Assembly (NCBI GenBank): GCA_902557935.1 | Contig: CACECJ010000009.1 | Coordinates: 1-33,714, forward strand | Origin: an uncultured Pelagibacteraceae bacterium | GTDB taxonomy: Bacteria > Pseudomonadota > Alphaproteobacteria > Pelagibacterales > Pelagibacteraceae | DNA: 33,714 nucleotides | Direction of reading: 5' to 3' | Shown here: positions 1-33,714 of the stretch, piece after piece | Numbering within the stretch: the first letter of the stretch is position 1 | Layout: every line of letters begins with the position of its first letter | The notes under the pieces: model-generated | Told to the model about the DNA's origin: nothing | The model's input: the letters and a program-made list of their open reading frames with translations, nothing else | Databases searched by the model: none | Program-made: the position numbers and the translations under genes

Positions 1-319
1 TAGTCAAAAAGCTTAGTAAAATTGCAGAGGTAACCGTGGGTATTACTAAGTTTTTTTTAGATATTATAAATATAGCAATGCAGGTAAAGAATACTATTAG
101 TCTCATTATAAGTTCTGAGTCTGCTAAAACTCCAGCAGGAAATATAATCATTCTTCCAAGTAGTGCAGCCAAAGTTGAATAAGCAACACAATTAAACCAT
201 TTAAAAATTTTTGATTTAACACTAACTTTTTCTGAGGTAAGTGCTCCCATAAATCTAGATATGTATGTAGCAATTGAAGTTGCTATAATTGCAAAAATTA
301 TAATTTGACTACTTGCCAT
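1..319 (-). CDS. azlD: AzlD-family branched-chain amino acid exporter subunit, 3' end cut by window edge
   Basis: A reading frame starts at the ATG on the minus strand at 319 (MASSQIIIFAIIATSIATYI) and stays open to base 1, giving about 106 residues. AzlD proteins are roughly 100-110 residues, so the gene is nearly complete. It shows three to four hydrophobic segments. A short motif (TYISRFMG) after the first segment, then an LGR motif before the third, fits the AzlD family, the small partner of AzlC. The start overlaps the end of azlC by 11 bases, which implies translational coupling. AzlCD pairs (BrnFE in Corynebacterium) export branched-chain amino acids and methionine; the substrate here is inferred. 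The AzlD call rests mainly on the position after azlC and on the size and hydrophobic pattern. Confidence 0.8.
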   Translation of the reverse strand, partial: MASSQIIIFAIIATSIATYISRFMGALTSEKVSVKSKIFKWFNCVAYSTLAALLGRMIIFPAGVLADSELIMRLIVFFTCIAIFIISKKNLVIPTVTSAILLSFLT

Positions 320-1013
320 CTTTTTCTCCAAATAAATAAGCAACTGTACCTGCTATCAAACCAGCAAATAATAATGACCACTCAGTAGAAAATAAATAAA
401 TTACTGGTCCTAAAGTTGTTCCTAAAATTACCGCAATAGATATGGCTATGTTTTTCATAGCACCTATCATCATACAAAAAAAATAAATTGGATTTACAAT
501 TGCTAATCCAATTAACATTTCTTTATTTAAAAGATCGGCTGCTAAGTACCCAATAACTGTCATAAGTACAGCTGTTAACCAAGTTCCAGTACCAATGCCT
601 ATCCAAAAATCTATTCGATATTTTGCATTAATCTTTTTATAAGCGTCTTTAGCAATTAACCAAGATGAAACTGCAAGAAAATGACAAGATAAGTAATATT
701 TCCATTTAGGTTGAGACTTGTGTTCAAGCAATGGAAATAAAGAAACCGTCATTGGATAAAGTCTAAAGTTAACTAACCAAACTGCTAAAAAAATATTTAC
801 GATAGATGCTCCTAATAATAATGACTCCGCCATTACTAGTTGACCTGGTAATGCATATGTAAAAAAACTTGATGCTGCACTTTGATGAATGTTAAATCCA
901 GCATCTTTCAGTAAAGCTCCTAAAGCGACAAAGCAAGCTGCCAAAGGTAACGCTGGACTTCTTGCGCCTTTTAAAGATTTTAAACCTGTAAAGAAAGCTT
1001 GTGAGTTAATCAT
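309..1013 (-). CDS. azlC: AzlC-family amino acid permease
   Basis: This 234-residue, very hydrophobic protein looks like an AzlC-type inner-membrane permease. It has a PLAACFVALGALLKDAGF stretch near residues 22-40, corresponding to the family's P-x-x-x-x-F-G motif region. A VNFRLYPMTVSLFPLL stretch near 80-95 matches the family's 'N-x-R-x-x-x-x-x-x-x-P' signature after the third hydrophobic segment. About five to six membrane spans are apparent. The start (ATG at 1013) overlaps the livF stop by 4 bases, and azlD follows with an 11-base overlap, so it is the penultimate gene of the liv operon. Together with AzlD it should export branched-chain or related amino acids. Finding it at the end of an import operon is odd. 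The family call is firm; the substrate is inferred. Confidence 0.85.
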   Translation of the reverse strand: MINSQAFFTGLKSLKGARSPALPLAACFVALGALLKDAGFNIHQSAASSFFTYALPGQLVMAESLLLGASIVNIFLAVWLVNFRLYPMTVSLFPLLEHKSQPKWKYYLSCHFLAVSSWLIAKDAYKKINAKYRIDFWIGIGTGTWLTAVLMTVIGYLAADLLNKEMLIGLAIVNPIYFFCMMIGAMKNIAISIAVILGTTLGPVIYLFSTEWSLLFAGLIAGTVAYLFGEKDGK

Positions 1014-1795
1014 CCACCAAGGAATAATCTTCCTACGTCTGGATTTTTTAAAAGATCATCCCCTTTGCCCGCAATAGCTGTTTGGCCAGACACTAAAACG
1101 TAACCTATATCTGCAAACTCTAATCCCTTTTTTGCGTTTTGTTCAACAAGTATTATTGTTTTCTTCTCTGCTTTTTGAAGATCCTCTAAAATTTCAAAAA
1201 CCATATTTATATATTTTGGTTCCAAACCAATTGATGGTTCATCTACTAATAAAACTGATGGCTTCATAACTAATGCTCTTGAAATTTCTAGTAATCTTCT
1301 TTCACCGCCTGATAAAACTTTTGCAGGTTGATTTCTTCTATTTCTTAATCTCTCATATTTTTGAAAAATTCTCTCAGCTTCTTCATAAGCTTCGTCCTGT
1401 TTATCTTTAATGTATCCACCCATTAAAAGATTTTCCTCAACTGTCATATCAGGAAATACTGAGTTATCTTGTAAGATATAAGCTATGCCCACTTTGCTAA
1501 GCTTCTGTGCAGGAGTTAATGTCGTAATTTCATTTCCCTCTAATTCAATTTTTCCATCAAAAATATTTGTAAAACCATAAATAGAATGAAGTATTGTAGA
1601 CTTTCCTGCACCGTTAGGCCCTATTAAACATAACGACTGAGCCTTACTGACTGTTAAGTCAAAATTATGTAATATCTCCATTTTTCCGTAGCCAGCATTT
1701 AAGCCTCTTATGGTTAGATGTACGTCGTAAGGTGATAATTTATTTAAATCTTCTAAACCAGGTGCTTTACCTAAGACATCGTATTGATTTGCCAT
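1010..1795 (-). CDS. livF: ABC transporter ATP-binding protein, LivF type
   Basis: This 261-residue cytoplasmic ATPase drives the branched-chain-type amino acid importer. Visible motifs are Walker A GPNGAGKST (residues 59-67), the signature LSGGERR (near 167), Walker B VLLVDEPS followed by IGLEP, and the switch region VEQNAKKGLEFAD. VEQN rather than VEHN is typical of LivF, as opposed to LivG. The protein is about 25 residues longer at the N terminus than usual LivF proteins (about 235); residues 1-27 precede the first beta strand. The start overlaps livG by one base (TAATG) and the end overlaps azlC by 4 bases. It acts as a heterodimer with LivG on the membrane pair LivH/LivM. Substrate specificity is set by the binding protein and cannot be read from this sequence. 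Confidence 0.93.
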   Translation of the reverse strand: MANQYDVLGKAPGLEDLNKLSPYDVHLTIRGLNAGYGKMEILHNFDLTVSKAQSLCLIGPNGAGKSTILHSIYGFTNIFDGKIELEGNEITTLTPAQKLSKVGIAYILQDNSVFPDMTVEENLLMGGYIKDKQDEAYEEAERIFQKYERLRNRRNQPAKVLSGGERRLLEISRALVMKPSVLLVDEPSIGLEPKYINMVFEILEDLQKAEKKTIILVEQNAKKGLEFADIGYVLVSGQTAIAGKGDDLLKNPDVGRLFLGG

Positions 1796-2529
1796 TACTG
1801 CGCTCCCAAATAAGCATCAACAACTCGCTTATCATTCTTAATTTGATCTGGAGAACCTTCTGCTAGCATTTTGCCGTGGGCTAAACAGAAAATTTTTTGT
1901 GCTAGACTCATGATTACTTTCATATTGTGTTCTATGACTAATAAAGTAATTCCATAATCTTTATTTATTTTAATTAATCTATCTATAATACCATTTATTA
2001 AAGTTGGATTAATTCCAGCTGTAGGCTCGTCTAATAAAAGCATTTTAGGCTCATTCATCAAAGCCATTGCTAATTCAAGTAATTTTTGCTGACCAAATGA
2101 CAAATCACCTGCTCTCAAATTTCTTTTTTGGTAAAGACCCACAAAGTTTAAAATATTTTCTGCCTTCTCAGTAAGTTCAGTTGGTACTTTTGCAAAAATA
2201 AATCCTGAGTCACTAGCTTTGTGACTTATTAGCATATTCTCTACACAATTTAGTTTTGAGTAAATTCTTGTTTGTTGAAAGGTTCTTAACAATCCAAGTT
2301 TAGCAACTGCTGGCACAGGCATTTCGGAAACTTCTGTATTATCAAAAACAATTGATCCTTTATCAATCGGATGAGTTCCTACAATAGAATTAAATAAAGT
2401 AGTTTTGCCTGAACCATTAGGTCCTATTAAGCCAACTATAGATCCCTGTTCAACCGAAACTGAAATATCTACGTTAGCTTGCACTCCACCAAAAGATTTA
2501 CTTACGTTTTTTACTTGTAAAATACTCAT
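1795..2529 (-). CDS. livG: ABC transporter ATP-binding protein, LivG type
   Basis: This 244-residue ATPase is the second nucleotide-binding subunit of the importer. It has Walker A GPNGSGKTT (residues 36-44), the signature LSFGQQKLLELA, Walker B MLLLDEPTAGINP and the H-loop VIEHNMKVIMSLAQ. The FGQQ form of the signature and the EHNM H-loop are characteristic of LivG. The C-terminal segment HGKMLAEGSPDQI is the usual end of this family. The length is somewhat shorter than E. coli LivG (255). It overlaps livM by 4 bases upstream and livF by one base downstream, so the cassette is translationally coupled. No anomalies are seen. Confidence 0.94.
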   Translation of the reverse strand: MSILQVKNVSKSFGGVQANVDISVSVEQGSIVGLIGPNGSGKTTLFNSIVGTHPIDKGSIVFDNTEVSEMPVPAVAKLGLLRTFQQTRIYSKLNCVENMLISHKASDSGFIFAKVPTELTEKAENILNFVGLYQKRNLRAGDLSFGQQKLLELAMALMNEPKMLLLDEPTAGINPTLINGIIDRLIKINKDYGITLLVIEHNMKVIMSLAQKIFCLAHGKMLAEGSPDQIKNDKRVVDAYLGAQ

Positions 2530-3590
2530 TTTAATTCTACCTGTGCTTTTCGATCTTTTTCATCTATGACTTCACCAAATCTTTCAGGATATTTTTCTCG
2601 CAACCAACCCATTAATCCTTCTGGGAAATATACTACGATTACAACAATTAAAACTCCTAGCGCAACATATTGCCAGCCTAATATTAACGTCCAAAGTCCT
2701 TCTTTAAAGAAATGGAATAAAGTTGCTCCAATTACTGGGCCCCACAAAGTTCCTTTACCGCCAAGAATTGCCATAAGAACCATAAATACTCCCATCTCTC
2801 TTCCGTCAAATGCAACATCTGTTGAGTCTATATACCCAATTAGTCCACCCATAATTCCACCAGCAAGACCACAGAAGAATGCAGAACACATCCAACCTAC
2901 GATTTTATATTTCATAGTTTGAATACCCATAGCTTCCGCTTTATCTTCGTTGTCTCTTATCGCATTTAAAATTAATCTAAATCTGGAACCGTAAATATAT
3001 TTAACAAAAACAAATGTTCCGATTAATAATGCAAAACTTAAAAAGTAGAAAAACTTTCCTCTAGCTTCAGTATCAACTATTTCTGCAGGAAAAGGTGGTG
3101 TAGTAAATCCTTGACCAGCTCCAATGATTTCTATTCCTCCAGCAATTTCACCTGCCGCGATACCTAAACCTAAAGTACAAATGGCAAAATAGTGCCCTCT
3201 TAATCCCAAAATTGCATAACCTATAGCGCCAGCAATAACAGCAGGAACAATTGCTGAAACTAATAATCCGACACCTATTCCTTGAAAATATTGTGCAGTG
3301 GTATGAACAAATGTTTTTTCTCCACCACTTTCAGTCCACTCAGCTAGCGGGAAAAACATTCCTACTTGAACTGAAGCAGTTAGATACATTCCTAAACCAT
3401 AGAAAAGTATATTTCCAAAAGTATTGTAGCCCATTTCTCCACCTTGTAAATTCCAAGTCATTGCCAAAACAATCAAGACACAAAGATATGTAAGTTGAAC
3501 TTTGAAAGCAGAGAATAAATAAGGTGCAGCTAAACCTAAAATAATTAGGCCAGAGTATAAAATTAAATCTTTTTGTTTTATATTACCCAT
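2526..3590 (-). CDS. livM: Branched-chain amino acid ABC transporter permease LivM
   Basis: This 354-residue integral membrane protein has about eight to ten hydrophobic segments. It shows the LivM-type N-terminal motif MTWNLQGGEMGYNTFGN and the cytoplasmic loop YGSRFRLILNAIRDNEDKAEAMG, which carries the coupling-helix sequence (A-I-R-D-N-E) that contacts the ATPase. The stretch GVFMVLMAILGGKGTLWGPVIGA is the conserved C-terminal LivM/LivH core. A loop of about 25 residues after the third span (near residues 80-105, with ESGGEKTFVHTTAQ) looks longer than usual. It lies directly after livH with no gap and overlaps livG by 4 bases. It forms the translocation pore with LivH. Confidence 0.93.
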   Translation of the reverse strand: MGNIKQKDLILYSGLIILGLAAPYLFSAFKVQLTYLCVLIVLAMTWNLQGGEMGYNTFGNILFYGLGMYLTASVQVGMFFPLAEWTESGGEKTFVHTTAQYFQGIGVGLLVSAIVPAVIAGAIGYAILGLRGHYFAICTLGLGIAAGEIAGGIEIIGAGQGFTTPPFPAEIVDTEARGKFFYFLSFALLIGTFVFVKYIYGSRFRLILNAIRDNEDKAEAMGIQTMKYKIVGWMCSAFFCGLAGGIMGGLIGYIDSTDVAFDGREMGVFMVLMAILGGKGTLWGPVIGATLFHFFKEGLWTLILGWQYVALGVLIVVIVVYFPEGLMGWLREKYPERFGEVIDEKDRKAQVELK

Positions 3591-4484
3591 TTACTTTAAA
3601 TACTCCCTTTTCTTTGAAAGTTTAAATCTTCTGTAAACTAATATGAAGACTAGCAGCATAAATACTGCTCCTATTCTAAATTCTGTTCCTAAAATATAAT
3701 CTGCAAACTCTTCAAATAGTCCTAATCCCATTCCTGAAACTGCTACAGCTGGTAAATTACCAAGACCTGCAACAATAACTATCATGAAAGATCTTACTGT
3801 ATATGGAAGTCCTACATAAGGGTGAAGTGTAAGAGTTATTGAAATTAATGCTCCTGCAATTCCACATAGCGCAGCGTTAATTCCAAAAGTTGCAGCATAA
3901 ACTTTTTCTGTATCTACACCTAAAATTTTTGCAGCTCTAGCATTTTGTGCTGTAGCTCTTATAGCTCGTCCAAGTCTGGATTTTTTCATGTAAATAACCA
4001 AAGCTACTGCATATAAAACACTTATAAAAGCTGAGAATATTTTTGAATTTGGTAAAGTTACTGAATTATCAAATAACATTGTTGTTCCGTATTCAGACTG
4101 TGCCACAACTACGTCTGCACCAAAAATAAAATTCATTAGTTGTTGGAATACGATAGCAATACCAAAAGTGGCTAAAATAGAAATAAATAAATCTCGGTCC
4201 ACAACTTTATTAATTACAAGTTTATAAAGTCCCCAACCAACAAAAAACATTATAATTGGAGAAATAATAACTCCCCAAGCAGGATGAATTCCCCAAAGAT
4301 AAATAGTATATGCAATGTAACCTCCAAGAATAACTAAGTCTCCTTGCGCAATGTTAATTATATTCATTACACCCCATTGAAGTGCCATGCCGTATGCTAT
4401 TAATGCAAATAATATACCTAAAAGAATACCATCCAGTGATGCCTGGACCATTAACATTGGAGCTTTAAAAATAAGAAAGTCCAT
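3591..4484 (-). CDS. livH: Branched-chain amino acid ABC transporter permease LivH
   Basis: This 297-residue permease has about eight hydrophobic segments. It has the LivH N-terminal signature (DGILLGILFALIAYGMALQW, then GVMNIINIAQGDLVILGGYI) and the coupling loop SRLGRAIRATAQNARAAKILG with the typical R-A-x-x-Q-N-x-x-A-A pattern. It sits directly downstream of the binding-protein gene, separated by 68 bases that contain a strong hairpin. No Shine-Dalgarno site is evident before the ATG at 4484, so translation probably relies on readthrough RNA with a weak or unstructured start region. The stop abuts livM with no gap. Together with LivM it forms the membrane channel. Confidence 0.93.
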   Translation of the reverse strand: MDFLIFKAPMLMVQASLDGILLGILFALIAYGMALQWGVMNIINIAQGDLVILGGYIAYTIYLWGIHPAWGVIISPIIMFFVGWGLYKLVINKVVDRDLFISILATFGIAIVFQQLMNFIFGADVVVAQSEYGTTMLFDNSVTLPNSKIFSAFISVLYAVALVIYMKKSRLGRAIRATAQNARAAKILGVDTEKVYAATFGINAALCGIAGALISITLTLHPYVGLPYTVRSFMIVIVAGLGNLPAVAVSGMGLGLFEEFADYILGTEFRIGAVFMLLVFILVYRRFKLSKKREYLK

Positions 4485-4505
4485 AAAATTTCAAAACTTA
4501 TAAAA

Positions 4506-4535
4506 GAAAAGCCCCTAGAAAACTAGGGGCTTTTC
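4506..4535 (-). terminator. Attenuator-type hairpin between binding-protein gene and livH
   Basis: A perfect 13-bp inverted repeat (4506-4518 with 4523-4535) encloses a 4-base loop, with a core of GCCCCTAG/CTAGGGGC. On the minus strand the stem is followed by a T-rich run (TTTTATAAGTTTT), so it can act as an intrinsic terminator for the binding-protein transcript. It lies 17 bases after that gene and 21 bases before livH. Partial termination here, or 3'-end protection, would make the periplasmic binding protein more abundant than the membrane subunits. This is a common arrangement in ABC operons; its strength here is inferred. Confidence 0.85.
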
Positions 4536-4552
4536 AAATTATTCAGAAGTTA

Positions 4553-5794
4553 TTAGCTTCTTTCAGACCATTTCGGGATTGGATGATAGAACTTATCAGA
4601 AGCCCATTTTGTAGGAGCTACTACTCTATTCTCACAATCATCGCCTTTACATCTTACTTGGAACAAGATCATTGGCTTAGCAACGTTTTGGCCACCAGGT
4701 CCAAATTTAATGTTTCCATAGAAAGTTTGCATTTCTGTATCAACTAGCGCATCTCTAACTGCATCTCTGTCGAAAGAATTTGCTCTTTCGAACGCATCTT
4801 TAAACACTAACAATGCTGCAGAAGATTCTGCTGATTGATATGGCGGGTCATATCCAAATTCTTTTTGGAAGTCTTTAGCGTATTTCTTACCAGAGCCAAA
4901 GAATTTATCTTTGTAAGATAAATTTTTGTGCCACTGAGAAGCACACAATGCGAATTCTGATTTCTTTCCATGTTGTTTAGAAAGTTTTGCAGCATCACAG
5001 TGTGTCATCGCTAACATAGGAACATCAACTTTCATTTCAGAAATTTGTCTGATTGCAGTTAATGCACCTTTTGTGTGACCTGATACAACAAGCACATCCG
5101 GCTTAACAGCTTTTACTTTAGCCAATGTAGCTGCCATATCGTTAAGTTCTTTTGGTAGTTTGTCATCGATGATGATCTCAGATCCAGTTCTTTTTGCTGC
5201 ATCTAAAATACCAAGTCTCACGTCTTGTGAGAAAGCATCTTGTTCAAATGCTTGAGCAATTTTTACTCCTTTACCACCGTTTTTTTCTACCGCTAAATCA
5301 ATAGCTACTTCAAGGTATTGGTTAGCTGGTGATAACACCGCGAACAAATATTTGTATCCTTTTGTAAATAAAGATCTAGATGCACCATTCGCTTCAACCA
5401 TAGGAATTTTATATTTCTCGGTTACTGGTGCAATGGCTTTCGTTAAACCTGAACTGTATGGTCCAAGCATGTAATGAACGCCATCTTGTTTAATTAGTCT
5501 TTCAGCTAACTGAGCGGCTCTTTTTGGGTTTGACTCATCATCATAGTAAATGATCTCAAACTTATATTTCTTACCTTGTACTTCTACTCCACCCATTTTG
5601 TTAATTCTATCAACGGCCATGTTATAACCATTTTGTGTATGAACTCCATTTGAAGAGTATTTACCTGTAAGAGATATTGCAGAACCTAACACAATGTACT
5701 CACCTTCTACTTTTGCAAAAGAAGAAGTGAAAGACACAAGTGCTAAAGTTATTGCTGAAATAAATGTAACAAATAGTTTTGCTATTTTATTCAT
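4553..5794 (-). CDS. Branched-chain-type amino acid ABC transporter substrate-binding protein (LivJ family)
   Basis: This 413-residue periplasmic protein begins with a Sec signal peptide: a basic start MNKIAK, a hydrophobic core, and probable cleavage after SSFA near residue 27. The mature part shows the type I periplasmic fold seen in LivJ/AmiC proteins: ISLTGKYSSNG, then GYNMAVDRINKMGGV, then YDDESNPKRAAQLAERLI. YGNIKFGPGGQN is the typical C-terminal motif. Two Cys pairs (CDAAK/ALCAS and RCKGDDC) could form disulfides. It is longer than E. coli LivJ (367). It is first in the operon, has a clear ribosome site (AAGGGAAATA-ATG), and is separated from livH by a strong hairpin. The ligand is not predictable: members of this family bind branched-chain amino acids, amides, urea or aromatic compounds. 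Confidence 0.9.
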   Translation of the reverse strand: MNKIAKLFVTFISAITLALVSFTSSFAKVEGEYIVLGSAISLTGKYSSNGVHTQNGYNMAVDRINKMGGVEVQGKKYKFEIIYYDDESNPKRAAQLAERLIKQDGVHYMLGPYSSGLTKAIAPVTEKYKIPMVEANGASRSLFTKGYKYLFAVLSPANQYLEVAIDLAVEKNGGKGVKIAQAFEQDAFSQDVRLGILDAAKRTGSEIIIDDKLPKELNDMAATLAKVKAVKPDVLVVSGHTKGALTAIRQISEMKVDVPMLAMTHCDAAKLSKQHGKKSEFALCASQWHKNLSYKDKFFGSGKKYAKDFQKEFGYDPPYQSAESSAALLVFKDAFERANSFDRDAVRDALVDTEMQTFYGNIKFGPGGQNVAKPMILFQVRCKGDDCENRVVAPTKWASDKFYHPIPKWSERS

Positions 5795-5836
5795 TATTTC
5801 CCTTCTTGTTATTAATTAATTAATTAAAATTAAATA

Positions 5837-5865
5837 ATTAAAACAAGAAATAGAGTTTTTGACAA
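5837..5865 (-). promoter_or_regulatory. Candidate sigma-70 promoter for the liv operon
   Basis: On the minus strand TTGTCA (5865-5860) and TTTAAT (5842-5837) are 17 bases apart, about 43 bases before the binding-protein start codon. The 5' leader contains four ATTA repeats (5811-5826) and an AAGGG ribosome site. Matching AT-rich hexamers is easy in DNA of this composition, so support is moderate. Confidence 0.4.
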
Positions 5866-5878
5866 CAGTTAGAAGTGA

Positions 5879-6493
5879 TTAAAAATTCTGTGTCGCAGCA
5901 ATGTAAACTGCTAAAATTAGAAGAACACACGCAGAAATTGTATTTAATAGCTTTGGTTTACTTCTTAACCATACTGAAATTTTTTCAGCCGCTAATCCAT
6001 AAAACATTAAAGTTAAAAAATCTAAAACTACATAAGTAATTAATAAGATTACAAACTGTGAAATGATATTTGATCCGAAGTTTATAAAAGTAGGGAAAAT
6101 TGTTCCAAAAAATAAAAGTGCTTTTGGACTTAAACCTGCAACTAATAATCCATCTTTATAAAACGATAGTGGTGATTTTAAATTTTGATCTTTAGAATTA
6201 AAACTTTTTATTTTAGAATTAAAAGTGTCATAGGCTAAATAAACTATATAAAATATCCCTGCCCATTTTAAATAGTAAAGGACTTGAGGGTTATCACTTA
6301 AAAAAGAGCCAATTAAAAAAACTACTAAAATAGCTTGGATAGTATTTGCAGATATATCTCCTAAAGCAGTCCAAACAGATCTATTTAATCCATAGTTTAA
6401 TGTGTGTGAAACTATTACAACTCTGGGCGGACCTGGAGAAATAAATAAAAATAAAATGATTTGTAAAAATATTATATAGTCTGTTGGAAACAT
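5879..6493 (-). CDS. LysE/RhtB-family amino acid exporter
   Basis: This 204-residue inner-membrane protein has about six hydrophobic segments. It carries the LysE/RhtB signature near the N terminus: FISPGPPRVVIVSHTLNYG, residues 18-36, with the PGP at 20-22. The DISANTIQAILVVFLIG segment follows. Members export small amino acids or homoserine lactones. The third position after PGP is normally small or polar (PGPD, PGPN, PGPA); here it is proline, giving PGPP, a small departure. It is transcribed toward the liv operon, separated from it by 84 bases that hold the liv promoter. It is divergent from the gene at 6519 across 25 bases with a shared TATATATA core. The substrate is unknown. Confidence 0.85.
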   Translation of the reverse strand: MFPTDYIIFLQIILFLFISPGPPRVVIVSHTLNYGLNRSVWTALGDISANTIQAILVVFLIGSFLSDNPQVLYYLKWAGIFYIVYLAYDTFNSKIKSFNSKDQNLKSPLSFYKDGLLVAGLSPKALLFFGTIFPTFINFGSNIISQFVILLITYVVLDFLTLMFYGLAAEKISVWLRSKPKLLNTISACVLLILAVYIAATQNF

Positions 6494-6513
6494 TTAATTA
6501 GTCACTATATATA
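6484..6513 (+). promoter_or_regulatory. Promoter for the 6519-7527 operon, probably leaderless; -10 shared with the divergent gene
   Basis: TTGGAA (6484-6489) is followed, after 16-18 bases, by the alternating run TATATATA (6506-6513), which ends 5 bases before the ATG at 6519. A transcript starting 6-7 bases after the -10 box would begin at or beside the A of the ATG, and no ribosome site is present. The same palindromic TATATATA reads as a -10 on the minus strand for the LysE gene, whose ATG is 12 bases away. Confidence 0.55.
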
Positions 6514-6518
6514 AATTT

Positions 6519-6815
6519 ATGAAGAAAAAAAGTTTTATCCCTCAAACAAAAGTTAAAAACCCTGAACCTAAAGAAAAGGATGATAATTGGATTATTTGGG
6601 CGGCATGGGCGGATAGGATTACTTTTGAAGAGATAAAAGAAAAAACTGGAAAAAATGAGTCTCAAGTAATCAAGATAATGAGAAAAAACTTAAAACCAGG
6701 CTCCTTCCGCTTATGGAGAAAAAGAGTGCACAATACGAGCATTAAGCATAGAAAAAAGTTTCAATTGGGAAGAAAAAAACTTAGAGAAAAAATTAAATTA
6801 ACTGATATATATTAA
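6519..6815 (+). CDS. DUF2805/TIGR03643-type small conserved protein
   Basis: This 98-residue basic cytoplasmic protein of unknown function matches a small conserved family by its core. NWIIWAAWADRITFEEIKEK (residues 23-42) precedes a helix-turn-helix-like segment KNESQVIKIMRKNLKPGSFR, then LWRKRV near 75-80. The KPxSFRLWRKRV block is the family hallmark. The surrounding helices and strong positive charge (many K and R) are compatible with nucleic-acid binding, but no function is established. An N-terminal lysine/proline-rich tail (residues 1-20) and a basic C-terminal tail flank the core. It is the first gene of an operon with glutaredoxin (2-base gap) and exported msrB. It appears to be translated from a leaderless message. 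Confidence 0.8.
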   Translation: MKKKSFIPQTKVKNPEPKEKDDNWIIWAAWADRITFEEIKEKTGKNESQVIKIMRKNLKPGSFRLWRKRVHNTSIKHRKKFQLGRKKLREKIKLTDIY

Positions 6816-6817
6816 TT

Positions 6818-7078
6818 ATGAAAAAAGTCACAATGTATACTGGCAATCCTTGCTCATTTTGTGCAGCAGCTAAAGCATTATTAAAAACAAAAAATGTTGA
6901 GATAGAGGAAATAGATATTTGGGCAGATCCAGCAAATGCTAAAGAAATGCTCCAAAGAACTAATGGTGTAAGAACTATTCCTCAAATTTTTATCGGCGAT
7001 CATTACATTGGTGGTAATGATAAACTTCAGGAAGCGAACAGAAACGGTGAATTAGATAAAATTTTAAAAGGAGAATGA
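6818..7078 (+). CDS. grxC: Glutaredoxin (GrxC type)
   Basis: This 86-residue thioredoxin-fold protein uses glutathione to reduce disulfides and mixed disulfides in the cytoplasm. The active-site pair is C12-S-F-C15 in NPCSFC (the usual sequence is CPYC). Thr53-Ile-Pro55 supplies the cis-proline of the TVPQIF motif, and GGNDKL (65-70) is the glutathione-binding GG-D motif. The length is typical of GrxC (82-90). The Pro-to-Ser and Tyr-to-Phe changes give CSFC in place of CPYC, which should alter redox potential but keep both cysteines. It is followed by msrB with an ATGA overlap. The gshA and gshB genes that make its electron donor lie about 5.5 kb downstream. Confidence 0.93.
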   Translation: MKKVTMYTGNPCSFCAAAKALLKTKNVEIEEIDIWADPANAKEMLQRTNGVRTIPQIFIGDHYIGGNDKLQEANRNGELDKILKGE

Positions 7079-7527
7079 GGAGAAATTTTTTAAAATATTT
7101 AAGCTTAACAATTTTTTCATCTTTTATTCTTCCTTTAAACTCACTACTTGCGAATACAAAGAAAATTATCAATAAAAATCTTACAAAAAAACAAAAAGAA
7201 ATAATGTTTAACGAGGGTACTGAAAGACCCTTTTCTAGTGATTTACTAAGAGAAAGTAGAAAGGGTTTTTATCATTGCGCTAATTGTGGAAACAAACTTT
7301 TTGCTTCTACTAGTAAATTCGATAGTGGTACTGGGTGGCCATCATTTTCTGAGGCTTTACCTGGAGCATTTAAAACTAAGATAGATTATAAATTTGGAAT
7401 GAAAAGAACAGAATATCATTGTGCTAAATGCGGCGGGCATCATGGACATGTCTTTAACGATGGACCGACAAAAAGTGGTAAAAGATTTTGCAATAATGGT
7501 CTTTGTTTAATTTTTAAACCTGAATAG
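7075..7527 (+). CDS. msrB: Peptide methionine (R)-S-oxide reductase MsrB, exported form
   Basis: This 150-residue protein reduces the R epimer of methionine sulfoxide. The N terminus MRRNFLKYLSLTIFSS has a twin-arginine-like motif (RRNFLK) and a hydrophobic core ending near LLANT (residue 28), so the enzyme is probably exported, by the Tat or Sec route. The catalytic domain has the two zinc-binding CxxC pairs (C68/C71 and C116/C119), the GTGWPSF motif (85-91) and the catalytic cysteine C139 in RFCNNG, with C144 nearby. It overlaps glutaredoxin by 4 bases, with a GGAG just before the start. A second MsrB without a signal is at 10961-11332. Periplasmic MsrB needs reductant from outside the cytoplasm, which the CcdA-like gene at 8432-9148 could supply. 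Confidence 0.93.
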   Translation: MRRNFLKYLSLTIFSSFILPLNSLLANTKKIINKNLTKKQKEIMFNEGTERPFSSDLLRESRKGFYHCANCGNKLFASTSKFDSGTGWPSFSEALPGAFKTKIDYKFGMKRTEYHCAKCGGHHGHVFNDGPTKSGKRFCNNGLCLIFKPE

Positions 7528-7529
7528 AG

Positions 7530-8432
7530 TTACTTTATATCTTTGATAAAAGGCATAGCATCGCCTGCTCCAAGTTTAGTTGTCGATATCCCAGCAACTT
7601 TATTTGCTAATTCTAAACACTCTTTTATAGATTTTTCCTTAGATAAACTAAAAGCTAAACCTCCATTAAAAGCATCTCCTGCTCCAGTAGTATCAATTGC
7701 TTTAACGTTATTTGCTTTTAAATAAATTTCCTCTTTTCCATCAGAATAAAACAGACCTTTTTCTCCAAGAGTTATTATTACTTTTTTAATCCCAAAATTT
7801 ATTAGCTTATCTGCTGCCTGCTTTGCCTCTTTTTCGTTAGTAATCTTGATGCCTGTATAAAATTCAGCCTCAGTTTCATTAGGCGTAAAAAAATCGATAT
7901 TTTTGTAAAACTCTTTTGAAATTTCAGATGCTGGTGCAGGATTTAAAATAGTAGTACATCCATTTTCTTTAGCAGTTTTCAAACAATGTAATGTAACATC
8001 TTTTGGAACTTCTAATTGAGTTAAAAAAATTTTTGATCTTTTAATTAAATTAATTTGTTTTTCAATTTCATTTATCTTTAAAGAACTTGGAGCACCTACA
8101 ATTACATTTATTGCATTTTTTCCAGTATTTTGATCAACTAAAATTCCTGCTACGCCAGTTTGTTGATTGCCATCTTGAATTATATTTTCTGTAGAAATTT
8201 TATTTTTTTCAAGAGTTTTAAGAGCTAACTCTCCGTATTCATCTTTACCAATTTTACTTATAAAGTTTGTATTTCCACCGAGTCTGGCAATTGCTATAGC
8301 TTGATTACAACCTTTTCCTCCTGGACCGACATTATATTTTTTTCCCAAAATAGTTTCACCTATTGATGGAATTTTAGTTCCAGAAAAACTTATGTCAGCA
8401 ACAAAAATTCCTAAGACTGTTATTTCGCTCAT
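7530..8432 (-). CDS. rbsK: Ribokinase-type PfkB sugar kinase
   Basis: This 300-residue cytoplasmic kinase is of the PfkB family. The N-terminal signature GPGGKGCNQA begins at residue 36, and the C-terminal signature with catalytic Asp is DTTGAGDAFNGG (247-258, catalytic D253). Asp13 and the GGKG stretch are ribose contacts in ribokinases. ITLGEKGLFY and NPAPA are also typical of RbsK (NPAPA precedes the anion-hole region). The length is close to E. coli RbsK (309). It overlaps the ccdA stop by one base and is convergent with msrB across 2 bases. No ribose transporter or isomerase is adjacent, so the substrate could be ribose from nucleoside turnover or a related pentose. The specificity is inferred. 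Confidence 0.85.
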   Translation of the reverse strand: MSEITVLGIFVADISFSGTKIPSIGETILGKKYNVGPGGKGCNQAIAIARLGGNTNFISKIGKDEYGELALKTLEKNKISTENIIQDGNQQTGVAGILVDQNTGKNAINVIVGAPSSLKINEIEKQINLIKRSKIFLTQLEVPKDVTLHCLKTAKENGCTTILNPAPASEISKEFYKNIDFFTPNETEAEFYTGIKITNEKEAKQAADKLINFGIKKVIITLGEKGLFYSDGKEEIYLKANNVKAIDTTGAGDAFNGGLAFSLSKEKSIKECLELANKVAGISTTKLGAGDAMPFIKDIK

Positions 8433-9148
8433 TAACCAACTTTAGCGAGAATTGGAAAGGTCGTCAAAATATAATAACTTATAACTTGAATATAATTTGT
8501 AGTAATCAAGATGCCAGTAATTAAAAGAATAGCTCCGCCAGATTTTGTAATAGTTCCATAATATTTTCCAAAACCTTTTTTAGTATTTAAAAATCTACTC
8601 ATGTAGTATCCCGATAATATAAATGGGATAGCTAATCCTAAAGAATAAAATGATAGTAATAAAATCCCTTTACTAATTGTAGCTTCAGTAGCAGACAAAG
8701 CAATTATAGATCCTAAAACTGGACCGATACAAGGTGTCCAACCAAATGCAAAAGCCGCACCAACTATAAAAGGAAATGCATAATTATCTTTATAATTTGA
8801 ATTAGTTTGAATTCTTTTTTCAGTGTTTAAAAAAGAAAAATTTAGAAAACCTAACATTTGTAATGAAAAAATAATAATTATTAATCCTGCAACAATCCGT
8901 AATTCATTGGAAAAGAAAAGAAGCACGTTACCTATTGCAGAGGCGGCCGCTCCAAGCGTTATAAAAACAAATGAGAAACCTAGTGAAAAAAGAATAGTTT
9001 TAGTCAAAACAATTGATTTGTCTTTATCTATTTCCCCTAAATCTTTTCCAGTAATATATGAAATATAACCTGGGATAATTGGAAGTACGCAAGGGGTGAG
9101 AAAACTTATGAATCCAGCCCCAAAAGCGAACACAAGTTTAATGATCAT
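8432..9148 (-). CDS. ccdA: CcdA-type transmembrane thiol-reductant carrier
   Basis: This 238-residue membrane protein has six hydrophobic segments and two membrane-embedded cysteines in the family motifs: C20 in FLTPCVLPI and C140 in FGWTPCIGPV. CcdA and the related DsbD core carry electrons from cytoplasmic thioredoxin across the inner membrane, for cytochrome c maturation or periplasmic reductases. The protein has the short CcdA form without the DsbD periplasmic domains. It starts at 9148 and overlaps the ribokinase start by one base. It is divergent from the small membrane protein at 9199, 50 bases away. Its neighbourhood to an exported MsrB suggests one electron acceptor, though cytochrome c maturation is the default role. 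Confidence 0.88.
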   Translation of the reverse strand: MIIKLVFAFGAGFISFLTPCVLPIIPGYISYITGKDLGEIDKDKSIVLTKTILFSLGFSFVFITLGAAASAIGNVLLFFSNELRIVAGLIIIIFSLQMLGFLNFSFLNTEKRIQTNSNYKDNYAFPFIVGAAFAFGWTPCIGPVLGSIIALSATEATISKGILLLSFYSLGLAIPFILSGYYMSRFLNTKKGFGKYYGTITKSGGAILLITGILITTNYIQVISYYILTTFPILAKVG

Positions 9149-9160
9149 ATTACGTTTATA

Positions 9161-9190
9161 TTTGCCTTTGATCTTTACCGCAATTACAAT
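9161..9190 (+). promoter_or_regulatory. Candidate promoter for the gene at 9199, leaderless arrangement
   Basis: TTTGCC (9161-9166) and TACAAT (9185-9190) are separated by 18 bases. The -10 box ends 8 bases before the ATG at 9199, and no ribosome site is visible. Transcription would start within about two bases of the start codon. Confidence 0.4.
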
Positions 9191-9198
9191 ATTGGCTC

Positions 9199-9543
9199 AT
9201 GATAATTAAATATGCTGGTTTTTTATTCACTCTTTTGTGGTCATATACTTTCATTAAATCTCAAAGTATTTTTAAAAAAGGATCAGGTATTTTAATTACT
9301 TTATTTGTAACTAATATATCCTGGTTCACATTTATCGCAGCTTGCTTTTATGGCCTTAAAAATTTTAGCTTTTACCATGCTTTACTTGGTATAGCTTTGA
9401 GTGTTATTTTGGTTCACCTGGCTTTTTCTCGATTAACTTTATTTATCAATAACAAATTTCAGGATAAGAACACTCTTTTAAAAATTAAAACATTTATTGA
9501 ATATTTAATTTTAATAACAGTTGGATATTTTATATTTTTTTAA
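9199..9543 (+). CDS. Small four-span membrane protein, function unknown
   Basis: This 114-residue protein has four predicted hydrophobic helices: roughly residues 3-20, 30-50, 58-78 and 95-114. The helices are joined by short loops with lysines (SQSIFKKGSG near 22-31 and NNKFQDKNTLLKIK near 83-96). I do not recognise the family. The two interior helices contain Phe/Tyr-rich stretches (FIAACFYGLKNFSFYHALLG). The gene stands alone on the plus strand between divergent ccdA and the convergent phosphatase gene, whose stop codon it overlaps by 4 bases. The ATG at 9199 has no ribosome site but a -10-like box 8 bases upstream. It could be a small transporter-like or accessory membrane protein. Confidence 0.7.
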   Translation: MIIKYAGFLFTLLWSYTFIKSQSIFKKGSGILITLFVTNISWFTFIAACFYGLKNFSFYHALLGIALSVILVHLAFSRLTLFINNKFQDKNTLLKIKTFIEYLILITVGYFIFF

Positions 9544-10097
9544 AAAGTATTAATTGTAGATAAAACTTTAAAAGTTTTATCAGTGATGACTACTTCACCA
9601 GATCGTGTTGTTTCTCCGGTTATCGCCAAAATAATTACATAATGCGTTACTAAAACTAGGTTTCCCCCTTTGCCATTCCAATTATTTACATATTTTTTTA
9701 AGTCCTTAATCTGCTGTTTTTCATTTTGATCATATGGCGGAGTATAAGTAGAATTTAAAGCAGAAAATTCTTTGAAATTTCCAAAAGCATATTTTGCTGT
9801 ATCTTTGCACCTACACCACTGGCTTGATAAAACTTTATCAATTTTAATATTTTTTTCCCTAAAAAGTTTACCAATTTTTTTAGATTGATTGATACCCATC
9901 ATATCTAGGTTTCTTTGAGTTTTACAGTCATTAATATCAAATCCATCTGGATCACCGCCACCAGGAGCTTTAGCATGTCTTATTAAAATAATCTTTTCTC
10001 CATCTTGAGCTGGTTTCCAATTTTGTTCTGATGCGTGAGTATTAGATGAAATTAAAGAGAATAAAATTATAAGAAGGGAAATAATGTAATTCTTCAT
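9540..10097 (-). CDS. Secreted histidine-phosphatase superfamily protein
   Basis: This 185-residue protein has a Sec signal peptide (MKNYIISLLI start, cleavage near THA at residue 22) and a branch-1 histidine phosphatase core. The core has the catalytic His in IRHAKAPGGGDP (R40-H41), the arginine/cysteine segment SSQWCRCKDT (91-100) and the second His in LVTHY (H152). The usual motif is RHG or RHA; RHAK with GGGDPDGFD resembles periplasmic histidine-phosphatase proteins of proteobacteria. It is likely periplasmic and could release phosphate from organic phosphate esters, but the substrate is unknown. It is convergent with the small membrane protein at 9199, overlapping by 4 bases. Upstream lies a 131-base gap holding a possible leader hairpin. 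Confidence 0.85.
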   Translation of the reverse strand: MKNYIISLLIILFSLISSNTHASEQNWKPAQDGEKIILIRHAKAPGGGDPDGFDINDCKTQRNLDMMGINQSKKIGKLFREKNIKIDKVLSSQWCRCKDTAKYAFGNFKEFSALNSTYTPPYDQNEKQQIKDLKKYVNNWNGKGGNLVLVTHYVIILAITGETTRSGEVVITDKTFKVLSTINTF

Positions 10098-10129
10098 GGT
10101 GGATGAAATGATAATCTAACAAATTTATG

Positions 10130-10155
10130 TTGCCTAGGTCTAGAGGACATGGCAA
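10130..10155 (-). other. Short inverted repeat in the leader of the histidine-phosphatase gene
   Basis: TTGCC and GGCAA (10130-10134 and 10151-10155) flank an inner GTC/GAC pair (10138-10140 and 10146-10148) with a 5-base loop. On the minus strand it lies about 33 bases before the phosphatase start codon (10097). There is no T-tract, so it is more likely a leader structure or protein-binding site than a terminator. Nothing else stands out in the 10098-10228 gap. Confidence 0.3.
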
Positions 10156-10228
10156 TACCACATTAAATCTTTGACCGGTTGTAATCAAAATTATATTGAT
10201 TTGTTGCTAAATTATAAGTTGTAAAATG

Positions 10229-10960
10229 TTAATAAATTTTTTTAAAAATGTAATTAAATTCAGATTTATCAACCAATCTATATCTATTTTTTTTTAATAT
10301 CTGGATAAGTTTTTTCTTACGGTTTTTAAAATACTTATTATAACTAATCATTTCTATACAAATCACCTTAATTTCAAATTTTTTAAAATTAAATGATTTC
10401 AAAACTTCAAGTTCATTTCCCTCTATATCAATATTCATAAAATCTATATTAAAAAAATCATTTTTATCTAATAATGTTTCCAAAGTTGTCGTGGTTATAT
10501 TTTTTGTTAAAATATCACTGTTTTTAATTCTAAAATGTTTTTTTAACCAATTTTTATGATTTGTATCGATTGTATTTTTTGAATCCAAATCACCTAGAAA
10601 ATAAAGTTTTTTTTTTGTTTTCTTACTTGATAAAGCAGCGCAAATATTAATATCTTTTGGTCTGGCAAAGTTAAAAAGTTCAATCGCTAAAGGATTTAAA
10701 TCAATGTTTAATCCGCTCCATCCTTTTTTAAACATTAGTAAAGTATTGTTTGATCTTGTTGGATGGAAACACCCAACATCTAAATATTTTCCTATATAAT
10801 TTTTACCAAATAACTTTAAAATTTTTTTATCTTCTCCAAACTGAGACCCTTGGAAATAAAACTTATAATTTCGAATGTAAATATTATAAAAATAATAAAA
10901 TTTTTTAAAAAAAGAATATTTTTTTGAAAATTTTAAAAATTTAGAATTTTTTGTTGACAT
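10229..10960 (-). CDS. FkbM-family methyltransferase
   Basis: This 243-residue protein has a class I SAM-dependent methyltransferase fold. The nucleotide-binding motif is YLDVGCFHPTRSNNT (residues 59-73), followed by GWSGLNIDLNP as the acidic loop. TTTLETLLDK then NIDFMNIDIEGNELEVLKSF (near 170-195) is the FkbM hallmark block. FkbM proteins O-methylate sugars or polyketides and are often linked to surface polysaccharides. The first 45 residues are very basic and aromatic (FKKFYYFYNIYIRNYKF). Codon use is extremely AT-rich, with long T runs on the plus strand, more so than neighbouring genes. The stop of msrB abuts its start. No glycosyltransferases are adjacent, so the acceptor is unknown. 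Confidence 0.83.
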   Translation of the reverse strand: MSTKNSKFLKFSKKYSFFKKFYYFYNIYIRNYKFYFQGSQFGEDKKILKLFGKNYIGKYLDVGCFHPTRSNNTLLMFKKGWSGLNIDLNPLAIELFNFARPKDINICAALSSKKTKKKLYFLGDLDSKNTIDTNHKNWLKKHFRIKNSDILTKNITTTTLETLLDKNDFFNIDFMNIDIEGNELEVLKSFNFKKFEIKVICIEMISYNKYFKNRKKKLIQILKKNRYRLVDKSEFNYIFKKIY

Positions 10961-11332
10961 TTATTTTGGTTTAAACACTAAACAAACTCCGTTGTTACAA
11001 TATCTCTTTCCTGTAGGTTTTGGCCCATCATCAAAAACATGACCATGGTGTCCTCCACATTTTTTGCAATGGTATTCTGTTCTTGTATAGCCTATATGCA
11101 TATCTTTTTTTTCCTCGAAAACTCCAGGTAGTGAGTCGTAAAAAGATGGCCAACCTGAGCCACTCTCATATTTAGATGTAGACTCAAATAATTTTGTTCC
11201 ACACCCGACACAGTGATAAGAACCCTCTCTTTTTTCTTGATTTAAAGGACTACTACCTGGAGACTCCGTTCCCTCTTGTTTTAAAACATAATTTTGTTCT
11301 GGCGTTAAATTTGGATCCCAGTCTTTACTCAT
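10961..11332 (-). CDS. msrB: Peptide methionine (R)-S-oxide reductase MsrB, cytoplasmic form
   Basis: This 123-residue enzyme lacks a signal peptide. It has the zinc cysteines C41/C44 and C89/C92, the GSGWPSF motif (58-64) and catalytic C112 in RYCNNG with C117 in the same NNGxCL ending seen in the exported copy. It overlaps the end of cysE by 8 bases and abuts the FkbM gene, so all three share a transcript. It repairs free or protein-bound methionine R-sulfoxide in the cytoplasm. Its position beside cysteine, glutathione and methionine genes fits sulfur-amino-acid protection. The paralog at 7075 differs mainly by the export signal and a longer linker. Confidence 0.95.
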
Positions 11333-11900
11333 CTTTTACTTTATCGTCTACACCATAAGGTCTGAAGCTACCTTTATTTTCCAACTTGACTGCTTTAGCA
11401 GGGATGCCAACCATAGTCGCGTTTTCTGGGACGTCTTTTACCACAACTGCGTTAGCTGCAATTCTTGCATTGTTACCAACTTTAATTGGCCCAATTATTT
11501 GTGCGCCAGACCCGATCACAACATCATTACCAATGGTAGGATGTCTTTTTTCATGTCGTTGTCTCTCGCTATCTATACTGGGAGAACTCCCACCTAAAGT
11601 GACGTTGTGATAAATAGTAACGTTATCTCCAATTTCAGAAGTTTCGCCGATTACTACACCCATACCATGATCAATAAATAAATTTTTACCTATCTTGGCC
11701 CCAGGATGAATTTCAATACCTGTAAAAAATCTAATTGTTTGTGAAATAATTCTAGCTATTAAGTCAAATCCAGCTTTGTAAAAAAAGTTTGATATTTTAT
11801 GAAAGATAACTGCCTTTACACCAGGGTATGTGAGAATGATACTTATTATAGATTTTGCCGCAGGATCTCTTTTTTTTATAGATTCTAAATAATCGTTCAT
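11325..11900 (-). CDS. cysE: Serine O-acetyltransferase CysE
   Basis: This enzyme acetylates serine with acetyl-CoA to give O-acetylserine for cysteine synthesis. The product has 191 residues from the chosen ATG at 11900 ([17 protein letters not shown]). An in-frame ATG at 11957 would add 19 residues unlike the family, overlap the divergent gene's start and leave no room for promoters, so it was rejected. Hexapeptide repeats of the left-handed beta helix begin near [12 protein letters not shown] (62-73). [11 protein letters not shown] (77-87, active-site H78) and [10 protein letters not shown] (95-104) follow. The length matches the short CysE/EpsC type. It is divergent from the VOC-gshA-gshB operon and is followed by msrB with an 8-base overlap. 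Confidence 0.92.
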
Positions 11901-11920
11901 AAGATGTATATAATGACTAC

Positions 11921-11950
11921 TTGATAAATTTAAAGAAGAATATATATAAA
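11921..11950 (+). promoter_or_regulatory. Promoter for the VOC-gshA-gshB operon, probably leaderless
   Basis: TTGATA (11921-11926) is followed after 16-18 bases by the overlapping -10 candidates TATATA (11943-11948) and TATAAA (11945-11950). The ATG lies at 11956, so the message should begin at or next to the start codon, and no ribosome site exists. It sits in the 55-base divergent gap with cysE, so both sulfur operons may be controlled from one short region. Confidence 0.55.
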
Positions 11951-11955
11951 AGCGC

Positions 11956-12348
11956 ATGAGTAGTTCATTTCATTTGGCAATCCCAGCTGGAGATTTAAAA
12001 AAAGCGGAGGCTTTTTATACCAATATTTTAGGATGTAAAACCGGAAATCGTGAAGACGGTAAATGGGTCGACATAGATTTTTGGGGTAATGAACTAACTT
12101 TGCATCAAACATCCATGAAACTTCCAAGAGAAAGACACGACGTGGATATGGGTCAAGTTCCAGTTCCACATTTTGGAGTGCATCTAAAAAAAGATATTTT
12201 TAATAAAATTAAAGCAAATATTGAGGCAAACAAAATTAATTACATCGACAAACCTTACACTAGATTTGAAGGTACTGAATTTGAGCAAAATACATTTTTT
12301 ATCGAAGATCCAAACGGAAATGTATTAGAGTTAAAAACGTTTGACTAA
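11956..12348 (+). CDS. VOC-superfamily (glyoxalase/dioxygenase fold) protein
   Basis: This 130-residue protein has the vicinal-oxygen-chelate fold. [20 protein letters not shown] (residues 5-24) is the first beta-alpha unit, with a metal-ligand-type His at position 6. [15 protein letters not shown] follows, then [11 protein letters not shown] (repeat 2, with His) and [16 protein letters not shown] near the C terminus, with the metal-ligand-type Glu in LELK. Such proteins include glyoxalase I, which uses glutathione, and fosfomycin-type thiol transferases. The gene overlaps gshA by 8 bases, so a glutathione-dependent role is plausible, but the specific reaction cannot be read. It begins the operon and appears leaderless. 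Confidence 0.85.
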
Positions 12349-13684
12349 TAAATCAAATTCATTCATTGAAAATAAAACTCAGTTAATCCAATATTTTAAG
12401 GATGGGATAAAAAAAGATACTAATCTTAGAATTGGTGTTGAGCACGAAAAATTTCTTTTTAATAAAACAGATTTAAAAAGAATTAATTATGATCAAATTA
12501 AGAAAATATTTGAAATTTTAAAAGATAAAGGTTGGGAACCTCAATTAGAGAAGGATAAGTTAATCGGGTTAAAAAGACAAAATCAAAAAATTACGACTGA
12601 ACCTGGGTTTCAATATGAATTATCAGGTGCGCCGTTTAAAAATATACATTCAGTTTGTTCAGAAAATAGTTCTCATTTTAATGAACTGAAAGAAGTTTTT
12701 AATTCGACAAATATTACTACTTCATCAATTGCATATGATCCATTTAATAAATTAACTGATATCCCTAAAAGTCCAAAAGAGCGTTACAAAATTATGACGG
12801 CTGAAATGCCAAGAGGAGGCAAGCTAAGTTTAGATATGATGTACAAAACTGCAGGTATTCAGATAAATTATGATTATACTTCTGAAGAAGATTTTGAAAA
12901 AAAATTTAAGATAGGGAATTACTTAGCGCCTCTAACAATTGCCTTATTCGCAAACTCTCCTTTTTACGAAAATAAACCATCAGGTTTTTTGTCCTATAGA
13001 GGGAAGGTTTGGCAAGAAACAAATAGAGGTGGGATAATGCCAATTACTTTTGAAAATGTTAATTTTGAAAAATATATTGATCATGCATTAAATTACCCAA
13101 TTTTATTTCTAAAAAAAAAGGAAAAATACTACTCACCAAATGGTCAAACCTTCAATGATTTTTTAAATGGTAATTTAAAATTTTTAAGTGGAGAAAAACC
13201 AACTTTAGAAGATTTTGAAAATCATTTAGGTACCATTTTTACTGAGATAAGGTTAAAACAAGTTATTGAATTTAGATCATTAGATACTTGTAACTTTGGA
13301 TGTATTTGCAATGGACCCTCTTTTTTTACTGGTTTGATTTATGGGTCTTTAGAGGAGACTTATGAAATAATAAAAAATTGGAAAAAAAAGGAAGTTATGG
13401 AGGCATATTTAAACGCTCCTAAACAAGGATTAGATACATTGCTTCAAGATAAAAAATTAATTGAATGGGCAAAAATATTTTTAGATTTGACAAAAAAAGG
13501 CCTAGAAAAAAGAAATGAACTGAATAAGAGCGGAAAAAATGAAACAATTTACTTAAAACATATAGAGGAAATAATTAGTAAAAAAAAAACTAGAGCGGAA
13601 ATGCTAATTGAGCAATATAATAAAACAAAAAAATTAGATTTCTTAATAAATCATGACGAAAATTTTAGCTATTCAGGGTTCTGA
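12341..13684 (+). CDS. gshA: Glutamate-cysteine ligase (alphaproteobacterial/plant-type GshA)
   Basis: This 447-residue enzyme joins glutamate and cysteine to gamma-glutamylcysteine, the first step of glutathione synthesis. It belongs to the plant/alphaproteobacterial class rather than the E. coli class. Seen motifs are IGVEHEKFLF (31-40), ITTEPGFQYELSGAP (84-98), GIQINYDY (172-179) and EIRLKQVIEFRSLD. The likely start is TTG at 12341, which overlaps the VOC stop by 8 bases; an ATG start would lose the N-terminal helix. The end overlaps gshB by 32 bases in another frame, an unusually long overlap. It is part of the VOC-gshA-gshB operon. Confidence 0.92.
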   Translation: MTNKSNSFIENKTQLIQYFKDGIKKDTNLRIGVEHEKFLFNKTDLKRINYDQIKKIFEILKDKGWEPQLEKDKLIGLKRQNQKITTEPGFQYELSGAPFKNIHSVCSENSSHFNELKEVFNSTNITTSSIAYDPFNKLTDIPKSPKERYKIMTAEMPRGGKLSLDMMYKTAGIQINYDYTSEEDFEKKFKIGNYLAPLTIALFANSPFYENKPSGFLSYRGKVWQETNRGGIMPITFENVNFEKYIDHALNYPILFLKKKEKYYSPNGQTFNDFLNGNLKFLSGEKPTLEDFENHLGTIFTEIRLKQVIEFRSLDTCNFGCICNGPSFFTGLIYGSLEETYEIIKNWKKKEVMEAYLNAPKQGLDTLLQDKKLIEWAKIFLDLTKKGLEKRNELNKSGKNETIYLKHIEEIISKKKTRAEMLIEQYNKTKKLDFLINHDENFSYSGF

Positions 13685-14570
13685 TCTTAAAAAAGTAAAT
13701 ATCAAAACTGATACAACTATTCTTTTGGCATCTGAGGCGCAAAAAAGAGGTTACAAAATATATTATTTTGAACCAGAAAATTTGAGTTTTTTGAATGGAA
13801 AAGTTTTAGCTTTTTGTAAACATATAAAAATCAATGAAAATAAAAAGAAATTCTACTCACGACTAAGAACTGTTAAATTTAATTTAGAAAAATCTAAAGT
13901 TATATTAATCAGAAATGATCCGCCTTTTAATAATCGTTATTTATATACAACATTTTTACTGAACCATATCTCTAATAAGGTTAAGATAATTAATCACCCT
14001 TTTGCTGTAAGAAATATATCTGAAAAGCTATTTTCCATAAATCTAATGAGGTATATGCCTCCAACTTTAGTTAGTGAAAACCTTTCAGAAATTAAAAGTT
14101 TTTTTAAAAAACAAAAAGCTGTTGTTGCAAAACCTATTAATGGTTTTAGTGGTGATAACGTAATTTTAATGAAAACATTCAAAGCTAGCAAAATTAGAAA
14201 ATTATTGAAAACTAATAATCATTTATTTTTTCAAAAATTTTTACCTGGAGTTTCCAAGGGAGATAAAAGGGTTTTTATCATTAAAGGAAAGATTGTAGGT
14301 GCTATTTCTCGAGTTCCAAAAAAAGGCAGTATCTTATCTAACATGAGTAAAGGGGCTAAAGCGAAACTAACAAAGCTCACAAGGAGAGAAGTTAATGCAA
14401 GCAAAGCGATTGGAAAATTGTTATTGAAAAATAATATATATTTTGCAGGGGTAGATTTCGTACAAGGTAAATTAATTGGTGATATTAATGTTACTAGCCC
14501 TACTGGGCTGGCTGCATATAATGATTTATCTGGAATAAATCTTGCAAAATTGTTTTGGAATAATATTTAA
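13653..14570 (+). CDS. gshB: Glutathione synthetase GshB
   Basis: This 305-residue ATP-grasp ligase adds glycine to gamma-glutamylcysteine. It shows the E. coli GshB pattern throughout: NIKTDTTILLASEAQKRGY (16-34), IRNDPPFNNRYLYTT (86-100), INHPFAVRNISEKLF (113-127), KPINGFSGDNV (160-170), GDKRVFIIKGK (203-213) and INVTSPTGL (278-286), where the Asn binds Mg. E. coli GshB is 316 residues, so this is full length. The start ATG lies 32 bases inside gshA. The metY promoter begins 8 bases after the stop, so readthrough from this operon must pass the SAM-II terminator. Confidence 0.95.
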   Translation: MTKILAIQGSDLKKVNIKTDTTILLASEAQKRGYKIYYFEPENLSFLNGKVLAFCKHIKINENKKKFYSRLRTVKFNLEKSKVILIRNDPPFNNRYLYTTFLLNHISNKVKIINHPFAVRNISEKLFSINLMRYMPPTLVSENLSEIKSFFKKQKAVVAKPINGFSGDNVILMKTFKASKIRKLLKTNNHLFFQKFLPGVSKGDKRVFIIKGKIVGAISRVPKKGSILSNMSKGAKAKLTKLTRREVNASKAIGKLLLKNNIYFAGVDFVQGKLIGDINVTSPTGLAAYNDLSGINLAKLFWNNI

Positions 14571-14577
14571 TTGACAG

Positions 14578-14607
14578 TTGACAAAATCCTGAATTTCTTG
14601 CTATAAA
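14578..14607 (+). promoter_or_regulatory. Near-consensus sigma-70 promoter for metY leader
   Basis: TTGACA (14578-14583) and TATAAA (14602-14607) are separated by 18 bases. Transcription should start near 14613-14615, exactly where the SAM-II aptamer begins. A second TTGACA lies 7 bases upstream (14571-14576) but is 25 bases from the -10 box and cannot pair with it. Confidence 0.85.
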
Positions 14608-14612
14608 TTTAA

Positions 14613-14664
14613 CAGCGCTGAGTTAAGGCAACTTGCGGGCGCTTAATAAATCCAGCTAAAGCGC
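14613..14664 (+). promoter_or_regulatory. SAM-II riboswitch aptamer upstream of metY
   Basis: The element matches the compact SAM-II pseudoknot aptamer. Stem P1 is formed by AGCGC (14614-14618) and GCGCT (14639-14643). The long loop is TGAGTTAAGGCAACTTGCGG, and the conserved 3' segment is AATAAATCCAGCTAAAG (14645-14661), close to the known AATAAATGTAGCTAAAAAG. The 3' strand GCTAAAGCG (14655-14663) is perfectly complementary over 9 bases to CGCTTTAGC (14683-14691) in the terminator, so it doubles as antiterminator. When SAM binds, this strand is held in the aptamer and the terminator can form. SAM-II elements control metY, metX and metA genes in alphaproteobacteria, which agrees with the gene downstream. 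Confidence 0.92.
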
Positions 14665-14677
14665 AATAGTCATTTAG

Positions 14678-14706
14678 ACCACCGCTTTAGCCGGTGGTTT
14701 TTTTTT
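14678..14706 (+). terminator. SAM-II-controlled intrinsic terminator
   Basis: ACCACCG (14678-14684) pairs perfectly with CGGTGGT (14692-14698) around a 7-base loop (CTTTAGC), followed by T residues to 14706. Loop and stem bases 14683-14691 are the alternative partner of the aptamer 3' strand, so terminator and antiterminator are mutually exclusive. It would also stop transcription reading in from gshB. Confidence 0.93.
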
Positions 14707-14728
14707 GGAAAAATCTGAAATTAAACTG

Positions 14729-14783
14729 GGTATTTGAACCATATTGTACACCTGGCATATGCCGAAGTACTAAAAAGGAGAAG
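14729..14783 (+). promoter_or_regulatory. SAM-V-like riboswitch in tandem with SAM-II
   Basis: Downstream of the terminator lies a second compact element. GTAC (14746-14749) pairs with GTAC (14767-14770) around a GGC/GCC hairpin (14754-14763), and the 3' tail ACTAAAAAGGAG (14769-14780) resembles the SAM-binding 3' tail of SAM-II (GCTAAAAAGG). CCT (14751-14753) can pseudoknot with AGG in the tail and hide the GGAG ribosome site. Tandem SAM-II/SAM-V leaders before metY are known in Pelagibacter, with SAM-V acting on translation. The boundaries given are approximate, and the match was made by eye. Confidence 0.65.
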
Positions 14784-14838
14784 ATGAACAGAATTAACTT
14801 CGTTCATTCTTCTCCAGAAAGACGGAGAAAAAATGAAC
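14777..14838 (+). promoter_or_regulatory. Three-strand alternative hairpin between SAM-V element and metY
   Basis: Strand A GGAGAAGATGAAC (14777-14789), strand B GTTCATTCTTCTCC (14802-14815) and strand C GGAGAAAAAATGAAC (14824-14838) are arranged so that B can pair with either A or C. A:B is 13 bp with one bulged base. C:B is 12 bp around a small internal loop. Strands A and C each contain a GGAG ribosome site and an ATG-AAC start. Choosing one hairpin therefore hides one start site and frees the other. The structure is read directly; its regulatory use is inferred. Confidence 0.6.
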
Positions 14839-14951
14839 GAAACGATAAGAGAAACAGTAAGGGGGAAAATCAATGGCTGATTTTAAACATCCGGAAACTA
14901 TTGGCTTGCATGGTAGTGATTATAGAGCTGATCCTACTACAACAGCTGTAG
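14784..14951 (+). CDS. Possible leader ORF A (55 codons), overlaps metY out of frame
   Basis: An ORF starts at ATG 14784, 3 bases after the GGAG of the SAM-V-like element. It encodes 55 residues beginning MNRINFVHSSPERRRKNE and runs 79 bases into metY in another frame. The spacing from GGAG is short, and the predicted peptide is basic then hydrophobic with no known family. It may be a regulatory reading frame whose translation affects access to the metY start, or simply chance. Its start is inside strand A of the alternative hairpin. Confidence 0.3.
   Translation: MNRINFVHSSPERRRKNERNDKRNSKGENQWLILNIRKLLACMVVIIELILLQQL
14833..14880 (+). CDS. Possible leader peptide B (15 residues) coupled to metY
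   Basis: ATG at 14833 is preceded by GGAG (14824-14827) at an ideal 5-base spacing and encodes MNETIRETVRGKING. The TGA stop (14878-14880) lies inside the first codons of metY, overlapping it by 8 bases. That geometry suits translational coupling, with ribosomes ending B and restarting at the metY ATG. Its start is hidden in the C:B hairpin. There is no resemblance to a known peptide and no run of a regulatory codon such as Met. Confidence 0.35.
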   Translation: MNETIRETVRGKING

Positions 14952-16165
14952 CAGTTCCTATTTACCAAACAACTTCTTACCAATTTAAAAACGCAGAACA
15001 TGCTGCAAATTTATTTGGTCTAAAAGAGTTTGGTAACATTTACACACGTATAATGAACCCAACTGTAGATGTGCTAGAAAAAAGAGTTGCAGCGCTTGAA
15101 GGCGGTGTAGCGGCATGCGCGGTGGGATCAGGTCAAGCAGCTTCAGCAATGTGCATACAAAACTTGGCACAAGCGGGAGATAACATTGTTGCGTCGACTG
15201 ATTTATATGGAGGTACAGTTAACTTATTTAAAAATACTTTAAGACAACAAGGTATTGAAGTTAGATTTGCAGATCCTGCAGATCCAAAAAATTTTGAAAA
15301 AGTAACTGATGATAAAACTAGAGCTTACTACGGTGAGACTCTTCCAAATCCATATCTTCGTGTTTTTCCAATTAAAGAAGTTTCAGATATCGGTAGAAAA
15401 AAAGGTATCCCTTTAATTATCGATAACACAGCTTCACCAGTAATATGTAAACCTTTAGCTCATGGAGCTGCCATTGTAATGCACTCTTTGACTAAGTATA
15501 TTGGTGGTCATGGTACTTCAATTGGAGGAATAATTGTAGATGGAGGAAATTTTGATTGGATTAAAGATAGAAAAAGACAACCTCTATTAAATGAGCCAGA
15601 TCAAAGTTATCACGGTGCAGTTTGGGCAGATGCAGTACCACAATTAACCGGTGCTAATATTCCATTTGTTATCAGAGCAAGAGTGGTTTTATTGAGAGAC
15701 TTAGGAGCTCCATTAAGTCCATTCAATGCTTTTCAAATCATTCAAGGTTTGGAAACTGTAGCTTTAAGAATGAAACAACATTGTAGCAATGCAGAGAAAG
15801 TTGTGAATTTCTTAGATGGTCACAAAAAAGTTAAAAAGGTTATCTATCCGACTAATTATCAAGGTGAAATTAGAGATAGAGCTAAAAAATATATGCAAGG
15901 CGGTTATGGATCTTTAATAGGTATGGATCTAGGAACAAAAGAAGCAGGAGCTAAGTTCATTGACAACTTAAAAATGCTTTACCACGTAGCAAATATTGGT
16001 GATGCTAGAAGTTTAGCAATTCACCCAGCAACAACAACGCATAGTCAGCTTACAGAGAAAGAAATGTTGGCTGCTGGTGTTACACCAGGTTATGTCAGAT
16101 TATCGATTGGTATAGAACATCCAGACGATATTGTTGCAGATATCAATCAAGCTTTAGCTGCTTAA
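14873..16165 (+). CDS. metY: O-acetylhomoserine sulfhydrylase MetY
   Basis: This 430-residue PLP enzyme makes homocysteine from O-acetylhomoserine and sulfide, or methionine from methanethiol. It is a Cys/Met-metabolism PLP enzyme. GSGQAASAMCIQN (85-97) lies near the cofactor phosphate, NPYLRV (159-164) and LIIDNTAS (181-188) contribute the cofactor Asp, and the PLP lysine is K208 in HSLTKYIGGHG. The C-terminal IATTTHSQL-like block is present as IHPATTTHSQLTEKE. The length fits MetY (about 425-430) rather than MetB/MetZ (about 390). The start has a GGGGG ribosome site. Expression is under the SAM-II and SAM-V-like leader, so high SAM should repress it. Confidence 0.95.
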   Translation: MADFKHPETIGLHGSDYRADPTTTAVAVPIYQTTSYQFKNAEHAANLFGLKEFGNIYTRIMNPTVDVLEKRVAALEGGVAACAVGSGQAASAMCIQNLAQAGDNIVASTDLYGGTVNLFKNTLRQQGIEVRFADPADPKNFEKVTDDKTRAYYGETLPNPYLRVFPIKEVSDIGRKKGIPLIIDNTASPVICKPLAHGAAIVMHSLTKYIGGHGTSIGGIIVDGGNFDWIKDRKRQPLLNEPDQSYHGAVWADAVPQLTGANIPFVIRARVVLLRDLGAPLSPFNAFQIIQGLETVALRMKQHCSNAEKVVNFLDGHKKVKKVIYPTNYQGEIRDRAKKYMQGGYGSLIGMDLGTKEAGAKFIDNLKMLYHVANIGDARSLAIHPATTTHSQLTEKEMLAAGVTPGYVRLSIGIEHPDDIVADINQALAA

Positions 16166-16175
16166 ATATAAATTA

Positions 16176-16202
16176 GGTGGTCCCAATTTTATTGGGGCCA
16201 TC
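16176..16202. terminator. Inverted repeat after metY, candidate terminator
   Basis: GGTGGTCCCAA (16176-16186) pairs with TTGGGGCCATC (16192-16202), an 11-bp stem with two G-U pairs and a 5-base loop (TTTTA), starting 10 bases after the metY stop. There is no T-tract after it on the plus strand, so it may protect the 3' end or act as a weak terminator between metY and the convergent lipoprotein gene. Confidence 0.6.
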
Positions 16203-16220
16203 GTTAAAAAGAAATCGGAA

Positions 16221-16628
16221 TTACCTTCTATTATAAATAATTGATTTCTTTGCTATCTTTTCAATCTTAGATATTTCTTTAATTTTATTTTTTGGAAATT
16301 CTTTCACTAGTTCTGCAGTTTTTTCTACCATAGCAGAACTTTTGGACTTAATTTGTTTTTTTACAATTGTGCAAAATTCAGACCTTGTTATCTCAAAAGA
16401 AGAAATACAGGTTTCTTTTTTTCTCTCTGGATTTTTTTCTTCTGCGTAAGAAATAGCGTGTTCCAAAGGAGTTTTTCCTGTTTGTTTTTTAACTCCATAA
16501 CTTACTGCTGAATTAAGAGAAGACTGTAATATTTTTCCGTTAGATGTGCCAGTACCGAGTAATGCTAAAGATTCAGCGCACCCATTAAGTAAGAAAATCG
16601 TTGATAATAAAATTAATATTTTTTTCAT
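16221..16628 (-). CDS. Small lipoprotein, paralog of the gene at 16765
   Basis: This 135-residue protein starts with a lipoprotein signal (MKKILILLSTIFLLNGC, lipobox LNGC with the lipidated Cys at 17). It shares the same core with its neighbour: CAESLALLG after the lipobox, then YGVKKQTGKTPLEHAISYAE (near 44-63), NPERKKETC and a second Cys (FCTIV). The C-terminal third is lysine-rich and diverges. I recognise no family and assign no function. It has its own strong promoter (TTGACA/TAAAAT). The distance between the two paralogs is 136 bases. It is convergent with metY. Confidence 0.75.
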   Translation of the reverse strand: MKKILILLSTIFLLNGCAESLALLGTGTSNGKILQSSLNSAVSYGVKKQTGKTPLEHAISYAEEKNPERKKETCISSFEITRSEFCTIVKKQIKSKSSAMVEKTAELVKEFPKNKIKEISKIEKIAKKSIIYNRR

Positions 16629-16697
16629 GTTTGAAATTTATTTAAATTGGTTCATATCTGCTTCATCTTTAATTAAAAGTTAATTGTGAGCCCAATA

Positions 16698-16726
16698 ATT
16701 TTATTAACACAACCCAAGGTTGTCAA
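16698..16726 (-). promoter_or_regulatory. Strong promoter for lipoprotein gene with overlapping palindrome
   Basis: On the minus strand TTGACA (16726-16721) and TAAAAT (16703-16698) have an exact 17-base spacer. A 6-bp inverted repeat (ACAACC/GGTTGT at 16709-16714 and 16718-16723) overlaps the -35 and spacer and could be an operator. On the plus strand TTGTCA (16720-16725) and TATAAT (16741-16746) form an overlapping, opposite candidate with a short 15-base spacer. Confidence 0.6.
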
Positions 16727-16764
16727 GATCTTAATTTCGCTATAATGGTTTCGTTTTAGATTTG

Positions 16765-17166
16765 TTAATCTAAGTACTTAATTTTAGATTTTTTATTTAT
16801 GTTAGGCTGAAGAGATGAAGTAAGGTCTTTAATAGATCTTTCTTTTGATTTCTTTAATATCTTTGATTTAGTTATTTTCAATTGATTTTTCACAATAGCG
16901 CAAATTTCTGAATTAGTTTTTTCAGCAAATGATAAGCAAGGCTCTTTCTTTTTCTCCGGGTTCATTTCTTCGGCATATGTCATTGCATGTTCCATTGGGC
17001 TTTTTCCAGTTTGTTTTTTTACTCCATAATTTACTGCTGAAGAAAGAGCTGACTGGGCAATGTTTCCACCAGTTACTGCTGTAGAAGTAGGTCCTAATAG
17101 AGCTAAAGACTCAGCACAACCTGTTAATAAAGTAAATCCAAGCAAAAAGCCTAAAATTTTTTTCAT
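16765..17166 (-). CDS. Small lipoprotein, paralog of the gene at 16221
   Basis: This 133-residue protein has the lipobox LTGC with lipidated Cys at 17 (MKKILGFLLGFTLLTGC). It has the shared core CAESLALLGPTSTAV, YGVKKQTGKSPMEHAMTYAE and NPEKKKEPC, with a second Cys in EICAIV. Two conserved cysteines outside the lipobox could form a disulfide. The C-terminal tail is basic. Tandem arrangement with the next gene indicates a local duplication. The start has a GGGAG site before ATG. A 28-base hairpin lies 35 bases upstream. Function unknown. Confidence 0.75.
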   Translation of the reverse strand: MKKILGFLLGFTLLTGCAESLALLGPTSTAVTGGNIAQSALSSAVNYGVKKQTGKSPMEHAMTYAEEMNPEKKKEPCLSFAEKTNSEICAIVKNQLKITKSKILKKSKERSIKDLTSSLQPNINKKSKIKYLD

Positions 17167-17200
17167 ACTCCCTATTTATATTTCTCTTAATTTAAACAGA

Positions 17201-17228
17201 GATTTGTTTGTTATAAAACAAACGAATC
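17201..17228. other. 11-bp inverted repeat upstream of lipoprotein gene
   Basis: GATTTGTTTGT (17201-17211) pairs with ACAAACGAATC (17218-17228) over 11 bp with one G-T pair and a TATAAA loop. A second short repeat (ACTCA/TGAGT, 17229-17241) follows at once. Neither has a T-tract. They lie between the dehydrogenase stop (17275) and the lipoprotein start (17166), so they may end the upstream transcript or structure the downstream leader. Confidence 0.5.
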
Positions 17229-17274
17229 ACTCAAAATGAGTTTATATAATACAACCTGTAATGGAAGTGCTTAT

Positions 17275-18225
17275 CTATGAAATTATCCGTAAAGGCTTAT
17301 TTTCTAGGCAGCTTTCTAAATTTTCAATCATTTGCGAATAGAATTTTGAGTAATTTTCAGCAGTCACGTAACCGATATGGGGTAATAATAAAGCATTAGG
17401 AAGAAATCTAAGTTTATGATCTTGGGGAAGAGGTTCTTTATCATAAACATCTAAACCAACGCCAGCAATTTTTTCATCTTTTAAAGCGTCAACTAAATCA
17501 TTCTCATTAATAATTTTACCTCTCGAAGTATTAATTAAAAAACTTGTTTTTTTCATCATTTCTATCTCTTTTTTTGTAATTAAGTTTTTATATCTTTCGC
17601 CTAAAACTAAATGAATAGAAATTATATCTGAATTTTTAAGTAAATCTTCTTTACTCATAGGCAATACTCCAAGATCATTAGCGTGAGATAAATTTAGATT
17701 TTCACTCCAAGCGCAAACTTCCATTCCAAAAGCTTTGCCTACCTTTGCAACTTGCGATCCAATTTTTCCTAAACCGATTACTCCCAACATTTTACCTTTT
17801 AATTCTAAACCAATGGTGGTCTGCCAATATCCTTGAAACATATTATCAATTTCTTGTTTAACATTTCTTAAGAGGCCTAAAATCAAAGTCCAAGTGATTT
17901 CAGCTGCAGGATTTGAGTTTATTTCAGTTCCACACACCAAAATACCTTTTTTTTTTGTTATTTCTAAATTAATAGAATTGTTACGCATACCTGAAGTCAT
18001 TATGTATTTAAGATTTGGTAAATTTTCTAATAAATTTTTAGTAATTGGGGTTCTTTCTCGCATTATAAACAGTGCTTCAAATCCTCCTAAGGCTTCAATA
18101 GCTTCATTTTCATCGCTGAATGCTTGATTGAAAATTTTAAAATCAAATTTATCCTTTAATTTTTTTATATCAACAATCTCCTCAAAAGCACTTTGATAAT
18201 CATCCAGTACTGCAACTTTAATCAT
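17275..18225 (-). CDS. D-isomer-specific 2-hydroxyacid dehydrogenase
   Basis: This 316-residue NAD-dependent enzyme has the Rossmann motif GLGKIGSQVA (151-160) and the catalytic triad Arg235 (NTSRGKIIN), Glu264 (VYDKEPL) and His283 (LLPHIGYV). GLDVYDKEPLP is the family signature. The acceptor could be glyoxylate, hydroxypyruvate or 3-phosphoglycerate. It lacks the C-terminal ACT domain of SerA and is shorter, which argues against phosphoglycerate dehydrogenase proper. It starts 4 bases before the EamA stop and forms a transcript with the EamA transporter and the DadA-like oxidase, suggesting a catabolic unit. Substrate not identified. Confidence 0.88.
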   Translation of the reverse strand: MIKVAVLDDYQSAFEEIVDIKKLKDKFDFKIFNQAFSDENEAIEALGGFEALFIMRERTPITKNLLENLPNLKYIMTSGMRNNSINLEITKKKGILVCGTEINSNPAAEITWTLILGLLRNVKQEIDNMFQGYWQTTIGLELKGKMLGVIGLGKIGSQVAKVGKAFGMEVCAWSENLNLSHANDLGVLPMSKEDLLKNSDIISIHLVLGERYKNLITKKEIEMMKKTSFLINTSRGKIINENDLVDALKDEKIAGVGLDVYDKEPLPQDHKLRFLPNALLLPHIGYVTAENYSKFYSQMIENLESCLENKPLRIIS

Positions 18226-19112
18226 TGGGTTTTCCTATTAGATAAATAAATACCAGATATAATAAAAGATGCTCCGATAAAATGGAATAATTGAAATTTT
18301 TCTTTGAAAATTATAATTGCCATTAATGCACTGAAAAGTGGCATTAATTGAATAAACATTGAAGATCTGTTAGGCCCTATTAATTCTATAGCTTTTTGCC
18401 AGCAATAATAAGCTGCTATTGCAGGAAAAATAACTACATAAAATAAAATTAAGATAGTGGCTTTATTAATCTTTATGTCTAATCCAACTGATTGTTCATA
18501 TAGAAATTGCGGAACTAAAAATATTAAACCTACAGTTACCATAATTTGGATTAAGGAAAATTGAGATAATTTTAATTTATTTTTTTTAAGTAAAGTTGAG
18601 TAAAGCGACCAACTTAAAACACAAATTAACATCCATATATCTCCTTTATTAAAAGTTAAAGAAATTATTTTTTGAATGTCTGCATTTGAAATGATAGTTC
18701 CGACTCCAGTTATTGATAAGAATAATCCAGATAATTGAAATATATTTGTTTTTTCAATTTTCATGATTGATGAAAAAATTATTATCATTGGAGGAATGGC
18801 AGCTAACATTAAAACCGCGTTTATGACTTGAGTAAAGTTTAAAGCAAAATAAACGACTGAATTAAAGCTGCTAATTGATAATATTCCCATTAAACCAATT
18901 ACAAAAAAATTTTGTTTAATATAGTTTTTTTTTGCAATAATTTCTTTAATTGTAAAAGGTATTAATAGAAACCATACCATCACCCATCTTAAAAAATTTA
19001 AAGTTAGTGGTGGAACTTCAAATAAAGTTGCAAATTTTCCAACAATAAAGTTGCCTGACCAGAATAAAGCTGCACACGTAAGAAAGATATAAGCTAAATA
19101 ATTTTTCGACAA
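18222..19112 (-). CDS. EamA/DMT-family transporter
   Basis: This 296-residue membrane protein has ten hydrophobic segments and two EamA repeats. Repeat 1 begins FLTCAALFWSGNFIVGKF (residues 10-27). Repeat 2 begins near residue 155 (GDIWMLICVLSWSLYSTLLK) and includes PAIAAYYCWQKAIELIGPNR and LIPLFSALMA-like text in QLMPLFSALMAII. The W-G/S-x-N-F start and PLFS motif are typical. Members export amino acids or other metabolites. It lies 8 bases after the DadA-like gene and overlaps the dehydrogenase by 4 bases, implying co-translation. Substrate unknown; a link to D-amino or hydroxy acid turnover is inference. Confidence 0.88.
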   Translation of the reverse strand: MSKNYLAYIFLTCAALFWSGNFIVGKFATLFEVPPLTLNFLRWVMVWFLLIPFTIKEIIAKKNYIKQNFFVIGLMGILSISSFNSVVYFALNFTQVINAVLMLAAIPPMIIIFSSIMKIEKTNIFQLSGLFLSITGVGTIISNADIQKIISLTFNKGDIWMLICVLSWSLYSTLLKKNKLKLSQFSLIQIMVTVGLIFLVPQFLYEQSVGLDIKINKATILILFYVVIFPAIAAYYCWQKAIELIGPNRSSMFIQLMPLFSALMAIIIFKEKFQLFHFIGASFIISGIYLSNRKTQ

Positions 19113-19120
19113 AAAAAGTC

Positions 19121-20380
19121 CTAATTAAATCTTTTAGAGCTGTATGGAGATAAGTCCAAATTAGTTTTTTCACCAGCTACTATTCCAGAAATAATTTTGC
19201 CTGTTATGGCTCCTAAAGTCCAGCCTAAATGCTGGTGGCCAAATGCGTAAATTATATTTTTATTTTTTAATGAAGGGCCTAGAATAGGTAAAAAATCAGG
19301 TAAAGTTGGTCTAAATCCTAGCCATTCGTCTTCGTGTTTGCCAAGTTGAGGAAGTAATTCTCTTGCGCACCTAATTACGTATTCTATTCTTTTTTTTGAT
19401 AAAGGATTTTTAGTGCCGCCCAACTCTACAGTTCCAACAGCTCTTAACCCTTGATTCATAGGAGTCATACCAAACCCTCGGTCTAAGAAAATTACCGGTC
19501 TCGATATTAATTTCTCCTGTCCTTTGAAATGCACGTGATAGCCTCTTTCGGTATCTAATGGTATATTTTCTCCAAGCTGATCAGTGAATTTTTTAGAAAA
19601 AGCTCCTGATGCTATAACAGATTTTTCAAATTTATATTCTTCATTCTCAGATTTAAGAATTGTTTCATCATTTTTAGATTGCTCAATACTTTTAATATTC
19701 GTTTGAACAAATTTTCCACCTTTTTTAAGAAACAGTTTGAAAATTTGTTTTAAAATTCCGTGAGGATCTTTAGCGTGCATAGCGTAATCATATATAATTC
19801 CGGAATCAAATACTGGATTTAAGTTTGGCTCTAGTTGCAAAACTTCTTTCTGAGTTAGTAATTTTTGTTGAACACCAAGTTGATCACGAACTTTAATCTC
19901 TAATTTTCTACTTTTAAGATTTTGATTTGTCCAAATATAAATTATTCCATTTTTTTCTAATAATCCTTTGGTATCAATTTCTTGAAAAATTTCCTCATAC
20001 GCATCATTTGACAAACTTAAAATCTGATTCATATTTTTTGCAGTATGCATCATAGATTTTGTATTACAATTTTTTAAATAATAAAAAAACCACTTCAGCA
20101 TTTTAGGAACATAATTCCATTTTAAAGCTAGTGGTCCATAAGAACTAAAAAGCATTTTAGGCACATCGAAAAGGATGTCGGGACGATTAAGTTGTAAGAC
20201 AGCATAAGGTGAGAAATGTCCAGCGTTACCATATGATGCAGGCTTAAAATTATTTGAAAGTGGATCGTTTCTATCAAATATAGTTACGGGAATACCTTTT
20301 TTTATCAGTTGTAAGCCAATACAAGCACCTTGAATACCTGATCCTATAATGCCAACTGATTTACAATTATAATTTTCCAT
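19121..20380 (-). CDS. DadA-like FAD-dependent amino acid oxidoreductase
   Basis: This is a 419-residue DAO-family flavoprotein from the chosen ATG at 20380 (MENYNCKSVGIIGSGIQGA). An earlier in-frame ATG at 20398 adds six residues without a ribosome site. The dinucleotide motif GIIGSGIQGACIG and the following FDRN are at the N terminus. RAVGTVELGGT (near 325) and GLRAVGTVEL, then GFRPTLPDFLPILG and FGHQHLGWTLGAITG, are typical of D-amino acid dehydrogenases (DadA). A near-consensus TATAAT (20392-20387) ends 6 bases before the chosen ATG, which supports this start as a leaderless message. It leads the dadA-eamA-dehydrogenase unit. The substrate may be a D- or N-methyl amino acid. Confidence 0.88.
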   Translation of the reverse strand: MENYNCKSVGIIGSGIQGACIGLQLIKKGIPVTIFDRNDPLSNNFKPASYGNAGHFSPYAVLQLNRPDILFDVPKMLFSSYGPLALKWNYVPKMLKWFFYYLKNCNTKSMMHTAKNMNQILSLSNDAYEEIFQEIDTKGLLEKNGIIYIWTNQNLKSRKLEIKVRDQLGVQQKLLTQKEVLQLEPNLNPVFDSGIIYDYAMHAKDPHGILKQIFKLFLKKGGKFVQTNIKSIEQSKNDETILKSENEEYKFEKSVIASGAFSKKFTDQLGENIPLDTERGYHVHFKGQEKLISRPVIFLDRGFGMTPMNQGLRAVGTVELGGTKNPLSKKRIEYVIRCARELLPQLGKHEDEWLGFRPTLPDFLPILGPSLKNKNIIYAFGHQHLGWTLGAITGKIISGIVAGEKTNLDLSPYSSKRFN

Positions 20381-20386
20381 AAAAAA

Positions 20387-20392
20387 ATTATA
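20387..20392 (-). promoter_or_regulatory. TATAAT -10 box for the DadA-like gene
   Basis: TATAAT on the minus strand ends 6 T residues before the ATG at 20380, so the start of transcription would fall on the A of that ATG. No convincing -35 hexamer is visible 16-18 bases upstream. It decides the start choice for the gene. Confidence 0.5.
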
Positions 20393-20425
20393 TTGCAAAG
20401 TTAGCTTAATTAGTAGTGCGGTAGA

Positions 20426-20887
20426 TTATGCTAATAGTTCTTTATTAACAACTTCTGGTCTTTCTTCATTCTCAGAAGCCTCTTTCTTATCTTTTTTCTT
20501 AAATAAAAAGTCACCAGTTAGAGTTGATTTTGATTTATTAGTTTTTTTAATATAACCATCGATGTCTGCACCATTTTCAGTTTTTAAATTATTTCCAAAT
20601 TCAATATCTCCTTTAACAGTGCCAGTTGAACCAATAATGACATCTTGACCAGAAATTTTTCCATCTAAGTGTCCGTGGATTTCAACGTGATCTCCTTCAA
20701 TTGATCCTGTAATTGAACCTGTCTCTCTAATTATAATTTCTTTTGAGTATACTGGTCCCTTAACTAATCCGGCTACGTCTATTGCACCAGAGCTATTGAT
20801 AGTGCCTTCTATGCTTACCGTTTCACTGACTAATGATCTCTCTGAGTCAGTAAGTTTTTTTTTATCTCCAAACATAATTTTTCTCAT
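20426..20887 (-). CDS. bacA: Bactofilin
   Basis: This 153-residue cytoskeletal protein has the short beta-helix core of bactofilins. The core comprises ISETVSIEG-like entry VSETVSIEGTINSSGAIDVA (20-39) and repeats of G-x-V/I with polar turns: GPVYSKEIIIRETGSITGSI, EGDHVEIHGHLDGKISGQDV and GSTGTVKGDIEF. The disordered N- and C-terminal tails (MFGDKKK and lysine/glutamate-rich KKKDKKEASENEE) are family features. Bactofilins polymerise without nucleotides and position cell-wall enzymes. It follows rodA by 73 bases and so sits at the end of the elongation cluster. Start: ATG at 20887 with a GGTGA ribosome site. The symbol is tentative. Confidence 0.88.
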   Translation of the reverse strand: MRKIMFGDKKKLTDSERSLVSETVSIEGTINSSGAIDVAGLVKGPVYSKEIIIRETGSITGSIEGDHVEIHGHLDGKISGQDVIIGSTGTVKGDIEFGNNLKTENGADIDGYIKKTNKSKSTLTGDFLFKKKDKKEASENEERPEVVNKELLA

Positions 20888-20960
20888 AAATTAATCACCC
20901 TTTCTTATATTATACAAGTAATTAATAAAATCAAATAAGACCAAAATAGGTTTAATTTTA

Positions 20961-22085
20961 TTAGTTTACAGGTGTATCTTTATACAATTTGCAAGACATC
21001 GCTATGCCCAAACCAAACATGATTGCCATCATTGAAGATCCTCCATAAGACATGATTGGAAGCGGAGACCCCACAATTGGAAGTAAACCTAATACCATCA
21101 TCATATTTACAACGACATAAATAAAAAAAGCTGTGGCAAAACTATAGCAATATAATTTTCCAAAGTTGCTTCTAGTAACGTTACCAATTTTTACAATCCT
21201 CCAAACAATAATGGCGTAAAGAAATAGAATAAAAAGAGATCCAAAAAACCCAAATTCCTCAGAAAACAAAGTAAATATAAAATCAGTATGTTTTTCAGGC
21301 AAATAATCTAAATAACTTTGTGAACCTTGTAAGAAACCTTTGCCAAAAAGTCCACCAGATCCAATGGCTATCTTAGATTGAATAATTTGATATCCAGCAC
21401 CTAAAGGATCTCTCTCTGGATTTAAAAAAGTTAATATTCTTGATTTTTGATAGGGTTTGAGAAATGATATTGCAATGGGTAGTAGAGCTAAAAATGCTAA
21501 ACCCGATAAAGCAAAAAACTTTACACGAACACCTGCTAACCAAGCTACTATAATTCCTCCTGCGCCTATAAGCAATGAAGTTCCAAGATCTGGCTGAGTG
21601 GCAACTAAAATTAATGGTGCTACTAAGACAACCATTGGCAAGAATAAAAAACGAATTTGATTTATATTTTCTATTGAAATTCTGTGATAATATTTAGCTA
21701 GGAATAAAATTAGTCCAATTTTCATTAATTCAGATGGTTGCAAATTCATAAAATAAAGATCCAACCATCTTTTTGAACCAGACGAAGTTAAACCAAAATA
21801 TTTTACTCCGAGTAATAATATAAAAAAAAGAATATAAATTAAATAACTCTGACTGTGCCAAAATCTAATTTGAATAAAAGAAATAAATAAAAACATAGCA
21901 AAGAAGACAAAAAAACGTAATATATGACTTTTTGTATGATATTTTAATTCTCCACCGTCAGTGGAATACATCGCTAGTATACTTACAATGCCTAGAATAA
22001 ATATAGACAGTACTAAAACATAATCAATTGATAAGATTTTATCTCTAAAAGATAAAGATGATTGAATAGATCTTGCGCGAAACAT
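20961..22085 (-). CDS. rodA: Peptidoglycan glycosyltransferase RodA (SEDS)
   Basis: This 374-residue integral membrane protein is the SEDS glycan polymerase of the elongasome and works with PBP2. About ten spans are seen. Family motifs are GSKRWLDLYFMNLQPSELMK (107-126; RWL and QPSE), QPDLGTSLLIGAGG (near 165), the catalytic-loop segment GSGGLFGKGFLQGSQSYLDYLPEKHTDFIF-like region (split at GFLQGS and LPEKHTDFIF), and the end GSPLPIMSYGGSSMMA. The length fits E. coli RodA (370). It overlaps the mrdA stop by one base. Confidence 0.96.
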   Translation of the reverse strand: MFRARSIQSSLSFRDKILSIDYVLVLSIFILGIVSILAMYSTDGGELKYHTKSHILRFFVFFAMFLFISFIQIRFWHSQSYLIYILFFILLLGVKYFGLTSSGSKRWLDLYFMNLQPSELMKIGLILFLAKYYHRISIENINQIRFLFLPMVVLVAPLILVATQPDLGTSLLIGAGGIIVAWLAGVRVKFFALSGLAFLALLPIAISFLKPYQKSRILTFLNPERDPLGAGYQIIQSKIAIGSGGLFGKGFLQGSQSYLDYLPEKHTDFIFTLFSEEFGFFGSLFILFLYAIIVWRIVKIGNVTRSNFGKLYCYSFATAFFIYVVVNMMMVLGLLPIVGSPLPIMSYGGSSMMAIMFGLGIAMSCKLYKDTPVN

Positions 22086-24019
22086 TAAATACTTTCTCCT
22101 ATTAAACTGTTTACTCTTTGTCTTAATTGATCTCTTTCAAGAACTTTTTTAATAACTTTTTTTGCAATAGGCGCTGCAGTTTTTCCCCCTGACCCTCCAT
22201 GTTCTACAAGGACACTTATTGCATACTTCGGATCTTTATAAGGAGCAAAAGCAACAAATAATGCATGATCTCTATCTTTGTATGGTAAACTTTCTTGTTT
22301 TACTTCAGCCTCTCTTTGAGCTTCAGTAAATCTTTTTATTTGGGAAGATCCTGTTTTACCTGCAAAAGTAAATTTTTCATCAGCCCACCTGTGCCTATAT
22401 GAGGTTCCTCCAGGCTCATTAGAAGAAGAATACATTGCATCTTTAATAAGATTGATGTGTTCTTGGTTCTTAAACAGGGGTTTTAAATTGAAATTTGAAA
22501 CTAAAAGATCAGTGGGTAGTGGGTCGTTTGGGTTTTCATTTTTATGTTTAATAAAATCTCTTAGCTTATTATTTTTATTATCATATATAATTCGAGGTTT
22601 AATTTCAAAACCACCATTAGCAATTTGTGCCGTCATTAAGCATAATTGAAGAGGTGTGCTTTGGAAATAACCCTGACCAATTCCAGAGTGTAAAGTTTCA
22701 CCTAAGTACCAATTTTGACCAATAAATTTTTTTTTCCATTTAGTATTTGGAACAACTCCAGCTCTTTCTTCGACAAAGCCTTCAAGCACTTTTTTGCCTA
22801 GGCCAAATTTCTTTGCTGTTTGTGATATTCTATCTACACCTAATTTCCTTGCTACTTCATAAAAATAAACGTCACAAGATCTTTGAATACCTTTTCTAAG
22901 ATTTACAATTCCATGGCCATCTTTTTCCCAACAGTGAAATTTTTCTCCGTATAGCTCAATTTTTCCTTTGCATCTAAAAGAGTCCAGTGGCTTGATAATA
23001 TCATTTTCCAGGGCGCTTAATGCAACTAAAGTTTTGATTGTTGATCCTGGAGGATACAGTCCTGAAATAGTTTTATTAGTTAATGGCCTCTTCTCATTTT
23101 TTATAAGACTATCCCAGTATTTTTTATCCAGTCCATGAACAAATTCGTTTGGTTCGAAATTTGGAGAAGATACAAGTGAAACTATATCGCCGTTATAAAT
23201 ATCCATTACGCAAACAGCTGCGGCTTTATCTTTTAAAAGACTGTTCGTATACTTTTGAACCTCAAAATCTAAAGTAGTCTTAAAACTTTTTCCAGCTTGT
23301 CCTTCGTTAATTTGAATTTGCTTAATTCGTTTTCCATAAGCGTTCACTTCATATCTTTGAAAGCCAATTTTACCAATGATTTGTTCGTCTAATTTTCTTT
23401 CTAAACCTGTTTTACCAATACTCATACCTGGCACATGTATATCTTTTAGATATTTTTTAGTTTGTAGGTCTTTAGCGCTTACTTGAGATACATAACCCAA
23501 AATATGAGCTGAGGAACTATCTGGATACATTCTAGCTACAGAGACTACTGGTTTTACACCCTCTAATTCATGTAAAAACAAATTTAGTCTTGAAAATTCA
23601 GACCAAGTGATATTATCTGAAACAATTATTGGTTCCCATGGTTTTTGTTTTGCAATTACTCGCTTCAAATAAAAAAGTTTCTTATCAGTAATATTCAAAA
23701 TTGTTTTAAGTCTAACAAATAATTTTTCTATATCTTTAGAGTTCTCAGGTATCAGATGTACCTGGTATACTTGCTCATTCGATGCAATTTCTTTATCAAA
23801 AAAATCTTTAATTACACCTCTCTCTGGTGCTAACTTCCACTCTCTAAATCTATTTTTATCAGAAAGAGTTTTATATTTAGTTCTCTCGTTTATCTGAAGT
23901 GAAACCAGTCTACCAATTATACCTACCATTACTACTGCTTTAGCTGCTGTGAGCAGAAACATCCTTCTGCTAATAAGTTTTGATTTAATGACAGTGTTTC
24001 CTGAGCTTGGGCTAAGCAT
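22085..24019 (-). CDS. mrdA: Penicillin-binding protein 2 (transpeptidase MrdA)
   Basis: This 644-residue class B penicillin-binding protein crosslinks peptidoglycan during elongation. An N-terminal membrane anchor (residues 21-40) is followed by the pedestal domain (ERGVIKDFFDKEIASN near 66). The catalytic domain has Ser326-T-I-Lys329 in PPGSTIKT, the SxN-type motif S381-C-D and Lys555-Thr-Gly in KTGSS. The second motif is SCD rather than SxN; SxD occurs in PBP2-type enzymes. The protein is close in length to E. coli PBP2 (633). It overlaps mreD by 8 bases and rodA by one base, giving a tightly coupled set. Confidence 0.96.
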   Translation of the reverse strand: MLSPSSGNTVIKSKLISRRMFLLTAAKAVVMVGIIGRLVSLQINERTKYKTLSDKNRFREWKLAPERGVIKDFFDKEIASNEQVYQVHLIPENSKDIEKLFVRLKTILNITDKKLFYLKRVIAKQKPWEPIIVSDNITWSEFSRLNLFLHELEGVKPVVSVARMYPDSSSAHILGYVSQVSAKDLQTKKYLKDIHVPGMSIGKTGLERKLDEQIIGKIGFQRYEVNAYGKRIKQIQINEGQAGKSFKTTLDFEVQKYTNSLLKDKAAAVCVMDIYNGDIVSLVSSPNFEPNEFVHGLDKKYWDSLIKNEKRPLTNKTISGLYPPGSTIKTLVALSALENDIIKPLDSFRCKGKIELYGEKFHCWEKDGHGIVNLRKGIQRSCDVYFYEVARKLGVDRISQTAKKFGLGKKVLEGFVEERAGVVPNTKWKKKFIGQNWYLGETLHSGIGQGYFQSTPLQLCLMTAQIANGGFEIKPRIIYDNKNNKLRDFIKHKNENPNDPLPTDLLVSNFNLKPLFKNQEHINLIKDAMYSSSNEPGGTSYRHRWADEKFTFAGKTGSSQIKRFTEAQREAEVKQESLPYKDRDHALFVAFAPYKDPKYAISVLVEHGGSGGKTAAPIAKKVIKKVLERDQLRQRVNSLIGESI

Positions 24020-24524
24020 CTCGACTTCCTAAAAATGTTATTTGATAAATATTAAATAATAACCAAAATATAGGAAACATGAATAAAGTGAAAAACATGT
24101 TATACCCAATTTTTATGTATGAAAAACCTAATTCAGAAAAGTTATTAAGTAATGAGAAAAATAATAAATTTGATAAAATCATTGCCATTAAAAATGTAAA
24201 CCAATCAGATGCTATTGTAGTATTAACACTTTTGTTTCTCACATAAGTTCCAACAAATATGATTATCAAGTAAGACAAGGAACTTATTCCAAGAGGGAAA
24301 CCCATCACTACATCATTAACAAGTCCAGCGACAAAGATGTGGCCATTAGCCATAATATCTGGTCTTTTTATTACCCAATAAAAAATTAGTATAATTTGAA
24401 AGTTTAGAGTAAAAATTTCAAATATTTTTTCAAGATTAGTATCTACTTCACTAATGCAGAGATAATATAAAAGAATAAGTGGTCCAGCATTATAAATTTT
24501 ATATACAAATGAGCCTTTAGACAT
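24012..24524 (-). CDS. mreD: Rod-shape-determining protein MreD
   Basis: This 170-residue inner-membrane protein has five to six hydrophobic segments. It carries the MreD-like segment FVAGLVNDVVMGFPLGISSL (near 65-84), the G-x-x-x-D-x-x-x-G-x-P-L-G motif of the family. MreD links MreC to MreB, RodA and PBP2 at the elongation complex. Sequence divergence is high in this family, so position is the main support: it starts one base inside the mreC stop and overlaps mrdA by 8 bases, in the usual mreBCD-mrdA-rodA order. Confidence 0.9.
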   Translation of the reverse strand: MSKGSFVYKIYNAGPLILLYYLCISEVDTNLEKIFEIFTLNFQIILIFYWVIKRPDIMANGHIFVAGLVNDVVMGFPLGISSLSYLIIIFVGTYVRNKSVNTTIASDWFTFLMAMILSNLLFFSLLNNFSELGFSYIKIGYNMFFTLFMFPIFWLLFNIYQITFLGSRDA

Positions 24525-25369
24525 TAAAAGCCGTCCTTTTTTTGTTGAGAAATATTCACCGTGACAAAAGAAAGTTGATTAGGATCAATAAATAAATTTA
24601 TTTTACCATCATCATTAGTTTTTCCAATAGGTGTTCCTGGTGAAAATATTCCGTCTTTTCCAGAAGCGAAAACATTTACTTCTGAAACTATCTCATAGCC
24701 CTCTGGAAGATATTCTAAAATAGGATTAACCGTACCATTACCAGACAGAATAGCTTGAGCCCCCTGATCTAGCGTGACTGGTATTCTGCTATTCAAATCA
24801 TTTAGTAAAAGTACCCTTGATGATAAATAATTAGTCTCAACAACTCTTCCCACTAGATAATTATCTTTTGTGACTGGCATTCCTTTAAGAATTCCCGTTC
24901 TGGTACCTTTATTAATTATAATTGATTTAAGGAAGGGACTATTTTTGTCAACTAAAACTTTTGCTAAAACTATATTAGTCAAATTTTTGTTTAAATATTC
25001 TGTTTCCAGAATTTTTTGCAGGTTTTTATTTTCATCAGATAAAAACTCTACGTTAAGCTGTAGAGATTTGTATTTTTCTATTTCAGCTTTTAGTTTTTCA
25101 TTCTCTTTTTTTAGATTAAAGAAACTTGAAATTTCTTTTCCAGCCTGGGGAAAAAATCTTGTAGGAGTCGAAGCTAAAAAACTTACCCGGTAGACTACGT
25201 CATTCAAAAATCCCCTGATAGGTTTAGTAAATTTAACGCCGTAAACATCTAGAAAAAAAATTAATAATGCCAAAAAGATAAGGGATAGTACAGAAAATTT
25301 TTGAGCTCCTCCCCTTTGAAGGAGAGCAGAACGAAAAGCTATACTAAAATCATCTCTACTAACTGACAT
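24524..25369 (-). CDS. mreC: Rod-shape-determining protein MreC
   Basis: This 281-residue bitopic protein has a single N-terminal transmembrane helix (about residues 25-45). A coiled-coil segment (about 82-120, with KKENEKLKAEIEKYKSLQ) follows, then the periplasmic beta-rich domains: VLAKVLVDKNSPFLKSIIIN, GTRTGILKGMPV, YLVGRVVETN and SRVLLLNDLNSRIPV, all conserved MreC blocks. It dimerises and scaffolds PBP2 in the periplasm. The C-terminal tail after residue 260 is short. It lies 19 bases after mreB and overlaps mreD by one base. Confidence 0.94.
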   Translation of the reverse strand: MSVSRDDFSIAFRSALLQRGGAQKFSVLSLIFLALLIFFLDVYGVKFTKPIRGFLNDVVYRVSFLASTPTRFFPQAGKEISSFFNLKKENEKLKAEIEKYKSLQLNVEFLSDENKNLQKILETEYLNKNLTNIVLAKVLVDKNSPFLKSIIINKGTRTGILKGMPVTKDNYLVGRVVETNYLSSRVLLLNDLNSRIPVTLDQGAQAILSGNGTVNPILEYLPEGYEIVSEVNVFASGKDGIFSPGTPIGKTNDDGKINLFIDPNQLSFVTVNISQQKKDGF

Positions 25370-25388
25370 TTATTCATCGATAAATAAA

Positions 25389-27996
<2,608 letters not shown>

Positions 27997-28030
27997 AGCT
28001 TAGTAATTTTTTAAAAATTTAAAGCACCTT

Positions 28031-28058
28031 ATATTACAATCAAAGCTAGAATTTGCAA
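28031..28058 (-). promoter_or_regulatory. Candidate promoter for leuA in ilvC-leuA gap
   Basis: On the minus strand TTGCAA (28058-28053) and TAATAT (28036-28031) have a 16-base spacer, giving a leader of about 28 bases. No leucine-rich leader peptide or terminator hairpin was found in the 104-base gap, so classical attenuation is not supported. Confidence 0.4.
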
Positions 28059-28100
28059 ATAATTATGTGGCTCAACTTCGTAATTTAGACTCAGATTGGG

Positions 28101-29670
<1,570 letters not shown>

Positions 29671-29674
<4 letters not shown>

Positions 29675-31437
29675 ACTAAAACTTTCCCTTCGTCTGAAAT
29701 TTCTTCTTCTTCCTCAGGTCCTAAGATCATTTGATTATGTGGTTTACCTGAAGGTATCATTGGAAAACAATTTTCACCTTTGTCCACAACACAGTCAAAA
29801 ATTACTGGTCTATCAACACTAATCATTTCTTTGATTTTTTCATCCAGCTCATTTGGTGTTTTAGCTCTTATACCAACACAGCCATAGGACTCAGCTAACT
29901 TTACAAAGTCCGGTAATGCAGCTGTATAGCTTTCAGAATAATTTTTTTCATGTAAAAGCTCTTGCCACTGTCTTACCATTCCCATGTATTCATTGTTTAA
30001 TATGAATATTTTTATAGGTAATCTATATTGTACTGCTGTAGACATTTCTTGCATTGTCATCAAAACAGATGCTTCTCCAGCAATATCAACAACTAATTTT
30101 CCTGGATTTGCTATTTGAACTCCGATTGCAGCCGGAAGACCGTATCCCATAGTGCCGAGACCTCCAGATGTCATCCATCTATTAGGTTTATTAAATTTGT
30201 AATGTTGAGCTGCCCACATTTGATGTTGGCCGACTTCAGTAGTAACAAAAGTATCTTGATTTTTTGTTAATTCATATAATCTCTGAACTGCATGTTGAGG
30301 TTTGATAATCTTATCACTATTAATAAAATTTAAGGATTTTTTTTCTCTCCATATTCCAATTTGTTCCCACCATTTAGATGTTTTTTGCTTATTAGAACTA
30401 ACAAAGTTTTTATTTTTTTCTTTAAATCTTTTAATTAAAGATTTTAAAAGTGTAGTTACATCGCTGACAATAGCTAAATCAACTTTTATATTTTTTCCAA
30501 TTGAAGATGGGTCGATATCAACATGAATTTTTTTTGATCCTGGTGAAAATTCATCCACTTTACCTGTAATTCTATCATCGAATCTTGCTCCAATATTAAT
30601 CATTAAATCACAATCATGCATCGCATTATTGGCTTCATAAGTTCCGTGCATGCCTAGCATTCCTAAGAATTGTGGGTCATCCCCAGGATATGCTCCAAGT
30701 CCTTGTAATGTTGAAGTTATCGGGAAACCAGTTAATGAAACTAACTCTCTTAAATATTTACTGGCTTCAGGTCCTGAATTTATCACTCCTCCACCTGTAT
30801 AAAAAATAGGTTTTGATGATTTTTTTATGAGATCAATAAATTTATCTAATTCTGAATTAGATATTTTATGAGTTGCTTTCCCGTTAAGTTTTTTTTTAAG
30901 TATATTTTTAAAAAATTTATATTTACCTTTTTTAAATTGTATATCTTTTGGAATATCGACTAAAACTGGTCCAGGTCTTCCTGTTGTTGCTACCTCGAAA
31001 GCTAAATGTAAAACTCTTGAGAGATCATTCACATCCTTCACTAGCCAATTATGTTTTGTACATGGTCGAGTGATTCCAGTTGTGTCACACTCTTGAAAAG
31101 CGTCTGTTCCAATTAAGTGAGTTGGTACTTGTCCTGAAATACAAACAAGAGGAATTGAGTCCATGTAAGCATCTGTTAGGGCTGTCACTGCATTAGTCGC
31201 GCCGGGTCCAGATGTTACTAACAAAACTCCGGGCTTACCACTTGATCGTGCGTATCCTTCTGCTGAGTGACCGGCTCCTTGCTCATGTCTAGCTAAAATA
31301 TGTTTAATTGATTTATGATTTTTTAATTCATCATATATAGGTAATACCGCGCCTCCAGGATATCCAAAAATATAATCTACTTTTTGATCCTCTAATGCTT
31401 TAAATACTATTTCTGCTCCGCTTAATAATTTTGGCAT
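29671..31437 (-). CDS. ilvB: Acetolactate synthase large catalytic subunit
   Basis: This 588-residue ThDP-dependent enzyme makes acetolactate or acetohydroxybutyrate. It shows the catalytic Glu in [15 protein letters not shown] (E52), the FAD-binding middle domain (about 195-340) and [13 protein letters not shown]. The cofactor-binding block reads AGEASVLM (453-460) followed by [12 protein letters not shown] (481-492). The metal-binding residue is normally Asp (GDG or GDA); here it is Glu455, read from codon GAA. ilvB symbol follows the family; ilvI is equivalent. It starts at ATG 31437 with a TTGACG/TAGATT promoter 6 bases upstream and no ribosome site. ilvN overlaps by 4 bases. Confidence 0.96.
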
Positions 31438-31443
31438 ATATAC

Positions 31444-31471
31444 AATCTAGCCTAGAAATGGATTGCGTCAA
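31444..31471 (-). promoter_or_regulatory. Promoter for ilvB, apparently leaderless
   Basis: On the minus strand TTGACG (31471-31466) and TAGATT (31449-31444) have a 16-base spacer, and the -10 ends 6 bases before the ATG at 31437. The 37-base gap after miaA has no ribosome site and no room for a leader peptide, so attenuation of ilvB by a leader is excluded by length. Confidence 0.55.
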
Positions 31472-31474
31472 GTT

Positions 31475-32392
31475 TTAGCTTACGACTTTTAATGATTTTT
31501 TTAAAAGATTTGAGAAGTTTTTGGAATAAAGCTTATTCCAATTCTTCATATGGCCTCTAGCCCATGTATTTTGTCTTTTTGCGTATTGTCTGGTCTTTAT
31601 ATTAATGAGATCTTTACACTGCTCAAATGATATTGATTTCTTTAAAAAATCATTAATTTCTTGAACGCCAATTAATTTATTTGCAGATAAACTTTTTTTT
31701 ACATTCATACTGTTGAATTTTTTTACCTCATTAACGCATCTGTTATTAAACATTTGCTGGGTTCTTAAAGAAATTTTTTTAAGCAACACCTCTCTTGGGG
31801 TGTCAATAAAAATTTTTCTTATTTCAAAATCTTTAAATTCAGATTTTGTATTTGCAAACCATTCAAATAATGATTTATTCGTTTTCAGCTTAACTTCATA
31901 TGCTCTTTGTAATCTTTGTGTATCAGTCGGGAGTATTCTTCCCTTAATTTTAGGATCAAGTTCAAGCAGCTGATTATAAAATTTTTTATTACCAAGTTTT
32001 TTGTAAAGTTTTCTTACGGTATTTCTTGTCTTTAAATCGATATCAGGAATTTTACTCATGCCTTTAATTATTATATTGAAGTAAAGACCAGTTCCACCCA
32101 CAACTATTGGAATTTTTTTTCTTTTAATACAGCTATCAATTTTTTTTTTTGCCTGTTTAAGCCAATCACCTGCTGAAAAATGTTTTTTTACTGAGATGAA
32201 GCCATAAAGATGGTGTTTTACTTTTTTTGTTTGAATTAGTGTTGGTCTAGAGGACAAAATGGTAAATTCTTTGAAAACTTGCATGCTGTCAGCATTTATA
32301 ATCTCACCATTCAATTTTTTTGCTAACTTAATTGCTAGATCTGATTTTCCTGAAGCCGTAGGACCTGCTAAGAGTAATAACTTTTTAGACAA
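31475..32392 (-). CDS. miaA: tRNA dimethylallyltransferase MiaA
   Basis: This 305-residue enzyme adds an isopentenyl group to A37 of tRNAs reading U-starting codons. It has the P-loop GPTASGKSDLA (10-20), INADSMQVFKEFTILSSRPT (34-53, with the catalytic Asp), VGGTGLYFNIIIKG (98-111) and the C-terminal QYAKRQNTWARGH region that contacts tRNA. The length fits the family (about 300-316). It follows the protease gene by 2 bases, which agrees with the common linkage of miaA with stress genes. Confidence 0.96.
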   Translation of the reverse strand: MSKKLLLLAGPTASGKSDLAIKLAKKLNGEIINADSMQVFKEFTILSSRPTLIQTKKVKHHLYGFISVKKHFSAGDWLKQAKKKIDSCIKRKKIPIVVGGTGLYFNIIIKGMSKIPDIDLKTRNTVRKLYKKLGNKKFYNQLLELDPKIKGRILPTDTQRLQRAYEVKLKTNKSLFEWFANTKSEFKDFEIRKIFIDTPREVLLKKISLRTQQMFNNRCVNEVKKFNSMNVKKSLSANKLIGVQEINDFLKKSISFEQCKDLINIKTRQYAKRQNTWARGHMKNWNKLYSKNFSNLLKKSLKVVS

Positions 32393-32394
32393 GA

Positions 32395-33714
32395 CTAATT
32401 TATTTTAACGCCGAGATAACGTCTTTGATTATTTTTATTAATTACAGTTAAGAGTAATGTTTTCTCTCCTTTTTGAAAGAATTTATCAACTTGTCTTTTT
32501 AAATCGGATGGTGACTTTATTGGAGACTTTTGAACTTCGATAATAATATCGTTTACACTCAAAAGATTATTTAGCGGACTCCTGTTAGAGATTTCTGTTA
32601 TAACAACTCCTGAAGTTTTTTTATTTAAATTTCTAGAGGATATATCCTCATTGGTAATTTCTCTAACAGCTATTTTTAATTTCTCAATATCTTCAACCTT
32701 CTTAACCAACTTGGTTTTTTTTTCTTTAAATTCCTCTGATGACTCAAGTCTTCCTAAAATTAATCTTTTTGAAATTAATTTTTTATTTCTCCAAATTTTT
32801 AACTCCACACTTTTACCAACTTCAGTCGTGGCGACAACTTTTGGTAATTTTCTCATGGTATCAATTTTTTTTCCATCAAAATTTAAGATTATATCGCCTG
32901 CTTTTATTCCAGCTTTATCGGCTGGGCTATTCTCTCCTACGCTTGCTACTAAAGCGCCTTGAGGTTTCTTCAATTGTTCTACTTCAGCGATTTCTTTTGT
33001 TACTTCTTGAATTCTTACACCTAACCAACCTCTTTTTGTTTCTCCAAATTTTATTAATTGATTAATAACATTTGAGGCTGCATTAGCTGGAATTGCAAAT
33101 CCGATTCCTATAGAACCTGATTGACCTGGTGCAATAATTGCAGTGTTAATTCCAATAACCTCTCCCTTAAGATTGAATAAAGGTCCACCAGAATTACCTT
33201 GATTAATAGATGCATCTGTTTGAATGAAGTCATCATATCTCGTCAGGTTAATATCTCTGTTTCTAGCTGAAATAATTCCAGCTGTTACTGTTCCTCCTAA
33301 ACCGAAAGGGTTTCCAATTGCAACCGCCCAATCTCCAACTCTTGCTTTATCGGAGTCTCCAAAGCTCACTGGTTTAAATTGATCTCTAGACTCCATTTTT
33401 AAAACTGCAATATCCATATATGGATCGGCACCTATTACTTTTGCTTTATATTCTTTATCTGCAACTCTTACTAAAATATCATCTGCTCCGGAAATTACAT
33501 GATTATTTGTAACAACTGTTCCTTTTCTATCAACTATAAAACCTGATCCTAAAGATGACGCTTTTCTTTCAGTTGGTCTTTCGAAGTCTTTAAACATTTC
33601 ACCTAATGGTGATCCAGGAGGAAACTGAAAAGGAAATTGATTAGTAGTTGTTCTTACAGTTTGAGTTGTTGAAATATTAACAACTGAAGGCATTAATTGA
33701 TCTGCTAAATCTGC
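32395..33714 (-). CDS. Do-family serine protease (DegP/DegQ type), 5' end outside window
   Basis: This trypsin-like periplasmic protease has an open frame running off the right edge; seven codons (ADLADQL) precede the internal Met at 33693, so the signal peptide is not visible. Residues counted from that Met give catalytic His65 (VVTNNHVISGAD), Asp94 (DPYMDIAVLKM) and Ser168 (INQGNSGGPLF). PDZ1 (about 225-310) has GWLGVRIQEVTKEIA and GIKAGDIILNFDGKKI. PDZ2 (about 360-430) has SGVVITEISNRSPL and SVNDIIIEVQKSPIKSPSDL. It degrades or holds misfolded envelope proteins. Gene choice between degP and degQ is not possible from sequence. Confidence 0.95.
   Translation of the reverse strand, partial: ADLADQLMPSVVNISTTQTVRTTTNQFPFQFPPGSPLGEMFKDFERPTERKASSLGSGFIVDRKGTVVTNNHVISGADDILVRVADKEYKAKVIGADPYMDIAVLKMESRDQFKPVSFGDSDKARVGDWAVAIGNPFGLGGTVTAGIISARNRDINLTRYDDFIQTDASINQGNSGGPLFNLKGEVIGINTAIIAPGQSGSIGIGFAIPANAASNVINQLIKFGETKRGWLGVRIQEVTKEIAEVEQLKKPQGALVASVGENSPADKAGIKAGDIILNFDGKKIDTMRKLPKVVATTEVGKSVELKIWRNKKLISKRLILGRLESSEEFKEKKTKLVKKVEDIEKLKIAVREITNEDISSRNLNKKTSGVVITEISNRSPLNNLLSVNDIIIEVQKSPIKSPSDLKRQVDKFFQKGEKTLLLTVINKNNQRRYLGVKIN

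Follow-up and report, generated by a model that had tools for sequence, protein, structure and literature searches.

A candidate two-stage switch between a SAM-V riboswitch and metY in Pelagibacteraceae, with a mini-ORF as its second stage

Tandem SAM-II/SAM-V riboswitches are composed of a SAM-II element, an intrinsic terminator and then a SAM-V element that controls the RBS (PMC9481103). The SAM-V motif sits at most about ten nucleotides from the start codon (PMC2704228), and in the SAM-V structure the start of the SD is part of a 2-bp helix, P2a, formed with SAM (PMC6061858). In the available text of these three papers and of PMC11508383, SAM-V is described as hiding the adjacent SD directly, and no mention was found of the two further arms, B and C, that are analysed here. 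The available description of the B12 riboswitch-uORF of ppe2 in Mycobacterium tuberculosis calls it a ‘relay’: the stop of a short uORF overlaps the start of the main gene, which is translated by termination-reinitiation (PMC11260477). In the SAM-II riboswitch of Sinorhizobium meliloti metA, as far as the available text goes, the SD inside the riboswitch acts on a start codon located well downstream of it (PMC9373788).

The metY leader studied in this work has elements of each of these systems. The tandem riboswitch upstream of bhmT in HTCC1062 shares its architecture, with a SAM-II-like element, a terminator, a SAM-V and the same arms A, B and C, but in that leader C provides the bhmT gene with its SD and no mini-ORF lies between. 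The metY leader shares with ppe2 the overlap of a short ORF stop with the main-gene start; it differs in ligand and aptamer, in the SD that metY has of its own and ppe2 lacks, in an additional bistable anti-SD hairpin and, often, in a second short ORF upstream (compared with the available text of PMC11260477). Like metA, metY is a methionine gene whose start codon lies far downstream of the riboswitch SD that appears to act on it, whereas in metA AUG2 is in frame with AUG1, and the available text of PMC9373788 describes neither a mini-ORF with a stop/start overlap nor A/B/C arms. No description of such a SAM-V two-step relay was found in the literature searched, a search whose scope lay outside the original SAM-V paper (Poiata 2009). 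An earlier sequence-only reading of this DNA knew of no description of such a control layer; this holds for SAM-V in the literature searched, where the SAM-V version is apparently undescribed, but riboswitch-to-uORF relays as such had already been published (PMC11260477, in its available text).

The metY leader and its relatives

The window, the whole stretch of 33,714 nucleotides that was analysed, comes from a SAR11 genome assembly of 926,619 bases in 36 contigs (83% complete). Its metY gene (14873-16165) belongs to the O-acetylhomoserine aminocarboxypropyltransferase family (TIGR01326, 574 bits, cut-off 495; PF01053) and is preceded by a glutamate-cysteine ligase-like gene, which scored below the NCBIfam cut-off, a glutathione synthase gene and the leader. 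All the leader features are on the plus strand, in the order SAM-II-like element, terminator, SAM-V, A, B, C, ORF B and metY. The covariance model placed a SAM-V aptamer at 14719-14783 (RF01826, 72.2 bits, E 3.9e-10), above the gathering score of 41. The upstream element (14605-14679) scored 20.1 bits with RF00521, under the gathering score of 36, and is named SAM-II-like only. It is followed by a terminator-like stem with a T run (14676-14706, stem 14676-14700), and a GGTGG-T7 terminator string was present 3' of the SAM-II-like element in 66/66 window-type leaders. Of the published tandem layout, the terminator and SAM-V are present at metY, and the first element is under the Rfam score. Two overlapping TTGACA strings (14571-14607) and a TATAA at 14602 lie 5' of the leader; the promoter scan reported none.

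The 3' end of SAM-V extends into arm A (14777-14789), which carries the SD-like GGAG of SAM-V and an AUG and was identified by sequence, folding and alignment as a partner of B. The distance from GGAG to this ATG is 7 nt, within the range described for SAM-V, but this ATG opens ORF A (14784-14951), which has 55 codons in the window and is not in the metY frame; the metY start is 90 nt further on. Arm B (14802-14815; folding, alignment and shuffles) is the anti-SD, a partner of A or C. Arm C (14824-14838) is composed of an SD, GGAG (14824-14827), and the AUG of ORF B, and is equivalent to the bhmT SD in bhmT leaders. ORF B (14833-14880) is a 15-codon mini-ORF (MNETIRETVRGKING), and its TGA (14878-14880) is located just 3' of the metY ATG (14873). 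Direct reading of the window sequence confirmed the three blocks and ORF B as they had been described in the sequence-only reading. By eye, metY has an SD-like AGGGGG of its own within ORF B (14860-14865). An intrinsic terminator at A:B was discarded, as no T run follows B and the terminator-like sites are at 14676-14700 only.

SAM-V was detected at E up to 0.001 in at least 190 of the 297 Pelagibacteraceae genomes searched. The exact A motif was present in 55 named Pelagibacteraceae contigs, almost all from single-cell genomes or MAGs, including one of Candidatus Pelagibacter ubique SCGC AAA795-E07. The 100 leaders retrieved fell mainly into two groups: simple leaders, with the SAM-V SD directly 5' of metY, and long leaders with A/B/C, which precede either metY (window type) or bhmT. 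One leader tally consisted of 37 metY and 13 bhmT leaders (L050 counted as a metY leader), and the addition of loci from window-like sequence searches gave 59 distinct window-type leaders. Many loci were found with window-like queries, and the shares of the types among genomes are consequently not abundance estimates; the genomes compared (G numbers) are often incomplete. Locus L021 has a SAM-V with A and B arms and no long ORF detected downstream, and is possibly a decayed locus. In two SAM-V-like bhmT leaders from other genera (L276, L284) the leader is much longer, with GGAG..AATGAGCAA and then TTGCTCATT..CTCC about 100 nt on; by eye, these arms may represent a third version of A:B, separated by a long region of short ORFs.

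Arms A, B and C

Arm B pairs with A or with C, in agreement with the sequence-only reading, and does so at nearly the same energy. The mean pairing energy over the 59 distinct leaders was -17.6 kcal/mol for A:B and -17.0 kcal/mol for B:C (A:B minus B:C -0.5 kcal/mol, sd 0.7). In 5000 dinucleotide shuffles of the window B arm, pairing as good as that of the real arm was obtained with A at a frequency of 0.0058, with C at 0.0082 and with both at 0.0004. Positions 14777-14838 fold as the A:B hairpin (-18.7 kcal/mol, z -4.1; 1/200 shuffles equal), and when A was masked the leader refolded into B:C in the folding prediction. Energies, shuffles and masking agree in describing B as the anti-SD of a bistable platform, one strand that pairs with either the aptamer-proximal strand or the SD.

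Neither hairpin was lost in the relatives: standard pairs occupy 99.5% of the A:B cells and 98.4% of the B:C cells of the 59-row alignment. Double-sided changes in this alignment affected two A:B pairs, in one row each, and no B:C pair, and the variation within the genus is too small to prove either pairing. Covariation, which the sequence-only reading had put forward as a check for both hairpins, was present for A:B across clades and hardly so for B:C. Among nine exemplars of the window and bhmT types, not all of them independent, the A:B arms paired better with their own partners than with permuted ones (p 1e-5, or 5e-5 when the GGAG/CTCC core was left out), while the same test gave p 0.018 for B:C (0.18 without the core). 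Covariation of A:B across clades thus appears well supported; that of B:C seems weak, its support resting mainly on the SD/anti-SD core.

The predicted openness of the C SD depends strongly on the first part of A. Masking only the two G's of A that would enter P2a lowered the predicted mean probability that the C SD is unpaired from 0.45 to 0.01 in the 59 window-type leaders, and the predicted openness from 0.22 to 0.00 in 15 bhmT leaders and from 0.41 to 0.03 in 5 bhmT leaders of another genus. At the predicted equilibrium, leaving A free did not suffice to open C in most of the ensemble for 10 of the 15 bhmT leaders, nor for L062 and L269; for these leaders the model would therefore need co-transcriptional folding, with A:B formed first. 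The small size of P2a (only 2 bp, against 13 bp in A:B) also counts against the model. The aptamer base opposite the second G in P2a is C in 66/66 window-type and 17/17 readable bhmT-type leaders and T in 53/53 readable simple leaders, indicating that the aptamer of the window is of the bhmT kind. The same base was discarded as a rule for all SAM-V: it fails outside the TTGAAC kind, and C is likewise present in direct SAM-V-like bhmT leaders outside the genus (TTTAAC kind, for example L273).

On balance, these features favour a two-stage translational switch, in which SAM-V with its bistable platform would be the first stage and ORF B, coupled to metY, the second. Without SAM, A (GGAG) would pair with B, and C, the SD of ORF B, would be left open. 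With SAM, P2a would hold the first G's of A and tip the near-balanced contest, and B would pair with C. We infer that C serves ORF B and not metY directly: ribosomes ending ORF B, whose stop follows the metY AUG by 3 to 5 nt, would open the metY start and re-initiate. At high SAM, C, ORF B and metY would all be closed. Control of leader peptide B and metY by SAM-V and the hairpins had been proposed in the sequence-only reading; the two exclusive hairpins and the conserved ORF B agree with that proposal at the level of sequence, but the role it gave to ORF A is weakened.

ORF A, ORF B and the start of metY

ORF A had been seen as a 55-codon frame crossing the metY start, and its start site as the decider between the hairpins. 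The frame exists in the window, but it is the minority state: 42/59 window-type leaders have an ORF A of 16-17 codons that stops on the ORF B start with an ATGA overlap, and the other 17/59, including the window, do not; the 55 codons of the window derive from a loop one base shorter than in the majority. Conservation of ORF A as a coding sequence is consequently unsupported as a rule. The ORF A start codon is present in 59/59 window-type leaders (58 ATG, 1 GTG), even in L062, where paired B bases are altered, and is tied to B in the A:B stem. In the bhmT leaders of the genus, ORF A has 20-21 codons in 14/14 distinct leaders, and its end lies 4 or 8 nt 3' of the first nucleotide of the bhmT start codon; this regularity is probably partly automatic, as ATGAGTAA has stops in both non-bhmT frames. 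Three of the 5 other-genus A/B/C bhmT leaders have no AUG behind A (L266, L267) or have it at 13 nt (L269), and since none of the three has an AUG within 12 nt behind A, the switch does not seem to need ORF A. The unkept frame, the leaders lacking this AUG and the tied start codon weaken the idea of the first start site as decider.

The same observations bear on an explanation in which ribosomes, and not the hairpins, pass on the signal. SAM-V would hide the SD of ORF A; without SAM, translation of ORF A would melt the hairpins and be followed by re-initiation at the start of ORF B or bhmT, and the hairpins would only bar unprimed ribosomes from C. The ATGA overlaps, the ORF A ends at bhmT and the universal start codon would be expected in that case, and ppe2 offers a published precedent (PMC11260477, in its available text). 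We nevertheless regard this explanation as unlikely: the window itself is among the leaders without the overlap, the regularity at bhmT is partly automatic, L266 and L267 keep A/B/C with no AUG to translate from, and the SD of ORF A is buried in A:B.

In the two-stage switch, the second stage would be ORF B. It is intact, with its stop at +8 of metY, in 59/59 distinct window-type leaders. When metY was located by protein motif, ORF B was found in 66/66 window-type tips and in 0/54 simple SAM-V metY leaders; this independent count was free of the GA at metY codon 3 that some ORF B/ORF A search patterns required, favouring TGA, and it agrees with them. The conserved overlap between a uORF stop and the main-gene start that characterises riboswitch-uORF relays is therefore present throughout the window-type leaders and tips; conservation of this overlap had been named as a check in the sequence-only reading. 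Among the bhmT-type tips, ORF B was present within 43 nt in 18/19, and in the 19th (L253) it starts at -47 and has a TAATG overlap. All the distinct bhmT-metY spacers (15/15) carry ORF B. In L142-L144 the order is SAM-V, A/B/C, bhmT, ORF B and metY, and ORF B is preceded by a GGAGG of its own. Both L253 and L254 keep the overlap with metY in a different frame, as TAATG; in L254, a single genome, the gene 5' of ORF B resembles a methionine synthase (weak family matches).

Parsimony on a 64-tip tree placed 100 substitutions in the 40 nt of ORF B and none in its start codon, and no tip has a premature stop. This outcome has a probability of about 2.4e-4 under a simple neutral model, which assumes uniform and independent changes although the tips are related. 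The peptide itself is free to vary: 11 synonymous and 24 nonsynonymous changes were counted versus 7.7 and 23.8 expected, and the 59 leaders encode 30 different ORF B peptides. Selection seems to act on translation and stop position, not on peptide content. As the peptide is near-neutral while start, frame and stop overlap are kept, ORF B probably acts in translational coupling and not through its peptide. The listed peptides contain no Cys and no Met run beyond the start, and an amino-acid-sensing attenuating leader peptide was discarded on this composition. The similar starts of ORF B and bhmT raised the possibility of a relic of the bhmT N-terminus, which was discarded because intact bhmT has a separate ORF B behind it.

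The start of metY is conserved where ORF B ends. Codon 2 of metY changed 12 times at position 1 and never at position 3, the T of TGA, in the window-type tips; position 3 is T in 85/85 tips with ORF B versus 34/54 simple tips. Position 3 of codon 3 was likewise unchanged in the window-type tips. This conservation may partly reflect a weak start hairpin, a possible 7-bp AAAATCA-AUGGC-UGAUUUU structure (14866-14884) with the metY AUG in its loop. The comparison of this hairpin gave one double change (L042), several G-U pairs and some breaks, and we do not consider it an established element.

The hairpins could alternatively be RNA-stability or spacer elements, with ORF B as a by-product of a conserved, A-rich and unstructured metY start region. 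The unconserved peptide and the little variation of the hairpin arms within the genus would fit such an origin. It would hardly account for a start codon and stop overlap that survive 100 substitutions, for the overlap kept through a different frame in L253 and L254, or for A:B covariation across clades, and we consider it very improbable. Recruitment of 30S subunits by the GGAG of A with initiation at a later AUG, B and C being secondary, has a parallel in the Sinorhizobium metA SAM-II riboswitch, whose SD is needed for translation starting 74 nt downstream (PMC9373788, in its available text), but is most improbable at a locus where the A:B stem takes up A, B has kept its complementarity to A as well as to C, a second SD (C) lies 5' of ORF B and metY has the SD-like AGGGGG.

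The connection with bhmT

The A/B/C arms are common to the SAM-V leaders of bhmT, including that of HTCC1062 (L124, the same as L265; genome G026 was taken as HTCC1062 from the SAM-V positions within the IGRs of Table 1 in the available text of PMC2704228). The sequence-only reading had regarded these arms as a third layer behind tandem SAM-II/SAM-V. Shared as they are with bhmT leaders, they more plausibly form the expression platform belonging to SAM-V, and the extra layer would be ORF B.

This platform bears on the 177-nt HTCC1062 construct, whose end was deduced by placing three primers from the available text of PMC11508383 on the L124/L265 leader. By this deduction the construct extends as far as the AUG behind A and lacks B and C, and bhmT starts at construct position 233. 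The AUG at its end is not in the bhmT frame and precedes the start of that gene by 55 nt. In the window and in HTCC1062 bhmT, the real SD of the gene is located 60-100 nt downstream, and access to it appears to depend on the bistable hairpin; a construct stopping at the first AUG could therefore not reveal the proposed bistable switch, and the odd in vitro behaviour of the tandem parts may deserve a retest on longer RNA.

Full-length bhmT matches were found in at least 18 of 169 genus genomes, and the window's own genome (83% complete) was not among these. None of the 35 window-type relatives came from the 18 bhmT genomes, among the matches listed (compared by eye). One simple-type genome, G265, had a partial bhmT match only (query residues 117-213, 63% identity). 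On the tree, loci of the window type are intermingled with those of the bhmT type, with 14 context changes by parsimony and several low supports, and a single clean loss of bhmT is consequently unsupported; bhmT may have been lost repeatedly, or lineages may have exchanged the locus. Loss of bhmT between C and ORF B, whether single, repeated or by locus exchange, would explain the parts found in the window. In the window lineage, where bhmT is missing between C and ORF B, metY would be run by a bhmT-type riboswitch, and a change from bhmT to metY is a tentative direction of evolution.

A more specific form of the two-stage switch would be a SAM-gated relay: the A/B/C flip gates a peptide-indifferent ORF B that alone licenses metY, ORF A, which uses the SD of the aptamer, is chained upstream in most relatives, and the whole is a movable module. 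This form is conceivable, and we lean slightly against it. If true, a switch plus mini-ORF adaptor would move a riboswitch from bhmT to metY with no need to adapt the anti-SD to a different start site, and the mini-ORF could let a streamlined genome apply a ready-made riboswitch to a different gene. SAR11 rank with the most abundant bacteria. Methionine supply is a reported SAR11 response to sulfur limitation (PMC5069961, in its available text).

Downstream of metY, the window has two adjacent small lipoprotein-like genes on the minus strand (16221-16628 and 16765-17166) with a common GCAESLALLG start; the first of them (16221-16628) matched nothing in NCBIfam or Pfam. Near metY, the window also has two genes for MsrB-type methionine sulfoxide reductases within 4 kb of each other (7075-7527, plus strand; 10961-11332, minus strand).
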